Shown: piece after piece, positions 1 to 61,278 of the stretch
How positions within the stretch are numbered: the stretch's first letter is position 1
Layout of the letters: the number at the start of each line of letters is the position of its first letter
From: a virus
Length of the DNA: 61,278 bases
IMG/VR virus record: IMGVR_UViG_3300033153_009450
Coordinates: 1 to 61,278 of that record
Direction: 5' to 3' (one strand)
Notes under the pieces: generated by a model
Told to the model about the DNA's origin: nothing
Seen by the model: the letters and a program-made list of their open reading frames with translations, nothing else
Databases searched by the model: none
Made by a program: the position numbers and the translations under genes

Positions 1-114
1 CACCGGCGCACGAAAGATTTGACAAGAATTTTTCGTTCTTTCTCATCACCGCTCGCCGCTATTATTTGGCCTGCAATATCATTTAAGGCATCATCGACCT
101 TGCGCCAGGCGGAA
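1..114. repeat. Terminal direct repeat, left copy
   Basis: These 114 bases are identical to 61165-61278. An exact repeat at both contig ends, with an open reading frame running through the join, is what an assembler leaves for a circular or circularly permuted molecule. The unique genome would be 61,164 bp. A true packaged direct terminal repeat is possible but less likely, because the repeat cuts through the small terminase gene. Confidence 0.95.
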
Positions 115-419
115 ATACGCTCAACCTTGTCCGCAATCTCTTCCCTGGACCAATCAAGGCACTGCTTCTCCATTTCCTCAAGTGCATCAAGGTCTTTTGG
201 CAGCTCTTTCTCGACATGGTCTTTAAATATTTTCTGTGACTCGGATGCGTTCTCATCGCTGCGTTTCTTCAACCAGCGGGAAACCGTAGGTTGGGAGATC
301 TTGAAACCGGCGGCAGTAAGAATAGCCGCGATCTGTCCGCCCTTCTTTTTTTCATCAATATTTAACCTGATGATTTCAGGTCCAAGGTTATGTTGATCAA
401 TAATCCCGACTTTAGGCAT
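1..419 (-). CDS. terS: Terminase small subunit, N-terminal part
   Basis: This is the first 139 or so codons of a 222-residue protein that continues across the contig join into 61164-60915. The frame is kept exactly when the 114-bp overlap is collapsed. It starts at the ATG at 419 (MPKVGIIDQHNLGPEI). An N-terminal helix-turn-helix is visible (GGQIAAILTAAGFKISQPTV, then SRWLKKR), as expected for a terminase small subunit that recognises phage DNA for packaging. The large subunit gene follows directly, which supports the call. A long repeat-filled leader (420-780) precedes it, and it is probably the first gene of the late operon. Confidence 0.85.
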   Translation of the reverse strand, partial: MPKVGIIDQHNLGPEIIRLNIDEKKKGGQIAAILTAAGFKISQPTVSRWLKKRSDENASESQKIFKDHVEKELPKDLDALEEMEKQCLDWSREEIADKVERISAWRKVDDALNDIAGQIIAASGDEKERKILVKSFVRR

Positions 420-468
420 TTAGAACCTTTCCGTTTCTTTTCCTTTGAGCTTTCAGCTTTGAGCTTCT

Positions 469-531
469 TTAATTCATTGAAACCCACCAGAACAATCCAA
501 ACTTAGAAAAATACATAACTCCGCTTAGCAT
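469..531 (-). CDS. Possible 20-residue leader peptide before terS
   Basis: ATG at 531 lies six bases after AGGAG and opens a 20-codon frame (MLSGVMYFSKFGLFWWVSMN). The reading frame extends upstream to 696, but that part is made of dispersed repeats, so only this short piece has a credible start. It is hydrophobic and aromatic. It could be a small membrane peptide, a leader peptide or chance. Nothing similar is known to me. Confidence 0.25.
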   Translation of the reverse strand: MLSGVMYFSKFGLFWWVSMN

Positions 532-540
532 GTTTTTCTC

Positions 541-720
541 CTGTTCCGATGCTCTGGCGGCAATGCTCTGCGCTTGCCCGCCGTCTATCTGGTGGGTTGT
601 CGCCTTCCCATCGTTCGCGCTTTCTTCTGTAATTCCCGTATCACTTTCGTCATTCCGGGCTTGACCCGGAATCCAGTCTTTACCTTCAGCCTTCAACCTT
701 CAACCTTTCTTCCTGTCTTC
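541..720. repeat. Stacked dispersed repeats in the late leader
   Basis: This gene-free stretch upstream of terS holds four repeat families in a row. A partial TTCCGATGCTCTG element (family A) is at 544-556. A CCCGCC...GGTGGG palindrome (E) is at 578-598. A CGTCATTCCGGG...CCCGGAATCCAG palindrome (B) is at 648-676. A CCTTCAGCCTTCAACC tract (F) is at 684-705. All four recur elsewhere in the genome. Confidence 0.85.
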
Positions 721-748
721 AATTCACTTCATTATTCAATACAGACGA

Positions 749-757
749 ATCATAACA
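749..757 (-). promoter_or_regulatory. Candidate extended -10 promoter for the late operon
   Basis: On the minus strand, TGTTATGAT fits an extended -10 element (TGn plus TATGAT, five of six matches to TATAAT). No good -35 is seen. It lies about 330 bp upstream of terS in the right direction and would give a long leader. It is a guess from sequence alone. Confidence 0.25.
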
Positions 758-784
758 CGGTTTTTGACGGAATTATCTGGTAGG

Positions 785-918
785 GTAGGGGGGTAAACTA
801 AGAAAAGACTTATGAAGATTTATAGAGAAACTATACGAGAAAAAATCTTTGGCAGGACGTCACTTTTTCCTTGACATGCATAAATTCATACAAAATACAG
901 CGTATTCACATAATCAAA
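785..918. other. AT-rich stretch with no gene found
   Basis: No ORF with a start signal was found here. A plus-strand TTGACA at 871-876 has no convincing -10 and no gene beyond it. The stretch lies between the last early gene and the late leader, so a terminator or late promoter may be here, but no clear hairpin with a T-run is seen. Confidence 0.4.
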
Positions 919-1062
919 CTACCACATCCTGATTTTACTCAGGGGCAGGGCATAAGTTATTCCAAATCCGAGCTTAGGATTATAAACCGGCATGTCACCA
1001 CCGAATATAAATCCCCGCAATCTTTTATACCATAAAAGATCGTTCACAGGTTCCTTCGCCAT
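919..1062 (-). CDS. Small unknown protein, 47 aa
   Basis: ATG at 1062 follows a very strong Shine-Dalgarno (AAAGGAGGTG, eight-base spacing) and comes just after the TGA of the upstream gene (1065). The peptide begins MAKEPVNDLLWYKRLRGF and ends LPLSKIRMW. It is basic and aromatic with no recognisable domain. The start signal and tight coupling make translation likely. It appears to be the last gene of the minus-strand early operon. Confidence 0.6.
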   Translation of the reverse strand: MAKEPVNDLLWYKRLRGFIFGGDMPVYNPKLGFGITYALPLSKIRMW

Positions 1063-1064
1063 TT

Positions 1065-1349
1065 TCACACCTCCTTTATTTCCCTTTCTCCATCAGTAAA
1101 TATTGGCTCAAGTCGTTGGGCATCTACGGTAAACTTTCCAGGGCCGTCAGGACTAATGAAAAAATACAATTCGCGAACGAACCCGGGGGCGTCTTTATGT
1201 CTCATCAGTTCGGATTCAACCCTAACGGGGTATAGTTTACCATCTCTACCCCTATAGTTTGCCTTTTCTCCTATCGAAAAGGAAATCTCGACACCCGAAA
1301 TACCTGGCTCCCAATTATACTTTGATAAATAAACCATCGGTTTTAACAT
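1065..1349 (-). CDS. Unknown early protein, 94 aa
   Basis: The start ATG at 1349 is preceded by AAGGAGGATTATTA, a strong SD with eight-base spacing. The protein looks beta-rich (VEISFSIGEKANYRGRDG, then LYPVRVES and VRELYFFISPDG). No cysteine cluster or membrane segment is visible. It overlaps nothing upstream and is followed within two bases by the 47-residue gene, so it belongs to the same transcript. Function unknown. Confidence 0.6.
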   Translation of the reverse strand: MLKPMVYLSKYNWEPGISGVEISFSIGEKANYRGRDGKLYPVRVESELMRHKDAPGFVRELYFFISPDGPGKFTVDAQRLEPIFTDGEREIKEV

Positions 1350-1367
1350 TAATAATCCTCCTTTCCT

Positions 1368-1658
1368 TCAAATTAGCAAAAACCAACATTCCTCACCATT
1401 TTTACGCCAACCTTCCATACCACGCCAATGGCATCGTACAGCCCCGCAAGAACAACGCTCACGACCTGCCACGTTACTATCAACCAAAACCTTTCTACCA
1501 CAAAAAAGACACGGCCACCATACAAAACCGGCTTCAAGCTGATCACCTGTCTCTTGGATAGCCCCGGTATATACTTCACCTCTCTTTGCTCCTGGCATAA
1601 CCGGAGTTTGATCTGTTATCACTTCCATCCTTAACACAATTTCTATTTTTTCAACCAT
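1368..1658 (-). CDS. Small zinc-ribbon protein, 96 aa
   Basis: I start at the ATG at 1658, nine bases after AAAGGAGGGATG; the longer frame (to 1757) lacks a start signal. The protein has a cysteine cluster in its second half (CLFCGRK, then ERCSCGAVRC), typical of a one-zinc ribbon, and ends EECWFLLI. Such small zinc-binding proteins are common in phage early regions. No partner or reaction can be assigned. Confidence 0.55.
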   Translation of the reverse strand: MVEKIEIVLRMEVITDQTPVMPGAKRGEVYTGAIQETGDQLEAGFVWWPCLFCGRKVLVDSNVAGRERCSCGAVRCHWRGMEGWRKNGEECWFLLI

Positions 1659-1701
1659 TCTCAACATCCCTCCTTTCCTTCCTGAAAACCCGCACCCCCA
1701 G

Positions 1702-1824
1702 TTAAAAATTAACCATGGGTGAGAGCAAAAGTCCCTGAAATTTTTCACACCAACCAAGTTGATATAGGGGGGTAGGGACTCCAGTCTCCGCTTTTCCGAT
1801 TTCCGGCTTTCCGTTTTTCATCAT
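1702..1824 (-). CDS. Possible small protein, 40 aa
   Basis: Two tandem ATGs (1824 and 1821) follow a weak GGTGGGTGAG start signal. The peptide runs MMKNGKPEIGKAETG to LLLSPMVNF. It fills a gap between two better-supported genes in the same direction. It has no recognisable features and could be chance. Confidence 0.25.
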   Translation of the reverse strand: MMKNGKPEIGKAETGVPTPLYQLGWCEKFQGLLLSPMVNF

Positions 1825-1892
1825 CTCACCCACCTGGCCCTGGACACATCCCGGTCCGATTGCCGCCCATCATCCGATCCGAAATCTCCCTT

Positions 1893-2180
1893 CTAAATTC
1901 CAAAATCATAAACCTCAACTCCCGGACTTTCGATCTCCCGACAATCACTCGAAAGCCATCGACACATCCAGGATTGAACTGTAAGTCGCAAGAATTTAAA
2001 GTTTACACTCTGTATATTATCTGACCTTGATTTTTCATTTTCGACCTGGAGGCTATCAATCAACCACGCTTCGACCTGGATCTTCACGATTTTGAAATTT
2101 CGCCAAAGTGGCACAAACCGCTCTATGGTCATATGCTCACAACCTCCATTTCCAGCCCACTGGCCTAAATCGCCGCTCAT
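1893..2180 (-). CDS. Unknown early protein, 95 aa
   Basis: ATG at 2180 overlaps the stop of the upstream gene as ATGA, which suggests coupled translation. A second possible start, ATG at 2132 (MTIERFVPLWRNF), has a GGAGG a little far upstream. The middle (FKIVKIQVEAWLIDSLQVEN) looks like a beta strand and helix. The C-terminal part is poorly convincing. No family recognised. Confidence 0.4.
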   Translation of the reverse strand: MSGDLGQWAGNGGCEHMTIERFVPLWRNFKIVKIQVEAWLIDSLQVENEKSRSDNIQSVNFKFLRLTVQSWMCRWLSSDCREIESPGVEVYDFGI

Positions 2181-2512
2181 CGCCCGTAACCGCCTATAAT
2201 CCCATTTCCAGACGTAAACCCCGGACTTACAGTATTATTTATTGTTTTTCTCAATTCTTGAGCCAATATCGGATGACATACCACGGTCCCACCATCGACC
2301 AAATACCATGTCTCCGTATCAGGAACCCGCCGCACATACTTCTTAGCACACTTCTTTCTGATCCTCTTTTTCTTGGATCTTGGAAAGAAATACTGCTCCG
2401 GTTTCGTCAACAACGGATTCCCAATCACCCTTATGCCGCCCGTGAACCTCCGGCCTAATCCTGCATCAAACAACCTCTCCGCCAGTCCTAAGCCGTATTG
2501 CTCTTCCATCAT
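2177..2512 (-). CDS. Unknown basic phage protein, 111 aa
   Basis: Start at tandem ATGs after AAGGAGGTATATG. The central part is very basic (FFPRSKKKRIRKKCAKKYVR) followed by PDTETWYLVDGGTVVCHPIL. This resembles small conserved phage proteins with a K-WRKYVRR-PDT pattern and a 'HPAL' segment that I remember without a function. The basic patch suggests nucleic-acid contact. The C-terminus is Gly-rich and overlaps the next gene by four bases. Confidence 0.5.
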   Translation of the reverse strand: MMEEQYGLGLAERLFDAGLGRRFTGGIRVIGNPLLTKPEQYFFPRSKKKRIRKKCAKKYVRRVPDTETWYLVDGGTVVCHPILAQELRKTINNTVSPGFTSGNGIIGGYGR

Positions 2513-2579
2513 ATACCTCCTTCCGAGTATCCTTAATTCAAATCACCACAAATCTCAATTCAAATCCCCATTTCAATAA

Positions 2580-3150
2580 TAAATAGTGTTTTCAAGGTGT
2601 TATCTCGCCCGCCCTTTTCCCCCTCTTAACCCAACATTTACCGCCCATTCCATGTATTTCTATCTGAATCCTGGACCGCCGATTTCCAAAAAACTTTAAA
2701 TCTTCACCTCTATATCGTGTTATTATTCAGATCCGCCGATCAACATAAGACTTTTCCTTATCGGACCTGGTTTCCAGGCTATTTCATGCTTTTAATGAAC
2801 CTTTTCATGCTTTCATCATACTTTCAGGTTGATTTTACTTATTATTTCAACCACTCACGTTTTTGACCCTTTATTTTCTACCTTAACTTATATTTTTTAT
2901 AAGAAGAAAGAATAATATATAAAGGTTGTATACACCTGAAACCATGAAAACATGAATTCCTTGACTTAATTAAGTTAAACCATACAGTTACGCCTTCATA
3001 CTTTCATTTTCATTTCATGAAATAGGTGGTTATAAATTAAATTTGGGATAAAAGGGAAAAACGCAAACGCCCGAAACCCAAAAAAAAATAAAAGCACTTG
3101 ACGCAGAAAACATGCAGTCATCACAGCTCCTTTTTTAAGCCTCGTTTCTT
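2580..3150. other. AT-rich gene-free region, candidate replication origin
   Basis: No ORF with a start signal lies here on either strand. From about 2770 to 3060 the sequence is AT-rich with recurring short words: TTTCATGCTTT twice (near 2782 and 2802), CATACTTTCA twice (near 2817 and 2997), CATGAAA-type inverse copies near 2943 and 3016, and the palindrome ACTTAATTAAGT near 2963. It sits directly downstream of the primase and helicase genes. Iteron-like words plus AT-richness beside a replication module suggest an origin; this is inference. Confidence 0.4.
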
Positions 3151-3151
3151 C

Positions 3152-4945
3152 TTATACGTCTATTGCGTGCGGATTTGCCAGTAGACCCATACCGTAAAAA
3201 TACTCTCTCGTGCCTTTAGGATCTTTTCTTTTCTTAACCTGCGGAAAATTCAAATTGATCTGCTCATAGAAATTCTGCTTACCCAACCCCTGGACCTTTC
3301 CATCCTCACACCAATCCGTATAAGCCTTATACAACATGGCAGGCAATACCTTTATTTCTGTTACCTTGGCTTCATCCTCGCTGAGCTTACAAAGCTCGTC
3401 CACGAACACCAGGACTGGGTTGACCTTATGCCTAAACCGCTTCTTCGCCATCACGACCGACTCAGGGACCTGTATCTCATCATTTTTTAACACCTGCTCC
3501 AGCCCTTCCATAGCCCACTTAAATACCCCGTTCAATTCCGTCTCAATTATTTTATCCGCTCTACGCTTATCGTCTTCTTTGCCCTCAAAGCTTTGTTTAT
3601 ATTCCATCACTATGATTCTTCGGAAAAAGGCGTCCGTCTTCTCTTTAACGCCCGGAAACGAATTCATAGAGATCATGTGCTTGGCAATCGGTATGAATTT
3701 AATATCCGACTTGTATTTGACTTCCGCCTGGATCTCATCCCCGGCACAAATAGCTTTAAAGTTCGTGACATCGAGCTGCTTGGCTTCGGTTTCACCACAA
3801 CTGTTCAGGAGCTTGTCTTTCAGCTCAATCGGCCCGAAATCCTTTTCCATTCGTTTCATGGAAATATGGCTCACGTTATCTTTTCCAAGGACAGCGCATA
3901 AGACTTTTTCTACCAGCGCTTTTCCATTACGCCCCTGGCCGATCTGGAAGAGCGCAGCCGGAAATATTATTTTCGGATAAAGACAATACCCACAAAACTG
4001 CTGTAGCACGTCCGCCTTCTCAAGATCATCGGCAAAAATACCTGCCAGCGTCTCAATCCAAAGGCCGCAAGCCGCTTTTTCGTCATATTTCACGTTTAAT
4101 TGGACACGCGAATTAAAATCGGGAGAATGAGGGGCGGTTTTCTTGGTAGGCAGATGCAGCATGGTATTTGTAATGTTCAACCACATAGGGTCTGCCGCTA
4201 TTTCATCCGGTGCGCCTTTATAGGTTTGTGCCTCTAACAACGTGATAGCATCCCGGATCCAGTTTGGTTTGGCGTTTTTACCCAGCTCTTTTCGGCATTC
4301 CCTCCACAACTCCGCGTATGGCAGGAATTTCCATACGCCATGCTTGCGGTACTGATAAAACAGATCTCCAAAATCTCGTCCTTCATGCATCAACGGCTGG
4401 AATTTCTTTTCCATCCAATCCGCCATCTCAGCAGGTACGAACCGTGGCCGCTTGCCTTCTGCGCTTATTATTAAAAATGGTTTATCAGGATCTGATTTTT
4501 TTTTTGATGGAGAGGAAGGGGAGGGCGATTTCGCAGGCGGCTTCCAGTTTGGATCATAACCCTGGCAAAATGGTGCAAGCGATTCTTCGCCGGAGATCTC
4601 TCTCCTGGCATCAAACCAGGTGCGGGTTGCACATCCCGTGTGAAAGCACTGGTAGGCTAATCCGCCATCATCAAATTGTTGAATCGAGGCATCCCACCCA
4701 TGATCAGGGTTGAACAGGCATGAAATCTTGTAGATAGTGAAATTATCGCCGTGGCGTGGTGCTTTTCGGTCATAGGCGATGCCAAAATGAGATAAATACT
4801 TTTCAACGTCCAGAGGGCCTAAATCGGCTTTACCAGAGCCACGTGGCTGGACTTTCTCGGCCCTGGCCGTATCCTGGCCTTCCTTCTTTTTCTTTTCAAT
4901 AGCAGCGCCTCTGGCTGCAAGCGCTGCTAATCCTTTAGCTGGCAT
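3152..4945 (-). CDS. D5-type superfamily 3 DNA helicase with N-terminal zinc module
   Basis: A 597-residue replicative helicase. Residues about 45-130 hold a Cys/His module (KISCLFNPDHG, then YQCFHTGCATRTWFDAR) paralogous to one in the gene at 8187-8933. The AAA+ core has GQGRNGKALVEK near residue 340; D5/SF3 enzymes usually have GK followed by S or T, here it is A. The rest of the core (LKDKLLNSCGETEAK, FRRIIVMEY) matches the family. The C-terminus (LYKAYTDWCEDGK... YFYGMGL) is the winged-helix tail of D5 proteins. It overlaps the primase gene by 19 bases; together they act as a primase-helicase. Confidence 0.85.
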   Translation of the reverse strand: MPAKGLAALAARGAAIEKKKKEGQDTARAEKVQPRGSGKADLGPLDVEKYLSHFGIAYDRKAPRHGDNFTIYKISCLFNPDHGWDASIQQFDDGGLAYQCFHTGCATRTWFDARREISGEESLAPFCQGYDPNWKPPAKSPSPSSPSKKKSDPDKPFLIISAEGKRPRFVPAEMADWMEKKFQPLMHEGRDFGDLFYQYRKHGVWKFLPYAELWRECRKELGKNAKPNWIRDAITLLEAQTYKGAPDEIAADPMWLNITNTMLHLPTKKTAPHSPDFNSRVQLNVKYDEKAACGLWIETLAGIFADDLEKADVLQQFCGYCLYPKIIFPAALFQIGQGRNGKALVEKVLCAVLGKDNVSHISMKRMEKDFGPIELKDKLLNSCGETEAKQLDVTNFKAICAGDEIQAEVKYKSDIKFIPIAKHMISMNSFPGVKEKTDAFFRRIIVMEYKQSFEGKEDDKRRADKIIETELNGVFKWAMEGLEQVLKNDEIQVPESVVMAKKRFRHKVNPVLVFVDELCKLSEDEAKVTEIKVLPAMLYKAYTDWCEDGKVQGLGKQNFYEQINLNFPQVKKRKDPKGTREYFYGMGLLANPHAIDV

Positions 4946-5667
4946 ACCGGCACATCTTTCAGCTTGGTCGGCTGGTCAGTGAATAGAAAACTCTTCCGAT
5001 GCGGACGGTCCTTTATCGAATCCCCCTTCCTTGCAGATGTGCCGTAAATTTTCCAAATCCTGGCAGGGTTGAATACAGACAGATCAACATTAACCTGTTC
5101 GTTCCCGCAGACTTCCTCCAGATTCATCAAAATATCCTTTATCAACGCCTTATTGTCCCCGTTATTCTCCAGGTCATCGAGCCTGTATACTATATGATAC
5201 CCGTTGCCCGAGCACGCTCGTATCCCTTTTTCCAGGCCGAATTCGCCCTCAAGGAACTCCGTAACCTTCTTAGCCACGTCTTTAGTTAGCGCCAACTCTT
5301 CATCGCTGGAAGATATCCCGGACGGTCGCACAGGGTCCAGGTCGATGGGCAGCCACCGCAGGCATCTAATATCATGATCCGCAGTGGTGTTCTTCATCAC
5401 GCTGGGAGACACCTTTAGACAATTCGCTGATCTTGCAAGTAACGCCGGCACACAAGGATTGAGAGTAAAGTAAACCCCGCGTGCCTTACGCTTATCCAGG
5501 GCCAGCGCATCCCTCGCGAAATCTTTCTTGTTATCATAATACCCGGCAATAGTGCTTTTCGGCCCGGCGAATCCCTCCCACAACTGGCTCTTACCGGTCA
5601 ACCCGAACGCCCGGATCTCCACAACTTCACCTTTTTTGAAAAATAAATCATATACCTTCCCCGGCAT
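4927..5667 (-). CDS. Archaeo-eukaryotic primase (Prim-Pol) catalytic subunit
   Basis: A 246-residue AEP-type primase. The metal-binding DxD is seen as RWLPIDLDPVRP near residue 109, and the nucleotide-binding sxH motif as CSGNGYHIVYRLD near residue 155. A third acidic strand (VNVDLSVFNPARIWKIYGT) follows and is typical of phage AEP primases. It makes primers, or copies DNA, at the phage fork. In many mobile elements the AEP and D5 domains are one polypeptide; here they are two genes overlapping by 19 bases. Confidence 0.85.
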   Translation of the reverse strand: MPGKVYDLFFKKGEVVEIRAFGLTGKSQLWEGFAGPKSTIAGYYDNKKDFARDALALDKRKARGVYFTLNPCVPALLARSANCLKVSPSVMKNTTADHDIRCLRWLPIDLDPVRPSGISSSDEELALTKDVAKKVTEFLEGEFGLEKGIRACSGNGYHIVYRLDDLENNGDNKALIKDILMNLEEVCGNEQVNVDLSVFNPARIWKIYGTSARKGDSIKDRPHRKSFLFTDQPTKLKDVPVCQLKD

Positions 5668-5669
5668 AG

Positions 5670-5882
5670 TTATCCCTCCTGCTTAGATGGTTTCCATTGC
5701 TCTATTATAGATTTAGATTTCAACATCTCATAACCAGGATCATCTCTGTAAATCCTGCAATAATATAAAACCATTCTTTTGACTATTTCCCCGCCTGGAT
5801 AGATTAAACAATCAGTCTCTTCGACCGTCTGCACTAATAAATATTTTCCGTTCTTATGTGATTTGATATATAATTTTCCCAT
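5670..5882 (-). CDS. Unknown small protein, 70 aa
   Basis: MGKLYIKSHKNGKYLLVQ followed by VLYYCRIYRDDPGYEM. It looks like a small beta-sheet protein with no cysteine pairs. Its start overlaps the 3' end of the upstream winged-helix gene, and its stop is three bases from the primase gene, so all are co-transcribed. Function unknown. Confidence 0.5.
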   Translation of the reverse strand: MGKLYIKSHKNGKYLLVQTVEETDCLIYPGGEIVKRMVLYYCRIYRDDPGYEMLKSKSIIEQWKPSKQEG

Positions 5883-6126
5883 CCGTTTTTCCCTGGATCA
5901 CTGTATTGACTCCTATGCCTTCAAAACGTAGGCCATCTAAGTATTGTCTTGTCCCAGAACACCGCCTGGACTCCAAAACAATAGATAAGAAATAGTTTCG
6001 GGACATAGGATAGAAGGCTTTTTCTTTTTTGAGCCAACTACAAAACATCTTGTATAGTATCTCGACATTAATAGATAAATCTGGGTTGAGAATCACCTCG
6101 CCTGACTCACTCAGGTATTGCTTCAC
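5854..6126 (-). CDS. Stand-alone winged-helix protein like the D5 C-terminus
   Basis: GTG start at 6126. Residues ILYKMFCSWLKKEK... RNYFLSIVL... YLDGLRFEGIGV align by eye with the C-terminal domain of the helicase at 3152-4945 (LYKAYTDWCEDG... KQNFYEQI... EYFYGMGL). That domain is a winged helix in D5-like primases. This gene is therefore probably a separate copy of the DNA-binding tail, two genes upstream of the primase. Whether it loads or regulates the helicase cannot be told. Confidence 0.45.
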   Translation of the reverse strand: MKQYLSESGEVILNPDLSINVEILYKMFCSWLKKEKAFYPMSRNYFLSIVLESRRCSGTRQYLDGLRFEGIGVNTVIQGKTDGKIIYQIT

Positions 6127-6133
6127 CAGCCCT

Positions 6134-6238
6134 TTATTTTTGTGCCACTATATCGTTTTTCATTATTTTATTAAGCTGGTTTGCCATGGCCACAAATGCG
6201 TTTACAAGGACTACCGGCACCTCTATTGTTCTTTCCAT
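6134..6238 (-). CDS. Small unknown protein, 34 aa
   Basis: ATG at 6238 follows AAGGAGGCTTTGAA (SD with eight-base spacing), inside the last codons of the upstream gene. The peptide is MERTIEVPVVLVNAFVAMAN plus QLNKIMKNDIVAQK. The overlap and the strong SD suggest a translated small protein. No function assigned. Confidence 0.5.
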   Translation of the reverse strand: MERTIEVPVVLVNAFVAMANQLNKIMKNDIVAQK

Positions 6239-6603
6239 TTCAAAGCCTCCTTAAATTTCTTCCAAAACCGTGCCACTTTTGCGGTCAATGTTGGGCGTGT
6301 TAGGCGTTTAATCATAACATCTCTTTCAACGATCATTTCAACCGCCTCAGCGAGCTTTTGCGCCCATCTCGCGCTGTATGCCGGTGGATCTCCATCCCAA
6401 GCATAAAGCTTATCCATATAATAGTTTATATATCTATCTTTCCCTGCAGGCATCTCGCTGATTCGGCGCACATCAATATGCCTACACAACTCCAACATCG
6501 GGATAATTTTATCCTCGAAAAAACTGAATTGGTCGGGGTCAAGACTCTCCGCACACATTTTAGAGAAATTTTCAGCTATTGTTGTTTCGTATAATTTGTC
6601 CAT
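6223..6603 (-). CDS. Unknown helical protein, 126 aa
   Basis: I start at ATG 6603 (MDKLYETTIAENFSKMC), preceded by AAGAAGGTATGCT; the longer frame to 6636 begins inside the repeat-rich leader. The protein is mostly helical and charged, with a basic C-terminus (VARFWKKFKEALKWKEQ). The words MDKLYE and MDKLYAWDG recur within it. No domain recognised. Confidence 0.5.
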   Translation of the reverse strand: MDKLYETTIAENFSKMCAESLDPDQFSFFEDKIIPMLELCRHIDVRRISEMPAGKDRYINYYMDKLYAWDGDPPAYSARWAQKLAEAVEMIVERDVMIKRLTRPTLTAKVARFWKKFKEALKWKEQ

Positions 6604-6675
6604 AGCATACCTTCTTCCTGTTTTTACGTGTTTCATGCATTTTACATCCCTCTTTCCTTTGAGCTTTGAGCTTCT

Positions 6676-7563
6676 TCATATTTGTTCCACAAACCCCGCC
6701 GCGCCCTTATGCCCGCCCCCGCCTTTGGCCTTGGCAATCGCCCCGACATCAACGGTCGCGCTATACAGATTATTCTCCCGCACCATGCCGACAACATCTT
6801 TCCTCGTCTCCGTATAGCACCATGCGATGTCATAACCCAATTCTTGCCTTACAACCTCGCCCATATCGCCGGACCCTGGATAGTTCATTTTCAGGACCCG
6901 GTACGGTTGAGGTAAATGAGTTCCGTCCAACTTGACTTCGTATCCCAACCGCAGCGCAATGCTCTTTAGTTGCCTCCGCCTGGCCTTTCGCAACGCTTTA
7001 CCGGTAGAAAGATACGTCAATATTTCATCCGTAGTTGCCTGGGTAAGATACCAGTCCCACAATTTACTATTAGGATGGGTATCCTCTTCCTGGAGATATA
7101 TTTCATAAAAAAACCTGGTATCATCCCCATGCTCAAACTTCCACAAATCCCGGTCTGCGATAAAACGCACAGGGAGTGGGAGTTCTGTTGCCGGATTGAG
7201 ACTGGTATTACAGAAAACCCACACAAGGAAACACGCGGCATGGGTGGTCATTCGCGTCCCGTTTAAACGCTCGAATGTCTCGAACAGCTCTTTTTGCGTC
7301 TCATGATGATCAAACCAGTAAAAATTACTCTCACCTACCAACTGGGCTAAGTGGAACATATCCGGCTCACCATAAGAAAAATCCACAACCCAGATCTCAT
7401 CTTTGCCATGTACCAGCTCATTCAATCGGTCCCATGGGACGGGATCGGCGTAATCCGTTGCAATATACTCCACCTCGGTATCTTCAAATTTCTGATACCG
7501 CCCGGCAATAGCTGCCGAGCACTTCCCATCCGCATCATTATGATAAATAATAACCTTCTTCAT
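6676..7563 (-). CDS. DHH-family phosphoesterase (oligonucleotide hydrolase type)
   Basis: A 295-residue DHH/DHHA1 protein. The metal-binding motifs appear in order: HNDADG near residue 9, VVDFSYG near 60 and the signature FDHHETQ near 85. The C-terminal DHHA1 signature GGGGHKGAAGF ends the protein. Relatives are manganese-dependent nano-RNases and RecJ-like nucleases. In a phage it may recycle short oligonucleotides or act on signalling dinucleotides; the substrate cannot be read from the sequence. It ends in a repeat-rich boundary before the next gene. Confidence 0.85.
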   Translation of the reverse strand: MKKVIIYHNDADGKCSAAIAGRYQKFEDTEVEYIATDYADPVPWDRLNELVHGKDEIWVVDFSYGEPDMFHLAQLVGESNFYWFDHHETQKELFETFERLNGTRMTTHAACFLVWVFCNTSLNPATELPLPVRFIADRDLWKFEHGDDTRFFYEIYLQEEDTHPNSKLWDWYLTQATTDEILTYLSTGKALRKARRRQLKSIALRLGYEVKLDGTHLPQPYRVLKMNYPGSGDMGEVVRQELGYDIAWCYTETRKDVVGMVRENNLYSATVDVGAIAKAKGGGGHKGAAGFVEQI

Positions 7564-7582
7564 ACTTTTACCCCTCCCTTTT

Positions 7583-7690
7583 TTATTCTGTTAACCGGGC
7601 ACCTCGATCTCGTGCTTTCTTTAAAAGCTGAGACGCCCTTACAGCCGCCTGTTTCGTGTAATATTCCTCCACTTTTGTCTCCCCCATCAT
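7583..7690 (-). CDS. Small helical protein, 35 aa
   Basis: Tandem ATGs at 7690 follow AAGGAGGATA, a strong SD. The peptide MMGETKVEEYYTKQAAVRAS plus QLLKKARDRGARLTE is a charged helix. The longer frame to 7831 starts inside repeat elements and was not used. Unknown function. Confidence 0.5.
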   Translation of the reverse strand: MMGETKVEEYYTKQAAVRASQLLKKARDRGARLTE

Positions 7691-7715
7691 TATCCTCCTT
7701 CCTGTCCGCCATAGC

Positions 7716-7922
7716 TCATAAGAGCGACGGCGGATCACCCCCTTCCTCAGTTTCTTTTGCTGTGAGCTGTGAGCTATGAGCTTCTTCCAGCATCCCCAAC
7801 AACTTGGCCGTAAACCGCATCCGCCCGGCATTCACATATGTAACCCGGAAAACATACGGCCCTAAATTAAACTCAAATCCGATGGGCGGCAGCCACCGCG
7901 CTTTGTCCTTGTTGGTCGCCAA
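7716..7922 (-). CDS. Small unknown protein with repeat-encoded C-terminus
   Basis: TTG start at 7922 after AAGGGAGTTCAAT. The core is ARWLPPIGFEFNLGPYVFRV, a compact beta protein of a type I remember from phage early regions. The last 20 residues (AHSSQLTAKETEEGGDPPSL) are encoded by dispersed repeats (families F and D), so the gene end appears to have been replaced by them. It overlaps the upstream gene by 50 bases in another frame. Confidence 0.5.
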   Translation of the reverse strand: MATNKDKARWLPPIGFEFNLGPYVFRVTYVNAGRMRFTAKLLGMLEEAHSSQLTAKETEEGGDPPSLL

Positions 7923-8187
7923 ATTGAACTCCCTTGTCCGCCATAGCCTTGGCGACGGCGGATGAGCTTCTTGCTAATTGATACACCGGGCAAACCTCAA
8001 CCGACTTACACCTGACCTCGCACACACGGATATTCAGCCGTGGATTCCCCCTGCGATTCGGACAATGAACATATTTAATTTCCTGAAAGTCTTGAATTTT
8101 TAACTTTGAGTCATTCGACCTTGAGGCTCTCGACAGGCTTTCAGCCGTTCGGCCCTGAGCCCGTCGAAGGGCTTTCAGCTTTAACAT
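7873..8187 (-). CDS. Small cysteine-rich protein with repeat-encoded ends
   Basis: The core is HCPNRRGNPRLNIRVCEVRC followed by KSVEVCPVY, five cysteines in the pattern of a small phage zinc protein. The only in-frame start is ATG 8187, with GGAGGGATA before it. The first 35 residues are then encoded by two repeats (a CTGAAAGCC tract and CCCTTCGACGGGCTCAGGG), and the part SSSAVAKAMADKG by a family-D palindrome. The conserved core is thus flanked on both sides by repeat-derived peptide. Confidence 0.5.
   Translation of the reverse strand: MLKLKALRRAQGRTAESLSRASRSNDSKLKIQDFQEIKYVHCPNRRGNPRLNIRVCEVRCKSVEVCPVYQLARSSSAVAKAMADKGVQFGDQQGQSAVAAAHRI
7937..7963. repeat. Family-D palindrome read in frame
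   Basis: TCCGCCATAGCC plus a GGCGACGGCGGA half. On the minus strand it encodes SAVAKAMAD inside the gene at 7873-8187. Other family-D copies are listed separately. Confidence 0.75.
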
Positions 8188-8933
8188 TATCCCTCCTTTC
8201 TGTTACTCCCCAATATCCCGTAACCAGCAATATCCTTAAACGGGTTCTCAAGGGCAGTGTCTTTATAGCCCGTTGCAACCCGGAACAGCTTGTCTATTAT
8301 CCTGGTAACAGCCAGCATGTCACCATACTGATCCGGCTTAATCCCGTCCGGATACAAAGCCCGTAAAACTTGCCCCGATCTACCGAACGAATCCCCATAA
8401 GCCTTCTGTTTCTGATCAACCATGCACCCAATCGCATACGCTATGGCAGTATACTGCCCGGCAACTGTCCGTGGTGGTCCGTTTTCCTCAAACAAAGACT
8501 TGGCCTTATAAAGAATCTCCCCTGGGAAAGGTTCCCTCCCGCTCATGAACCTCGCTATCGGATCATCACCTGATATCGCTTGCCTCACATCCGCCCATCT
8601 CTTATTCGCGCAACCAGCGTGTGGACAATTATATGTCACCATACCTGACGGTGATTGAATAATAGCTGTCTTGAGAGGCCAATGAGTTTCGACAACTGGT
8701 GCGCCGAAAATACAATGTTCAAGAAAATAATATTTGTCGTTATTAGGTGTCACTTGCTTCTTAAATCCAATCCCATAATGCTCAAGATATGCACCTACGT
8801 CTAATGTCCCTAATTCTGGCTGTGTCGTTCCCTGCTTATTCTCCTTTAGCCTTTCACCTGACTTTCGGACCTCGTTTACTGGTAGTACCAGATCTTTTTC
8901 TTCTTCCGCCTGACCTACTTCTGTATCTTCCAT
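8187..8933 (-). CDS. Fusion: helicase-type zinc module plus NMAD1/MazG-like domain
   Basis: Residues about 42-125 (LDVGAYLEHYGIGF, then YNCPHAGCANKRWADVR and ISGDD) parallel the N-terminal module of the helicase at 3152-4945 (LDVEKYLSHFGIAY, YQCFHTGCATRTWFDAR, ISGEE). Residues about 175-240 (AYGDSFGRSGQVLRALYPDG, then DKLFRVATGY and DIAGYGILG) resemble the DUF1599 'nucleotide modification associated' family, related in fold to MazG nucleotide hydrolases. The fusion suggests it handles nucleotides near the replication fork. The module assignment is by eye. Confidence 0.55.
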   Translation of the reverse strand: MEDTEVGQAEEEKDLVLPVNEVRKSGERLKENKQGTTQPELGTLDVGAYLEHYGIGFKKQVTPNNDKYYFLEHCIFGAPVVETHWPLKTAIIQSPSGMVTYNCPHAGCANKRWADVRQAISGDDPIARFMSGREPFPGEILYKAKSLFEENGPPRTVAGQYTAIAYAIGCMVDQKQKAYGDSFGRSGQVLRALYPDGIKPDQYGDMLAVTRIIDKLFRVATGYKDTALENPFKDIAGYGILGSNRKEG

Positions 8934-9044
8934 CCTTACCTCTCCTTTCCTTTTAGCTTTCAGCCTTGAGTCGTCAGACCCTGAGCTTGCCGAAGGGCTT
9001 TGAGCTTCTTTTCGCTTTGAGCTTTCAGCTTTGAGCCTTGAGCT
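8934..9044. repeat. Intergenic repeat tract
   Basis: This boundary holds a CTTTGAGCTTTCAGC heptamer-like tract (family F) and a CCCTGAGCTTGCCGAAGGG element (family C) at about 8980-8998, plus the SD for the downstream gene. Confidence 0.8.
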
Positions 9045-9392
9045 TTAATCCTTCACTTTATAAACCTTCCCATTACCCGGATGCACAAGCGTCATATCCT
9101 CATCTTCTTTTAAAACAGTCCTGGTCTTCCTGTCCGCCATAGCCTTGGCGGCGGCGGATGTGTTTCTCTTCTTTTTCGGCAGATCAAAGGGGCATTCCGG
9201 GATCTCGTTATTCATCCATTTATCTAATACCCGGACATCATACAGCCTGATCCGGTTATCCCCGCCATGCGGCAGATCACGCGAGTGAGAATCAAACATA
9301 GACTGCGAGATCCCGCAATATTTAGCCGCCTCTTCTCGTCGCAGCCAGGGAGTCGTTATAGTCCGGCCATTGCCCATTTTGATTTCCTTCAT
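9045..9392 (-). CDS. Excisionase-like winged-helix protein
   Basis: A 115-residue protein with an N-terminal MerR/excisionase-like helix-turn-helix (WLRREEAAKYCGISQSMFDS, then RIRLYDVRVLDKWM), the form found in phage DNA-binding accessory proteins. The start overlaps the methyltransferase stop as ATGA. Residues near 80-92 (TSAAAKAMADRK) are encoded by a family-D palindrome at 9133-9159. The tail is DMTLVHPGNGKVYKVKD. It could be an excisionase or a transcription factor; it lies far from the integrase. Confidence 0.55.
   Translation of the reverse strand: MKEIKMGNGRTITTPWLRREEAAKYCGISQSMFDSHSRDLPHGGDNRIRLYDVRVLDKWMNNEIPECPFDLPKKKRNTSAAAKAMADRKTRTVLKEDEDMTLVHPGNGKVYKVKD
9133..9159. repeat. Family-D palindrome read in frame
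   Basis: TCCGCCATAGCC followed by a GGCGGCGGCGGA half. On the minus strand it encodes SAAAKAMAD within the 9045-9392 protein. This is the cleanest example of the in-frame element. Confidence 0.85.
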
Positions 9393-10867
9393 ACCAGCTC
9401 CATTTGTTTGGGCCTTATCGCCTCGCCCTCGATCCTGGGTATTGCCAGGTCATCCAGATACTCCTGTTTTAAATCTATCCCGACAAAACGCCGGAAATGC
9501 TCAAGCGCAACCTTGCCTGTGGTGCCGGACCCTAAAAACGGATCGAGCACAACACACGGCGTAACATTTGCCTGACATTTACAGGTCTCTTCCCATTTTA
9601 CTGTTCCCGTATATGTTGACCCTCGCGGATATCCTTTCCAATTATTATCTTCATACATTTCCTTCTGCCCTGGTCCACCTCGCATACCTTTTTTAATAGA
9701 AACATCCTCCTGCGGAACAAACGCCCTCTTAACAACCCGCTTATAAGGCGCTCCACAGGATGCGCAACATCCCTTCTCGGATGTCCCGGCCAAAATGCAC
9801 GGCTCTACTAATTTTTCAGGGAAAGTGGCAAAATGCGCCCCAGGATAGGGCTGTGTGGGGATGGTCCAAACGCTTCGTTTATTTCGCGTACCTATCGCGG
9901 CCAGATCCTGCCGGGCCTTGGCATTTTTAATACACCCATCTGCGCTGTATGGCTGCAAGCCTGTCTCCCCATCGGATGCGATATTATATCTGGTATTTAG
10001 CCCTTTCTCGGCCTCGGCTAATCGCCGGGCCCTTTCATACTCAACCTGCGGTTCTTTGATAGCCTCTGCGTCATAAAAATAATGTTCTGATTTAGTAAGA
10101 AGGAAGAGATATTCATGGGCCTGGGTACACCGATCCTTTACGCTCTCCGGCATGGGATTAGGCTTATTCCAGATTATATCCTCTCGTAACCACCACCCAT
10201 CGGCCTGTAGAGCAAGGGCAATTCGCCAGGGGATGCCGACAAGATCTTTTTTCTTTAAATTTTTTAAGTCGCGGCCACGCGGGATTACTTTTGCTTTATC
10301 TCTTCTGAAACTGTTTCCTGTAGATGTAGGGTATGAGGCATAACTATCGCCCAAATTAAGCCAGCACGTCCCATCCTTCCGCAATACACGCCGGATCTCA
10401 CGGAATATTTGTACAATATGCTGAATATAAAGCTCCGGAGTCGGTTCAAGCCCCAGCGATCCGCGCCATGCCCCACAATTTTTACAGAAACGGCCTTGAG
10501 AACTTTCACCGATTTGAAAATTCCCGCTCTTGCCAACGCCTTGATGGTTTTCCTTGTAACTTTCATTAACCCATCCGCCGCCTTGCTGTTTAGCTGTCAA
10601 TTCTTCTCCCCAATCATGCCTACATTTTAATCTACCCTCACCATTACATTCCGGGCATTGATCTCTGCCTTTTCCACCTTCATATCCGCTACCCAAACAA
10701 TTAGTACAAACTGTCCCGAAATCATTCCAGACCTGCGGCTCGGTTTTATAATCCCGGAGGGACCAATAAGGAGGCGAGGTCACAACGCAATGCACGGACT
10801 CGGATTCCAGCTTCTTTAAAACCTCCAATACATGCCCCTGGTATATGGTATATTTATCTGCGTACAT
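9389..10867 (-). CDS. Beta-class DNA methyltransferase with zinc-rich insert
   Basis: A 492-residue site-specific DNA methyltransferase. The catalytic motif TSPPYW is near residue 30 and the SAM-binding DPFLGSGTTG near residue 445; that order marks the beta class (N4-cytosine or N6-adenine). Just after the catalytic motif is an insert with CTNCLGSGYEGG and CPECNGEG, like the zinc repeats of DnaJ, followed by more CxxC pairs. There is no adjacent restriction enzyme, so it probably protects phage DNA or acts as a regulator. It overlaps the following gene by four bases. Confidence 0.85.
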   Translation of the reverse strand: MYADKYTIYQGHVLEVLKKLESESVHCVVTSPPYWSLRDYKTEPQVWNDFGTVCTNCLGSGYEGGKGRDQCPECNGEGRLKCRHDWGEELTAKQQGGGWVNESYKENHQGVGKSGNFQIGESSQGRFCKNCGAWRGSLGLEPTPELYIQHIVQIFREIRRVLRKDGTCWLNLGDSYASYPTSTGNSFRRDKAKVIPRGRDLKNLKKKDLVGIPWRIALALQADGWWLREDIIWNKPNPMPESVKDRCTQAHEYLFLLTKSEHYFYDAEAIKEPQVEYERARRLAEAEKGLNTRYNIASDGETGLQPYSADGCIKNAKARQDLAAIGTRNKRSVWTIPTQPYPGAHFATFPEKLVEPCILAGTSEKGCCASCGAPYKRVVKRAFVPQEDVSIKKGMRGGPGQKEMYEDNNWKGYPRGSTYTGTVKWEETCKCQANVTPCVVLDPFLGSGTTGKVALEHFRRFVGIDLKQEYLDDLAIPRIEGEAIRPKQMELV

Positions 10868-11102
10868 AAAAATGTGCTTCGCCTTCTATCCAGTGGGATA
10901 TGTTACCTTCTTCTACTAACTCTCCTAATGCCTCAAAGAACGGTGTTTTATCCCATGAAAATAAGGGATATCCTGTAAATTGTGTAAGCACTGTCCCGTG
11001 AACATCTAAACCGCCTAAAAAATCTTCATCAAAGTCCGAAGGCTGCCGTGTTTCACCATCGGAAAAATAATCAACAAGCCAGTTCTTGGCCAAATCTATC
11101 AT
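10854..11102 (-). CDS. Unknown small protein, 82 aa
   Basis: I start at ATG 11102, which overlaps the upstream stop as ATGA; an in-frame ATG at 11120 is possible. The sequence MIDLAKNWLVDYFSDGETRQ then FSWDKTPFFEALGELVEEGN suggests a small winged-helix-like fold. It overlaps the methyltransferase start by 14 bases. No family recognised. Confidence 0.5.
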   Translation of the reverse strand: MIDLAKNWLVDYFSDGETRQPSDFDEDFLGGLDVHGTVLTQFTGYPLFSWDKTPFFEALGELVEEGNISHWIEGEAHFYVRR

Positions 11103-11428
11103 TCTTCTTCGTCTATCCATTTTACCGCCGCGTCATACGCCTCTTCGTATCCGTCACCCATTCGGGAATAAAGATCAGTCTGTAAATCCCTGCGAAGTTT
11201 CTTGAAACATCTATAGCAAAACGACTTCTTAGGCTTTTTCTCAGCTCCGCAATAACACTCATTACTCATCAGCGCATCGAGATATGGATTCTTATACTTC
11301 TTGACCGCAACATCCTTGACAATCGAATCCTTGCAAACCCGGATCTCAACAAAAGAATGAGAGCAATTATCCAACTCACCCTCATCAAACCACGCGCATT
11401 TCCTGTTCAGACATTTTATGATTCCCAT
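11099..11428 (-). CDS. Small zinc-binding protein, 109 aa
   Basis: Start at ATG 11428 with SD CTTAGGAGGC. Cysteines CLNRKCAWF, ECYCGAEKKPKKSFCYRC form a likely zinc site. The region around LYSRMGDGYEEAYDAAVKW is reminiscent of small conserved phage proteins. Function unknown. It is tightly packed between two overlapping neighbours. Confidence 0.55.
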   Translation of the reverse strand: MGIIKCLNRKCAWFDEGELDNCSHSFVEIRVCKDSIVKDVAVKKYKNPYLDALMSNECYCGAEKKPKKSFCYRCFKKLRRDLQTDLYSRMGDGYEEAYDAAVKWIDEEE

Positions 11429-11624
11429 TCGCCTGCCTCCTAAGATTAATAAAAACCAATTCCTCAACTGGTCCTTCCGCCTTGATACATCGCCCATCCT
11501 TCACCATTGCAACAAACAGGCACTTAGACCCACCGCTATTATGGTAATGGTTCATTCCCACGATTGACCACTCATCTAATGGCGGCTCTGTCCATGGGAG
11601 ATACATTTCATATTTAGGTTTCAT
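11385..11624 (-). CDS. Conserved small phage protein, 79 aa
   Basis: The segment EPPLDEWSIVGMNHYH and the later FVAMVKDGRCIKAEGP fit a small phage protein type I recall from early regions without a known role. ATG at 11624. Overlaps the next gene by 44 bases. Confidence 0.55.
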   Translation of the reverse strand: MKPKYEMYLPWTEPPLDEWSIVGMNHYHNSGGSKCLFVAMVKDGRCIKAEGPVEELVFINLRRQANGNHKMSEQEMRVV

Positions 11625-11665
11625 TTAAAGCCATAGCCCCTTCCCGCCTTATGGTGTTGCCGCCT

Positions 11666-11884
11666 TCAACATTGGGCTTTAAAAACTCGAACAGGATAAG
11701 CCCCATCCCTGGCCCGCATAAATTCTTTTCCACATGTACAAACCCGGCCCCAGCTATCCACACAAATCACATCCTCACTACGAAGGCCAGCGGATGCAAA
11801 TTTACTCTTGGCGGTATCACACCAATTGTCAAAATCCGAGAATTGGAAAACCTCATCTCCCACTGTTATATTGATATCGTGCAT
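11666..11884 (-). CDS. Conserved small phage protein, 72 aa
   Basis: MHDINITVGDEVFQFSDFDN followed by FASAGLRSEDVICVDSWGRV and a CTCGKEF pair. The pattern 'AGLRSEDxIC-D-GR' is familiar from phage proteins that accept or bind small ligands, but I know no function. Start at ATG 11884. Confidence 0.55.
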   Translation of the reverse strand: MHDINITVGDEVFQFSDFDNWCDTAKSKFASAGLRSEDVICVDSWGRVCTCGKEFMRARDGAYPVRVFKAQC

Positions 11885-12035
11885 GATTCACCCAAACCGT
11901 TTCACGCCGAATATGACGGCATAGTTTAAAAGGCCCGCTGCCAGCCCGATATGCTTTAACGGAAATACCTTCATCACTTTCAAGATCAACCCGTTTCATT
12001 CCAGCAATATTTGCTTATAAGCCTGCTCTATTAAT
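11885..12035 (-). other. Short gap with possible micro-ORFs
   Basis: Three overlapping short frames occur: 17 codons from 12049 (MDTLKLIEQAYKQILLE, good SD), a frame from 11999 overlapping its stop as ATGA, and a hydrophobic 28-codon frame at 11888-11974 (MKVFPLKHIGLAAGLLNYAV) ending three bases before the next gene. I cannot tell which are translated. Confidence 0.3.
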
Positions 12036-12266
12036 TTAAGCGTATCCATTGTTTTCCCTTTCAGCTTCTTGCCCGCCGTTTGTGTGGCGGGTCAGCTTCT
12101 CTTCTCTCAATTCCTCTCCACAACCAGGACAATGGGTAATGACATCAAAACAGGTCTCTTTTTCTTCGCAATCGTCGCCGTCATCATGATAAACATTAAC
12201 GAATGCGTGACCATTCCACCTCAGATCAACCCAGATAACGTATCCGCATTGACAGAACTTTCTCAC
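12036..12266 (-). CDS. Small zinc-ribbon protein, 76 aa
   Basis: FCQCGYVIWV and THCPGCGEELREE form a two-knuckle zinc ribbon. The C-terminal stretch LTRHTNGGQEAERE is the translation of a family-E palindrome and a repeat tract at 12068-12098. Start at 12266 overlaps the stop of the upstream gene by one base. Confidence 0.55.
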   Translation of the reverse strand: MRKFCQCGYVIWVDLRWNGHAFVNVYHDDGDDCEEKETCFDVITHCPGCGEELREEKLTRHTNGGQEAERENNGYA

Positions 12267-12586
12267 TATGCCGGATCCGTGAATAATAAATCCTGCAACC
12301 TATCAATCTCCGCCGCAATCAAAGCCCCGGCAATTTCTAATCTACGGATTCTTTGGTGTTTAGCTCGTTTGTCCCAAATAGGGTCCCACCAATCTGGCCA
12401 GGGATCTATGAAGCGATACACACCCGGCGGCCCGCCGAGGCATTTATAGATATTTGCCGGCGCTGCATAACAACAAGCGCACCAGGCCAGCTCATTATTT
12501 CTAAATATAACATCATGTCCTGCCGTAAAGCCTTCTTCCTCTATCTGCCGCTTCCTCTCAGCAGCGATCAATTCCACTCCAGTCAT
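12266..12586 (-). CDS. Conserved phage protein, 106 aa
   Basis: The segments VELIAAERKRQIEEEGFTAG, WPDWWDP and LEIAGALIAAEIDRLQ match a widespread phage protein family of unknown function in which a 'GW-PEHDD', 'WP-W' and 'KAGALIAAEIDRL' order is kept. Start at ATG 12586. No reaction is known to me. Confidence 0.65.
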   Translation of the reverse strand: MTGVELIAAERKRQIEEEGFTAGHDVIFRNNELAWCACCYAAPANIYKCLGGPPGVYRFIDPWPDWWDPIWDKRAKHQRIRRLEIAGALIAAEIDRLQDLLFTDPA

Positions 12587-12598
12587 ACTAACCCCCTT

Positions 12599-12811
12599 TC
12601 AAAGTTTTCCATCGGGCAAACCGGAAACATAGTTTGCCTTTGTTCGCCAAAGAGCATGGCATGTGCGACAAAACACCCCGGAATAATCGCTGTATGTTTT
12701 CCGGTATCCGTTAAAAGCTGAATAATTGCAGTACCGCATATATACAATCCAGTTCCGTTCATGGACTGGTTTTTTCCTTTCTTCACAATGACAAGCTCCC
12801 GGGCCGCTCAT
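12599..12811 (-). CDS. Small cysteine-containing phage protein, 70 aa
   Basis: Core RNWIVYMRYCNYSAFNGYRK followed by SDYSGVFCRTCHALWRTKAN resembles a recurring small phage protein with a CxxC site and an 'YSAFNGY' word. ATG overlaps the upstream stop as ATGA. A second frame over the same bases (12583-12786) is less family-like and is rejected. Confidence 0.55.
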   Translation of the reverse strand: MSGPGACHCEERKKPVHERNWIVYMRYCNYSAFNGYRKTYSDYSGVFCRTCHALWRTKANYVSGLPDGKL

Positions 12812-13107
12812 AAACTCACTCCCCCATCCTGTTTAGGCTCAATACCCACTTCCTCAATGAGCCATTTGTCCATACAATCAAGGCAAGTATAATACCGCTC
12901 CCATTCTCCATCCACCAAAGCGGAATCGTATTTTGCCTTTTTTCCAATAGGTATTTCATGTGGTTTGTTGCCGATTAAATCAGCCAAAAAGCAGGGGTGT
13001 GTTTTTCTGACTTTTACTATTTTGAAGGTGTGACAACGGATATCGACATCCCTATCAGAGCCACTAAAAGGGTCATTGTTTAAATACACATCATCAGTGA
13101 ATTTCAT
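12808..13107 (-). CDS. Small zinc-binding protein, 99 aa
   Basis: KVRKTHPCFLADLIG... YYTCLDCMDKWL gives a Cys pair arrangement similar to small phage proteins with 'RKTHKCF...GE...CLDC'. The start ATG at 13107 follows a repeat tract. Unknown function. Confidence 0.5.
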   Translation of the reverse strand: MKFTDDVYLNNDPFSGSDRDVDIRCHTFKIVKVRKTHPCFLADLIGNKPHEIPIGKKAKYDSALVDGEWERYYTCLDCMDKWLIEEVGIEPKQDGGVSL

Positions 13108-13142
13108 ATCTCTCCTTCAGCCTTCTACCTTCTACCTTCTTC

Positions 13143-14045
13143 CTACCATCCCAATTCATTCCACACCTTTCCATCAAGCATCCGGCCTGCTACTTTCTTG
13201 CCGACTCTCATCATTTGGATACAGTTGTATGGATAGGCGTAGTCATAGCTTTCACCGTCGATATGCACCCATTTACGTTTAGGAGTACTCCCGGATGGCC
13301 AAACAAAATCGAAATCGTCCGGACAGTACTCTCCCCACTGCTTGAAAAAGAAAGGGACCATCGCTTCTTGGCATTGCTCGCGAATAGACCTCACCCATTC
13401 CGGGTGCATGGGCCGCGCATCTGATCCTGATTCACCACCGACAATTACCCAGTCAATTCCCTCGCCGCCGAATTGAGGATCCGCGCAATAATCAATTATA
13501 CTAATCGGCCCTAAAAGCGGCTCGAAATTAACAAACAGATTCCCTTTAATCTTTAGCAGTTCCTGTATCCGCCATGCATACTTTGCTAATTCGACACTCA
13601 CGCCAAACCATACATTAGGCCCTATGTGCAACCAGTGCTCGATAGATCGGAAAAACTTCCTCATCAGGTCGGGGCGCTTCGTAAGAATAAGGTAAGTGTG
13701 CTGACTGGCAACCGCCATGGCCTCAAAAGCCCGGATCTGAAACTCGTACTGCACAAGCGGATGAAACAGATCATTCCAGACAGAATATGTTTTCGGCTCC
13801 TGACGCGGTGTGACTTTATCCAGGTCTTCCCACATCAAACGGATCTTGCCGGTCCACTTACCATTTGAACCAGTAAGTTCTTTGTGCCTCGCACTAACCT
13901 TCTCATTCGGATTATTCTCCCGCATATGAGATGCAGTTGCAGCCCAGCAATGAGCACACCCCTCGGAAACAGGCGAACATCCCTCGACAAGCGACAACGC
14001 CCTATCCCAGTACAATCCTTTTTCAATCCGCTTAATATCCGTCAT
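13143..14045 (-). CDS. Phage Gp37/Gp68 family protein (DUF5131)
   Basis: A 300-residue protein with the family landmarks WDRALSLVEGCSPVSEGCAH, TKRPDLM, VWFGVSVE and DWVIVGGESG... RPMHPEWVRSIREQC... FFFKQWGE. The three-cysteine N-terminus and barrel-like pattern recall radical-SAM-type folds. The family is frequent in phages and prophages; its reaction is not established as far as I know. Stop and start overlap the neighbours by a few bases. Confidence 0.85.
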   Translation of the reverse strand: MTDIKRIEKGLYWDRALSLVEGCSPVSEGCAHCWAATASHMRENNPNEKVSARHKELTGSNGKWTGKIRLMWEDLDKVTPRQEPKTYSVWNDLFHPLVQYEFQIRAFEAMAVASQHTYLILTKRPDLMRKFFRSIEHWLHIGPNVWFGVSVELAKYAWRIQELLKIKGNLFVNFEPLLGPISIIDYCADPQFGGEGIDWVIVGGESGSDARPMHPEWVRSIREQCQEAMVPFFFKQWGEYCPDDFDFVWPSGSTPKRKWVHIDGESYDYAYPYNCIQMMRVGKKVAGRMLDGKVWNELGW

Positions 14046-14302
14046 TTTTCCTCCGGAGGAACAAACCCCTTTTTATCCAAACCCAACACTTGAATATCCG
14101 CCTCAGTATGCAAGGTGAACCCCGGATCAGTTCCAAGATCCACTAACCTTTCTTTGGCATTAATGTGGCAAAAAGCATGTTTATCAAGCCATTCTAAAAT
14201 TCCATTATCTCGGGTAGTAATTCCTGTTGACGGAAAATATTTCAAAAGCGTTCTCCAACCGCCACAACCAGTACAACGTATGAACACACGATCATTTGCC
14301 AT
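14042..14302 (-). CDS. Small Cys/His phage protein, 86 aa
   Basis: VFIRCTGCGGWRTLLKYFPS and ILEWLDKHAFCHIN give a C-x2-C plus H/C/H cluster. This layout ('RC-CG-WR', 'ILEWLD-H--CH') is familiar from phage early proteins of unknown role. Overlaps the Gp37/Gp68 gene by four bases as ATGA. Confidence 0.55.
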   Translation of the reverse strand: MANDRVFIRCTGCGGWRTLLKYFPSTGITTRDNGILEWLDKHAFCHINAKERLVDLGTDPGFTLHTEADIQVLGLDKKGFVPPEEK

Positions 14303-14340
14303 CCTTCTTTTCCTTTGAGCTTTCAGCTTTGAGCTTCTTA

Positions 14341-14568
14341 TTACACCGGCCTTAGAGTAACCTTCCCGTTTGGTCTGGCAGCTATAACTTTATACGTTGC
14401 CTCTTCCACTTGTCCGCCGTCCTTGTGGTGGACGGTGATTGTCATACCCCTTTTCAACCGGAACACCCGGACTTCCTTAACATTCGGATCATCCAGGTGC
14501 GCTTCTATTTTTCTCTCGTTATACCGCTCAACCATTCGTCTGGTCCCATCGTGTTCAATCGCCTGCAT
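14341..14568 (-). CDS. Unknown small protein, 75 aa
   Basis: I start at ATG 14568 (MQAIEHDGTRRMVERYNERK), preceded by GGGAGGAAGCTATTA. The longer frame to 14625 begins inside a CCCGCACTTTG palindrome and is unlikely. The C-terminal half (GMTITVHHKDGGQVEEATYK) looks like a small beta barrel. No family assigned. Confidence 0.5.
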   Translation of the reverse strand: MQAIEHDGTRRMVERYNERKIEAHLDDPNVKEVRVFRLKRGMTITVHHKDGGQVEEATYKVIAARPNGKVTLRPV

Positions 14569-14579
14569 TAATAGCTTCC

Positions 14580-14612
14580 TCCCCTCCCCGCACTTTGCCT
14601 CAAAGTGCGGGG
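14580..14612. repeat. Family-G palindrome (GCACTTTG...CAAAGTGC)
   Basis: CCCGCACTTTGCC then TCAAAGTGCGGGG forms a near-perfect hairpin. It contributes the last codons (EYPAL) of the ASCH-like protein. Related copies lie at about 52869-52899 and 53325-53347. Confidence 0.8.
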
Positions 14613-14947
14613 TACTCAAACTCAATCCTGTTCACTTTCGTCTCAGGAGTACACTTCTTCTGTGACTCGCAGAAAGCATCAATAAATTCCTCCACACTCC
14701 AACCCCAGAAACCTTCCTTCTCAACATCATTTTCGTCTATTGCTGATAACGGTTCTCCCCTGGTTGTCAAAATGCGAATCGGACAAATGCGTTTTATTTT
14801 CTCACCCTTCTTTAGGCCCTGGGCCTTCTCTACCGCATTAACGATGTCCCCGGGTTTAAGAAACCACCAACCCAACCGTCTTGTAACCGTCTTAAATCTG
14901 CCTCTGACCTGCTGAGTCGTCATAGAGAAAGACATATTCCGTGGCAT
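14600..14947 (-). CDS. ASCH-domain-like protein, 115 aa
   Basis: The segments MSFSMTTQQVRGRFKTVTRR, LKPGDIVNAVEKAQGLKKGE, CPIRILTTRGEPL and FIDAFCES match small phage ASCH-like proteins in order. ASCH folds resemble RNA-binding PUA domains and are thought to bind modified nucleotides or RNA. The C-terminus is formed by a family-G palindrome. The start ATG at 14947 comes a few bases after the stop of the damaged gene upstream. Confidence 0.6.
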   Translation of the reverse strand: MPRNMSFSMTTQQVRGRFKTVTRRLGWWFLKPGDIVNAVEKAQGLKKGEKIKRICPIRILTTRGEPLSAIDENDVEKEGFWGWSVEEFIDAFCESQKKCTPETKVNRIEFEYPAL

Positions 14948-14952
14948 GTTCC

Positions 14953-15189
14953 CTACCTAACCAGTCCGCACCGACCTTTTTTTACAATACCTATATCATC
15001 AGGTTCTTCAGTCGCTGCTGGGCTCTCATCAATCCACATCATGCATCTATCGGTAATGCATGTGCACATATGATCATCTTTACCTCGATTAATAGCAGGA
15101 CGTCCTCTATCGTTGTCATAAATCCCAATTACTCTCGCGAATGGGCACCATCGTTTTTCAGCCTTTTCGACACTATGGACTGATTTTAC
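14953..15189 (-). pseudogene. C-terminal part of a small Cys-rich phage protein, no start codon
   Basis: The frame reads KRWCPFARVIGIYDNDRGRP, then INRGKDDHMCTCITDRCMMW and GRCGLVR. That order (WCPFARV, C-C-MMW, CGL) is a small phage family I recognise, with no known function. The 78-residue frame opens right after a TAA and has no ATG, GTG or TTG before the family core. A family-E palindrome sits at its 5' edge (15193-15212). It looks like the broken second half of the ORF at 15200-15325. Confidence 0.55.
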
Positions 15190-15192
15190 TTA

Positions 15193-15212
15193 CCCGCCGT
15201 CAGTATGGCGGG
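15193..15212. repeat. Family-E palindrome at a gene break
   Basis: CCCGCCGTCAG and TATGGCGGG form a hairpin lying exactly between the two halves of the apparently split gene. Frame arithmetic shows that removing a length of 3n+1 bases here would join the two reading frames. Confidence 0.7.
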
Positions 15213-15325
15213 AAAGCCCCCCGTCCGGCCTGCAACCCCTTAGCTGCCTCTCGGTCAGTCAGCAGCTTGCAGGTTATCGACTTGCCCGCCATAGCTTTAG
15301 CATAGGCGGGAACGGGGAGCTTCAT
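15200..15325 (-). CDS. Short ORF, probable N-terminal half of a split gene
   Basis: A 41-codon frame whose ATG overlaps the upstream TAA (TAATG). It reads MKLPVPAYAKAMAGK, where PAYAKAMAG is the translation of a family-D palindrome, then SITCKLLTDREAAKGLQAG, and stops inside a family-E palindrome. The native part looks like the start of the family completed by 14953-15189. Coupled translation may still produce the short peptide. Confidence 0.4.
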   Translation of the reverse strand: MKLPVPAYAKAMAGKSITCKLLTDREAAKGLQAGRGAFPPY

Positions 15326-15654
15326 TAACTGCGTTTTTTCCAAAAACATATCTCCAATTTAGCCTTCACGGCTTTGTCACCATATCTTCGACATGCAGCC
15401 CATTTCTTCCGGGTGTTTTTCTCGTGATCTCGAATCGCACACTGGCGGGTATCAGTAAACGATGAAAAGTAAAAGCCTATTTTGGGATTCCAGATCGCCC
15501 ATCCAAACTCTTTATTTTTGTCTTCACAAACTTGAGAAACATCAATCTTATGATCTGGATCGAAAATCCTCGGTCCTTGCTCATAACACCATGACGGGAC
15601 ATAGGGACTTTCATCACTCGGCCCTGGATTCGACTCACTCACTGGTCCTGGCAT
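15325..15654 (-). CDS. Unknown protein, 109 aa
   Basis: Proline-rich N-terminus (MPGPVSESNPGPSDESPYVP) followed by EFGWAIWNPKIGFYFSSFTD and a basic C-terminus ending EICFWKKRS. No motif recognised. The ATG at 15654 has a TAAGGAGAAA start signal. Confidence 0.5.
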   Translation of the reverse strand: MPGPVSESNPGPSDESPYVPSWCYEQGPRIFDPDHKIDVSQVCEDKNKEFGWAIWNPKIGFYFSSFTDTRQCAIRDHEKNTRKKWAACRRYGDKAVKAKLEICFWKKRS

Positions 15655-15683
15655 TATATTTCTCCTTAAGGCATATCATCGAG

Positions 15684-15965
15684 CTAACCAGTTGCTCTCT
15701 GGTTATCTTTGATTATCCATTCGTCAATAATCTCTTGAGCTTCTTTTTCGCTCATATCCCACAAATCTCTACTCGTTATATGAGACCAGCTAATACCCCT
15801 AACCACAGCATACAACTCACGAGGCGATAGGCCACCACGTTCAGCAAGTTGTTTTAGGGATTGGCTATGATTACGTTTTGCTTGAGATTCACGGGAAGCT
15901 ACTAAAGACCAAGGGACGCTTTTTCGCCATTGATGAAATTCACTCAATATTGGAAACTCCTTCAT
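15684..15965 (-). CDS. Conserved small phage protein, 93 aa
   Basis: HSQSLKQLAERGGLSPRELY is a word I recognise from small phage proteins ('H-QTLE-LAERGGLS--E'), probably a short helical DNA- or protein-binding segment. The C-terminal helix is SEKEAQEIIDEWIIKDN. Function unknown. Confidence 0.5.
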   Translation of the reverse strand: MKEFPILSEFHQWRKSVPWSLVASRESQAKRNHSQSLKQLAERGGLSPRELYAVVRGISWSHITSRDLWDMSEKEAQEIIDEWIIKDNQRATG

Positions 15966-15995
15966 TACTTGCCTTCACCCTTCAATCTTGAGCTT

Positions 15996-16223
15996 TCAGC
16001 TTTCAGCTATGAGCTTTTCCTTTCTCTGCAACCACTGAGGAACCCAAGCCTCTAATATTTCTTCGTCACCTTCTTTATACCGATATAAAGAAACGGCCCA
16101 CTTAGCACACCAGACAATTATTGGGCCTTTGGCCGTATCAAGAACCAGCCGGATATCGTCATCATCTCTCACCGGTTCTTCAAGCACCCGGTACGGATCT
16201 CTTATCGAATGTCCCCGCTCCAT
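15996..16223 (-). CDS. Unknown small protein, 75 aa
   Basis: Reads DPYRVLEEPVRDDDDIRLVL, then GPIIVWCAKWAVSLYRYKEG. The last residues (KLIAES) come from a repeat tract. The start overlaps the upstream gene by 44 bases and has only a weak SD; a GTG further in is possible. Confidence 0.4.
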   Translation of the reverse strand: MERGHSIRDPYRVLEEPVRDDDDIRLVLDTAKGPIIVWCAKWAVSLYRYKEGDEEILEAWVPQWLQRKEKLIAES

Positions 16224-16782
16224 CCTCTTTCAATCCCCGGACGATATATGCCAGAGCCTGATGTTCGACAGTACGGATATGGACAACAGCGCTCTGCTCT
16301 AAATTGTCTATGAGATCAGGATAAAGTGTCGTATCAATAAATAATCCCTTCGTAGACCCTAAGCCAGCCGAAGGGTTTTCTTTCGATTCCGGTTCAGTTT
16401 TCACCTTAGCCACCGGCGGAATCGGTTCCGGTTTTATTGTTTCCTTGGCCTTCTTATTTCGGTTTTTATAACGATCCTTTGCCTGTTTGGCCCGGCAAGC
16501 CTTACACGTATTTTCATGTCCGTCTTTGCAGCCCTCATGTTTGGGGAATTCATCCAATACCTTTTCCTCACCACATGCGTGACACTCTTTACGCGGCTGA
16601 TTATCAATATCTTTCGTTCCACCCCTCCCTTTGTCCGCCTTAGCCTCTTGGCGGCGGCGATTAGCGGCGGCGGATTGCCCGCCATAGCTCGTTAGAGCGG
16701 CGGCGGATTCTTTCGTAAGGCAAAGCGCACATTGCCCTTTAGGCAGTCCGTGTTTGCATCGTTTTTTTTCGTTCTCGCCCAT
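16180..16782 (-). CDS. Zinc-finger protein with large repeat-encoded insert
   Basis: A 200-residue protein. The N-terminus HGLPKGQCALC and the later CHACGEEKVLDEFPK... CKACRAKQAKDRYKNRNKK are the two halves of a zinc-binding domain of the kind found at the start of HNH- or endonuclease VII-like phage proteins. Between them, residues about 25-55 (SAAALTSYGGQSAAANRRRQ, EAKADKG) are encoded by two family-D palindromes at 16634-16715. Another repeat gives NPSAGLGSTKG. The C-terminal domain (VVHIRTVEHQALAYIVRGLK) is unknown. Confidence 0.55.
   Translation of the reverse strand: MGENEKKRCKHGLPKGQCALCLTKESAAALTSYGGQSAAANRRRQEAKADKGRGGTKDIDNQPRKECHACGEEKVLDEFPKHEGCKDGHENTCKACRAKQAKDRYKNRNKKAKETIKPEPIPPVAKVKTEPESKENPSAGLGSTKGLFIDTTLYPDLIDNLEQSAVVHIRTVEHQALAYIVRGLKEDGAGTFDKRSVPGA
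16634..16715. repeat. Two family-D palindromes in tandem, inside a gene
   Basis: TCCGCCTTAGCC...GGCGGCGGCG and CCGCCATAGC...GCGGCGGCGGA lie back to back within the zinc-finger gene and add about 27 in-frame codons between its two cysteine clusters. Confidence 0.8.
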
Positions 16783-16788
16783 CTTCCT

Positions 16789-16980
16789 TCAGCTCACTTT
16801 TTCCAGTTTCTTAATCCGTCTTTTTAGATTCTCAATCATAGTCGCCCGGTTCTGATTTTGATTTTCGTAGTGCAGGCATAAATCCAACACGGTTAAATCT
16901 GTCTCATTCTCGATGCTATATTTGGCATCTTCTACCGACGTACAGCATATCCACTCTATCCGTTCTTTGTATTTTGTCAT
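16789..16980 (-). CDS. Small coiled-coil protein, 63 aa
   Basis: Start at ATG 16980 after AGAGGTAAA. The C-terminal helix TMIENLKRRIKKLEKVS is a short coiled coil. An internal CC pair (WICCTSVEDAKY) is seen. Unknown function. Confidence 0.45.
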   Translation of the reverse strand: MTKYKERIEWICCTSVEDAKYSIENETDLTVLDLCLHYENQNQNRATMIENLKRRIKKLEKVS

Positions 16981-16987
16981 TTTACCT

Positions 16988-17176
16988 CTAACCCCCTTTA
17001 TCTGTGTCAATCTGCGTTAATCTGCGTCCTAAATCCCTCGCCCATAAATTAGAAAGCCATGCGCAAGCGGTGAACGCCCCGAATCCGATCAAATTCACCC
17101 ACGGAAACCATCCGCCTTCATTCGCTGCTAATACAATCCCCACAAGAAATAGCGTGATACAGATACCTGCTTTCAT
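16988..17176 (-). CDS. Small membrane protein, 62 aa
   Basis: Start at ATG 17176 with SD GGAGACATATTT. Two hydrophobic segments (ICITLFLVGIVLAA and WVNLIGFGAFTACAWLS) separated by a short loop give a hairpin topology. It could be a holin-like or regulatory membrane protein. The last residues (LTQIDTDKGG) fall in a TCTGCGTTAATCTGCG-type repeat. Confidence 0.45.
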   Translation of the reverse strand: MKAGICITLFLVGIVLAANEGGWFPWVNLIGFGAFTACAWLSNLWARDLGRRLTQIDTDKGG

Positions 17177-17417
17177 AAATATGTCTCCAGATATTTTCTT
17201 TAAAAACAGCATACGCTTTGCTGTTTACACCATCTTCCAAAAATGCAATCTCACTCTCCAAATAACAAACCGCCCTGTGAAGGGCAGGGTAAGCGGGCGA
17301 ATACCAGCATTCCATAACGTCATTCCCGCGTAGGCGGGAATCCAGCAATGGCGCAATAAACACTATCGCTATTAAAACAATTAAAAATAGTAAAAATTTC
17401 CTAAAGAGGAATCTCAT
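17118..17417 (-). CDS. Small single-pass membrane protein with repeat-encoded linker
   Basis: Start at ATG 17417 (MRFLFRKFLLFLIVLIAIVF). Immediately after the membrane segment comes LLDSRLRGNDV, the translation of the CGTCATTCCCGC... palindrome at 17318-17346, a peptide often seen in annotated genomes as a repeat artefact. The remainder (CYLESEIAFLEDGVN) may or may not be native. It overlaps the next gene by 59 bases. Confidence 0.4.
   Translation of the reverse strand: MRFLFRKFLLFLIVLIAIVFIAPLLDSRLRGNDVMECWYSPAYPALHRAVCYLESEIAFLEDGVNSKAYAVFKENIWRHIYESRYLYHAISCGDCISSE
17318..17346. repeat. Family-B palindrome (CGTCATTCCCGC...GCGGGAATCCAGC)
   Basis: A two-armed palindrome of a type widespread in bacterial chromosomes. 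Two more copies are at 648-676 and 25816-25844 with different loops. This copy is read in frame in the 17118-17417 gene. Confidence 0.85.
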
Positions 17418-17514
17418 CAATCCTGTTCTCCGCCGCGCTCCGCAACAGCCCGGCAACCACCAACCCGATGGCAACACCGACAAATAAACATATCGCACAA
17501 TAAATCCAACACAT
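17401..17514 (-). CDS. Small membrane protein, 37 aa
   Basis: ATG 17514 follows AAAGGGAGGCATAATC, a strong SD. One long hydrophobic segment (CAICLFVGVAIGLVVAGLL) and a charged tail (RSAAENRIDEIPL). It overlaps the start of the next gene by 17 bases. The size and topology suit a small phage membrane protein; role unknown. Confidence 0.5.
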   Translation of the reverse strand: MCWIYCAICLFVGVAIGLVVAGLLRSAAENRIDEIPL

Positions 17515-17529
17515 GATTATGCCTCCCTT

Positions 17530-18030
17530 TCATGAGTACCCAATAACTAATTGAACCTGTCTTGGATTTTCATGTATTTCCTTCATAGCCTCATTCAACG
17601 CCTTTAAGCCTTTCCTTCGACAACGGTCACGCCAATTAATAAGATTTGCGGCCATCTGTCTTTTGCAACCAAATACTCCACATTTTACGGTTCTACACAT
17701 AGACCTGAGTTTCTTGCCCGAAAAATCCTTAACCATCTGTTCAATGCCTGGGTCCGGTCCGAAAAGGAAAGACATGTCTTCCCCCCGCTTTTCCATTTCG
17801 ATTGCTTCTCGATAGCCGATAAGATTGTCTTTGGTCCTGTAAGCAATGAGCATGTGCCTAATCTCGTAGCAATTAGCTATGCGTTGAACCAATAAAGCCT
17901 TGGATCCAGACTTAGAAACGCCAATCAAAATAGCGATGCATTCCAACTCGTCTTTTTTTAAACCCGAGAGGTTGCCCGTATTGCATGGTTCCTTCCCGGT
18001 AATGATCTGTTTTAAGATATATGATCCCAT
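17530..18030 (-). CDS. SAP-domain DNA-binding protein, 166 aa
   Basis: Residues about 20-50 (LSGLKKDELECIAILIGVSK, then SGSKALLVQRI) fit the SAP motif, a helix-hinge-helix that binds DNA. A second similar segment at about 105-135 (FSGKKLRSMCRTVKCGVFGC, then KRQMAANLI) looks like a degenerate repeat of it. The region between contains RTKDNLIGYREAIEMEKRGE. It may bind AT-rich DNA for replication or transcription control. Confidence 0.5.
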   Translation of the reverse strand: MGSYILKQIITGKEPCNTGNLSGLKKDELECIAILIGVSKSGSKALLVQRIANCYEIRHMLIAYRTKDNLIGYREAIEMEKRGEDMSFLFGPDPGIEQMVKDFSGKKLRSMCRTVKCGVFGCKRQMAANLINWRDRCRRKGLKALNEAMKEIHENPRQVQLVIGYS

Positions 18031-18039
18031 CCTTTTGTC

Positions 18040-18240
18040 TCACGCCGCGATCTTCACGGGCTCGCATGACCTTCTTTCCGCCAACTTTGCCATACATACC
18101 TGGCAATTCTCCGGGATATCATCATAACCCTGAGTAAGATCCACATCCTGATCAATCCACCACAGCCTGCACAAAGACCGATTGTTAATAAAATAATGTC
18201 TCTTCTTGCAACCAGTCCGCCAACCCCATCCTTCACTCAT
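18040..18240 (-). CDS. Small cysteine-rich protein, 66 aa
   Basis: Start at ATG 18240 (MSEGWGWRTGCKKRHYFINN). Cysteines in RSLCRLWWID and NCQVCMAKLAERRSC suggest a zinc site. It is the first gene of the early minus-strand run after the inverted-repeat region. Unknown function. Confidence 0.45.
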   Translation of the reverse strand: MSEGWGWRTGCKKRHYFINNRSLCRLWWIDQDVDLTQGYDDIPENCQVCMAKLAERRSCEPVKIAA

Positions 18241-18289
18241 GATCTCTCTCTTAAACATCTAATCTTGCCCGCCGGGTGTGTGGCGGGTC

Positions 18290-18349
18290 TGGCAGGTTAA
18301 CCTCTGGCATCCCAACGTGAACCTCTGGCGTCTTGAGGTTAACCTGCCA
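18290..18349. promoter_or_regulatory. Perfect 15-bp inverted repeat, possible operator array
   Basis: TGGCAGGTTAACCTC (18290-18304) and its exact complement GAGGTTAACCTGCCA (18335-18349) flank a third related word, GTGAACCTCTGGC (18318-18330). There is no T-run on the right side for a terminator of the minus-strand genes. The position, between the early regulator genes and the first early gene, fits operator sites. Confidence 0.45.
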
Positions 18350-18360
18350 ATGAAAAAAAA

Positions 18361-18630
18361 TTAGGGCAACTTCTCCATCAGGGAAACAATTGCATCCCTG
18401 TACTTTCGGAGGTTGCCCTCATGCTCGTACCATTCGATATAAAACTTTGTTGCCCGGCGGATCAGTTCGGCGATTGTGATACCCTCGGCATAGGCCAGCT
18501 TATTGAGAAATTCTTTCTCCGAAAATGTGGCCTTCATGGCAACCGGGTTAGATCTCGATTCCGGTGGACCGCTTTCGTTGATAATCACGGTGTCGATGTT
18601 ATTATCGGAAAACAGATTGTTCTGTTTCAT
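18361..18630 (-). CDS. Ribbon-helix-helix-like regulator, 89 aa
   Basis: Start at ATG 18630 with SD AAAGG. The conserved part, NPVAMKATFSEKEFLNKLAY then AEGITIAELIRRATKFYIEW, has the strand-helix-helix order and length of an Arc/MetJ-type repressor. It follows the Cro-like gene by two bases and belongs to the rightmost early transcript. A lysis-lysogeny or copy-control role is inferred from position only. Confidence 0.5.
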   Translation of the reverse strand: MKQNNLFSDNNIDTVIINESGPPESRSNPVAMKATFSEKEFLNKLAYAEGITIAELIRRATKFYIEWYEHEGNLRKYRDAIVSLMEKLP

Positions 18631-18632
18631 GC

Positions 18633-18938
18633 TCACCTTTCATTCACAACCTTCGGAAAAAGTTCCTCTACCGTCAGTTCCAACCGTTCCGCAGCCTGCT
18701 TCATAACCATGGGGTTTAGATCCTTTCCGGTACTTTGCATTGTTCGTGTCACCGAGGCTTGTGAAGCCACGCCGGATTTCAAAACACCCATGGGATATTC
18801 ATTCAAAACCATGAGTGCCTTTCGGATTGCAGGCAAAGAAAACCCGGAAGCAATCAAAAAATTGAGCACTGTTCGGTTTCGATTTTCTTTTCCTTGTAAA
18901 TATCTTCCGGTTTTGTTACGTTTAAATATTCTAAACAT
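18633..18938 (-). CDS. Cro/CII-like HTH regulator, 101 aa
   Basis: Transcribed divergently from the repressor at 18992. ATG 18938 follows AGGAGTTTCCG. The helices SGFSLPAIRKALMVLNEYPM and VASQASVTRTMQ, then KQAAERLELTVEELFP, resemble a lambda-type HTH where the second helix contacts DNA. Opposite the plus-strand repressor across about 50 bp, it occupies the place of Cro. Confidence 0.5.
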   Translation of the reverse strand: MFRIFKRNKTGRYLQGKENRNRTVLNFLIASGFSLPAIRKALMVLNEYPMGVLKSGVASQASVTRTMQSTGKDLNPMVMKQAAERLELTVEELFPKVVNER

Positions 18939-18982
18939 CGGAAACTCCTATTTATTTTATGTTAAACATCTTTTATCCGTAA

Positions 18983-18997
18983 TGACGTATAATGTCA
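18983..18997. promoter_or_regulatory. Palindromic operator overlapping a TATAAT box
   Basis: TGACGTATAATGTCA has the dyad TGAC-N7-GTCA and contains a perfect TATAAT (18988-18993) on the plus strand. It lies between the divergent regulators and overlaps the first codon of the repressor frame. It is a good candidate for a repressor or Cro binding site. Confidence 0.5.
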
Positions 18998-19642
18998 AGT
19001 AAAAAAATACGTAAATCAGGAAAAAAATACTGCCCCCTTGGAAATCGCATCCAGAGGCTACAGGAAATCAACGACCTGAAAGCCTATGAACTGGCCCTTA
19101 TGCTCGGAATATCAACATCTTATCTGAGTGATATAAAATATGGGAGATCCGGGGTAACTGGATTTAAATTTTGGGATGCTATTAGGAGAAAAATGCCGGA
19201 ATGGGAGTATTATCTGAAAGGAAAGGCTAAAAATCCGGAAAAACGAACCAATCTAATACGCATATATGATGATGAAGGAAAACCTGTCAGCATCATGCCA
19301 AAGGCCCATGTAAAGTACAAAATCGAAACAGGCGGACCCGCCGGACAGGCGATAGAACCCGAGGGCGTCTATGAAATACCTTCAAAATGGTATCACGAAA
19401 CATTAGATAATATTCTCAACAGTGGCGACATGGAGATCATCCAGGCGGTTCAGTCTGTCCTTGTGGCATGTAAGGCTAAAACAATAGAGAAAGACCAGTT
19501 AGACTCCCGGATTCAAAATCTGGAACAAGTTATTATGGAACAAAAACCGCCGTCGGGGACCAAAGAACGCCGGAGCATCTGGAAGGACTTTAAAGAATTA
19601 TTACAAAGAGGAAATGAGCCTGGGATCGTCAAACACGATTAA
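18992..19642 (+). CDS. XRE-type repressor (CI-like), no peptidase domain
   Basis: A 216-residue protein with an N-terminal XRE helix-turn-helix (residues about 20-70: NRIQRLQEINDLKAYELALM, LGISTSYLSDIKYGRSG). The C-terminal half is a coiled coil (LDSRIQNLEQVIMEQK) and lacks the S24 Ser/Lys peptidase seen in lambda CI, so induction would not work by RecA-stimulated self-cleavage. No SD precedes the ATG at 18992, and a TATAAT overlaps it, so the true start or mode of translation is unclear. Likely maintains lysogeny. Confidence 0.65.
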   Translation: MSSKKIRKSGKKYCPLGNRIQRLQEINDLKAYELALMLGISTSYLSDIKYGRSGVTGFKFWDAIRRKMPEWEYYLKGKAKNPEKRTNLIRIYDDEGKPVSIMPKAHVKYKIETGGPAGQAIEPEGVYEIPSKWYHETLDNILNSGDMEIIQAVQSVLVACKAKTIEKDQLDSRIQNLEQVIMEQKPPSGTKERRSIWKDFKELLQRGNEPGIVKHD

Positions 19643-19702
19643 CATTTCCGCCTGGCACCGTCTCCATTCCTGGCACCGGCGCTCTGCGGCGGCGCCATTT
19701 AT

Positions 19703-19740
19703 CTCGTTACGACGCGGAGCATCGTAACGAGGGGTTTTTA
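19703..19740 (+). terminator. Hairpin terminator after the repressor, built from a repeat
   Basis: CTCGTTACGA and TCGTAACGAG (19703-19731) pair perfectly and are followed by GGGTTTTT. The loop GACGCGGAGCA resembles the centre of the family-A repeats, so this looks like a diverged family-A copy serving as a terminator. Confidence 0.6.
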
Positions 19741-19742
19741 AA

Positions 19743-19826
19743 AATCGTCAATCTTCAATCCTTGCCCGCCGTCAGTGTGGCGGGGTCAATCTTCAATCCG
19801 CCAAACTGACGGCGGATAAATCCAAC
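19743..19826. repeat. Repeat-filled leader of the integrase gene
   Basis: Two TCAATCTTCAATC tracts flank a CCCGCCGTCAGTGTGGCGGG palindrome (family E). No promoter is evident; the SD before the integrase is weak. Confidence 0.7.
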
Positions 19827-20921
19827 ATGCCCGTCTACCCAAAAAACGGCCTTTACTACTGTGTCTACTACCAGGGCAGCAAGCGCGTCTGGGAACCTTT
19901 CGGTCGCGGATCCGGCGCAAAAGAGGCCGCCGAGGCCAGAGACCTTGAAATAAAGCTCAAGAAAAAGACCGGTCAGATGCGACATGCCCCGGCCGGCCGA
20001 ACCTCTTTCATGGACCTGGCCCGCATGTATACCGATGCCCGAAAGAACGAACTGGCCGATAATACCATGGACGGGATCTTGAGAACCATCACCACCTATG
20101 CCGGACCAATCAGTAAAAAACCGATCAACCTGATCACAATGGACGACTGGCGCAAGATCGAGCAGAAAATGATCCGGAGGAAAATAAAGAACCGGACAAT
20201 CAATACCTACTTCGTATACCTTTCAAACATCCTGGACTGGGCCATGGGTGACGGCCTTATGGAAAATAACCCGTGGACCCGCCGGAAACGCCTCAAGGAG
20301 CGAAATAGATTTATGATAGACCTCTTCACCATCGACGAGTTTAATCGCATCCTGGCCGTATCTGCGCCTCATTTAGCATGGATTTTGGACACGGCCTATC
20401 ATACGGGTGTCCGGCCCGGGCCCACTGAACTATTTTGCATGAAATGGGAGGACGTGGATTGGCACCTAAAGCGAATCCGTATCTATTCGCAAAAGACCGA
20501 TACCTGGCGCTGGCAGTACCCGGACAAAAAATACTTCCGCCGCATGGTATCTAAACACAAACAAATGCAGAAAAAGTATCCCGGCTGCCCCTGGATTTGT
20601 TCGTACAACGGCAGGCAGATCACGAGTGTCAAAAGGGTATGGAAGGATGCTAAGGAAAAGGCAGGCATCAAGCGCCGGATCCGGCTCTACGATATTCGTC
20701 ACTTCTACATCACCTATGCCCTGGCGAACGGCGCAAACATAACCGAGTTAGCGGAAAGGGTAGGGCACGTGAACCCGCGCATGATTGTCAACGTCTATGC
20801 CCACCTTGCAAAGGACATCGCCCGCAACAAACCCTTCAAACTCCCCGAACTGAAAATCCCCGCCAAAACAGTAGATATAAACAGTAGACAAAGAAAGGCC
20901 GTCCCCGAAAAGACGGCCTAA
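19827..20921 (+). CDS. int: Tyrosine-family site-specific integrase
   Basis: A 364-residue integrase. The N-terminal arm-binding part is KNGLYYCVYYQGSKRVWEPF. A core-binding SAM-like domain follows (DNTMDGILRTITTYAGPISK). Catalytic residues are visible: HTGVRPGPTEL (Arg, near 195), LYDIRHFYI (Arg/His, near 290), VGHVNPRM (His, near 313) and VNVYAHL (nucleophilic Tyr, near 323). It recombines the adjacent attP with a tRNA-Ala gene in the host chromosome. The 3' end of the gene holds two ACAGTAGA words and a hairpin at the stop codon. Confidence 0.95.
   Translation: MPVYPKNGLYYCVYYQGSKRVWEPFGRGSGAKEAAEARDLEIKLKKKTGQMRHAPAGRTSFMDLARMYTDARKNELADNTMDGILRTITTYAGPISKKPINLITMDDWRKIEQKMIRRKIKNRTINTYFVYLSNILDWAMGDGLMENNPWTRRKRLKERNRFMIDLFTIDEFNRILAVSAPHLAWILDTAYHTGVRPGPTELFCMKWEDVDWHLKRIRIYSQKTDTWRWQYPDKKYFRRMVSKHKQMQKKYPGCPWICSYNGRQITSVKRVWKDAKEKAGIKRRIRLYDIRHFYITYALANGANITELAERVGHVNPRMIVNVYAHLAKDIARNKPFKLPELKIPAKTVDINSRQRKAVPEKTA
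20868..20888 (+). promoter_or_regulatory. Putative integrase arm sites, left pair
   Basis: ACAGTAGA occurs at 20868-20875 and 20881-20888 (13-bp period), inside the last codons of the integrase gene. The same word occurs twice on the other side of the attP core. Paired arms on both sides are typical of lambda-type attP. Confidence 0.55.
20896..20919 (+). terminator. Hairpin at the integrase stop codon
   Basis: AGGCCGTC (20896-20903) pairs with GACGGCCT (20912-20919) around CCCGAAAA, overlapping the TAA stop. The downstream T-run is imperfect (TTGATTTTATT). Confidence 0.5.
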
Positions 20922-20935
20922 CTACTTGATTTTAT

Positions 20936-20980
20936 TGGTGGAGCTGAGGGGGATCGAACCCCTGACCTCATGACTGCCAG
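20936..20980 (-). other. attP core: 3' half of tRNA-Ala(GGC)
   Basis: On the minus strand the sequence runs from an anticodon loop CTGGCAG through a TCATG stem, AGGTC, AGGGG-TTCGATC-CCCCT (T arm), CAGCTCC (acceptor) to ACCA. Each segment lines up with the 3' half of a tRNA-Ala with anticodon GGC. The five bases before the loop (CCTGT) do not pair with TCATG, so only the 3' half is present. Integration would use a host tRNA-Ala gene and rebuild its 3' end. Confidence 0.85.
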
Positions 20981-21073
20981 ACAGGGGACGTGGTGCGGGT
21001 ATGGGCTAAGTAGCTGATTTTATTACAGGCCAATTTTCTCAACTACCTATAATTAACTATAATTATGCCCACA

Positions 21074-21092
21074 ACAGTAGATGAACAGTAGA
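21074..21092 (+). promoter_or_regulatory. Putative integrase arm sites, right pair
   Basis: ACAGTAGA at 21074-21081 and 21085-21092 (11-bp period). With the left pair this gives four copies in 225 bp surrounding the core. Confidence 0.55.
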
Positions 21093-21094
21093 TA

Positions 21095-21694
21095 TCATAA
21101 CAATTGAATTTCGGCTTCATAAAGCGGTAATTTTGCGATGCCGCCGGGTCGAAGGGCCTTTCCGGAAAGTAGCAGCTCAAGCCATTTGTTTGGAAGATAT
21201 TTTTCAAGGATCTTGCGGGGAATCCCGGGATCGGCTAAAAACTTCTTCTTTTCTTTTTTCTCCGGAGGATACCAGACAGAAGCACCGGTCAGCTCACTAC
21301 AAAAAAACTGCGCCCCATTCGTAGACACCCTGGAGATCATATTTCCGAACAGGCTCATGAAATCATATTCGATGCCGAGATGAGCCCATAAAAAGTTTAC
21401 GATCGCAGGACGGAATTCCTCTAAGTCGGGTTTTAATTTGTGGAGATAACACCGGCCTTTGTAGCCCTTCAGTTTTTGGGATAGCAGCCGGGTGTTGACC
21501 TCCCCCTGGTCCGCCTCGATAATGAGCCTTCTCATAACCCCCGCCTGGACCTCTCCTAATGCGCTGCTCGCATGGCTGCGGTCGGACCATAGCCTAATAC
21601 CCCAGGATATAGGGCCTGATCCCACCCAGGTAATAGGATCGCCAGGGCGGATCAGGTCCCGGTAGTGGTAATAACGTTCAAGATTATTGCTCAT
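21095..21694 (-). CDS. YiiX/NlpC-like permuted papain-fold enzyme
   Basis: Start at ATG 21694 after GAGGGGAATCAA; 199 residues. The motif order DPITWVGSGPISWGIRLWSD, RSHASSALGE (His) and later AQFFCSELTGASVWYP (Cys) is that of the permuted papain-like amidase families (YaeF/YiiX). Such enzymes cleave amide bonds in cell-wall peptides or lipids. It is the last gene of the lysis-end module, ending three bases from the attP arm repeats. Confidence 0.65.
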   Translation of the reverse strand: MSNNLERYYHYRDLIRPGDPITWVGSGPISWGIRLWSDRSHASSALGEVQAGVMRRLIIEADQGEVNTRLLSQKLKGYKGRCYLHKLKPDLEEFRPAIVNFLWAHLGIEYDFMSLFGNMISRVSTNGAQFFCSELTGASVWYPPEKKEKKKFLADPGIPRKILEKYLPNKWLELLLSGKALRPGGIAKLPLYEAEIQLL

Positions 21695-21743
21695 TTGATT
21701 CCCCTCGACACACGCCAATAAATTTCAGGTGCAAAGAGTTTTA

Positions 21744-21968
21744 TTAAAACGGCCCGTGCTTCCCTCCGACATCGAAATCCTCTACCTGGACAGGAGGAAA
21801 CAGGACATCATCCCTATACTTCCAAATTTTCCGAACGGCCTTCACTACTTTTTCCAGGTACACAAGTCGCTCATGGTCACTCTTGGTCTCTTTGTCCTCC
21901 AGTTCATACCCCTTGTCTGGTATCTCATCTTTCCACTCCGGGTTTCCATTTAATGTGTCTTTTCCCAT
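21744..21968 (-). CDS. Unknown small protein, 74 aa
   Basis: Highly charged, with DERL/VYLEKVVKAVRKIWKYRD forming one amphipathic helix and DVLFPPVQVEDFDVGGKHG at the end. SD AAAGGAGGAAAGT precedes the ATG. Unknown function; it sits between two cell-wall-related genes. Confidence 0.5.
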   Translation of the reverse strand: MGKDTLNGNPEWKDEIPDKGYELEDKETKSDHERLVYLEKVVKAVRKIWKYRDDVLFPPVQVEDFDVGGKHGPF

Positions 21969-21986
21969 AATACTTTCCTCCTTTGA

Positions 21987-22451
21987 TTAAAGTTTATAAA
22001 ACCAATGGCCTCCCCATTTAAAAACAGGGATTTTTTCCTCTGCCCAATAGGGTAGTTTAAACTCATGTATCCTACCGGTAGTGCTCACTTCTGTCTTAAC
22101 CTCCACATGATAATGGTTAGCTCCGTTTGTTATATCGCCAACCCAATCATAAAGAACAAGAAAGGCCGCCGACCAGCACTCCCGCCACCATGCCTCAGAC
22201 CAGAAATGTTTGAAGTACCGATAAAGGAAATATGGGGCTATCTCCATAGTCCTGTTGATAGAATTCAGACAAGAAAATTGTTTAGCCTGTAGAATGACAG
22301 CCTTGTAATCATTAGACCATCTACGAGAATCATTAACCCTGTTACGCACAGCGCAGGCCACGGCCAGCTTGCCTACGAAGTCTTCTCCGGCTGCTTCACC
22401 TATTATCATACCGGTGAATAGGTCTTGTACGTCAAGTTCAGATAGTTTCAT
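21987..22451 (-). CDS. SleB/CwlJ-type cell-wall hydrolase (endolysin)
   Basis: A 154-residue Hydrolase_2 family protein. Signature segments are present in order: IIGEAAGEDFVGKLAVACAV RNRV (with the catalytic Glu), QFSCLN, GANHYH and LPYWAEEK. These enzymes cleave muramyl bonds in peptidoglycan. It has no signal peptide, so export needs a holin. It is the clearest lysis gene. A repeat-rich stretch precedes it. Confidence 0.85.
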   Translation of the reverse strand: MKLSELDVQDLFTGMIIGEAAGEDFVGKLAVACAVRNRVNDSRRWSNDYKAVILQAKQFSCLNSINRTMEIAPYFLYRYFKHFWSEAWWRECWSAAFLVLYDWVGDITNGANHYHVEVKTEVSTTGRIHEFKLPYWAEEKIPVFKWGGHWFYKL

Positions 22452-22452
22452 T

Positions 22453-22592
22453 CTTTCCTCTCGTTCTCCCGCCTTTGGCGGGACTAACCACCTGGTTCCG
22501 ATGCTCCGCGTCGGAACTTCTTCGTCTTTACCTTCAGCCTTCAGCCTTCAGCCTTCCACCTGGTTCCGATGCTCCGCGTCGGAACCGATGAT
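22453..22592. repeat. Two family-A palindromes with a heptamer tract between
   Basis: Copies of GGTTCCGATGCTCCGC... at 22494-22517 and 22562-22586 flank a CAGCCTTCAGCCTTC tract. A short CCCGCCTTTGGCGGG hairpin is at 22469-22483. No gene is seen. Confidence 0.85.
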
Positions 22593-22931
22593 TTAACCCT
22601 TTTCCAACACAGCGATCATTTTTTTGAGTTCTTCCAGCGGACTCTTGATCCCTAAATTATTCTTTATCAGCGTGATATCGGTCCGCAACGACTCGAAAGA
22701 TCCTTGTCCTTTTTCCAGCAGGGCTGTATGTTTATTCAAAGATGTACATAAAGTCTTTACCTCGGCTCTCATATCGCACCTCTTGCAATCGTCTTCAGAT
22801 AAATACCCTTTCAGGGTTTCAGTTAGCTTTTCACCAAACTCCCCCCTTGCCTTATAATATCCGATTATCATTCCGGCGATGGTTCCAATTATGGCAACAA
22901 CTGCCACAACCGCCCATGCTTCAGGATTCAT
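22593..22931 (-). CDS. Membrane-anchored coiled-coil protein (spanin or holin-like)
   Basis: One N-terminal membrane segment (WAVVAVVAIIGTIAGMIIGY) then a charged helical domain (FGEKLTETLKGYLSEDDCKR, ESLRTDITLIKNNLG). It is 112 residues. This topology, immediately upstream of the endolysin in transcription order, suits an inner-membrane spanin or a holin. No outer-membrane spanin partner is seen. Confidence 0.5.
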   Translation of the reverse strand: MNPEAWAVVAVVAIIGTIAGMIIGYYKARGEFGEKLTETLKGYLSEDDCKRCDMRAEVKTLCTSLNKHTALLEKGQGSFESLRTDITLIKNNLGIKSPLEELKKMIAVLEKG

Positions 22932-22977
22932 GGTGTTATCCTCTCGTCTTCGACCCTGAGTTTATCGAAGGGCTAAA

Positions 22978-23370
22978 TTAGCGATACCGTCTATAAGCCA
23001 TTGCCTTAAACGTGCCGCCACAGGTGAAATCTATATAAAGCCCTTTTTCCAGAAATATTGGCGGATTAAAGATAAGCTCCTTGTCCCTGTCAATAGAGCT
23101 GGTCGTGACATACCATATGGGAAACGGACTTGCCCCGCTCGCTTCTGTTGCATTATCGTATGCCGCAACAGTTACGCCACTGGTCCCGTCTGTCATCACC
23201 ACAAAACTATAAAGAAACCCGGGCCTTGTCATTGCGATGCCGTCAGCGATCATCACATCGCCATATTCTGCATATTCCGGGGGCATGAAAGCATTGCTTT
23301 TACCTGGAACAATAAAAGCGGTGCCGATCAATACCAGGGTGATTAAAACAGCAACTAAATATCGTTTCAT
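22978..23370 (-). CDS. Secreted small beta protein, 130 aa
   Basis: Start at ATG 23370 with SD GGAGGGAAAAAG. It begins with a Sec signal peptide (KRYLVAVLITLVLIGTAFIV, ending KSNAF). The mature part (PGFLYSFVVMTDGTSGVTVA, FLEKGLYIDFTCGG) is beta-rich, like the small sandwich domains of head or tail decoration proteins. A signal peptide on such a protein is unusual. It lies just downstream of a strong terminator, so it needs its own promoter. Confidence 0.5.
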   Translation of the reverse strand: MKRYLVAVLITLVLIGTAFIVPGKSNAFMPPEYAEYGDVMIADGIAMTRPGFLYSFVVMTDGTSGVTVAAYDNATEASGASPFPIWYVTTSSIDRDKELIFNPPIFLEKGLYIDFTCGGTFKAMAYRRYR

Positions 23371-23385
23371 CTTTTTCCCTCCCAT

Positions 23386-23430
23386 AAAAAAAGCCTCTTC
23401 CGGAGCCTGGCGCCGGAGGAGGCTTTTCGT
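23386..23430 (-). terminator. Rho-independent terminator
   Basis: On the minus strand, AAGCCTCCTCCGGCG pairs across CCAGG with CTCCGGAAGAGGCTT and is followed by TTTTT. It ends the transcript coming from the giant gene and surface genes. Confidence 0.85.
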
Positions 23431-23492
23431 TTTTGCCGGACTTGCCCGGCAGTTAAATTGTTGACTATTAAACTATAAATTTTACATTTTTG

Positions 23493-23897
23493 TCAACCTT
23501 TCCCCTCAATACCTGCTCCGTTTAATAGTTGCTTATTTACTGCCTTCGATATCGGGTTTCGCAAATTAGACCAATCAGCTTCTTTATCGAACACTCTGTA
23601 TTTATTCCACAGATAGCCAGCATACCACTGAATAAAATTTTTAATAAATACCGCCAACCCTAAAGAAGCAAACACCACCCATAAGGGAATACCCCAACCC
23701 AACTTCATTAAAATGTTATCCGCACCTAAATAGGTTATTACTAAAGCCTGGTAAGATATGAGATTACGAATTAACCCTAATTCAGTCTGTCCTTTCATAT
23801 ATAAATTTCTGTGATGGATATAAAATCGCAAGAGCCTGTTAGCCCTGTCTTGTTTTGGCCCGAACATCCGCCTTACTATGTCTCCTACTAATGACAT
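23493..23897 (-). CDS. Unknown membrane protein, 134 aa
   Basis: Residues about 55-95 (YLGADNILMKLGWGIPLWVV, FASLGLAVFIKNFIQW) contain one or two membrane segments. Charged ends (MFGPKQDRANRLLRF, NPISKAVNKQLLNG) lie on the cytoplasmic side. It follows the O-antigen ligase-like gene by three bases and may serve in the same surface change. Unknown family. Confidence 0.5.
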   Translation of the reverse strand: MSLVGDIVRRMFGPKQDRANRLLRFYIHHRNLYMKGQTELGLIRNLISYQALVITYLGADNILMKLGWGIPLWVVFASLGLAVFIKNFIQWYAGYLWNKYRVFDKEADWSNLRNPISKAVNKQLLNGAGIEGKG

Positions 23898-23900
23898 TAT

Positions 23901-25652
23901 TTAAGCCGCCTTTTTCTCTCCTTCAGCCTTCAGCCTTATACCTTCAACCTGCTCCTCAATCCCCTCTATCCGCTCTATCCCGGCCTTGGCCTCCCTGTGT
24001 TCCGGCCAAAAGGTCAAGGCCGCTTCGTAACATGACTTCGCTAAAAGCAGTGATCCGCTGCGGAATAACACAGTCCCAAGGTTAAGCCACATATCCCACA
24101 GCCTGAGATCCCCATCGCAAAAAACCGCGCATCGAGCGGCGTGTTTATACGCCATCGGGAGATCGTTTTTATTAAGGTGATGCACCGTCACCAATGCGTT
24201 TACCCTGGTCCCTCCGCCATTACATCGCAAGGCCCGGTCCAGGTACCGGTAATCCTTGGATCTCATGTACCGGTCTAAGGAAAAATCCGTGATCAAATGC
24301 CGGACGCTGTATTTGTAAACAAAATATCCGAAAATGATATAACCCGCCAAACAGACGGCTGGTAAACCAGCCACACTGACGGCAGGCGAGCCCGCCAAAT
24401 AATAGCCGACTTGCCCGCCGTCTATCTGGCGGGTCAGGCTGCCGATCAGATACCAGAAAACAATATTTACATTGGTCACATGAAACGTATGGAAAAATAT
24501 TCCGTTAGCAAGAAGGGCCACAAGAGCGGAACCTTGCATTAGCGCAAGAGTATCCTGAGACTCTATCCCCATAAAAAGGGCAACGACAATAAAGCAAAGC
24601 AGCAGCATAAGTCCCGGTATGCCGTTATCCGTAATATGCTGTAAATAGTCGTTATGGGCCTTCTGCGGCCACGGATTCTGATAGTTCTCCTGTTTCAGGA
24701 ACTTACCGCCGGTCCGCATGTCTATATCTCGCTGTAAGAATGGCACGCGGGATTTTAACACATCGAACCCTAAACCGAAAAGAGGGGTCCTGATCACCTG
24801 TTCCACGGCGACCGTCCAATAATTCCACCGTTCATTGATTGAGTTTTTATCCAGGGCCCGGCGTCCTGATTTACCGCCTTTAATCAGGTAAAAGACAACG
24901 CCGCCGCATCCTATGAGCAAAAACGGGATCTCTGATACGGCATCGCCGTAGATAATTAATCCGCAGACAAGGCCAAAAAACGCCCCCCGGCACTCGGTCA
25001 ACCAGAGCGCATAAAGCACAGGGGCTAATGCCACGGTCCATATGAGCGATTGCGCATGAATCAGATAAAGGACAAAGAAAACATGCGGCACAAGGTAAGA
25101 AGCCAACATGTTAGGATTCCCGACAAGGCCCCTGGGCTGAAAGGGCGTCATTAATGTAGGTAAACCCTTCAGGGGTTCCCATTTAAACGTATGCTGGACA
25201 ATGGCGTATATGCTGTTTATTAGGGCCGCCGAAACTAATAAAATCAGACCGACCCCCTGCTCCTGTCCGCCATAGCCCGTTAGGGCGGCGGCGGAATCGG
25301 TGCCGGTAACAAGAAACAGGCCGAAACAAGCGACCATGGTGAACTTTACGAAATTCCGCAATGCAATGTCTTTTCTGGGCGACATCAGGGAGCACAGAAA
25401 CCACCACCCGAACAGTGCAAGGCTTAATGTCAGGATTTCCGGTTCGAAGTATATGGTCCGGCCTGCCCTCCATAGCCCTGAGCTTGTCGAAGAGGCGACG
25501 GAGGGGCCAAAGAACAACCAGTAACCCATTAACAGATATCCGGCCACAGCAAGCAGGGTGTTGCGGGGAGTCCTATACGGCCTGATACTATATCCCGGCA
25601 AAACAAACACGCACGCAAACGCTAAAATCACCATTGAAATTATTGAAAGCAT
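23901..25652 (-). CDS. O-antigen ligase/polymerase-like membrane protein with TPR tail
   Basis: Start at ATG 25652 (SD CAGGAGAGGTG), 583 residues. About ten hydrophobic segments and the conserved periplasmic NPWPQKAHNDYLQHITDNGI motif mark the Wzy/WaaL O-antigen ligase family. The C-terminus (YKHAARCAVFCDGDLRLWDM, LAKSCYEAALTFWPEHREAK) has TPR-like helices. Residues DSAAALTGYGGQEQG come from a family-D palindrome near 25265-25293, and the last residues (EGIRLKAEGEKKAA) from a repeat tract. Such phage genes alter surface polysaccharide and block superinfection. Confidence 0.75.
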   Translation of the reverse strand: MLSIISMVILAFACVFVLPGYSIRPYRTPRNTLLAVAGYLLMGYWLFFGPSVASSTSSGLWRAGRTIYFEPEILTLSLALFGWWFLCSLMSPRKDIALRNFVKFTMVACFGLFLVTGTDSAAALTGYGGQEQGVGLILLVSAALINSIYAIVQHTFKWEPLKGLPTLMTPFQPRGLVGNPNMLASYLVPHVFFVLYLIHAQSLIWTVALAPVLYALWLTECRGAFFGLVCGLIIYGDAVSEIPFLLIGCGGVVFYLIKGGKSGRRALDKNSINERWNYWTVAVEQVIRTPLFGLGFDVLKSRVPFLQRDIDMRTGGKFLKQENYQNPWPQKAHNDYLQHITDNGIPGLMLLLCFIVVALFMGIESQDTLALMQGSALVALLANGIFFHTFHVTNVNIVFWYLIGSLTRQIDGGQVGYYLAGSPAVSVAGLPAVCLAGYIIFGYFVYKYSVRHLITDFSLDRYMRSKDYRYLDRALRCNGGGTRVNALVTVHHLNKNDLPMAYKHAARCAVFCDGDLRLWDMWLNLGTVLFRSGSLLLAKSCYEAALTFWPEHREAKAGIERIEGIEEQVEGIRLKAEGEKKAA

Positions 25653-25801
25653 CACCTCTCCTGATAATCGCATTCATTATTGGAACAAGTTTCACTGCAA
25701 TCTGGATGGCTGACAATCAGCGCTCCGCACTTTGGGCACCTTCTTTCTGTAAGAATACTTTGGTCGTACAAATCATCACCATACAAATCATCTTCATCCA
25801 T
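25652..25801 (-). CDS. Zinc-ribbon small protein, 49 aa
   Basis: ATG 25801 follows AAGGAG with eight-base spacing. The peptide begins MDEDDLYGDDLYDQ and ends with CPKCGALIVS, CSETCSNNEC, a zinc ribbon. Its TGA overlaps the start of the ligase-like gene (TGATG), so the two are coupled. The SD lies in the edge of a family-B palindrome (25816-25844). Unknown function. Confidence 0.65.
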   Translation of the reverse strand: MDEDDLYGDDLYDQSILTERRCPKCGALIVSHPDCSETCSNNECDYQER

Positions 25802-25815
25802 TCCCGCATCTCCTT

Positions 25816-25844
25816 CGTCATTCCGGCAAAAGCCGGAATCCAGT
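25816..25844. repeat. Family-B palindrome
   Basis: CGTCATTCCGGC and GCCGGAATCCAG with an AAAA loop. Its edge (GACGAAGGAG on the minus strand) provides the SD of the downstream zinc-ribbon gene. Confidence 0.85.
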
Positions 25845-25900
25845 CCTTACCACTATATCTTGTGTCGCAGCGAGCTGCCGGCTTTCCATATCTTGTGTTC

Positions 25901-25929
25901 TTGATTTTTCATTAATCCTGTTATAAAAT
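25901..25929 (+). promoter_or_regulatory. Sigma-70-like promoter of the lipoprotein gene
   Basis: TTGATT (25901-25906), a 17-base spacer and TAAAAT (25924-25929). The gene starts at 25960. An isolated plus-strand gene with its own promoter inside a minus-strand region fits a moron expressed from the prophage. Confidence 0.6.
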
Positions 25930-25959
25930 CCCATTGAACCTTTAACGAAAGGATCTGTC

Positions 25960-26337
25960 ATGAAAAATCTATTTTTATTCCTATTTCTCATTCTTCTAAG
26001 TTGCGCCCATTACTCCACAACGGGAGACCAGCCCGAAAGCCGGAACATAATAAATGCACCCGTTGATATGGTCTGGGACCAAACCCTCCGTATTCTCCCA
26101 AACGAACGGATAGATATTAAAAGTGCCGATAAAGCCACATACTCAATAAAGGCACGCAAACGCATGACGCTCTGGAGCATAGGGGATGATATTGCAATAC
26201 GGCTCATCCCGCATGGCAGCCGGACAATAATGCACTTTGAAGCCGAGGCCGGTGGTGTCCAATGGATAGGATGGGGCCACCAGGAGCGCATGGTCAAAAG
26301 CATCTTTGCAAAGATTAAACTTGCATGTGAACGATAA
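25960..26337 (+). CDS. Phage-encoded lipoprotein (moron), 125 aa
   Basis: Signal peptide with lipobox (LFLFLILLSCAHYSTTG: Leu-Leu-Ser-Cys), so the Cys is lipidated and the protein is membrane-anchored. The mature part (VWDQTLRILPNERIDIKSAD, LWSIGDDIAIRLIPHGSRTI) looks like a small beta domain. It is plus-strand while its neighbours are minus; the giant gene's stop lies one base away, convergent. Its own promoter suggests expression in lysogens for surface change or superinfection exclusion. Confidence 0.75.
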   Translation: MKNLFLFLFLILLSCAHYSTTGDQPESRNIINAPVDMVWDQTLRILPNERIDIKSADKATYSIKARKRMTLWSIGDDIAIRLIPHGSRTIMHFEAEAGGVQWIGWGHQERMVKSIFAKIKLACER

Positions 26338-26338
26338 T

Positions 26339-29300
26339 TCATGCTGCCTCTTTTTTTCCTTCAGCCTTCAACCTTCTACCTTCTTTAACCATCATCCTCT
26401 TAATCTTTCCGCGTATCCGTTTACGGGCATTCCTGATGACGGCCCGGATCTTCCTGGCCTTCCATTCATCAGATCTCCGGGAATTAATAATCCCTGCGAG
26501 TTTTCTCCGGGCGATGGTGCTCGATTCCTCTAAATATTTATCATACTGCTCTCGGCTCATTTTCTGGTTGACACCGTTTATATTCAAATACCTGCTCGGC
26601 GGTCCCATATTCAGGGTTTCGTTTTTGAGCATCTCGTTTATAACGTCCATTACAGGGTCCGGCCCCTTTTCCGCCGCAATAATCGGGGTCTCAAGTCTTG
26701 GCCCCCATGCCGTATGAGTCGCAGCGCCCATGCTGTGCATGATTGCCGTCAACCCGTCTTCCTCGCCCTGCATATACCGGATAAAATGACCCACCTGGAT
26801 GGGCTGCATATTTACCACCTGGTTAACCACTACCGATGGCAGCCGGTTCAAACCGCCTACCTTTTCCTGAAAAGCGGATTTTTTAATGGTCTTCCCCGTG
26901 GTCACAAACTCCTTGATTCCCGTAAACGGCCTTTCCGCCCAGTCGGACCCGGAAAACGCGGCGGATGCGGCACGGACAAAAGGACTGCCCTTATGTTTCA
27001 CCAACCGGAAAGGATCAATCAGTTTGAGCGGGTCAAAGAAATGTCCGCCCAAAGAAAATGTCTTTCGCTGGCCTTCGGTATCAACGCCTAACATATGGTA
27101 CAGCTTTGTAACGTCGATCTCGGTCCACCTGAGTTTATTCGCCTTGTTTGAAAGGAGCTGCTCTTCCAGGAATTCCTCGGTCTCATCCGACCCATTGAGC
27201 AGGAGCTGGGCGACAATGGTGCTCACGGCAATCCTGAGCATCACACGGCCCCAGAATCGCCTGTATACATCCTCCATAGCCTTTGGACCGGGGACATCGC
27301 CTACGGTTTTGCTGATAAATTTATTTAGCCCGGGCACCATGCCTGATACGGTCCTGAAATTGGATTCAGTCCAATCCGGCGCAAGCAATAACATCCGGGC
27401 CATCTTCTGAAGCGTGGGATTCCTGCCCATTCGTTTCAGATGCAGCCCGCCAAAGTCCGCATTAATCAACCTGGCGACCCGCTCCGCGATCTGATTAGGG
27501 TTGGGTGGCAGCTTGGACCTGCCGGATGTATATTTCTCATTCTCCTTTTGAAGCTCATGGGTGTACTCGACAACAAACGCCTCGGCCTTGAGACCTGCAA
27601 AGTATTTCTTGAACAGGCTGTCCGTGAAACGCTCACGGTAAAAGCGGCCAGCCTCTATTACCTTGCCGGTCTTTTCTAATCCTAAGTAATTTACCAGTTT
27701 TTCAGTCAATCCCGTGGATGCCCTTAATTCACTCTCCGCCCAATCCTGAAGCTCGCCTACCGTAAGCCCGTTCTTGATCCCTAACTCGATTAGGGGATGC
27801 AGATCCTCGATCTTTTTCAAACCGGCCTTAAATGCCTTGACCGGATTTACGTTCTTCCACCCATGATGTACGCCGAATACCCATGACCGCGTACCTGCCA
27901 TATGATGAAAGAAACTGGACAGGAGTATCCAGGTCTTTATGCCCGTATTAAGCCGGAGAAGCTCCTTTGCTACCGGTGTTGTATTAAAGAGCGTATCCGT
28001 GGCCGTCATCTTATTAATCATCTCGGCGATGGGTTTAGGCGCATAAAGCGGTTGTTTTTCAAACATCTTGGACACGTCCTTGGGGGGCCTCCGCTCGATA
28101 CGATCATAATGTCTTTTGTCAGCAAATTCCTCGGCCTCTTCCATGGTATCAAACAGCTTTATGGCCTTTTTCGATTCTTCATTTTTGTAAACCGCAAATT
28201 GCTCCGGTATGCGCTCGGGTGTGGTAGCAAAGAACTTGCGGCCATATGTGTCCACAACAAGGGCCTCTTCATCTCTGAATTCGGATTCAATCTCGGCCTT
28301 ACCCGCCCATCTCCACACAGAGAAACCGGACGCCTTTAGCGGTGCATATCCGGGTTTGGGCTTTGCCGTAAACATGGCATTGCCGGATACATCGACCGTA
28401 GCAACTCCGCGCTGCAAGAAAGCCTTGTTTGACATGATAGTAGCAAGTTCGGTCATATATCGTTCGTAGCTGCTCGTAATCCCCTGGACACGAAGCTCGT
28501 AACCTGCCATCCAGCCGTCTAAGATAGTATCGAAAGTCCTTTGCTTGGCCGCAGTGGTGTAGACCTTGAACCCGTAACCGGGACCGGTACCCCTAAATTC
28601 TTCGGCTTTGCCTTCCGGTAGTTTCCACAAACGCCGTACATAATTGTCCCGGTGTGTCTTAATGATCTTGTGGGCATTGGCTAACGAGAACGCATCTTCA
28701 AACAGATCACCCATATGATCAACAAAGTCATTCTGCTCATCTGTCAGCTTAAACGCCTGGTCTAATATTTTTAACTGGCCCTTGATCTTTAACCGGTCCC
28801 TGGCCGGAATATCCCCGGCTAATTGTTCTTTGGCCCATGCCCTGAATTCATCCGCTTTTTCCAGGTTATCGCCCAGATCCCGGCGTATCGTCATTGCCTT
28901 GTCAAGTTGATCCGATGCAAAAGACCTCTTCAATTCCGGCTTATATGCAAACCCCAGGGTAAGTTTCTTCCTGCTTGCCGGACCCGCCAACCTTTTGACC
29001 TGATCCTGGAGATCCCAGACACTGTTCTGGATCCGGAAAACAGCAAGGTCTTTCATCTCAAATAGCTTGTTCACAAAAGAACGATCGTTCTCAATATCCT
29101 GCGCAACCTCGCGCCCGGTCGGCTGTTTCTGTACGGAATAGTACGCCTGCCCCTCAAAAAGCACCGACTGTTTCATCTCCGATGTAATGTCAACGGAATG
29201 GACGGTCTCAAGATCATCCTTAAAATCGGCCTCGCTCGCTCGTTCTAAATTTTTCGCCATATCCTTTCTAAGCCATTTAGGTCCTTCAGGCGTTCGATAA

Positions 29301-32300
29301 TAAGCCCAATCTCCTACTTCTAATCCAACAGCACCCGCAGCGGGTTCTTTTGTAACAATCTTTTGCTCTCCAACCTTACCACTCCACTGCTTTACATATT
29401 TCCGCATGAACCCGGGGAGCAACTCATCATAGAACGCCCTCATGCCTATACCGCCGATGGAAAGATCCTCACCCTTAAACGTGCCGTAAGGTTCCTTAGA
29501 GGTTATTATCTGTTGTGCAAGGGGTTTGCCGATAACGTCTTTAAGTTCTACTTCTTTTCCTTTTATGGCGGTTGTACCTTTGAGGGGAATATTGGCGCTA
29601 AAAACAGAATTGTTTTTTTTCTTTGCTGAAACCTCTACCTCGCCTGCCGCAGTATTCTTAAACCATCTAATCTCATCAACATTCTGCCTTAATGCATCTT
29701 CATACCGTGCGATCTGGTGTTTGCCCTTAGTCCAGGCTACGGTATCAAACCCATTTTCCGCTGCATACCTGAGCATCCGCTTCATACACACTTCATGCCA
29801 GTTTTCAAGAAAAGGAGCTGGGGGGACACCAACATCAGTAGCATACATTCTGTTATGTAACCCCCTTGCTTCTTCTTCCAACATCCTTAGCCTGTCAGCA
29901 TCTTTATCTTTTGTGGCACTGATTATATCTCTCTCTATTTGTTTTAATCTATCAATTGCGTCTGTTTTTTCTTTTGGTGTCAATGGTTTAAGCTGACCCT
30001 TAAACCCCTTCTCCTTAGCTTCCTGTAACCAATCCGACTGAATCTCTTCTATAAACAGAACCCGCTTACCTTCGGCATCGGTACGCTCGTTAAACCGGAC
30101 ATGAGCTAAGACATTAGGTTCATCCCAGTGGGTAGCGCGGTAAGTATCTGGTGAAATTATTTCATCTTTACTCTTTCTTCTGTGAAGTAAACTGGCGATA
30201 TGTTTTTCGTCAACATTTAGATCGTTGAACCTTTTCCCATATTGTTCTTGTGCTGCATCATCTAAGCTAAAATCTTGTTTGACGGATATTTCCGGCAACA
30301 TAAACAGCAATTCCCGGTATCCTTCGCCGCCGGGGAGGGTATATGTTTCAAATTTCGGGGAACCTGCGCCTTCTTTTAGCTGGTCAATATGTTGTTCATA
30401 AAGACCTTCAATATCAACACCTGTTAATTTCAATAACTCTTCACTTGCATTATCATTTCCTCCGCCGCTGTCCTCATATTCATTAAGCAATTCATCAACT
30501 CTGCGTTTCCAAAAAGCAGATACAGAGATACCAATATCTCTATCTGGATATTCTTCAACAATCATCTCTTCGTCAATCATACCTCCTGGCTCTGCTTCTC
30601 CTATGATTCCCCGGAATTCTTCAATAGCATCTGTCAACGCCGCGTCTTGAATGTCAGCGGTAATGTCTGTATGCCTTACACTCTTCTCAATTTCCCTAAT
30701 CTCAATCTGATTCGCCTTCAGAAAATCAAGAAAGGCATCCTTATCAATTTTGCCTTCCTTCTGATTCTCTTTAAGCCAATCCTCAACACCCATCCATTTC
30801 ATTTCTGCCGGTTTTACCTGTTTCCGTTGCAGCCATTTAGTTAATGACTGTACCTTGCGGGGCATATCCGTTGCCGTCTCAACGGCACGCATAAGCTGTG
30901 AATAAAAGGGAGGGGCGGTTGTCGCAAACATCTGGGCTTGCTCCGCAGCGCCCGGCCCGGTTTTGAGATCAAAGATTCTCCCCGTTTCAATATCCCGCGC
31001 AACTCCCCGCGCAGTCCGGTGAAACAGGTTCACAAAACGTTCAACCCAATCCCTGATCTTTTTCAAGATCCGGCCAACAGGGCCTTTAACATCCTTGTTT
31101 AACTGATCAGCGATATAGCTTGCCCTGTCCTCCGGTCCGCCTATGTCCTCCTTATTTCTTGTAGTAAACTTGCCGTTATTGACCAATTGCTTGATCCGGG
31201 TCTTCAACGCTGCAATATCCCTGTTTGTCAAAATACCGGCATCCTCAAAGAAATGAACCGACTCATGGCTCAGGGTCCATTTATTCCCAATATCCTCCTG
31301 AATCTCGATTACGCCGCTCTTATACTTTCCGGCAATAAACTCGCCGGTCTCCTTCTGACGACCATAGGTTAATTTAAAAGACGCGCTATCCTCGGAAATC
31401 TGTTGAACGGTCTTTATTGTAACGCCATGCCCGGCCTTTGTGCGCACCCATATATCACCATCCGGCGAGATCCCCACATGCTGACCCTTGAACACGGCCC
31501 GCACATCGTCGAGGGATATGGCATCCGTAACAAATCCCCTGGTTTTCTGCCGTTTCGCGGCTTCTGGCAAAACCCCGAACGATTCATGCAATTGCTTGAT
31601 ACGAGCAGGGAGATCTTTCAGGTCTTTGACGGTTACGGAAGAATTCGTTACATTATCCGTAAAGGCATACGGCCTTCCCGCAAGGCTCTCCCATCGCCCG
31701 TCATATGTGAGATTATGTTTTTTGGTAAGCGCTGCAATGGCAGGAGTAACGGAATACTGCTCCGGTTTCTCCATGTCCGCCTTAGCCTTGGCGGCGGATT
31801 CGCCCGTTACCCATGGAGATTCGCCATATTCCTCGACAGATTGTTCAGAAAGCCCTAAGACCTCTTCCTCACCATGGCCTTCTAATGCTTGCCTTGCATT
31901 ATCTATAGCCTCTTTTTTTGAAAGACCTTGCCTTACGATAATACCGCTTCGGGCATCTGAAACAATCCATGTTCCCATGTCTTTATCTTGATGGATAAAT
32001 GTCTCAAGCCAGGGTACAATTTCAACCCCTTTCGCATCAAGCAGTGCTTCAAACTCTTTATTATTATTTAATTTATAATACGCTCTGCCCGCCGCAGGCG
32101 CTATTTCCGGCGCAGCGCCCATCAAAGTTGCATTGATCTCTCTTGATTTTTTCCTTAATTCCTCTAACTTGTCTATGTCTTTGAAGGTTTCTTTGTTAAC
32201 GGATTCGCTCTCAAGGCTGGATACCTCGGTATTGAGTTTCTTGATCAGGTCTTCATATCTCTTCAACTCACCATCTAATCCGTCAATCTCCCTGTTCAAC

Positions 32301-35300
32301 TGGCTGATATAAGTGGATATGGCGCTTTCTTCGTTCGCATAAGAGCTGACAGGCTTTACAGGAATCATATTCCCGTGTTCACCAACAAATAATGTCTGTG
32401 TATTTTGATATATATTATCAAGATACAGCGTGAATCCCCGGTACCCGCCAACAGCTAATGTTCGCTCTCTGAATTTCTTCTTGCCCTCGATCTTAGCCAT
32501 CCCGTATAGCTCGGCAAGGGCCTGGCCTGCCTCTTTCTTGTCCGTGATGGTTTTTTCTTCAATGTCGTATTCAGGAATTCCGTGGATTATAAAGCTGAAT
32601 TCCTTGTCGTCAGGTTTTGGCTGCCTGGTCTCAATATCCTTCTTTATATCCTCTATCCTTCTTCCCACCGATGTTATTCGGGTCTTTCTCGATGCAATCC
32701 CGGATTGTAAATCGAACCTCTGATCCATCCATCCACGATGCATGGCCTCCATTTTTATCAGGTCGGCATCAACCCTGACCTTTTCCAGAATCAGCGGGTT
32801 GCTGGACGCAATAGCCTTTACAGTGGCATAATCCAGAACGGCCTTGCCGATATCCTCCATCTCATCGACACCGCCCTTCATGGCCTGCACAATGAATTTT
32901 GCCTTGTTCTCTAATATCTGCCAGCGATACGCATCGAACGTGCCCCGTGTGACGTACCGGATAATATGAACTTCATCGTTCAGATTGTCGGGCCTGATAG
33001 CCCTGCCGTCTCTCTGTTCCACATCGGAAGGACGCCATGGTGCATCAAGATGATGAATGGCAATCAGTTTTCTTTGCACATTCATACCTTCTCCCATCTT
33101 GCCGGTGCTTCCCATCAAGATTCGCACCTGCCCTCTATTCATTTTTAAAAATAGTGCCGCCTTTTTCGCATCCGTATTGGCATCATGGATAAAGACGATC
33201 TCCTTCTCCGGTATGCCTCTATCTATGAGTTTTTGCCTTACATCATGATACACGTTGAATTCGTCTTTTTTGGGAATCGAAAAATCGCAGAAAATAAGCT
33301 GGGTGAGCTTGTCTTCGGAAGTCTTTTTATAAATATCAACAGCCCGGTTGATCATTAGATTGACCTTACTGCCGGGATTATCAGGTAGGGTCGGCTCGAT
33401 AAGCCGCATATCAAGGGCCGCCTTTACCCCATCCGTTGTTACGACTAAGGCATTATCTTCTCTGGGGTCAACCTGTCCACTGCGTATCGCATCCATGCGC
33501 CCGTCTAATTCCTGGATATACTCTTTCTGTTCATCCGATGGTTCCGCCCGGTTGATATCAGGTTCCCCGCCGACCATCTTGGGGACTTTCAGAAAGGGAA
33601 TATCTTCAATATGCACAATATCCGCGAACTCCCGGAACAGGGTGGATAGCTGGCCCATATTAATGAAATTCCTGAATCTGGTATGCATCCTGAAACCTGA
33701 TCCGGTAGGCGTTACCTCCGGCTCTTCCGCAACATCCCCGAAAGTAGCGGCCCATGCATCGAAATTATGGATCTGCAGATCTTTCAATACATCCTGGGCC
33801 AGATACCTCTGTATGGTAAACATCTCGCCCATGGAGTTTGAAATAGGAGTGCCGGTTGCAAAGATAACACCCCTGCCATTATTAAGGCGCTGGACATACT
33901 GTGCCTTTAGAAATAAGTCCATGGTCTTGTCCGCGCCCTGCATCTGTACCCCGGCAACACGGGTCATGCGGGTTGCGGCCCACAGGTTCTTGAACTTGTG
34001 GGATTCATCCACAAACATATAGTCGATGCCTAATTCCTCGAATGTTACGGTCTTGTCCCTCTCACCTTTTTTAAGCACCGTAGCCAGGCGGACTTCCAGC
34101 CGTCTTTTTGACTTTTCAAGCTCCTTGACTGTCTTGGTCTTGCGCCTGCCGCGATCATAAGCCGGGAGACCAGCCTCTTCTTCTATAACAGCGGCCTCTA
34201 ATTCCTGGATCTGCGCCCGGATAAAATCGGCCTGGGCCTTCTTGCTCATGGGTAGCTTGATCATATTTGGGTGGGTGATTATGACTGCATCCCAGTCGCC
34301 CGTGGTTATCCGGGCCATAAACTCGGCCCTCTGGGCGGGTGTGAGGCTCTTTTCAGTAGGGGCAAGGAGCTTGGCGCCGGGATAAAAACGCATGAATTCG
34401 CTCTGCCACTGCATAATCAAATGCTTTGGCACGATAAACAGAGGCTTTTTCGATAATCCTAACCGCTTCAGCTCCATTGCCCCCGTGATCATAGAGAGCG
34501 TCTTACCCGATCCAACCACATGGCCTAACATGGTATTCCCGCCGTGTATAATCCGCCACACGGCATCTTTTTGATTAGGTCTCAGGCTGGCCCACGCAGC
34601 CATGCCTGGCAAACGATCAGGAAGATGGCCTCCGTCATATTTCCGGTTGCGCACACTGTTAAAATTACGGTTATAGATTTCAATCAGATTCCGTTGTCTT
34701 TCGATATCCTCAAAGATCCATTTCTCAAAATGTTCTTTTATCTCTTTCTGCTTGACCTGCGCATTCACGGTGGCGGTCTGATCAACATGGGATTTGCCCT
34801 CGCTGTCGGTATACGTAATAACCGTGGCCTTTAGATTGAGCGCATCCCCGATCAGGCGGATTGCATCCGCTCCGTGAACACCCCATCTTTGCTCTCTCAA
34901 CATATTGTCAGAGCCGGACCATCTATCAAATTCCGTTACCCATGTGGCCGTCTCCGGGATATATTTTACCTTGTGCCCCCGGGCGCTTATGAGTTCGCTC
35001 AGGTACTCTTCGATATAATTGTTAGGAATCCAGCCCATACCCAACCGTGCCTTAATCCTGGATGGCGGGATATCCTCGGGTTGGGCCTTTTCCAGCGCCT
35101 CTATGTTTTCCTTATATTTACTGTCTATCTCCGCTGCTGCCCTGGCCGCCTCTAACTTGGCCCTTACATTGCCGGAGAGATATTCGTCCGCAGTTACCCG
35201 CTTCTCGCCTTCGGGATCTAAATAAACCATCCCTTTGAGTTCTTTTTCCAGCGATTCAACGCTTTGCCCGGATATACGGGCCATATGCTCGAAATCCAGC

Positions 35301-38300
35301 CCACCTCGCTCAAACATCGAGACGACAAGGGCATCCTGGGCTGTTTCAACCTTCTCGACCGGTGTGAACCGGGCCATAGTCGGCTTTCTGAATATATCGG
35401 CCTTCTCGGCTGTTTTTTCTTCCGGGTCGTAAACTTCTAATGAAAGCAACAGGGGAAGATCAGGATCATCTTCTACTGACTTCATGTTATATACATTATG
35501 GATATATCCGTAATTTTTGACAAAACGGTCGTAAACCTGGTTGAGTTTTTTCAGGTCGGATTGTTCTAAGTCTGTTTTGCCTTCAAGCTGGTTGTGGAGT
35601 GTCTGGCGGGTAATGTCCCGCAACCGGACAAGCCCCTTTATACGACCCAATTCCTTCTTTGTGCCGGGGACCGGGATAGCGTCGTCACCCTTTTTCTGGT
35701 AGATCTCCCCGTCCTGCTCAAAATAGGCGAAATTTTTGACGGTATCCGGCGCTGGCATAAGGTCTTCTGTTTTCGGGGCCTCTGTAGCCTCATGCACGGG
35801 TTTTATATACATCTCCGCAGGTATGCCCGTATCAATCGCACCGGCAAGGGCCTCGCCTAAATCCCGTCCGTCAGACGCCAGAGCCGCCCGTCCCGGATGC
35901 AGCTTATCGTCAACAAGTTTTCCAAGCATCATGTGCGGATATTTGGCAAAATACTCATTAATAAGGTATTTCTTATATTCCTTTGTCTCTACCCATTTAG
36001 CCCCCCTGGGCTTCTTGCCTGCCTCTAACTTGCGCAAAAAGATGATATCCGCCGTAACCTCGGTATTTGCTATCTTCTTGAACGCATCGCCCGGTAAGCG
36101 GATCGCGGCGACCAGTTCCGCACGCTCGGAGATGTATTCCCGGATCCGGGAATCCTTTTTATTCATCATACCCGCAGAAGTAATAAAGGTAATCAGGCCG
36201 CCGGGCCGTACCTTATCAATGGATTTTGCAAAGAAATAATCATGAATGAAAAATTTCAGGTGGTTATAGTCGGGATCAAAGACCTTGTAATCCCCGAAAG
36301 GAACATTGGAAATGGCAAGATCAAAGAAATCATTTGGCAGTTTGGTGTCTTCATATCCCTGCACGCGGATATCCGCTTCCGGGTAAAGCAGCTTTGCGAT
36401 CCTGCCGGATATTGAATCAAGCTCGATGCCGACAATTTTAGAATTCCATTCTGCCGGTACAAGCCCTTCAAACATACCCGTACCGCCCATGGCTGGATCT
36501 AAAAGTCGTCCGCCGTCAAATCCCATGCGTTTTAAGGCATCGTATATATTTGAAACAATTAAGGGCGAGGTATAGTGTGCATTAGGTGTGCTGGCCCTTG
36601 CGGCCTCGTATTCCTCTTCGGTGAGTAGTTCTTCTAATTTTTCAGCACGCCCGGTCCATGGTGTATCTTTATAGGAATAGGTCTTAAACGCCTCGGGCAT
36701 ACCGCCCCAGCCCACATACTTGACCAGAACAGCCTGGTCTTCAGGTGTGGCCTGCCGTTTTTCTTCCTCAATTTTTTTTAGGAGTTTTATGGCAGCGATA
36801 TTGCGGTCGTATTTCGCGACCTTGCCGCCGGATTCGATATCGTCTCGGTCGGTTATTCGGTAGTTTCGCCCAGCTTCGGGACCTCTTCCTCGCTCGGCAG
36901 GAGGATGTGCTGGGGCAGTACGATCTCTTCGGCCTCGTAGATCTTCAGCCCCTTCAGCACGAGGTTGCGCACTTCCTCGCCCGCCCTCTCCCCGGACTCC
37001 TTCAGGAACTCGTTCAGCTCTCCCTTCTCCTGCAATTCCTGAAACATCGTCGGGCGGAATTCCTTCAAGTGGTCGTGTGCCCTCAGTGCGTACCCCCTCA
37101 ACTCTTTCAGGTTTGCGTCCACCTTCTTCACCCCCTATCTCTTCTCTGACGAATTTTTCAAAATAGGGCCTACCCCTAATTCCAAGATTGTCTACGGCAA
37201 TGGAAACAAATTCTTCAAGGCTTTTTCCCGCAGCAACGATCTCGTCCCATGCCTCTTTGAGTAAGACCCTGACCTGTTGCCATGTTGTATCGTTCTCATC
37301 TATTTCCTCAAACGATATTACGCCTTCATCACCTAATAACTTATTGATCTCTTTAAACTTGGAAACTGCGTTCGCAACATGCTCCCCGGCCTCTTTCAGT
37401 TTCTCCTTTGCCGGTGGTTTCGCACCCTGCCTGGCAGCCTGTTCCTTTTTCTTTTCTGCCAGCCTGCGATCATATGCTGCTAACAAATCTTCAGGGGTTG
37501 CTTTTAATTTAACCTCTTTTTTCTCCTTTGTCAAGGCCCCTGTTTCTTCCTTGTCCGCCGGAGCTTCTCTGTCCGCCTTAGCCTTGGCGGCGGCGGAAGC
37601 GGCGGCGGATTCAACAACTTCCGGCGCCTTACCTGTCTCGGCCTCCACTTCTTTGTCCGATGCCTGTATCTTAGCACCGCTGTCGGTCTTGACAAGATAA
37701 CCGACCATTCCACCGGCCTTTGTCCCGTAGATCGTTGTAAACTTAATAGAAATTACCTCGACAACCTCACCATGCTGCTTGGTCCCGGTCTTAAGTACAA
37801 CCCGATCACCCTTTGCGAACTTGCTTGGCTTTTCTACCTCTTCTTCTACCCCAGCTTCTTTGACTTCGCCTTTTTTTTCTTCCAGTACTCCACCTGGTTC
37901 AGCCGGTGATACGCCGTGCCCTTCGCCGGGTTCTTCCGGTCGCCTTTCTCCTGGTACGGGCCGCCCAGGTGCCTTCTCTTCCCGTCCGGGCCTTTCTTCT
38001 CGCTCAGGACGTGATACCCGTCCTTTCTCTTCACTAACATGTTCCTTCTCCTTAATGGTATATGGCAGGCTTTCTTTTTCAAGAATTTCTATAACCTTAT
38101 CGTAAGGGATACCAACGTCTTCCCCTTCTTCATTAAAGAATACATTCTCGCCGAAAACCTCAACAGCGGCATCCTGCTCATCGCCGGAAAAATCATCAGG
38201 CAGCCATGCCCTGCCATCATCCCGGATCTCAACATAACTCCTGCCGCCCCGGGCATTCTCGAAATCAATCCCTGCTACGTCTTTGGCAAGCAGTGTCTTA

Positions 38301-40834
38301 CCGGTCAATACAAGCGGCTTTTTACCCGCCGGTTCTGTGGCGGGCCGTCCCGTCATCGCCGCTACGGCTGGACTTGGCTTTTTTGGCTTTCGTAATGTAG
38401 TTACTACCAAATGAGTTTCTTGTTCTACCTTGCCTTCAATACCTGGGATTTCAATGGCTTCAATGTCATGTCCTTCTCTGAATTTCTCGACCTTAAAGCC
38501 TTCTTCCTCCGCAAATTGTTTTATTTCCCCGGGTGTCCAATAGCTGACCCATTTATCGCCTGTCTTGGTCCGGGTATAGAGAAACAATTTAGCCTGTCCG
38601 CCGGGCCTTAAGACTCGATTTATCTCTCTGAATGTAAACCTTATGGGTGTGGAATGAAGAGCTGCCACGGAATAAACAGCATCGAATGATTCGTCCTCAT
38701 ATTGAAGATTTTCCGCATCTCCTACTTCAAATGCAATATTCTTTACGCCCCTTGCGGCTTTCTTTGCCCTCTCAATAGCCTTGTCAACGACGTCGATCCC
38801 TGTAACATCGTGGCCTTTCTTTGCCATAAAAATACTATCACGACCATTGCCGGTGCCTATTTCTAATATATCGGCATTTTTTAAATCTTCACGGTCGAGG
38901 TCTTCAATTATTTCGTCGGCAAGAGGGGAATGCTCTTTTTCTTCGACATAATGAGGTTCTTCCACTTCCGCATATTCCTTTTGCCATTCATCGGAAGTCA
39001 TCTTTTTATTGTATGCTTCAATGCGCTTCTTCTCTTCACTGGATCTTTCAGAAAATGGAATCACCTCTTTTGCTTCCGGCGGAGGTTGAACCTTCTTACC
39101 CGTCATCGCCGCAATGCCCTGGCCTTTCTTCCCTTCTACCTTCAGCCTTTCACCTTCCACCTTCTTAGTGGTGGGAACCCCCTCCGTCATTGCAGTTCGG
39201 TCAGGCTGCTCGGGAGGGGGCTTTGGGGTTGGCTCTGGGATTTCTTGAATCTTTTTTTCTTCGGCTAATTCCTCAGCCGCTATCCTTTGCTCTTCTTCCT
39301 CATGGGCCAACTCGTCCGCCATAGCTTTACCCGCCGTCAGTGTGGTGGGTTCGGCGGCGGCGGATTCTTCGGCTGCAATGGCCTCCATGTCCGCCATAGC
39401 CTCGGCGGCGGCGGATTCTTCAACCCTAATTCTCTCAGCTTCAATCTTAGCGGCCTCTTCCTCGGCAATAATCTCACCCATTATGCCTTCAGCTTTGAGC
39501 CTCTTTTCCTCTTCAGCCTTCAGCCTTCTACCTTCTGCCTTCTCTTCTAATACCGATTCTTCACCGATATCCTTAATCATGCCCTGGTTATCGGAAATTC
39601 CACCCTCGTCTTCCTTCAGCCTTCTACCTTCTACCTTTTCTTTTTCTACCTTCTCCCTGAATTTCCTTGCTACCTCGACAAGATCCTCGCCCATCGCTAT
39701 GGATTCTTTTTTAATGACCGCGATGGTAGCGTTCATCTTCCATACACGGGCGATATCCGCGTCAACATCCTTTAAGGTTTTGTAGACCTCATTAACGGCA
39801 GATAGCCGGATCTTTTTATCTTCCTGCGTATCTGCTAATTTCTTCGCAATATCCCTGCGCTGCAAACTGGTTATGCTTGATCCAACCCCGAAGAAGATAA
39901 TACTTGCAACCGCAGTAGGGCCTAATGCGCTTTGCGCTGCTTCCCAGAATCTAACATCACCCATGCCGATATCATGGGCAAGCTCGGCCTGGACACCGGC
40001 GGTCGCTGTCTCGGTAGATACCTCGGCAAACATAATTCCACCGGCCTTTTTTAAATGCTGCCTGAATCCGGTACGAAATATTTGTTTGAGCCCGGCTTTT
40101 AAAGCGGATTTTGCAGGTGTTGTTAAAGGCTTTGCAATTCCAACGGTCAGACCTTCTAAGATATTCGAGACAAACTCAAAGCCGCCTTCCGCCATACCGG
40201 ACAGCATGGCATTGGTTTGTGCCTCACTTTTCGGGATACCTTTCTTTTCTGCCTCTTCAATAAAACTGTCATATTCCGCCAATCCGAACTGGACCCCGCC
40301 GCTTAATGCATAGCCGATCAATGCGCCTATTGCGGTACCCACACCCGGACCGAATAGTGTCCCGATTCCAGCGCCTGCTACGGCACCGGGAGCACCGGCT
40401 AAGAGTGATTGAACCGCTGCTTCAACACCTTCTGTAACCCACCGGCGCCATCCTTCTTTTGATTGCGGTGTTGGTTGGACAAATGGTGTCTCTTCTCTGA
40501 ATCTCTCAATGCTCTCTATGCCTGATGTTGCGGCTTCCTCTATCCAGTCTATCCCGCCTTCAGGGTCCAGAGTACGCAGCGCTCTTAATCCGGTTTCACC
40601 GGCTGAAAGTACGCCACGGGAGATCAAAGAACCTGCTTCCGCAAAAAAACCCCGCTCCGCAGGCGGGTCCCTTATCTCACTCGGTTCCTCTCCCAATAAC
40701 TCCGCAACAGTGAAATATTTTCGACCTGCCCGCCGGACGGCAGGCGGGTCTGAAACAGGAGGTCTTTTTACCGGAATAAACGGCGAGGGAGTTTCTTCTC
40801 CTAATAGTTCTCTGGCTGTATAGAATGAAGCCAT
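26339..40834 (-). CDS. Giant polyvalent protein: methyltransferases, SNF2 helicase, metallopeptidase, LPD-type domains
   Basis: 4,831 residues. In order: two N-terminal YFTVAELLGEE-like words (6-40); a Gly-rich hydrophobic stretch (about 135-190); charged repeat-derived linkers; a SAM methyltransferase (ILEIGTGNGRDS near 655); a linker at 932-996; an SH3-like piece (KFAKGDRVVLKTG); a linker at 1235-1327; an N6-adenine-type methyltransferase (DPAMGGTGMF near 1448, SNVPFG near 1511); an SNF2-type helicase (VGSGKT near 2108, VDESHKF near 2275, GEGMNVQRKL near 2579); a metallopeptidase-like HESVHFFE near 3190; a large polyvalent-associated domain (THWDEPNVLAHVRFNE near 3570); and hydrophobic segments near 4310 and 4530. 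Related giant proteins in Bcep22-like phages are virion-associated; DarB of phage P1 protects injected DNA. Its place after the ejection proteins suggests co-injection. Confidence 0.85.
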   Translation of the reverse strand: MASFYTARELLGEETPSPFIPVKRPPVSDPPAVRRAGRKYFTVAELLGEEPSEIRDPPAERGFFAEAGSLISRGVLSAGETGLRALRTLDPEGGIDWIEEAATSGIESIERFREETPFVQPTPQSKEGWRRWVTEGVEAAVQSLLAGAPGAVAGAGIGTLFGPGVGTAIGALIGYALSGGVQFGLAEYDSFIEEAEKKGIPKSEAQTNAMLSGMAEGGFEFVSNILEGLTVGIAKPLTTPAKSALKAGLKQIFRTGFRQHLKKAGGIMFAEVSTETATAGVQAELAHDIGMGDVRFWEAAQSALGPTAVASIIFFGVGSSITSLQRRDIAKKLADTQEDKKIRLSAVNEVYKTLKDVDADIARVWKMNATIAVIKKESIAMGEDLVEVARKFREKVEKEKVEGRRLKEDEGGISDNQGMIKDIGEESVLEEKAEGRRLKAEEEKRLKAEGIMGEIIAEEEAAKIEAERIRVEESAAAEAMADMEAIAAEESAAAEPTTLTAGKAMADELAHEEEEQRIAAEELAEEKKIQEIPEPTPKPPPEQPDRTAMTEGVPTTKKVEGERLKVEGKKGQGIAAMTGKKVQPPPEAKEVIPFSERSSEEKKRIEAYNKKMTSDEWQKEYAEVEEPHYVEEKEHSPLADEIIEDLDREDLKNADILEIGTGNGRDSIFMAKKGHDVTGIDVVDKAIERAKKAARGVKNIAFEVGDAENLQYEDESFDAVYSVAALHSTPIRFTFREINRVLRPGGQAKLFLYTRTKTGDKWVSYWTPGEIKQFAEEEGFKVEKFREGHDIEAIEIPGIEGKVEQETHLVVTTLRKPKKPSPAVAAMTGRPATEPAGKKPLVLTGKTLLAKDVAGIDFENARGGRSYVEIRDDGRAWLPDDFSGDEQDAAVEVFGENVFFNEEGEDVGIPYDKVIEILEKESLPYTIKEKEHVSEEKGRVSRPEREERPGREEKAPGRPVPGERRPEEPGEGHGVSPAEPGGVLEEKKGEVKEAGVEEEVEKPSKFAKGDRVVLKTGTKQHGEVVEVISIKFTTIYGTKAGGMVGYLVKTDSGAKIQASDKEVEAETGKAPEVVESAAASAAAKAKADREAPADKEETGALTKEKKEVKLKATPEDLLAAYDRRLAEKKKEQAARQGAKPPAKEKLKEAGEHVANAVSKFKEINKLLGDEGVISFEEIDENDTTWQQVRVLLKEAWDEIVAAGKSLEEFVSIAVDNLGIRGRPYFEKFVREEIGGEEGGRKPERVEGVRTEGTRPLEGIPPDDVSGIAGEGRAERVPEGVRGEGGRGSAQPRAEGAEDLRGRRDRTAPAHPPAERGRGPEAGRNYRITDRDDIESGGKVAKYDRNIAAIKLLKKIEEEKRQATPEDQAVLVKYVGWGGMPEAFKTYSYKDTPWTGRAEKLEELLTEEEYEAARASTPNAHYTSPLIVSNIYDALKRMGFDGGRLLDPAMGGTGMFEGLVPAEWNSKIVGIELDSISGRIAKLLYPEADIRVQGYEDTKLPNDFFDLAISNVPFGDYKVFDPDYNHLKFFIHDYFFAKSIDKVRPGGLITFITSAGMMNKKDSRIREYISERAELVAAIRLPGDAFKKIANTEVTADIIFLRKLEAGKKPRGAKWVETKEYKKYLINEYFAKYPHMMLGKLVDDKLHPGRAALASDGRDLGEALAGAIDTGIPAEMYIKPVHEATEAPKTEDLMPAPDTVKNFAYFEQDGEIYQKKGDDAIPVPGTKKELGRIKGLVRLRDITRQTLHNQLEGKTDLEQSDLKKLNQVYDRFVKNYGYIHNVYNMKSVEDDPDLPLLLSLEVYDPEEKTAEKADIFRKPTMARFTPVEKVETAQDALVVSMFERGGLDFEHMARISGQSVESLEKELKGMVYLDPEGEKRVTADEYLSGNVRAKLEAARAAAEIDSKYKENIEALEKAQPEDIPPSRIKARLGMGWIPNNYIEEYLSELISARGHKVKYIPETATWVTEFDRWSGSDNMLREQRWGVHGADAIRLIGDALNLKATVITYTDSEGKSHVDQTATVNAQVKQKEIKEHFEKWIFEDIERQRNLIEIYNRNFNSVRNRKYDGGHLPDRLPGMAAWASLRPNQKDAVWRIIHGGNTMLGHVVGSGKTLSMITGAMELKRLGLSKKPLFIVPKHLIMQWQSEFMRFYPGAKLLAPTEKSLTPAQRAEFMARITTGDWDAVIITHPNMIKLPMSKKAQADFIRAQIQELEAAVIEEEAGLPAYDRGRRKTKTVKELEKSKRRLEVRLATVLKKGERDKTVTFEELGIDYMFVDESHKFKNLWAATRMTRVAGVQMQGADKTMDLFLKAQYVQRLNNGRGVIFATGTPISNSMGEMFTIQRYLAQDVLKDLQIHNFDAWAATFGDVAEEPEVTPTGSGFRMHTRFRNFINMGQLSTLFREFADIVHIEDIPFLKVPKMVGGEPDINRAEPSDEQKEYIQELDGRMDAIRSGQVDPREDNALVVTTDGVKAALDMRLIEPTLPDNPGSKVNLMINRAVDIYKKTSEDKLTQLIFCDFSIPKKDEFNVYHDVRQKLIDRGIPEKEIVFIHDANTDAKKAALFLKMNRGQVRILMGSTGKMGEGMNVQRKLIAIHHLDAPWRPSDVEQRDGRAIRPDNLNDEVHIIRYVTRGTFDAYRWQILENKAKFIVQAMKGGVDEMEDIGKAVLDYATVKAIASSNPLILEKVRVDADLIKMEAMHRGWMDQRFDLQSGIASRKTRITSVGRRIEDIKKDIETRQPKPDDKEFSFIIHGIPEYDIEEKTITDKKEAGQALAELYGMAKIEGKKKFRERTLAVGGYRGFTLYLDNIYQNTQTLFVGEHGNMIPVKPVSSYANEESAISTYISQLNREIDGLDGELKRYEDLIKKLNTEVSSLESESVNKETFKDIDKLEELRKKSREINATLMGAAPEIAPAAGRAYYKLNNNKEFEALLDAKGVEIVPWLETFIHQDKDMGTWIVSDARSGIIVRQGLSKKEAIDNARQALEGHGEEEVLGLSEQSVEEYGESPWVTGESAAKAKADMEKPEQYSVTPAIAALTKKHNLTYDGRWESLAGRPYAFTDNVTNSSVTVKDLKDLPARIKQLHESFGVLPEAAKRQKTRGFVTDAISLDDVRAVFKGQHVGISPDGDIWVRTKAGHGVTIKTVQQISEDSASFKLTYGRQKETGEFIAGKYKSGVIEIQEDIGNKWTLSHESVHFFEDAGILTNRDIAALKTRIKQLVNNGKFTTRNKEDIGGPEDRASYIADQLNKDVKGPVGRILKKIRDWVERFVNLFHRTARGVARDIETGRIFDLKTGPGAAEQAQMFATTAPPFYSQLMRAVETATDMPRKVQSLTKWLQRKQVKPAEMKWMGVEDWLKENQKEGKIDKDAFLDFLKANQIEIREIEKSVRHTDITADIQDAALTDAIEEFRGIIGEAEPGGMIDEEMIVEEYPDRDIGISVSAFWKRRVDELLNEYEDSGGGNDNASEELLKLTGVDIEGLYEQHIDQLKEGAGSPKFETYTLPGGEGYRELLFMLPEISVKQDFSLDDAAQEQYGKRFNDLNVDEKHIASLLHRRKSKDEIISPDTYRATHWDEPNVLAHVRFNERTDAEGKRVLFIEEIQSDWLQEAKEKGFKGQLKPLTPKEKTDAIDRLKQIERDIISATKDKDADRLRMLEEEARGLHNRMYATDVGVPPAPFLENWHEVCMKRMLRYAAENGFDTVAWTKGKHQIARYEDALRQNVDEIRWFKNTAAGEVEVSAKKKNNSVFSANIPLKGTTAIKGKEVELKDVIGKPLAQQIITSKEPYGTFKGEDLSIGGIGMRAFYDELLPGFMRKYVKQWSGKVGEQKIVTKEPAAGAVGLEVGDWAYYRTPEGPKWLRKDMAKNLERASEADFKDDLETVHSVDITSEMKQSVLFEGQAYYSVQKQPTGREVAQDIENDRSFVNKLFEMKDLAVFRIQNSVWDLQDQVKRLAGPASRKKLTLGFAYKPELKRSFASDQLDKAMTIRRDLGDNLEKADEFRAWAKEQLAGDIPARDRLKIKGQLKILDQAFKLTDEQNDFVDHMGDLFEDAFSLANAHKIIKTHRDNYVRRLWKLPEGKAEEFRGTGPGYGFKVYTTAAKQRTFDTILDGWMAGYELRVQGITSSYERYMTELATIMSNKAFLQRGVATVDVSGNAMFTAKPKPGYAPLKASGFSVWRWAGKAEIESEFRDEEALVVDTYGRKFFATTPERIPEQFAVYKNEESKKAIKLFDTMEEAEEFADKRHYDRIERRPPKDVSKMFEKQPLYAPKPIAEMINKMTATDTLFNTTPVAKELLRLNTGIKTWILLSSFFHHMAGTRSWVFGVHHGWKNVNPVKAFKAGLKKIEDLHPLIELGIKNGLTVGELQDWAESELRASTGLTEKLVNYLGLEKTGKVIEAGRFYRERFTDSLFKKYFAGLKAEAFVVEYTHELQKENEKYTSGRSKLPPNPNQIAERVARLINADFGGLHLKRMGRNPTLQKMARMLLLAPDWTESNFRTVSGMVPGLNKFISKTVGDVPGPKAMEDVYRRFWGRVMLRIAVSTIVAQLLLNGSDETEEFLEEQLLSNKANKLRWTEIDVTKLYHMLGVDTEGQRKTFSLGGHFFDPLKLIDPFRLVKHKGSPFVRAASAAFSGSDWAERPFTGIKEFVTTGKTIKKSAFQEKVGGLNRLPSVVVNQVVNMQPIQVGHFIRYMQGEEDGLTAIMHSMGAATHTAWGPRLETPIIAAEKGPDPVMDVINEMLKNETLNMGPPSRYLNINGVNQKMSREQYDKYLEESSTIARRKLAGIINSRRSDEWKARKIRAVIRNARKRIRGKIKRMMVKEGRRLKAEGKKEAA
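36853..37131 (-). CDS. Nested ORF inside the giant gene (+1 frame), 92 aa
   Basis: GTG at 37131 opens a same-strand ORF in the giant gene's +1 frame. It reads KKVDANLKELRGYALRAHDH, LKEFRPTMFQELQEKGELNE, FLKESGERAGEEVRNLVLKG and ends ILLPSEEEVPKLGETTE. This is a normal amphipathic helical protein of a conserved phage type I recall. The giant frame over the same bases (residues 1235-1327) is an Arg/Gly/Glu/Pro-rich disordered linker, as expected when a frame is overprinted. No strong SD precedes the GTG. Confidence 0.5.
   Translation of the reverse strand: MKKVDANLKELRGYALRAHDHLKEFRPTMFQELQEKGELNEFLKESGERAGEEVRNLVLKGLKIYEAEEIVLPQHILLPSEEEVPKLGETTE
37554..37610. repeat. Family-D palindromes in the giant gene
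   Basis: TCCGCCGGAGC then TCCGCCTTAGCC...GGCGGCGGCGG...GCGGCGGCGGA. They encode ESAAASAAAKAKADREA in the giant protein. Confidence 0.8.
37846..38040 (-). CDS. Nested ORF inside the giant gene (+1 frame), 64 aa
   Basis: ATG at 38040 is preceded by TAAGGAGAAGGAAC, an excellent SD. The peptide MLVKRKDGYHVLSEKKGPDG, KRRHLGGPYQEKG and RLNQVEYWKKKKAK belongs to a small phage family I remember ('DGYHV-S--GK-LGGPY--K-A-KRLRQVEYFKHK'). It lies in the +1 frame of the giant gene, the same relative frame as the other nested ORF. The giant protein there (residues 932-996) is a Glu/Arg/Pro-rich linker. Confidence 0.6.
   Translation of the reverse strand: MLVKRKDGYHVLSEKKGPDGKRRHLGGPYQEKGDRKNPAKGTAYHRLNQVEYWKKKKAKSKKLG
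39314..39420. repeat. Nested family-D and family-E palindromes in the giant gene
   Basis: TCCGCCATAGC opens, a CCCGCCGTCAGTGTGGTGGG palindrome is nested inside, and GGCGGCGGCGGA closes; a second TCCGCCATAGCC copy follows. They encode ESAAAEAMADMEAIAAEESA and PTTLTAGKAMADELA in the giant protein. Confidence 0.8.
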
Positions 40835-40835
40835 C

Positions 40836-42149
40836 TTATCCTGTTATCCCGCCTCTGATGAATCTTGACTTACCCCTTGACCGATTTGATATAAAGGAAA
40901 CAACCTCAGCCATATTCTCATCACCATGTTTTTCATAAAGCTCTTTAATCCTGGCTGTCTGACCATTCTTTCTGTAACGCCCATATTGCAGTGCGATCTT
41001 CTTTATTTCATCCGAACTAAGAGAAGGTGGTGCTATCTTCGCACCCTTTATGCCGAACTTTTCTTCCGGTTCCTTCTTCAACCTGTTCGAAACCTTTTTA
41101 AAAATATCCGCAGGTAGTAATTCCTTTAATCTTGACAGTGCCTTTTCTCTCTGTTTCGTATCCTTGATACTGAGCAGTTCATTGACCTGGGTATCAACCT
41201 CAAATCCCTCGCCATCTTTCCCGCCTATGGCTTTCTTGATCCGGGACTGGATCTCGTTATACTGTTTCTGGAGCGGGCCGCTGTCTGATATCTCCGAGAG
41301 CTGGTTTATTCCGTCCTTGATAAAGAGATCCCGGGCCTCTGTCTCATCACCATTTGCCTGTTTTAAATACTCCTGTCTGATCTGATCTTCTTCACTCAAC
41401 ATATCCCAACCGTCAGTAAGTACCTGCCTTGCTTTAAGAAGATCTTTTGCCGACATCTTCTTGTCAGCAACAGCCATGTTCAACATCTTCAATGTATTGG
41501 TTATCTTTCCTAACGCCTGCTTTTCCTGGTCGGTTGCCGTCCCGTTATTAATCTTTGCCAGGATGCCATCAGCCGTATCATGCAAACCGATCAATATCTG
41601 AGTGGCCGCGATCTTTGGATTCTCCTGTATCCATTTTTGAATCTTTTCATATTGTTTCATGGGCAGCTTTACGTTCGGATCAGGGAATAGTTTCATAAAG
41701 ATGGAATTACCCAACTTCCCCAATCCTAACTGGCCGCTTATCTCTGCAGGCGTATACTCCTTTGTCAACCGCTCATGTTCTTTCTTTTCTAAGTCAAATT
41801 CCTCTTTTTCCCGAACATCGCGGGATTTTTTCAATTTAATATCTTCTGTTCTCCAATCCCTCATAGCACTCCCGGCGGTCTCGGCCTCGGTAACTTTCCG
41901 CAGATCGAGCGCATGGCCGGCCTCAAAACGTCTTCCTTCCGCCTCGACTTTTGCGAGGCCCGTCCGGGCCTGAAGGATATCCTTCTGCCCTGATATCTCG
42001 GCCATGGATTTTGCGGCCTCAACATCGGCTAAGGCCACCTTTGTCTTGGACTCAAGGATTTTGTGGCCTAAATAATCCTTCATGATATCGCTTAAAGCCA
42101 ACCGCGTTTCTTTTAAAGCCGCTGGTACGGCCCCGTATGGATTCATCAT
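40836..42149 (-). CDS. Internal virion (ejection) protein, 437 aa
   Basis: Almost wholly helical and charged (ESKTKVALADVEAAKSMAEI, DVREKEEFDLEKKEHERLTK). It starts by ATGA overlap with the gene upstream, and the giant gene starts one base after its stop. Long helical proteins just before a giant ejected protein are typical of podovirus internal or ejection proteins. No enzyme motif is visible. Confidence 0.55.
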   Translation of the reverse strand: MMNPYGAVPAALKETRLALSDIMKDYLGHKILESKTKVALADVEAAKSMAEISGQKDILQARTGLAKVEAEGRRFEAGHALDLRKVTEAETAGSAMRDWRTEDIKLKKSRDVREKEEFDLEKKEHERLTKEYTPAEISGQLGLGKLGNSIFMKLFPDPNVKLPMKQYEKIQKWIQENPKIAATQILIGLHDTADGILAKINNGTATDQEKQALGKITNTLKMLNMAVADKKMSAKDLLKARQVLTDGWDMLSEEDQIRQEYLKQANGDETEARDLFIKDGINQLSEISDSGPLQKQYNEIQSRIKKAIGGKDGEGFEVDTQVNELLSIKDTKQREKALSRLKELLPADIFKKVSNRLKKEPEEKFGIKGAKIAPPSLSSDEIKKIALQYGRYRKNGQTARIKELYEKHGDENMAEVVSFISNRSRGKSRFIRGGITG

Positions 42150-42640
42150 CGCTTAACCTCCCACAACTCAACCGTATTTTTCAAAATAGCTGCTAACTGA
42201 TCTGATAAACCGAACCGCTTTTTATTGATTTGAATGCTCTTCTGTATATCTCCGTCATTGTGTCGCATCGTGGCTGCCTTCCAATCGCAAAGCATCTCTA
42301 TTACATCAATCAAATTCATACAATTTACGGGCGTTGCACGAAAGGTAGCGTCTGCCTCCATTTCAAAATGCTCTGGATGATGTCTATTGTGCCCATAATG
42401 ATGATCGAGCCCGAATTTCATTTCCTCAAGGTATTTTTTGTATTCATCACTTCCATATGTAGTCTTTGCCAGTTTAGGGGTATATTCCACAAATACAGAT
42501 AATTCAGGTTCTTCAAGTTTTGACTGGTCATGTTTTTTTGCACGTTCCAGCAACTCTGAAATCACAGTGCCCAGCATGTCAGATACGTTTTTGATATGTT
42601 TCAAAGTTTCGTAGCAAATAATCTTTTCTGTCTCTCTCAA
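42146..42640 (-). CDS. DUF5662-family protein
   Basis: I start at TTG 42640, seven bases after GGAGGA; an upstream ATG (42670) has no SD. The motif MKFGLDHHYGHNRHHPEHFE and later DVIEMLCDWKAATMRHNDGD match the DUF5662 family by its DHHY/NRHH core and CDW segment. Histidine-rich cores suggest metal binding (HD-like); function unknown. Located in the tail/ejection block. Confidence 0.65.
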   Translation of the reverse strand: MRETEKIICYETLKHIKNVSDMLGTVISELLERAKKHDQSKLEEPELSVFVEYTPKLAKTTYGSDEYKKYLEEMKFGLDHHYGHNRHHPEHFEMEADATFRATPVNCMNLIDVIEMLCDWKAATMRHNDGDIQKSIQINKKRFGLSDQLAAILKNTVELWEVKR

Positions 42641-42680
42641 AAAAATTCCTCCATAATCTTCAATCTTCAATCGTCAATCA

Positions 42681-43097
42681 TCAATCCAGGAGTTCCTTCA
42701 AAATCCTCACATAAGTCTTCCCCGCAGTATCCGTATGCACACCGTTGATTATCCAGCCTGTGTGAAGTGCCACAAGAATGGTAGAGATATTGGTATTCTC
42801 CACATGGCCTAACATGAACCGGAGACCCTCTTCTTTCACATATGCCATGACATCCTTAAAAAACTGCTGTGCCAGACGTTGCCCGCGAATCTCCTTTGGT
42901 ATGCCTATCCTCTGGATATAGTAAGTCACCGCATCATGATAATACACGCTCATAAAGCCGATGTACTTCTCGTCTTCAAACCCTAAATAGATAATTGCCG
43001 GTATGTGCTTAGGGTCAACATCGTCAAATACTTCATTATGGATCGCAGGATATTGTTCCGCAATCTGATCATAATTGTATTTCTCTATCCTGAGCAT
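42681..43097 (-). CDS. GNAT-family N-acetyltransferase
   Basis: 138 residues with the GNAT fold: a strand DEKYIGFMSVYYHDAVTYYI and the acetyl-CoA loop IGIPKEIRGQRLAQQFF. GNAT genes recur in podovirus structural regions near the ejection proteins. Its substrate cannot be inferred. Repeat tracts flank both ends. Confidence 0.75.
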   Translation of the reverse strand: MLRIEKYNYDQIAEQYPAIHNEVFDDVDPKHIPAIIYLGFEDEKYIGFMSVYYHDAVTYYIQRIGIPKEIRGQRLAQQFFKDVMAYVKEEGLRFMLGHVENTNISTILVALHTGWIINGVHTDTAGKTYVRILKELLD

Positions 43098-43146
43098 TTA
43101 TCTGTTTCCCCCAATCTTCAATCTTCAATCTTCAATCGTCAATTCC

Positions 43147-43968
43147 CTACTTGTTTCCCCCGACCAATCCACTGACAAGACCGGCAGCTCCACCGACAAT
43201 TGCCCCGATTGGCCCACCGGCTGCAAATCCTATTCCAACTCCTGAAATTGTGCCTGCAACAGCGCCCTTTGTCCTGCTCTGTGTCATTCGCCCGACACCA
43301 TAACCGATACCGGCACCGGCAATAGGCCCTGCTGCATATCCGGCTACGCTCGGACCTGCCACCTCGACCGGTACTAAACCTGCGGATGCGCCTGCACCTG
43401 CAAACCCTTCGCTTGCCACTGCAAGTGAGGGGGCTGCCGTTGCCGCCGTAGGCCCTGCCGTACCTGCTGATATGGCAGCCAGAGATTGCCCGCCTTCAGG
43501 AGCCACTATGCCCGGAACTGTTTCCGCTGCTGTAATTTCCGACAAAGAAGTGGGGGCCGCATCATATCCAAGTACCGATGCAGTCTCTTCCACCCCGGTC
43601 GTCCCTCCCTTAAGCATCGAAGGGAGTTTTTCAATCCCGCTCACTCCTTTATCGCCGGATTTCAACCAGCCTAATCTCTTTGCACCATACAATCCCTGGC
43701 CGATTGCCGTGGCTCCTGAAATTCCCGTGCTAATCTTGCCCTGTTTTTCGGCTTCCTCGGCTGTGATCCTATCCAGGGCCAATTTGTCACTAAATTGTCT
43801 CCGGCTTTCTTCAAACCTGGCCTCGTCAAGGTCCTCTAATGCCCTGTTCCGACCGGACGCTATATATGCCGGGAGCTGAAACCTGGTAATATCGCCCAAA
43901 TTAATCCTGCGCCGCCGCCCGGTAACCGCCCCGTATTGCGAATCACTCAAATCACTAAGCGAAATCAT
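43147..43968 (-). CDS. Ejection-type protein with Gly/Ala-rich hydrophobic tail
   Basis: 273 residues. The N-terminus (RFQLPAYIASGRNRALEDLD, EARFEESRRQFSDKLALDR) matches by eye the N-terminus of the next upstream gene. The C-terminal third (AGPIAGAGIGYGVGRMTQSR, GAVAGTISGVGIGFAAGGPI) is a chain of membrane-insertive Gly/Ala segments, as in P22 and Bcep22-type ejection proteins. SD GGAGGTAAAG precedes the ATG. Confidence 0.6.
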   Translation of the reverse strand: MISLSDLSDSQYGAVTGRRRRINLGDITRFQLPAYIASGRNRALEDLDEARFEESRRQFSDKLALDRITAEEAEKQGKISTGISGATAIGQGLYGAKRLGWLKSGDKGVSGIEKLPSMLKGGTTGVEETASVLGYDAAPTSLSEITAAETVPGIVAPEGGQSLAAISAGTAGPTAATAAPSLAVASEGFAGAGASAGLVPVEVAGPSVAGYAAGPIAGAGIGYGVGRMTQSRTKGAVAGTISGVGIGFAAGGPIGAIVGGAAGLVSGLVGGNK

Positions 43969-43981
43969 TTGTCTTTACCTC

Positions 43982-44070
43982 CTCGTATCTACACCACCTA
44001 ATCCATGGTTCCGATGCTCTGCGTCTGAACCCTTATCTTGGTATCTCCACTCTCGTATCTACACCACCTA
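43982..44070. repeat. Direct repeat flanking a family-A palindrome
   Basis: CTCGTATCTACACCACCTA occurs at 43982-44000 and again at 44052-44070. The intervening 51 bases hold a family-A palindrome (44007-44031) and the stop codon of the upstream gene. The right copy is coding (GGVDTR), the left is not. This looks like an insertion with duplicated flanks or a partial gene-end duplication. Confidence 0.8.
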
Positions 44071-44743
44071 TATATCTATTAGGATGGCCTGCTGCTTTAA
44101 ACCTTGAATCCCAATGATATCTGTTATCCTCGGGAGACAAAACAGGTTCAATGCCAGCCTTATATGCAGCCCTGTAATCATAATGATGTCCCGGATCGTC
44201 GGGATTAGGGTTGATTCCGATCTTCTCAGCCCATGTCTTGTACCAGGATTGAAACTCTTTCTCGTTAAATTCGCTATTTAGAGCACTTATCTGCCCTTCA
44301 TAAAACGGCCTTAACAACTCCAGGTTCTTTTTTCGTATCTCATTTGATTCCCTTATTAACCTGATATTTTCAAGATTCAACAATTCCTGCTTCTTTGCCT
44401 CTTCCAGGCTGATCTTCGCCCCTATACCGGCAACGCCTAAATTTGCCAGAGAAATACCCGTGGCCCACCGGTTAGCCTTTTTCGCATCGTCTAAAAGCTC
44501 GTACCTGAATCCCATCCGCGCATCATGCTGCCTGGACAGCTCCGCAAGACTCTTTCTTCCCATGGCTATCTTTTCGCCGAATTGCCTGGCTTCTTCCGCC
44601 TTTCGAGTCTCCGCCGTGATATATGCAAGGTCGATATCCTGAGTTGTAGGCAATGCCCTCACTGATCCGGGTGTCCTGTCCCTTTTTCTAAGGGCCTGCT
44701 GGTAATAATAATCACTATCCGCTAAGGCCAAAGGTACTGACAT
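44033..44743 (-). CDS. Internal virion (ejection) protein, 236 aa
   Basis: Helical, charged protein. EEARQFGEKIAMGRKSLAE and WATGISLANLGVAGIGAK parallel EESRRQFSDKLALDRITAEE and ISTGISGATAIGQGLYGAK in the downstream 273-residue protein, so the two are diverged paralogues. The C-terminus ends in GGVDTRVEIPR, next to the duplicated sequence described above. Start at ATG 44743 with SD AAAGGAG. Confidence 0.6.
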   Translation of the reverse strand: MSVPLALADSDYYYQQALRKRDRTPGSVRALPTTQDIDLAYITAETRKAEEARQFGEKIAMGRKSLAELSRQHDARMGFRYELLDDAKKANRWATGISLANLGVAGIGAKISLEEAKKQELLNLENIRLIRESNEIRKKNLELLRPFYEGQISALNSEFNEKEFQSWYKTWAEKIGINPNPDDPGHHYDYRAAYKAGIEPVLSPEDNRYHWDSRFKAAGHPNRYIGGVDTRVEIPR

Positions 44744-44847
44744 TTTTAAACTCCTTTAAGTAGGTATTTAGGTTGAAGGTTGAAGGCTGAAGCAAAACCT
44801 TTCTTTTTTTTCCTTCAGTCTTCAGTCTAATCACCTTTTACCTTCTT

Positions 44848-47800
44848 TCAAAGATCTTCTCTTAATACCTCATACTGATAACCCCATGCCAAAAAGGGCA
44901 CTCCCAGGGCCGTGCTTCCCGTGCTCGCGGAGAACTTAAATTGATGCGACCACGCTTTGAGTTTTTGCGATTTACAATCCCGCACATGGCGGTTGCTTCC
45001 GTTGACAGACATTGAATCCAGGGTTGTCGAGCCGGATGCGCCGTCCGCAAAATGCTCGATACTTATAGAAACAGTCTCCGAAATCTTTTTCGTAACCAGT
45101 TTCAACCTGCGAATGGACGTGTAATCCCATATATCGCCCGTAGGGACAAAATCAGCCGTCACAACAAACGCCTCCATGTCCTCGCCGTCCCAGTTATTCC
45201 CGTGCTCCAATCGCATCATATGGCCGTTGTCTCTCAGCCCGTAAACATACTGTGCGCCGTTGGTATCGGACACCCGGAACGCGGCCTGGGGATATGCGTT
45301 AGCCCCTTTAGGCACTATTTTTGTCCATTTCTTGCGAATCAGGTCGAATTCCAGCCATACATTGATTTCCGTCTGTCCGGTACCCGAGGGGATACCTAAA
45401 TTGTAAACCATGTTATCCGGGTCCACCCATCCGTCTGAGTTTTCAATGGCATCGAAATTGATACACCGGGTGTCGTGCTTGTTAAAATAGCACTTGATCC
45501 TCTCCCGGATAGGAACGATAACCGCCCCGTCAAACAGCACCGGGCCATTATAGCTTAACCACAGGGCGATGTTGCGCACCGCGTCTTCAGCGACCCCATA
45601 ACCGACCTCTGCCGTATCCATTGTTAGAGGGGCAGGGCACCCGACCGTCTCCGATATCTGGTACTTCCGCCAGGTATCCCTGTCATACCCGTTTAGTAAA
45701 TGTGTCTCGGTTGCCTTACAGAAAACACCCGTATTAAATATAGTAGAACCGAACCGGTTGTATATCTGGCACGCACAAACAAGATCTTCCTGACCTCCGA
45801 AATAAAGCGGGCCCGGAGATCCGAAACTGCTGTCTTCACCATTATAAACATCCGCCGAGTACATCATGCCATAATCAACGCGGTTCCCTTGTTTACCGGC
45901 CTTATATCCGCACAGCATGGGGCGATTCTGAAACATAAAGGGGAAAGCATATTCACCGGATATATTTCGCGGCGCCGGGATCCCCCCGACATAATCCACC
46001 CATACATTCGCGCTCAATGTCTGGGAAAATTTAAAACGGTAGCAGTATAATGGAATGGACTTGCTGATCTCGGTGCGGAATTCCACGTTATCATCGGGCG
46101 GGTTCCATGTGATCAGGCCGGATTTAGCAAAGGATTTATTGTCTTCCATGGTCCCGTCCGTGATTACCCCTACGTCAACCCAGTCATCCCCGTCATGGTA
46201 TTCCACGGTCAGGAGCGTATTGGCCGTTGTATTTACCTTGCCGCCTACAAGAACAACATTGACCCCCATGATCCGTTCATCAAAACTCATGACAACCCAG
46301 TCTGTTCCGGTCCCCAGACTGCTGATATCTGCATATGTGGCGGTATTGGCCGAACTGTAATCCTCTTCCGTAACGTTCAGGGTGTGCTCATTGTATGTGC
46401 TGTTGTCATAAACCAGAAACGCCACGGCTGTCCTTAGAACACCGTCCCAGATGTCTTTTATTGCCTGGAAAGGAGCATCGACTGATATGTGCGATATTGT
46501 AGTGGTGGCATCGGCGTCCGTAATCGAAATACGATACCAGTAAAGAACCGTGGAATTTATCGCCTTGATTTTTGCAATATCTACCGTGCTGTCAAAACTG
46601 ATAATGCCCGTCTGGGCTAATGGAACGCCGCCGCTTGCAGTACCGTCTGAAAGACCGGTCACGGCGGCCCATCCGCTGCCATCCCAATAATCCAACGATA
46701 ATGTGCCTGCTGTTGTGTTTGCGGTCTTTACGTATATTTTTTTGGCCTTTAGCGGCCTGGTTGAGCCTATATACCCATATGTCCGGGTTGTTGCCGAACC
46801 GTAAGCTGCAAGAGGAATCTCAAACGCACCCGTGTGCCTGGCAGAATTGGATACGCGGTATTCGTCCATGTACCCTGCATAATAATCGGTCCCGTCATAT
46901 CCTATTCTCACGACCTGTGTATAATCCGCTGCCCGGTTTGCGTCCGATAAATATGCCTTCTGGACCCCGTCAACAAATATCCACCAGTTATCGCCCGATT
47001 CCACAAGCTCAATATGATACCAGGTGCCCGCGCTGATAACCCCGTTTTCCGTTGCAAGCGCAACAACCTCTACGCCTGCGTCAAAAATAGACAGCTTGAC
47101 CGCGCCGTTCTCGTCCACATGAAACGAAAAGTAATTGGTTGCGTCTGTCTCCTGGTAATAAATAGGTGCGACCTTTCCTGCAGCGGGCAGGGAACTTAAA
47201 CGGAATCGGCCATCGATGGTGAATGTCCCGCCGGATAAATCAAAGTCCGGGTCATCAGGTATGGTCATATTCCCGGTTGTGCCGTTGAACACAGCCGAAT
47301 GTGTCCCGAATACCTTGACCGAACTGTTGTAGGTTATATTATTGGCCGTTACCGTGTGTGGTGTGGCAGGGCTGGAATCCGTGACATTATTGTCAAGATG
47401 AAGGAGCAACATGGTATTTGCATCAACGCTTTCCGATACCCTGTGCAGCGTGGCGATGTTCTTTGCATCATCTTCCGTATTGGCAATAACCTCCGAAAAG
47501 TCATAGCTGAAATCGCCCGAAGGATCGTAATTGATAAAACCGGCTGCCCGCATCTCATTACCGGCATAGACCATCATCTCCTTGCCGTTCCCGTAAGCGA
47601 TGTTGCCGCCCGGAAATTTTGAAAATCGGCCCAGACCGGTGCCGGATTTATCCGTATGAACCACGGTCGCCTCAAAATCGCCCTGGTCCGGTATGGTTGC
47701 TTTGTTCTCCAGGACAGCCGAAGCATCTCCGGCTGCGTTTTTTGCCTGGATCAATATACGGGAATTGCCGGAATAGGGACTCTTTAACTGTATGCCGCTC

Positions 47801-48000
47801 CGGCCTTTGAGATACGTGGCAAGGGCGGTCGTATTTATCTTGGTGTACCCAAGAATGCCTTCAACGCCCACCTTGCCGTAACGGTAATTCTGGATATCCG
47901 CAAAGTTCTTTTCACCGATCTTGAGCGGATCTTCATCCGGGATCCACTCCCCCATAAAAAGAAACTGTTTTCTCTTATATTTTGTCCCTTCAACACTCAT
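44848..48000 (-). CDS. Tail hub/nozzle protein with inserted LamG domain
   Basis: 1,050 residues, nearly all beta. The N-terminus (NFADIQNYRYGKVGVEGILG) and C-terminal blocks (CYFNKHDTRCINFDAIENSD) recall P22 gp10-type tail hub proteins. Residues about 190-400 form a laminin-G/concanavalin-like domain (NTMLLLHLDNNVTDSSPATP, FNGTTGNMTIPDDPDFDLSG, GYDGTDYYAGYMDEYRVSNS). The lectin-like insert may bind host polysaccharide. Its size and place between the 296-residue connector gene and the ejection genes fit a short-tail component. Confidence 0.65.
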   Translation of the reverse strand: MSVEGTKYKRKQFLFMGEWIPDEDPLKIGEKNFADIQNYRYGKVGVEGILGYTKINTTALATYLKGRSGIQLKSPYSGNSRILIQAKNAAGDASAVLENKATIPDQGDFEATVVHTDKSGTGLGRFSKFPGGNIAYGNGKEMMVYAGNEMRAAGFINYDPSGDFSYDFSEVIANTEDDAKNIATLHRVSESVDANTMLLLHLDNNVTDSSPATPHTVTANNITYNSSVKVFGTHSAVFNGTTGNMTIPDDPDFDLSGGTFTIDGRFRLSSLPAAGKVAPIYYQETDATNYFSFHVDENGAVKLSIFDAGVEVVALATENGVISAGTWYHIELVESGDNWWIFVDGVQKAYLSDANRAADYTQVVRIGYDGTDYYAGYMDEYRVSNSARHTGAFEIPLAAYGSATTRTYGYIGSTRPLKAKKIYVKTANTTAGTLSLDYWDGSGWAAVTGLSDGTASGGVPLAQTGIISFDSTVDIAKIKAINSTVLYWYRISITDADATTTISHISVDAPFQAIKDIWDGVLRTAVAFLVYDNSTYNEHTLNVTEEDYSSANTATYADISSLGTGTDWVVMSFDERIMGVNVVLVGGKVNTTANTLLTVEYHDGDDWVDVGVITDGTMEDNKSFAKSGLITWNPPDDNVEFRTEISKSIPLYCYRFKFSQTLSANVWVDYVGGIPAPRNISGEYAFPFMFQNRPMLCGYKAGKQGNRVDYGMMYSADVYNGEDSSFGSPGPLYFGGQEDLVCACQIYNRFGSTIFNTGVFCKATETHLLNGYDRDTWRKYQISETVGCPAPLTMDTAEVGYGVAEDAVRNIALWLSYNGPVLFDGAVIVPIRERIKCYFNKHDTRCINFDAIENSDGWVDPDNMVYNLGIPSGTGQTEINVWLEFDLIRKKWTKIVPKGANAYPQAAFRVSDTNGAQYVYGLRDNGHMMRLEHGNNWDGEDMEAFVVTADFVPTGDIWDYTSIRRLKLVTKKISETVSISIEHFADGASGSTTLDSMSVNGSNRHVRDCKSQKLKAWSHQFKFSASTGSTALGVPFLAWGYQYEVLREDL

Positions 48001-48043
48001 CTTCTTTTCTTTCTTTCCTGTGAGCTATGAGCTTTGAGCTTTT

Positions 48044-48934
48044 TTACCCTTGTATTCTGGCCTGTGCCGTCTCACGCCTCATCCGTGTAACCTCGGCGGC
48101 AAACAACCCGCCGATCTTATCAGACTCCTTAAATTCCCTCTTAGGCATCTTGAACAGTGCGGCTGCCCCCGCAGCAATCGCCTTGCACGCCCTGGGTGAT
48201 ATGCGCCAGAACCCGTAATCCGAAAAAACAGGGGTCGGCAAACAAACATACGGAAAAGTGAACACGTCCCCGCTGCTCTCGGACGGGGCGTCTAAAAAAA
48301 TCTGCTTTTCCGCCGCAGGCTGGATGATGTATGAATCCCCGTTCGTAAAATCATCATCCGTGCCCTCGAAAAGCGCCACAACAAGATGCGTATCGTCCGT
48401 GACGCTCAACACGTAGCCATCAGATCCGTCCGTGGTATTATGGATAATATCTCGCGGATAGACCTTGTTTGTGGTGTTAAAGAGCATGGAAGCATCGTGC
48501 AGTATGCACTGGCCTCCGCTCTTAGCACCGTCCGAATCGACCGTGCCCTGGATCAGATCTTCCTTGTCAGCCTTGTCGATAACCGCAAACCTGCCGGGCG
48601 TGCTTCTCTCCGTGGTGTAATTGGCCCTGAAAAGCTTTTCATAACTGGCCATCGTGACCCAGGAATAGTTTGCCCCGTCATAATACCGGGCAATATACTT
48701 ACTCCGGGTGTCTTTCATGTGCGGGCGTACATAATCGGGGGGGATATCGTAATTCTGCTGGGATGCAACCATGGTTATATCGAACATCTTATGGAGGATG
48801 CCGGTCTCGCGGGCGAAGATCTGGACTGATAAATCAAGGTTCTCATAAATTTCGCGTGCGCCCGCGTAAAGATCCGATACGGTATCTTCATCTAAAAAAT
48901 CCAACACTGCCTGAGTCAATTTCTTCCCGTCCAT
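48044..48934 (-). CDS. Head-tail connector/adaptor candidate
   Basis: Start at ATG 48934 after AGGGGGATAAAG; a longer frame begins in a repeat. The 296 residues include FLDEDTVSDLYAGAREIYEN, MVASQQNYDIPPDYVRPHMK and RISPRACKAIAAGAAALFKM. This order is like podovirus tail accessory or adaptor proteins that join the portal to the tail hub. The call rests on position and fold impression. Confidence 0.5.
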   Translation of the reverse strand: MDGKKLTQAVLDFLDEDTVSDLYAGAREIYENLDLSVQIFARETGILHKMFDITMVASQQNYDIPPDYVRPHMKDTRSKYIARYYDGANYSWVTMASYEKLFRANYTTERSTPGRFAVIDKADKEDLIQGTVDSDGAKSGGQCILHDASMLFNTTNKVYPRDIIHNTTDGSDGYVLSVTDDTHLVVALFEGTDDDFTNGDSYIIQPAAEKQIFLDAPSESSGDVFTFPYVCLPTPVFSDYGFWRISPRACKAIAAGAAALFKMPKREFKESDKIGGLFAAEVTRMRRETAQARIQG

Positions 48935-49009
48935 CTTTATCCCCCTGCCCTCCATAGCCTTGGCGACGGAGGGTTCTTTCCTGTGAGCTTCTTTTTTGCC
49001 TTCAGTCTT

Positions 49010-49291
49010 CTACCTTCTACCTTTAACCTTTTTTTGTACCGCCTTCACGGCATCTTCAATAGACACCTTCTTATTGGCCTCGGGCACTATAATCTCACAG
49101 GTCTTGATTTGGACGGTGAACCTCTTTCCCGGATCCCACTCATCCGCCTTGTCACTGACTGAAGTTACCTCGCCCTTTACCACGACCGTCACATTCTCTC
49201 CCACGTTCGCGTCGCTGAAACCTTTTGGTTGCACCTTGCCGTCTTTGGGAAAACTCAATCTTAACTTAGGCTTCTCTTTCGGTTCTGCCAT
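49010..49291 (-). CDS. Small beta-rich protein, 93 aa
   Basis: Start at ATG 49291 with SD AAAGGAGGTAAGCACA; the earlier ATG at 49327 has none. GENVTVVVKGEVTSVSDKAD and RFTVQIKTCEIIV look like a beta barrel, ending in a basic tail (QKKVKGRR). It may be a structural or decoration protein. Unknown. Confidence 0.5.
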   Translation of the reverse strand: MAEPKEKPKLRLSFPKDGKVQPKGFSDANVGENVTVVVKGEVTSVSDKADEWDPGKRFTVQIKTCEIIVPEANKKVSIEDAVKAVQKKVKGRR

Positions 49292-49336
49292 TGTGCTTAC
49301 CTCCTTTACTGGTCCTATTGTTGCCATTATTAACCC

Positions 49337-51106
49337 CTAAAATGGCTTAATAACCATCGTCTGCTGTTTTATTTTATCATTTAAATTCGCGCATTCGCCT
49401 TTGAACAGCACGGTAACACCGCTGGTTGTATCTTGGGTGGCTGTCTCGTATCCTTGCATCATTGTTGTGCCGGACCAGCAAACCCAGGATATTTTTTGAG
49501 AGTTCAAGATATTATTATAATTCATAATTTCAGCTTCAAATCGCCAGTCTTCTGTATCATTATTTGGATCAACTATTGTCACACCTGACTCTGTCCCCCA
49601 ATGAAACCATATTGCCTTAGTGTTGTTTGCGCCCTGTTTTGTCCCGGAGGCGGTTATCTTTAGGCCGCCGTGCATCCCCATATTATCTGCCGGCACAACA
49701 TAGCTCATCAGATCGTCTACGCCGGTCCCCGATGTCTCCACGGTTACATCCTGTTTTTCGGTCGAGCCGATCTTAGATACAATACAGGAAGGCCCTGCTT
49801 GATAATAAGAAAGATTCCCGATAATATTACAATGGCTTCCCGCAGCACCATGTATATAGGCATACGCGACCGTATCACCGCCCATGTGACCGCCGATAAT
49901 CTGGCTTGTATGAGTACCTGGAATCCACATGCGAACAACATAACGTTGATACCGAATTGTAGTTCCACGACAACCAATTACATTGGCTGTACCTGAACAA
50001 AATAATCCGGCATTGCCGGCGGCCAAACTCCCTGCGCTTTCCCAGTTATTCTCAAAGTGTGCACCTATAACTATAGATCCGCCTGAGTTTGCAAGATAAA
50101 CACCATATTCTTGTGCGGTGAGAAAAGTTCCGCCATATATATTCACGTCACCAACCGGACTTTCAACATAAACACCGTTCTTCCCATACCTTGTCTGACA
50201 ATTAACAAGATCGATGCTCGATATAGGCCCGTGCGCTCCGTTATCAAAATGCAAACCATACCCGGATACATTACTGCTATGGGCGTCGGCCCGGACATTC
50301 ATCAAACTGCATTCAAAAATATCATTAATAAAATAAATTCCTGTTCCGGCGAATCCTTTCAAATTCAAGTCTGTCAAACTTAGTTCATAAATTGCATGAT
50401 TTGAGCCTAAATCGTCACCATCCAATTTTATAAGGCCATCTTCGTTCTGACTGCCTACAACCGTCAACCCCTGAACAGTGAAGTATCTGATATAGGCATT
50501 GGCTGTAATAGTCAGCAACACGCCGGTCGACAGGCCGCTGGTCAATTTAGAACCATAGCCGTCAATTACTGCCGCCCCTTCTATATTTGAGGTAACAGTT
50601 TTTGAAATAGCGGTGTTGCATAGATAGTTTTTGCCAGGGACAAATTGGAAATTTCCCGGCACTGTCCTTTGCAGCCAGTGCGTCAGGGCAACATCTATGG
50701 CGTCATGGTCATCCGTTGAACCGTCGCCTTTGGCCCCCCACCACTCGGATATAATAGCATCGACAATCATGTTTCCGGTGACGGTTACGCCGCTGCCGAA
50801 TATCTGCCATTCACCTGCATCGACAACACAATCGTCTAATTTTAACTCAACATCTGAACCTGTTATTTTTCCATTAGGCCCAAATATAAGTGAGGCGGTT
50901 TTCGGTACGGTCACGCCGGATGTTAATGCCTGGGTATCGGTAATCAAAAGAGTGGTCGGAGTTGACCCGACAATGGATAATGCCTCGGCCAGGCCGCCGT
51001 ATCTGTTCACATTCCGGCCAATCTGATCCCCGGTCGCACCCGCGTATTCGGCAAAAAACAAAATCAAAAGGAAAAACGAAATAAATATGCTAAATTTTCT
51101 TCGCAT
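49337..51106 (-). CDS. Pectate-lyase-like beta-helix tailspike with signal peptide
   Basis: 589 residues. The segment ISEWWGAKGDGSTDDHDAID is the classic start of the phage Pectate_lyase_3 tailspike domain, followed by right-handed beta-helix repeats. Unexpectedly the protein begins with a Sec signal peptide (RRKFSIFISFFLLILFFAEY AGA). Virion proteins normally lack one, so it could be secreted or surface-exposed in the lysogen. SD TAAGGAGTTGTC. Confidence 0.65.
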   Translation of the reverse strand: MRRKFSIFISFFLLILFFAEYAGATGDQIGRNVNRYGGLAEALSIVGSTPTTLLITDTQALTSGVTVPKTASLIFGPNGKITGSDVELKLDDCVVDAGEWQIFGSGVTVTGNMIVDAIISEWWGAKGDGSTDDHDAIDVALTHWLQRTVPGNFQFVPGKNYLCNTAISKTVTSNIEGAAVIDGYGSKLTSGLSTGVLLTITANAYIRYFTVQGLTVVGSQNEDGLIKLDGDDLGSNHAIYELSLTDLNLKGFAGTGIYFINDIFECSLMNVRADAHSSNVSGYGLHFDNGAHGPISSIDLVNCQTRYGKNGVYVESPVGDVNIYGGTFLTAQEYGVYLANSGGSIVIGAHFENNWESAGSLAAGNAGLFCSGTANVIGCRGTTIRYQRYVVRMWIPGTHTSQIIGGHMGGDTVAYAYIHGAAGSHCNIIGNLSYYQAGPSCIVSKIGSTEKQDVTVETSGTGVDDLMSYVVPADNMGMHGGLKITASGTKQGANNTKAIWFHWGTESGVTIVDPNNDTEDWRFEAEIMNYNNILNSQKISWVCWSGTTMMQGYETATQDTTSGVTVLFKGECANLNDKIKQQTMVIKPF

Positions 51107-51160
51107 GACAACTCCTTAATTCACTGGTTCCGATGCTCTGCGTCGGAACCTTTCAACTTC

Positions 51161-51550
51161 CTAAAATTCTATATGGGTTGAAACACCATCACCCGTCAGC
51201 TTTATCGTCTGGTATTGCCCGGTCAGCTTTCCGCTTGTAGCCCCTTCGATGGTATCCGCACCGGCACGGGTATAAGTTATAACGCCAGTACCGGAATTCG
51301 CTATCTTTACGGTCCATTCTTTGCTTGCAAGGGCCAGGGTGATGGTCAACGTCCCGGTTGCAAAAATAACCTCATTATCATGGCTGACAGTGTAATCGCC
51401 CGTGACTCTCGTAACATATGTGGACCGGACGTATTGCTGCTTGACTCTTTTGGTTTTCGGAATAGACATATCCACACATAATAATAAGTCTTCCGAGGCC
51501 ATAGGCTCGGCAAGTTCCTCTAACTGGGTTATTCTCTGCCCCTCGCTCAT
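51161..51550 (-). CDS. Tail appendage/head-fibre-like protein, 129 aa
   Basis: The N-terminus RITQLEELAEPMASEDLLLC, VDMSIPKTKRVKQQYVRS is the short helical segment used at the start of many phage fibres to attach to the virion. The rest is a beta domain (TGTLTITLALASKEWTVKIA NSGTGVITY). Located just upstream of the tailspike gene. Confidence 0.55.
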   Translation of the reverse strand: MSEGQRITQLEELAEPMASEDLLLCVDMSIPKTKRVKQQYVRSTYVTRVTGDYTVSHDNEVIFATGTLTITLALASKEWTVKIANSGTGVITYTRAGADTIEGATSGKLTGQYQTIKLTGDGVSTHIEF

Positions 51551-51598
51551 TTGCCCTCTCTCTCTACCTTCAGCCTTCTACCTTCAGCCTTCTTCACA

Positions 51599-51862
51599 TT
51601 AGATCCTTTGTTCCGTAATCAACCACTTGCCGTCTTCCGTGATCAATGGCCCTGCCGTTTCCGTATATATAATTCGCCTGAATTTACTTGTGCCTTCGCC
51701 TATAAACGCGAAACGGTCATCCTCTTCAATGACCATTGTGGAGGGATACTTCCCGCAACGAGGGCAGCGCTCCGTATCTTCCTGCATCTCTTCATCTGCT
51801 ACCCATATATGTCCGCAATATTTACACATATTCACGGGCATATCTGTTATCGGTCCTGACAT
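51599..51862 (-). CDS. Small zinc-ribbon protein, 87 aa
   Basis: MCKYCGHIWVADEE and RCPRCGKYPST form a rubredoxin-like two-knuckle zinc ribbon. The C-terminal half (TSKFRRIIYTETAGPLITED) is unknown. It lies among structural genes. Confidence 0.55.
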   Translation of the reverse strand: MSGPITDMPVNMCKYCGHIWVADEEMQEDTERCPRCGKYPSTMVIEEDDRFAFIGEGTSKFRRIIYTETAGPLITEDGKWLITEQRI

Positions 51863-51906
51863 ATCCCCTCACTCAGCCTTCAGTCTTCAGCCTTTAACCT
51901 TCTACC

Positions 51907-52842
51907 TTAGAATTCAAGCGATCCGGCCTTAACCAACAGCTCCACCTTTTCGGCTGCTGTCTTTGCCACAATCTGATCCAGACTTTTCATCAGCGAAACA
52001 GGGTCAACAGACTGTTCGATTTTCTCAATTTTCTTGATGGCATCCTTGGCCTTATCTTTTTTCAATTGCGCCTTAAACTCCTTCACCCTGGCTTCTGCAA
52101 TTAATTTTGCACCGGAGGCTGCCTCCTCGTCCGCCTTAGTCCCGCTTTCAGGCGGGGCGGCGGATTCTTTTTCCTTGGCTTCATACTCTGCTCTTATTTT
52201 AGCCTCTGCCGCATCCAGGGGCGCTTCAATTTCAGCTTTTACTTCTTCCCTGAGCGCAACGTCTTCTTCTTCCCTTTGAGCTATGAGCTGTGAGCTATGA
52301 GCGTCTTCTTCTTCCCCTTCAGTCTTCAGCCTTCCACCTTCAACCTCTTCCTTTACTTCCACAACCTCATATCGGTACCCGGAAATCTCGATAACATTGG
52401 CAAATCCCCACCATTCCGGCCTGGTCTCAAACCATTCATACCAGGTAGAAGGATCTGAAAATGCATCCCGGGCCCGTGTCGTTACAGGTCGCCGGATATA
52501 CAGGATCATATCCAGATCGCTGGAATCGCCCGATACACTTTCCAGTACGCCCTGGCTCTGCCGCTCCTGTAGATCCTGTTCCTGTTTTCTGTAATAATCG
52601 GCTGACTTTCTTGCCCCAACCCTGTTCCACCACAACTGGGCTAACTTTCTCTGGGCCGGGCTGGAAATTATATCCAATTCCGCTTCATTCAAGGCGGGGG
52701 CACCATCCTTATAGCCATACGTTCCGTCCGCGTGCAGGAACAACTGTTTTCCGCCGCCTTCGGTCCATGCACGAATGACCTTTACGACCCGGTTCCTGAC
52801 CCTCCCCTGTCCATCTTTTATTTTGATATAAAGTGTCTGCAT
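51907..52842 (-). CDS. Unknown structural-region protein with repeat-derived coiled linker
   Basis: Start at ATG 52842 after GGGAGACAAGAC; 311 residues. The N-terminal half (QTLYIKIKDGQGRVRNRVVK, YEWFETRPEWWGFANVIEIS) is a compact domain. From about residue 170 a Lys/Glu/Ala-rich coil begins with repeat-encoded peptides (VEGGRLKTEGEEEDAHSSQL; ESAAPPESGTKADEEAA). Its place between head and tail genes suggests an assembly role. Confidence 0.5.
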   Translation of the reverse strand: MQTLYIKIKDGQGRVRNRVVKVIRAWTEGGGKQLFLHADGTYGYKDGAPALNEAELDIISSPAQRKLAQLWWNRVGARKSADYYRKQEQDLQERQSQGVLESVSGDSSDLDMILYIRRPVTTRARDAFSDPSTWYEWFETRPEWWGFANVIEISGYRYEVVEVKEEVEGGRLKTEGEEEDAHSSQLIAQREEEDVALREEVKAEIEAPLDAAEAKIRAEYEAKEKESAAPPESGTKADEEAASGAKLIAEARVKEFKAQLKKDKAKDAIKKIEKIEQSVDPVSLMKSLDQIVAKTAAEKVELLVKAGSLEF

Positions 52843-52935
52843 GTCTTGTCTCCCTTTTTGTTTTGAATGACCCAGCACTTAGTTTCAAGTGCTGGGTCTA
52901 CCTTCAGCCTTCTACCTTCGGCCTTCAGCCTATTT

Positions 52936-53289
52936 TCACTCCCCAATCATCAACAAAACCACCGACCTCTCCGCCGGGTTGCCGGAATATTCGGCGCTGT
53001 CCTCGACACTCGTGCCTGCGTCGTACATGGCTATTTTGTTGTTGGTTGCATCGTACTTATATACATAGGTATCCATGGCAGAGGGCATAGGGATCGCAAA
53101 TTTGACCTCCCTCTGGAATCCGAACCTGCCGATGGCAGGCATTGGCACGCCGCCTGCCGGATAACTCTTTGATCCGTCACCGAACTTAACCGTGGCAATG
53201 GATATGTTCTTCCTGATAGCCCCATGACCTATATCCCGCTCCCGGGATGCAAGGGTCACAGTGACATCCGTGGCTACAAGATCCCCCAT
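52936..53289 (-). CDS. Small beta-rich virion protein candidate, 117 aa
   Basis: Start at ATG 53289 with SD AAAGGAGGTG. VATDVTVTLASRERDIGHGA and FGFQREVKFAIPMPSAMDTY suggest an all-beta protein near the capsid gene. Decoration or head-completion roles are possible. Confidence 0.5.
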   Translation of the reverse strand: MGDLVATDVTVTLASRERDIGHGAIRKNISIATVKFGDGSKSYPAGGVPMPAIGRFGFQREVKFAIPMPSAMDTYVYKYDATNNKIAMYDAGTSVEDSAEYSGNPAERSVVLLMIGE

Positions 53290-53389
53290 TTTCAAACACC
53301 TCCTTTTTTGTTAATGTCCCCCGCACTTTGTTTCAAAGTGCGGGGGCTACTTCCCTTCAGCCTTCAGGCTAAATACCTTTAACCTTCTT

Positions 53390-53872
53390 TTATGCCGTTG
53401 CCTGCATACTGGAGATGTTAGCCGGGGTTTCAGGCATATACTTGACTAACAATTGCGGCCATACCGTGCCTTGGCCGGTTGCACCGGTAACTACCCTCAC
53501 GACAACCTCGTCTCCCGGATCAAGGATGGTCCCTTTGGCTACCTCGTCATAAGCAACGTCACCTTCCGCACTTACGCCGGTAACGCCTAAGTTTATATCT
53601 CCGATATCACCCTCTCCTCTGGCCGTATTCGAACCGGCGGTCGGGCGATGATCAAATTTCAACCGGGGCGTTCCGCCCATCCCTTCGGTGACAACAAGCT
53701 GGGCAATATGTACCTCACATTTATAGGGGATAACAAACTTTCCGATATCCCCGGCCTCATCCGTAGTCGTACCGGTAGCATGACCAGCCAGGTCTACCCC
53801 GTCATTATCTACAGTTGTCCCGCTCTCATTCATCTTGAAAACGAGACTGATTGGTTCTCCGCTTCGTAACAT
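53390..53872 (-). CDS. Head decoration-like protein, 160 aa
   Basis: Beta-rich and Gly/Thr-rich (FKMNESGTTVDNDGVDLAGH, IPYKCEVHIAQLVVTEGMGG, VAKGTILDPGDEVVVRVVTG). It follows the capsid gene directly. Position and composition fit a capsid decoration protein, not proven. Confidence 0.55.
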   Translation of the reverse strand: MLRSGEPISLVFKMNESGTTVDNDGVDLAGHATGTTTDEAGDIGKFVIPYKCEVHIAQLVVTEGMGGTPRLKFDHRPTAGSNTARGEGDIGDINLGVTGVSAEGDVAYDEVAKGTILDPGDEVVVRVVTGATGQGTVWPQLLVKYMPETPANISSMQATA

Positions 53873-53891
53873 GATTTATTACCTCCTTAAT

Positions 53892-53991
53892 TGGATTGAA
53901 GGTATTTAGGCTGAAGGCTGAAATAGCTTTCTTTCCTTCAGTCTTCTACCTTCGACCTTTAACCCTGGTTCCGATGCTCTGCGTCGGAACC
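53892..53991. repeat. Inverted heptamer tracts and a family-A palindrome
   Basis: GGTATTTAGGCTGAAGG and CCTTCAGTCTTCTACCTT face each other, forming a long imperfect hairpin between the capsid and decoration-like genes. A family-A palindrome follows at 53967-53991. A similar inverted pair is at 44760-44845. Confidence 0.75.
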
Positions 53992-53997
53992 AATTGT

Positions 53998-54966
53998 TTA
54001 CGCGCTTGCAATCCTCACAATCCGCGCTTCCATGTCGGTGGCCGTAGGGAACTTTGTGCCGAATGCCACAAGGCCATACCAGGCCACAGCGCCACGACGC
54101 CCGAAATCGCCTAAGTAATTGGGTTGCGCCCGCAGATGCGGATATTCCACCTCGATGCGTGCCACGGCATCCTCACCGAAAATAACTCCCTCGCCCAACA
54201 CATTGCCGCTTCCGACTGAATTGGACAGGGCGCTCTCGTTTTCGACCTCGATGCACCGCACGTTCTCCACCTGGCCGATCTCGCCGCGATAGATATGGTC
54301 CCCCTTCTGGAGATACAGGTTCCACGCCTCGATCACCTTATCGTCCCGCAGGCCGCGAAGTCCCTTTGTAGAAATCAGGCCGATATAGTGCTCTCCGTCA
54401 CCCCAGAAAGGCACATGCAGATCCTTAACCATATAGTCGCGGATAGCGGAAAGATGGTCCTTGGTCAGGTTTACCAATGCGGTAGTGGAGGGCGTACCGT
54501 CCGTATCCCATGTCCCGCCCGTAAGGCTGGTCGGGATAAAGATCACCTTGACATCGGTGCCGGTAAACTCCGCAGCCGCCGCATTGTCCATAGCCTTATT
54601 CATTTGAAGGGTGAGGGCCTTCTGTGCTCCCTCTTTGGGGTTAAACTTGGAAAGCTGCATTGCAAGATTGGTATATTCAACGCCGCGCCCCCATTCCTTA
54701 ATGGTAATGGTTTGCTTTCCCATTGTGAGCTGATCAATCGGGATGCGGATATCCTCGGTCAACTGGGCGTTTGTCGGATCGCTCAGGGCCTTGTAATACA
54801 GCAGCGTGATTGATTCGCCCTTGCCTTTGCCGAAGGAGTCTTCCTTATTCGTAAACGGAACGAATTTGAATTTCCTTGCGGCTAACGTCAAAAGCTTACC
54901 GGACAGCGTATGATTCTTATACACTCCGGTCGCTGCATCATATGTCCATGTAAACGTTGCACCCAT
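53998..54966 (-). CDS. Major capsid protein, N4-gp56 family
   Basis: 322 residues of HK97-fold type. Landmarks: GVYKNHTLSGKLLTLAARKF, KGKGESITLLYYKALSD, EWGRGVEYTNLAMQLSKFNP, and the C-terminal RRGAVAWYGLVAFGTKFPTA. These fit the N4-gp56 major capsid family. SD AAGGAGTAAAAA precedes the ATG. It forms the icosahedral shell around the scaffold product of the preceding gene. Confidence 0.85.
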   Translation of the reverse strand: MGATFTWTYDAATGVYKNHTLSGKLLTLAARKFKFVPFTNKEDSFGKGKGESITLLYYKALSDPTNAQLTEDIRIPIDQLTMGKQTITIKEWGRGVEYTNLAMQLSKFNPKEGAQKALTLQMNKAMDNAAAAEFTGTDVKVIFIPTSLTGGTWDTDGTPSTTALVNLTKDHLSAIRDYMVKDLHVPFWGDGEHYIGLISTKGLRGLRDDKVIEAWNLYLQKGDHIYRGEIGQVENVRCIEVENESALSNSVGSGNVLGEGVIFGEDAVARIEVEYPHLRAQPNYLGDFGRRGAVAWYGLVAFGTKFPTATDMEARIVRIASA

Positions 54967-55105
54967 TTTTTACTCCTTTCTTTCTTCGGCCTTCAGCCTT
55001 CAGCCCCTGTCCGTCTTAGCCCTGAGTTCATCGAAGGGCGGCGGCGGATTCAGCCTCTTTTCTTTCTTCCTTTGAGCTTTGAGCTTTCAGCTTTGAGCTT
55101 CATCT
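54967..55105. repeat. Nested repeats upstream of the capsid gene
   Basis: A family-D palindrome (TCCGTCTTAG...GGCGGCGGCGGA) has a family-C element (CCCTGAGTTCATCGAAGGG, at 55020-55038) inside it, followed by family-F tracts. The nesting shows the elements insert into each other. Confidence 0.8.
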
Positions 55106-56215
55106 TCATAACACTCGTTCCTCACGAACTTTTTCCAGCGCATCGTCTAAGGAGACCGGTTTGGATTCGTCCTCGTCTTTCTTTTCCGCAGGGGTGGTTG
55201 TGGTTGATCTACCCAACGCCAGATCCTCCTCCTGCTGCTTTTTGTTTTTATCCGTGATCTCCGTTTTCAACGATGTACGGAAATTCTTTTCCTGGGAACT
55301 GTGATATTTTATTGTTTCATCAATGGCCCATTGGACCTGCTCGGGGATGGTCAATTCCTTTCCCTCCGCGTCAACATTCGGGGTTGACCTGCAAACTAAT
55401 AGAAAATGTTCGTCTTCAGGTTCTATCCCCGCCTCCTTTGCCTTATTATCCCTGTACACAACCACTTTCTTTGCCTGCGTTTCTGCATCATCATCTTCGG
55501 AAACCTCAAAGGTTTCTTGCCCGCCGTCTGGCTGGCGGGATTCCGCAGGTGAGGTTGTTTCGTCAGGGGTTGTTGATACCCCCTGCTCGCGTTCAAATCT
55601 CCTGATATCCCCGTCACGCTTCGCAAAGATTTTAGCTACCTGTTTTTGATAATCGTCGGCATCGGCATCCAACTCGTCGATTGCCAAAAGCGCCTTCTCG
55701 TAACAATCAGTGGCAAAATCCTCAGCTTCGGTTTCCGCTTTCTCCAGCTCGGCTTTACGCTTTTCTGCGGTCTCAAGATCCGTGATGCGTTTTCGCAGCG
55801 CAGCGTTCTCCTGTTCTACTTTGGTCTTCTCGCCCTGGAGATTCCGGTACCCTTCCTCAGACTCTTCATGAGTCTTAAATCTGGGTTCCTTAGCTTCCTT
55901 GTCCGCCTTAGCCTCTGCTTCCTTGGCCTTCTTTTCCTCTTCTTCCCTTTGAGCTTCTTTCTCGGGGTCTTCAGTCTCCTTTTCCTTTTCTTCCTTCAGC
56001 CTTTTACCTTCAGTCTCTCCTGGTGCAGGGCTGCTCTCTTCAGGTTTCTTGCCCGCCTTAGCCTTGGCGTCGGCGGATGCGGTCTCTTCTTTATCCGCCG
56101 GTGTTGTGGCGGATTCGTCTGCGGCGGCCTCAACGAGTTCTCCGCCATACTTTGCAAGTCCGTCCTTCATTACCTGATCAAGATCCAGCGTAGTCTGCTC
56201 TCCTTCTTTTCCCAT
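55106..56215 (-). CDS. Capsid scaffold-like protein, 369 aa
   Basis: Start at ATG 56215 with SD AAAGGAGGATTTGAG; the frame to 56290 starts in a terminator tail. It is acidic and coiled (EEGYRNLQGEKTKVEQENAA, LRKRITDLETAEKRKAELEK), Lys/Glu-rich and without a fold core, located directly before the capsid gene as scaffolds are. Residues about 25-85 include repeat-encoded peptides (ESATTPADKEETASADAKAK; GETEGKRLKEEKEK). Confidence 0.65.
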   Translation of the reverse strand: MGKEGEQTTLDLDQVMKDGLAKYGGELVEAAADESATTPADKEETASADAKAKAGKKPEESSPAPGETEGKRLKEEKEKETEDPEKEAQREEEEKKAKEAEAKADKEAKEPRFKTHEESEEGYRNLQGEKTKVEQENAALRKRITDLETAEKRKAELEKAETEAEDFATDCYEKALLAIDELDADADDYQKQVAKIFAKRDGDIRRFEREQGVSTTPDETTSPAESRQPDGGQETFEVSEDDDAETQAKKVVVYRDNKAKEAGIEPEDEHFLLVCRSTPNVDAEGKELTIPEQVQWAIDETIKYHSSQEKNFRTSLKTEITDKNKKQQEEDLALGRSTTTTPAEKKDEDESKPVSLDDALEKVREERVL

Positions 56216-56285
56216 CTCAAATCCTCCTTTTACCCGCCGGATGGTGGCGGGTGGCGTAGTCCCGTATCGGGGGCCTTTAATTTGC

Positions 56286-56340
56286 GCCAAAAAGAAAGGG
56301 TTCTCTCCATTGATTCCGGCGCCGGAGAGAACCCTTATCT
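56286..56340 (-). terminator. Strong Rho-independent hairpin inside the head gene cluster
   Basis: On the minus strand GGGTTCTCTCC pairs with GGAGAGAACCC and is followed by TTTCTTTTT. It separates portal-side genes from scaffold and capsid genes. A partial terminator can set the ratio of portal to capsid products, or a promoter may lie downstream. Confidence 0.75.
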
Positions 56341-56397
56341 TTTCAACGTTTTACTCGCCGTCTTTCTGGCGAGTTACCCGCCTTTCGATGGGCGGGT
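56341..56397. repeat. Paired short palindromes after the 105-residue gene
   Basis: ACTCGCCGTCTTTCTGGCGAGT and ACCCGCC...GGCGGGT hairpins lie side by side, family-E type, between the gene stop and the terminator. Confidence 0.7.
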
Positions 56398-56715
56398 TTA
56401 CTTACTTAAATTATTCATATACAAATCATCAATCGCATTTTTTGCCTGATTGATCTTATATCCCAACTCCTTTAATATATTGTGATAGGCGGTGGCCTCG
56501 GGATCGCTCTTGATTAATTTCTCGATCCGTTTCCGCAATTTAGTTTCAACTATTTTTTCAATCTCAATACCGGCATCTGACTGCATGATATTCAGGAATT
56601 TCGCCTTTTCTTGCAGACTCGCCGTCTTACCGGCCTCTTCAGCCGTCTTGAGCTTAGCTGCGACTTGTTCCTTTGGTAATCCCGATTCAATATCCGTATC
56701 AGCTCCCCGTTTCAC
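56398..56715 (-). CDS. Unknown helical protein, 105 aa
   Basis: Helical: KEQVAAKLKTAEEAGKTASL, EIEKIVETKLRKRIEKLIKS, ATAYHNILKELGYKINQAKN. It lies between the portal and scaffold genes. It could be a small scaffold-like or portal accessory protein. Confidence 0.5.
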   Translation of the reverse strand: MKRGADTDIESGLPKEQVAAKLKTAEEAGKTASLQEKAKFLNIMQSDAGIEIEKIVETKLRKRIEKLIKSDPEATAYHNILKELGYKINQAKNAIDDLYMNNLSK

Positions 56716-56739
56716 TACCGACCTCCTTACTTTTTACCT

Positions 56740-58692
56740 TCAGTCTTCAGCCTTCATTCCTTCTTTACCTGCCTCCAGGCCCTGTATCCTGGCCGCTATT
56801 TCCTTAATATCCCCGCCTTGCGATTCTATTTCCTGGACCTTCTCGATTAGCTCGGTTATACCCATCGCCTCCTGAAGATCCTGAAGTTTCTCCGCAGCGT
56901 CCATCTGCTTGGCCTGGACCAATCGCTGCTGAATGTCAATCATCTTTGCCTCATCCTCGGTTGCTATAACTTCCTCATCCATGAGGTTGGCCCGTCGTTC
57001 AACTGCCTTCAATATTTTGAAAGGCTTAATATACAGTGCATAGCGAGGTTTTTCTGATAACGGGATGATAATCTCTTTGAGATTAATTAGCGTCTCATTA
57101 TCTTTCATGAGCGCCTGGATCCCGGAGATATGAAACGACCCGTCCAATTTTGGCATCCTTACGCCGGACTTGCTGGTAGGATCCATCTCAACGCCATACT
57201 TTTTCAAGTCTTCTTCCGTAAAAATATCATCAAGGTCGGCAATACCCGCATGGGTCTCGACTATTTCCGCCCCGGCGGACACAGCCGTAACAGCACCGTC
57301 CTCCGTATTCTCCCCCATCAGGCCGAAAACACCCATGGCCTGGTCCAGATTCATGGATGCCTCTCTGAATGTTATGTCCTTGCGATATCCGGGCAATCCC
57401 TGTACGGCATCCGAGACATTAGACCCCCGCTGAAACATCTGATCATAATGCTGTGAATTTGCTAATACGTCATTCGTCCTGGATCTGCGCTGCACAACAC
57501 GGACAACCTGGTTGCCATGTACTGTATCCCTGGTCAGGTACTTCATTCCCGGATGGAGATCCGCGTCATTCGGATCGACTAAGCCGTCCACATTGATCTC
57601 GGTAGGCGGGTCAACTACCCATTTCAGGTAATCTTCATGCATACACATGATATTGCACATGGCTTCCCATATGGTAAGAACACCCTCTAACAACCCCCGC
57701 CCGCCGAACTTCAAAATATCGGGAAGGGGAGAAAAGGAAATACCCGGCCACCTGAGCGTCTTATATGGTGATGCCTTTGGCTTCTGAATAACCCGGCCAC
57801 CTGCGAAGGTGTATTTCGCCCTGGGCAGAAGCATCTCGCCTTGGGGGTCGAGCACAATCCCCCAGAACTCGGAAGTCAAAATCATCTTCCTGAACTCCGA
57901 GCGCTCCCATATTTGTTCTTTCCTGGCTGCGATGGCCTCTTTTGTCATAAAGGGATTTGCGGGGTCCGTATCGCCGACGTCCTTAACCCGGGCCACATCA
58001 AAGTAACGGTTCTTTTTTTCACCGTCTTTCAAGACAAAATAATCCAACCATTCCTGATGTATCCAATACATACCCGACTGGCAATCCCTGGAGAGGGCAT
58101 CGGGTTCCCTATGTATCTTCCAGGGTTCAACCAGGCTGTATTCCAACCCTTTGTTAGGAATCCACCGGGGTATCATCTCCATGCTTACGCCGATAGCCAG
58201 GGCCATTACATCGGCATCCGTAAACTTCAGCGTGAAATTAGCGTGTTTATTGTTCAACTGATGGCTCATTAATTTTTGCCAGAAATCACCATCTTCTTTA
58301 TTTTTGGTATTCTCGATGCTAAGAAAATTCGGGGAAAACGCCTTCCTGACGGCAGCCGTTGCAAACTGCACCGTATTAAACGGCTTCGGCACAATGGTTC
58401 GTGACTGCCAAGGTTCCTTGTCTGCATAGCTTCCAGGTTCTTTCTCATTGTACACATGCCAGCAATACGCCTGTACCTGACGAACTTCTTCGTTTGCTTT
58501 TACGGATTGTTTAATACAATCCATTCCGTAATCTACAAAATGCTGTTCGTTCTCACTCGCATATGCATCGGCGGCATCTTCCCTCTCTTTCATTTCCTTA
58601 TCGTCAATGACGGAAAGACTGGCCGCCTTCTTCTCGATCTGCGCCCGGCGATTCTTTAATTCATCTGAAGGATCTTCTATTCTGATCACCAT
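56740..58692 (-). CDS. Portal protein
   Basis: 650 residues, the usual size of podovirus portals. Characteristic segments include EPWQSRTIVPKPFNTVQFAT, AVRKAFSPNFLSIENTKNKE and IHQEWLDYFVLKDGEKKNRY, with a long C-terminal coil (EKLQDLQEAMGITELIEKVQ). The last residues (LEAGKEGMKAED) come from a repeat tract. Its start overlaps the upstream stop by one base (TAATG). It forms the DNA entry ring at one vertex. Confidence 0.85.
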   Translation of the reverse strand: MVIRIEDPSDELKNRRAQIEKKAASLSVIDDKEMKEREDAADAYASENEQHFVDYGMDCIKQSVKANEEVRQVQAYCWHVYNEKEPGSYADKEPWQSRTIVPKPFNTVQFATAAVRKAFSPNFLSIENTKNKEDGDFWQKLMSHQLNNKHANFTLKFTDADVMALAIGVSMEMIPRWIPNKGLEYSLVEPWKIHREPDALSRDCQSGMYWIHQEWLDYFVLKDGEKKNRYFDVARVKDVGDTDPANPFMTKEAIAARKEQIWERSEFRKMILTSEFWGIVLDPQGEMLLPRAKYTFAGGRVIQKPKASPYKTLRWPGISFSPLPDILKFGGRGLLEGVLTIWEAMCNIMCMHEDYLKWVVDPPTEINVDGLVDPNDADLHPGMKYLTRDTVHGNQVVRVVQRRSRTNDVLANSQHYDQMFQRGSNVSDAVQGLPGYRKDITFREASMNLDQAMGVFGLMGENTEDGAVTAVSAGAEIVETHAGIADLDDIFTEEDLKKYGVEMDPTSKSGVRMPKLDGSFHISGIQALMKDNETLINLKEIIIPLSEKPRYALYIKPFKILKAVERRANLMDEEVIATEDEAKMIDIQQRLVQAKQMDAAEKLQDLQEAMGITELIEKVQEIESQGGDIKEIAARIQGLEAGKEGMKAED

Positions 58693-59033
58693 TATTCCGC
58701 CTCAAACTTTAACATTACGTTCTCCGGGATCAATTTCCGTATCGGCCCATATTCCATGTTGGGTATAAGATCCATGGTTTCTTCCATCTGACGCAACATC
58801 AACGCCTGAATGTCTTCATCAGGTTTAACTTCTAAAAGTTCTCCTGAAAACCTGTCGTATTCAATGGCCCGCCCGTATTCTATGAAAGTAATTTCTTGCT
58901 CCCCTAATACGGGCTGAACAATAGGTTTGCTGGTAGCTTGGGGAAAACCAACAACCGTTGAAACAGGCAACGTTAAAGAAGCCGTTGAGATCCCCAGCCA
59001 CTTTAAAAAACTTCTTCTTGTTATATTTCTCAT
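58692..59033 (-). CDS. Tat-signal protein between terminase and portal
   Basis: 113 residues. ITRRSFLKWLGISTASLTLP is a textbook twin-arginine signal (T-R-R-S-F-L-K, then a hydrophobic stretch). The mature part (YGRAIEYDRFSGELLEVKPD, EETMDLIPNMEYGP) is short and unrecognised. Tat-exported proteins are rare in phage head gene clusters. The gene is coupled to the portal by a one-base overlap. Confidence 0.6.
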   Translation of the reverse strand: MRNITRRSFLKWLGISTASLTLPVSTVVGFPQATSKPIVQPVLGEQEITFIEYGRAIEYDRFSGELLEVKPDEDIQALMLRQMEETMDLIPNMEYGPIRKLIPENVMLKFEAE

Positions 59034-59078
59034 CTACTTTCCTTGCCTTCAGCCTTCAGCCTAAATACCTTCAACCTT

Positions 59079-59336
59079 TTATATTCCCGCATCCAATGCA
59101 TCAGGAAATATCCTCTCAAATTCCCGTTTATAATTATTACTCACATTCCCTGGCTTCCAGTCACTGTCCCTCGACTTACAATGATCTGCGCAAGCATTCG
59201 GATCCGGCTCTCCGTTCCAATCCTCTCCGGCCTCACTCTCTGCCCCACAATCCTTACACTTAAATATCTTATGCTTGCCTTTGTCATACGGCCCGCCTTC
59301 GCTCATTGGCCAGTATCGGTCAAATTTCCCCGCCAT
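59079..59336 (-). CDS. Small zinc-binding protein, 85 aa
   Basis: FKCKDCGAESEAGEDWNGEP and CADHCKSRDSD carry Cys/His that could bind one zinc. SD lies in a repeat tract. Located just after the large terminase gene. Unknown role. Confidence 0.55.
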   Translation of the reverse strand: MAGKFDRYWPMSEGGPYDKGKHKIFKCKDCGAESEAGEDWNGEPDPNACADHCKSRDSDWKPGNVSNNYKREFERIFPDALDAGI

Positions 59337-59417
59337 CTTTACCTTCAGCCTTCAGCCTAAATACCTTCAACCTGATGTTTTTTTTAATCTTCAATCTTCA
59401 CTAATCAATCGTCAATC

Positions 59418-60893
59418 CTACAGCCCCGCCGGAATGCCGCCCACACTAACCCTGGTCCTGCGGCTGAAATTCCCACCCCTGTAACTCATGGCCCGCTTTT
59501 TCTTTTCCGCATCAGTTACCTTTTTGAGTTCCTTGCGGGGATCAAAAGGCATCAATATTGCAATCCCGTTAGCGAACGCATCCCCCGGGTGGCTGTGCTC
59601 ATTTTTTACCGGCTTATCACCGGTCACATTCCCGTTATTATCGGTTTTGTAATGCCAGCCGCCTTTCAGGGCCCTGTGCAGGAGAACAGCGGACCGGGAT
59701 AAATACACCGCAGGGAGCCCGTTATCCAATCCCTTACGGAAACTTGGGTTTAAGGAGTCCTTTATGGTATTCCAGTGGGCCGGACCAGGCTCGAACCGTG
59801 GCCGGGCCGTGGGCGATGCAAAAGCGGCTTCGATTATTTTTGAGGTAACGGACTTGACACTACTCTGATCCGGAGTGGTCATTGTGCGGTCGCCCATAAG
59901 GCGGTAAGATTTGATTTTCCCTTTGTACTTGGGCGTATTGAAAAGAGGGACTAATTTATCCTCGATCAGTTCTTTTGGGGCGAGACCCTCCTTATAAACA
60001 ACGTCGTGGACAATTAGCTGCCCGGTCGGTGCATATTGCATAGTTATACAGCATGGATGCTGCCAGGAATCCCACGTCAGGATTATCTCGCCTGGCAATA
60101 CGGGCAGAATATTCTTTGAAAAATGCCGTTCCGGGCCATAAGCTAACGCCACTTTTTTACCCATATGAACGGACGCTGTTTCTCCCTCGATATACCGGGC
60201 CCTCTTCGCCGGATCATGCTGGAACGCCGCTAAGTTTGCCGCCCTGGTTAGGGGGCTTAGATGCTTGTTTTCCCCTTTCGGGATCCGGAAGGACTTCTTT
60301 ATTATCTTGGTAACATCTCCTGTATCCGGATCTTCGTAAACAGCATACTCGTCAGGTTCATCAGCCAACAGGCTCGTCCAGTGTTCTTCATCGGACGGGT
60401 TTTGCGTTATCTGGACTCGCAATATCGTGTCCTGTTGACGTGCTGCCCTGGCAATACTCATATCGAACACTTCCCGGGGGAGTCCGGCGTTTGCCTTCTC
60501 ATATATGGGCGCAGGTTCCTCTAACCATATAAGGGCATACTGCGGTCCTTGCAGCTTACTGATTGAAGCCTCGTCATCGATCCCGAAAAGATCGAAATCC
60601 ACCCTGGGCGTGGACATAATGGTCATGTGTTTTAAACCATCGGAAAAACGCACCCATGCGCCCATGCACTCCTTGATATCCGGTATGGTGGAGGTCTTTA
60701 TATTCTGAAAGGTGTCCCGGATTAACGCAGCCCGGATATTCTTTCTGTTTCGCTGGGCATGTGCGATTGAGGCGGCCATACCGGCGAAAGTCTTACCCTC
60801 GCCCATGGGGCCGAACAATTGGACGATATGAGCTAAACACGTCACAAACTCGTATTGGGTAGGGCTTAGATTAAAAAATAAATCACTCGGCAT
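59418..60893 (-). CDS. terL: Terminase large subunit
   Basis: 491 residues. Walker A is LFGPMGEGKTFAG near residue 30 and Walker B is YALIWLEEPAP near residue 120. The nuclease domain has EIILTWDSWQHPC, RLMGDRTMTTPDQ and HSHPGDAFANGIA with the acidic metal ligands. It packages DNA into the procapsid through the portal. The SD (CCAGGAGCC) is provided by the flank of a family-A repeat that also encodes the last residues of the small subunit. Confidence 0.9.
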   Translation of the reverse strand: MPSDLFFNLSPTQYEFVTCLAHIVQLFGPMGEGKTFAGMAASIAHAQRNRKNIRAALIRDTFQNIKTSTIPDIKECMGAWVRFSDGLKHMTIMSTPRVDFDLFGIDDEASISKLQGPQYALIWLEEPAPIYEKANAGLPREVFDMSIARAARQQDTILRVQITQNPSDEEHWTSLLADEPDEYAVYEDPDTGDVTKIIKKSFRIPKGENKHLSPLTRAANLAAFQHDPAKRARYIEGETASVHMGKKVALAYGPERHFSKNILPVLPGEIILTWDSWQHPCCITMQYAPTGQLIVHDVVYKEGLAPKELIEDKLVPLFNTPKYKGKIKSYRLMGDRTMTTPDQSSVKSVTSKIIEAAFASPTARPRFEPGPAHWNTIKDSLNPSFRKGLDNGLPAVYLSRSAVLLHRALKGGWHYKTDNNGNVTGDKPVKNEHSHPGDAFANGIAILMPFDPRKELKKVTDAEKKKRAMSYRGGNFSRRTRVSVGGIPAGL

Positions 60894-60903
60894 TAAGGCT
60901 CCT

Positions 60904-60947
60904 GGTTCCGATGCTCACTCCTGGTTCCGATGCTCTGCGTCGGAACC
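60904..60947. repeat. One and a half family-A palindromes at the terS/terL junction
   Basis: A full copy (60923-60947) and a truncated copy (60904-60920) in tandem. The full copy encodes the small terminase C-terminus (SDAEHRNQE) and the adjoining AGGAG serves the large terminase. Confidence 0.85.
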
Positions 60948-61278
60948 CTCCTTTTCTGATCCTACCAGATACAACTTCCGATCTTCCGCCGTCGCACCCT
61001 TGCCCGGCTTATCGGTTTCCGCCGGGCTTATAAAAATATTTCCCGAACCTGCCGCGTCGATAACACCGGCATGTCTGAGCTTGATCTCTATAATAGACCC
61101 TGCCATACGCATGGCGGTTAAACGGTCCTTCTGGTTTCTACGGTCCTCTAAAATCCATGTAAGGCACCGGCGCACGAAAGATTTGACAAGAATTTTTCGT
61201 TCTTTCTCATCACCGCTCGCCGCTATTATTTGGCCTGCAATATCATTTAAGGCATCATCGACCTTGCGCCAGGCGGAA
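60915..61278 (-). CDS. terS: Terminase small subunit, C-terminal part
   Basis: The second part of the protein whose start is at 419; it continues from residue 136 after the contig join (RRCLTWILEDRRNQKDRLTA). It ends at a TGA inside a family-A repeat (DAEHRNQE). Bases 61165-61278 duplicate the left end. The repeat-encoded tail suggests the original stop was elsewhere. Confidence 0.85.
   Translation of the reverse strand, partial: SAWRKVDDALNDIAGQIIAASGDEKERKILVKSFVRRCLTWILEDRRNQKDRLTAMRMAGSIIEIKLRHAGVIDAAGSGNIFISPAETDKPGKGATAEDRKLYLVGSEKEGSDAEHRNQE
61165..61278. repeat. Terminal direct repeat, right copy
   Basis: Identical to bases 1-114; see left copy. Confidence 0.95.

Follow-up and report, generated by a model that had tools for sequence, protein, structure and literature searches.

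The 61,278-nt stretch of viral DNA analysed here (the window) carries a phage attachment site, attP, which would let the phage splice itself into an alanine tRNA gene of its host without breaking that gene. Sites of this kind are well known, but the parts of this one recur at matching positions, exact to the base, in phage P22 and in many unrelated environmental phages. We are highly confident that it is the attP of a temperate tailed phage of the Desulfobacterota, in which a heterobivalent integrase would act through arm sites, DNA bends at two motifs termed H and H′, and strand exchange in a tRNA anticodon loop. This reading draws on the observed parts of the site with their positions and conservation, on the completeness of the phage genome, on tRNA matches in host genomes, and on integrated relatives; the binding of proteins to the arms, to the core and to H/H′ is predicted from the sequence. 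The features are compiled in Table 1, with relative positions counted from the centre of the anticodon loop (20977) on the tRNA strand.

Table 1. Features of the attP region and its surroundings in the window; related loci (L002 and others) are described in the text.
Feature	Positions	Strand	Remarks
CI-like repressor candidate	18992..19642	+	upstream of int; weak PHROG matches to repressors, E = 4e-4
Tyrosine integrase, 364 aa	19827..20921	+	Pfam PF00589 (E = 4e-14), PF22022, PF13102; PHROG integrase (E = 2e-47)
Arm site P′2, ACAGTAGA (TCTACTGT on the tRNA strand)	20868..20875	+	exact copy
Arm site P′1, ACAGTAGA	20881..20888	+	exact copy
Intrinsic-terminator-like hairpin	20896..20919	-	3′ of the tRNA end, between H′ and the P′ arm sites
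H′, IHF-type motif AATCAAGTAGTTA, +46 to +58	20919..20931	-	exact WATCARNNNNTTR; same offset in L002, L008, L136 and P22
attP core, 3′ 45 nt of tRNA-Ala(GGC), anticodon loop to CCA	20936..20980	-	42-mer exact in genome sequences (see text)
Anticodon loop CTGGCAG, putative 7-bp overlap (crossover)	20974..20980	-	centre 20977; identity to intact tRNAs begins here
H, IHF-type motif AATCAGCTACTTA, -42 to -30	21007..21019	-	exact WATCARNNNNTTR match; same offset in L002 and L135
Arm site P2, ACAGTAGA	21074..21081	+	exact copy
Arm site P1, ACAGTAGA	21085..21092	+	exact copy

The first and last 114 bases of the window are identical, and the window is the complete circular genome of a temperate phage, which encodes a terminase, head-tail proteins and a major head protein, and whose lysogeny-type region includes the tyrosine integrase gene; an excisionase gene was not recognised in it. 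The terminal repeat and the complete circular genome define the site as attP and not as a prophage junction. Truncated tRNAs next to integrases are also seen at the ends of prophages, and the fragment could on that account be taken for a decayed tRNA gene, or for the attL or attR of a prophage contig. This is very improbable: the genome is circular, the fragment has phage genes and arm sites to its left and right, and an identical 45-mer recurs in a family of viral contigs (the L002 family) whose flanks have otherwise diverged. About one quarter of the genome (26339-40834, minus strand) is occupied by the gene of a giant protein (4831 aa) that combines methyltransferase and SNF2/helicase domains, and Desulfobacteria prophages hold stretches that are 46-52% identical to it. 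The product of 23901-25673 (minus strand), 590 aa long and bearing an O-antigen ligase (Wzy_C) domain, possibly serves to change the host surface, and the cell wall hydrolase (Hydrolase_2) encoded near attP (21987-22451, minus strand) is likely a lysis gene product.

An earlier sequence-only reading had placed an attP in a tRNA-Ala(GGC) fragment next to the integrase, and this is supported by a 45-mer on the minus strand that runs from the loop CTGGCAG through CCA. Bacterial tRNA-Ala(GGC) genes had been predicted to contain this sequence, and they do: at least 118 genome stretches match its first 42 nt exactly (the 42-mer, without the final CCA), and 111 of the matches are complete tRNA-Ala(GGC) genes according to ARAGORN. 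As in the tRNA-restoring attPs of the anticodon-loop class, the phage-borne 3′ part of the tRNA, from the loop to the 3′ end, is identical to host genes. Identity to intact tRNAs begins at the anticodon loop both in the window and in the L002 family; 5′ of the loop the window sequence has no tRNA match, and no complete tRNA was detected in the window by ARAGORN. A DNA search of a phage collection with the attP region returned short similarities only, in and around the tRNA sequence. The anticodon loop is established as the 7-bp overlap of anticodon-class integrases (PMC8371274, PMC4383910), and by analogy with these enzymes (PMC8371274) the crossover would fall within the 7-bp loop of the window. 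A tyrosine integrase located at a tRNA gene also recalls tRNA-dependent lysogeny, in which the host tRNA is disrupted by the integrase and a tRNA from the phage takes over. In the published example (PMC10865867), a core of about 10 bp is accompanied by a phage tRNA, whereas here a shared core of 45 bp restores the tRNA and the phage has no complete tRNA gene, which makes such a lifestyle extremely improbable.

On both sides the core is flanked by repeated arm sites distinct from it, as is characteristic of lambda/P22-type sites. That ACAGTAGA occurs twice per side, at 20868, 20881, 21074 and 21085, was borne out: all four copies lie on the plus strand at attP and are the only exact copies on either strand of the whole 61 kb, while 0.65 copies in total are expected in the shuffled window and none of 100 shuffles reached four. 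Written as the 9-mer TCTACTGTT, the arm sites start at -115, -104, +89 and +102. Their description as symmetric is correct for position, with a midpoint 2.5-3.5 bp off the loop centre, but not for orientation, as the four sites are direct repeats in one orientation, with no mirror images among them.

Between the core and the arms lie H and H′, which fit the IHF consensus and whose positions are conserved among relatives. The 10-bp direct repeat reported at first, TGATTTTATT at 20927 and 21015, is indeed present, as part of an imperfect direct repeat of 22 nt with 18 identical positions, but is better read as the edge of these two IHF-type motifs (WATCARNNNNTTR). The consensus, together with footprints in other phages, points to H and H′ as candidate IHF sites. 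Each of 21 Desulfobacteria genomes contains at least three genes of the IHF/HU family, none of them above the curated himA cut-off, and the presence of IHF in the host bacteria is plausible. The hairpin, which has counterparts in the related loci L002, L221, L008 and L135, has the sequence of a putative terminator.

The integrase gene is convergent with the tRNA fragment, and attP follows directly on its 3′ side. Its product joins the PF00589 catalytic domain to a putative arm- and core-binding N-terminal part, the organisation of tyrosine recombinases, and R196, R291, H314 and Y324 are invariant among the three relatives aligned. No integrase of an isolated phage matched at 60% identity, the best-covering matches being about 24% identical, so that a close cultivated relative does not exist among them; the closest cellular integrase found, 54% identical, comes from a Desulfobacteria genome. 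In the proposed mechanism the N-terminal domain of the integrase would occupy the four arm sites and the catalytic domain the core, and an IHF-like host protein would bend the DNA at H (-36) and H′ (+52), thereby folding the arms back onto the core. Strands would be exchanged across the 7-bp anticodon loop of the host tRNA-Ala(GGC). The phage brings along the remainder of the tRNA through CCA; one junction would therefore hold a complete tRNA-Ala(GGC) gene, followed by phage DNA with H′, the phage-supplied terminator, the P′ arms and int, and the displaced 3′ fragment of the tRNA would remain at the other.

The layout recurs in related viral contigs. Six further contigs, the L002 family, contain the exact 45-mer and encode integrases 52-54% identical to that of the window. 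In a comparison of the window with L002, identity is 100% in the tRNA part, 69% in H/H′ and 21-54% elsewhere, and despite the drifted flanks all elements of L002 lie at the positions seen in the window. L221 (integrase 51% identical) has both H and H′, with arms at -116, -105, +90 and +102. In L008 (46%) the target is tRNA-Pro(GGG), and each side carries two TGTCTAAT arms, with H′ at +46 and a weak H; L135 (47%) uses tRNA-Ala(GGC), with the integrase on the opposite side from that of the window, the left motif at -42 and the right one at +44 on the opposite strand. The layout is preserved to the exact base across integrases that are 46-54% identical, across differing arm sequences and across the tRNAs Ala-GGC, Pro-GGG and Pro-UGG. 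A constant geometry with variable arm sequence and tRNA target would be expected of sites at which bound proteins are kept in register by bending of the DNA. About 2 kb from attP, the L002 family also has a reverse-transcriptase-like ORF with a YCDDF motif (L002:472-1482, plus strand), perhaps part of a diversity-generating retroelement.

The architecture by itself, namely the motif, a fixed gap, TTCRA-15-CCA, 5 nt and the motif again, was used to scan 2.9 million viral contigs, with no protein or specific tRNA as a query. It matched 38 contigs, compared with a single one in a control whose gap was 5 bp longer. Six of the 38 are the L002 family; of the 32 contigs that the scan added, 31 have a nearby integrase ORF, and nearly all show direct repeats on both sides, at about -120 to -95 and +85 to +105. 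Together with the window, the matches form about seven sequence clusters in which several tRNAs are used. Because a single tRNA-Met(CAT) cluster accounts for the majority, the independent cases number closer to seven than to 38. The proposal that a phage-supplied terminator is universal was rejected, as one was found in 9 of 38 attPs (3.0 expected by shuffling), concentrated in the integrase lineage of the window itself. We lean, at slightly better than even chances, towards a general grammar of tRNA attachment sites that is exact to the base: anticodon loop to CCA, a 4-bp gap, WATCARNNNNTTR, then arm sites repeated in tandem from about +90, and a partner of this motif at -42. Such a spacing rule was not described in the literature found by our search, which covered a minority of subscription journals. 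If the grammar is true, the arm sites and tRNA targets of integrases can be read from DNA alone, and several percent of the tRNA genes of Desulfobacteria would be live or fossil attL sites. The fixed geometry amounts to a simple pattern that finds integrase-bearing phages and host attachment sites, so that arm sites become predictable for many uncharacterised integrases.

In 78 Desulfobacteria genomes, WATCARNNNNTTR is located at CCA+3 to +5 of tRNA 3′ ends in 204 cases; the corresponding controls gave 5 matches for a scrambled motif and 26 for the motif 10 nt further out, nearly half of the 26 being tmRNA ends. With about 40-50 tRNA-like ends per genome, the 204 motif-bearing ends represent about 6% of the tRNA genes in these genomes. 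Their frequency, and the fact that in many of them the motif enters a terminator stem, would suit an origin of TGATTTTATT and the H motifs as leftovers of a host tRNA 3′ flank captured with its native terminator, in which case the likeness of the flanks would be transcriptional. Such an origin is unlikely in our judgement: a second copy of the motif is found on the anticodon side of attP, where no host tRNA flank exists, many motif-bearing flanks have no terminator stem, and P22 has the motif as well. Moreover, a tandem direct repeat at the position of the P′ arm is present in 18 of 57 motif-bearing flanks, compared with only 2 of the 103 tRNA flanks without the motif (p = 1e-7); these two exceptions each carry a near-motif. 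Motif-bearing tRNA flanks are probably attL sites, either live and occupied or fossil. The narrower suggestion that the post-CCA motif is a terminator stem only was rejected as sufficient, since versions that are not terminators and arm-like repeats exist. The motif follows many tRNA isotypes (genomes G001-G096, loci L148-L217), and the tmRNA genes of many Desulfobacteria have it 13-14 nt past CCA (for example, G069:C1:1719919-1719968).

The tRNA-Ala piece had been expected to identify the host, and it does so at the level of the phylum but not of the species. Among the 80 matches listed for the 42-mer, about 66 bear labels of the Deltaproteobacteria/Desulfobacterota type, the others including Nitrospinota, Myxococcota and Gemmatimonadota; as the same 42 nt are common to many Desulfobacterota and to some members of these and other groups, the piece is uninformative below the phylum. 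Relatives of the capsid protein (71, 60, 60 and 51% identity) were found in three Desulfobacteria genomes out of 379 genomes searched, in prophages whose terminase, head genes and giant protein are syntenic with the window. Taken together with the bacteria that hold the 42-mer and the integrase at 54% identity, these relatives make a host within the Desulfobacterota very likely.

At five loci (L016, L043, L087, L118 and L120) a bacterial tRNA-Ala(GGC) is cut at the anticodon loop or within a few bases of it, and these fragments are apparently the ends of other elements that use the same site. L043 and L048 are parts of one contig, in which a tRNA-Ala(GGC) fragment and an intact copy lie about 6 kb apart. 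A prophage of exactly this phage was not found at tRNA-Ala(GGC), and the relatives are integrated at tRNA-Pro and tRNA-SeC. In L136, the DNA directly past the CCA of a complete tRNA-Pro(UGG) contains H′ at +46, two arm repeats, at +91 and +103, and a broken integrase related to that of the window, the integration being seen on this one side only. In genome G042, an intact tRNA-SeC on contig C23 leads into prophage DNA whose arms read GCGCCCAA; on contig C7, a 3′ fragment of that tRNA, 68 nt long and starting two bases before the anticodon loop, lies alongside an integrase and the same arm type. Because the assembly contains two prophages that are about 90% identical, the contig joins at these tRNA-SeC junctions may be chimeric. 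Both prophages (G042:C7 and G042:C23, L257-L266) are related to the window, one lying beside tRNA-Ser(CGA) and the other at tRNA-SeC, and no matching tRNA fragment was found on the tRNA-Ser side of the C7 prophage. An uncultivated 61-kb phage is assigned here to the Desulfobacterota, the sulfate reducers and their kin, and a fully marked-up attP with its integrase is now at hand for this phylum, for which, to our knowledge, few integration tools are known.

The attP of the window belongs to the known lambda/P22-type, anticodon-loop class, and its layout is closest to that of P22. In this Salmonella phage (tRNA-Thr, NC_002371), attP likewise comprises the 3′ half of the tRNA from the anticodon loop to CCA, with the integrase adjacent, H′ (AATCAAATACTTA) is located at exactly +46 to +58, as in the window, and the right-arm spacing agrees too. 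Its arms consist of two direct sites at +91/+102 and two at -128/-117, with a GGGACR sequence unlike that of the window; further differences are the lack of an IHF consensus at -42 and an extra GGGACG at -63. No terminator was found between H′ and the arms, and the integrases are similar only locally (36% over 58 aa). For the attP of phage 186, the record (NC_001317) lists a truncated tRNA-Ile that has a 7-bp crossover at one of its ends. On each side there are DNase I footprints of IHF (about +41 to +67 and -31 to -60) as well as arm-type sites, with a terminator separating the H′ side from the arms, an arrangement that parallels the one predicted for the window. The 186 site differs by the unequal number of its arm sites (3+2 in the record), by their consensus YAYCGCCAYTY and by an H′ outside the strict consensus. 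Lambda has a heterobivalent integrase, arm sites and IHF bends flanking a 7-bp overlap (PMC4880445), like those proposed for the window, with the IHF consensus at -47 to -35 and +33 to +45. Its attP, however, is not in a tRNA, H2 and H′ are in opposite orientations, there is a third IHF site, H1, and the arm sites are unequal. The anticodon-centred class A tDNA islands of Islander, finally, have the crossover at the anticodon loop and a restored target (PMC4383910), and between them and the window there is no difference of principle: the window represents the same arrangement in a phage genome, with arms that can be read.
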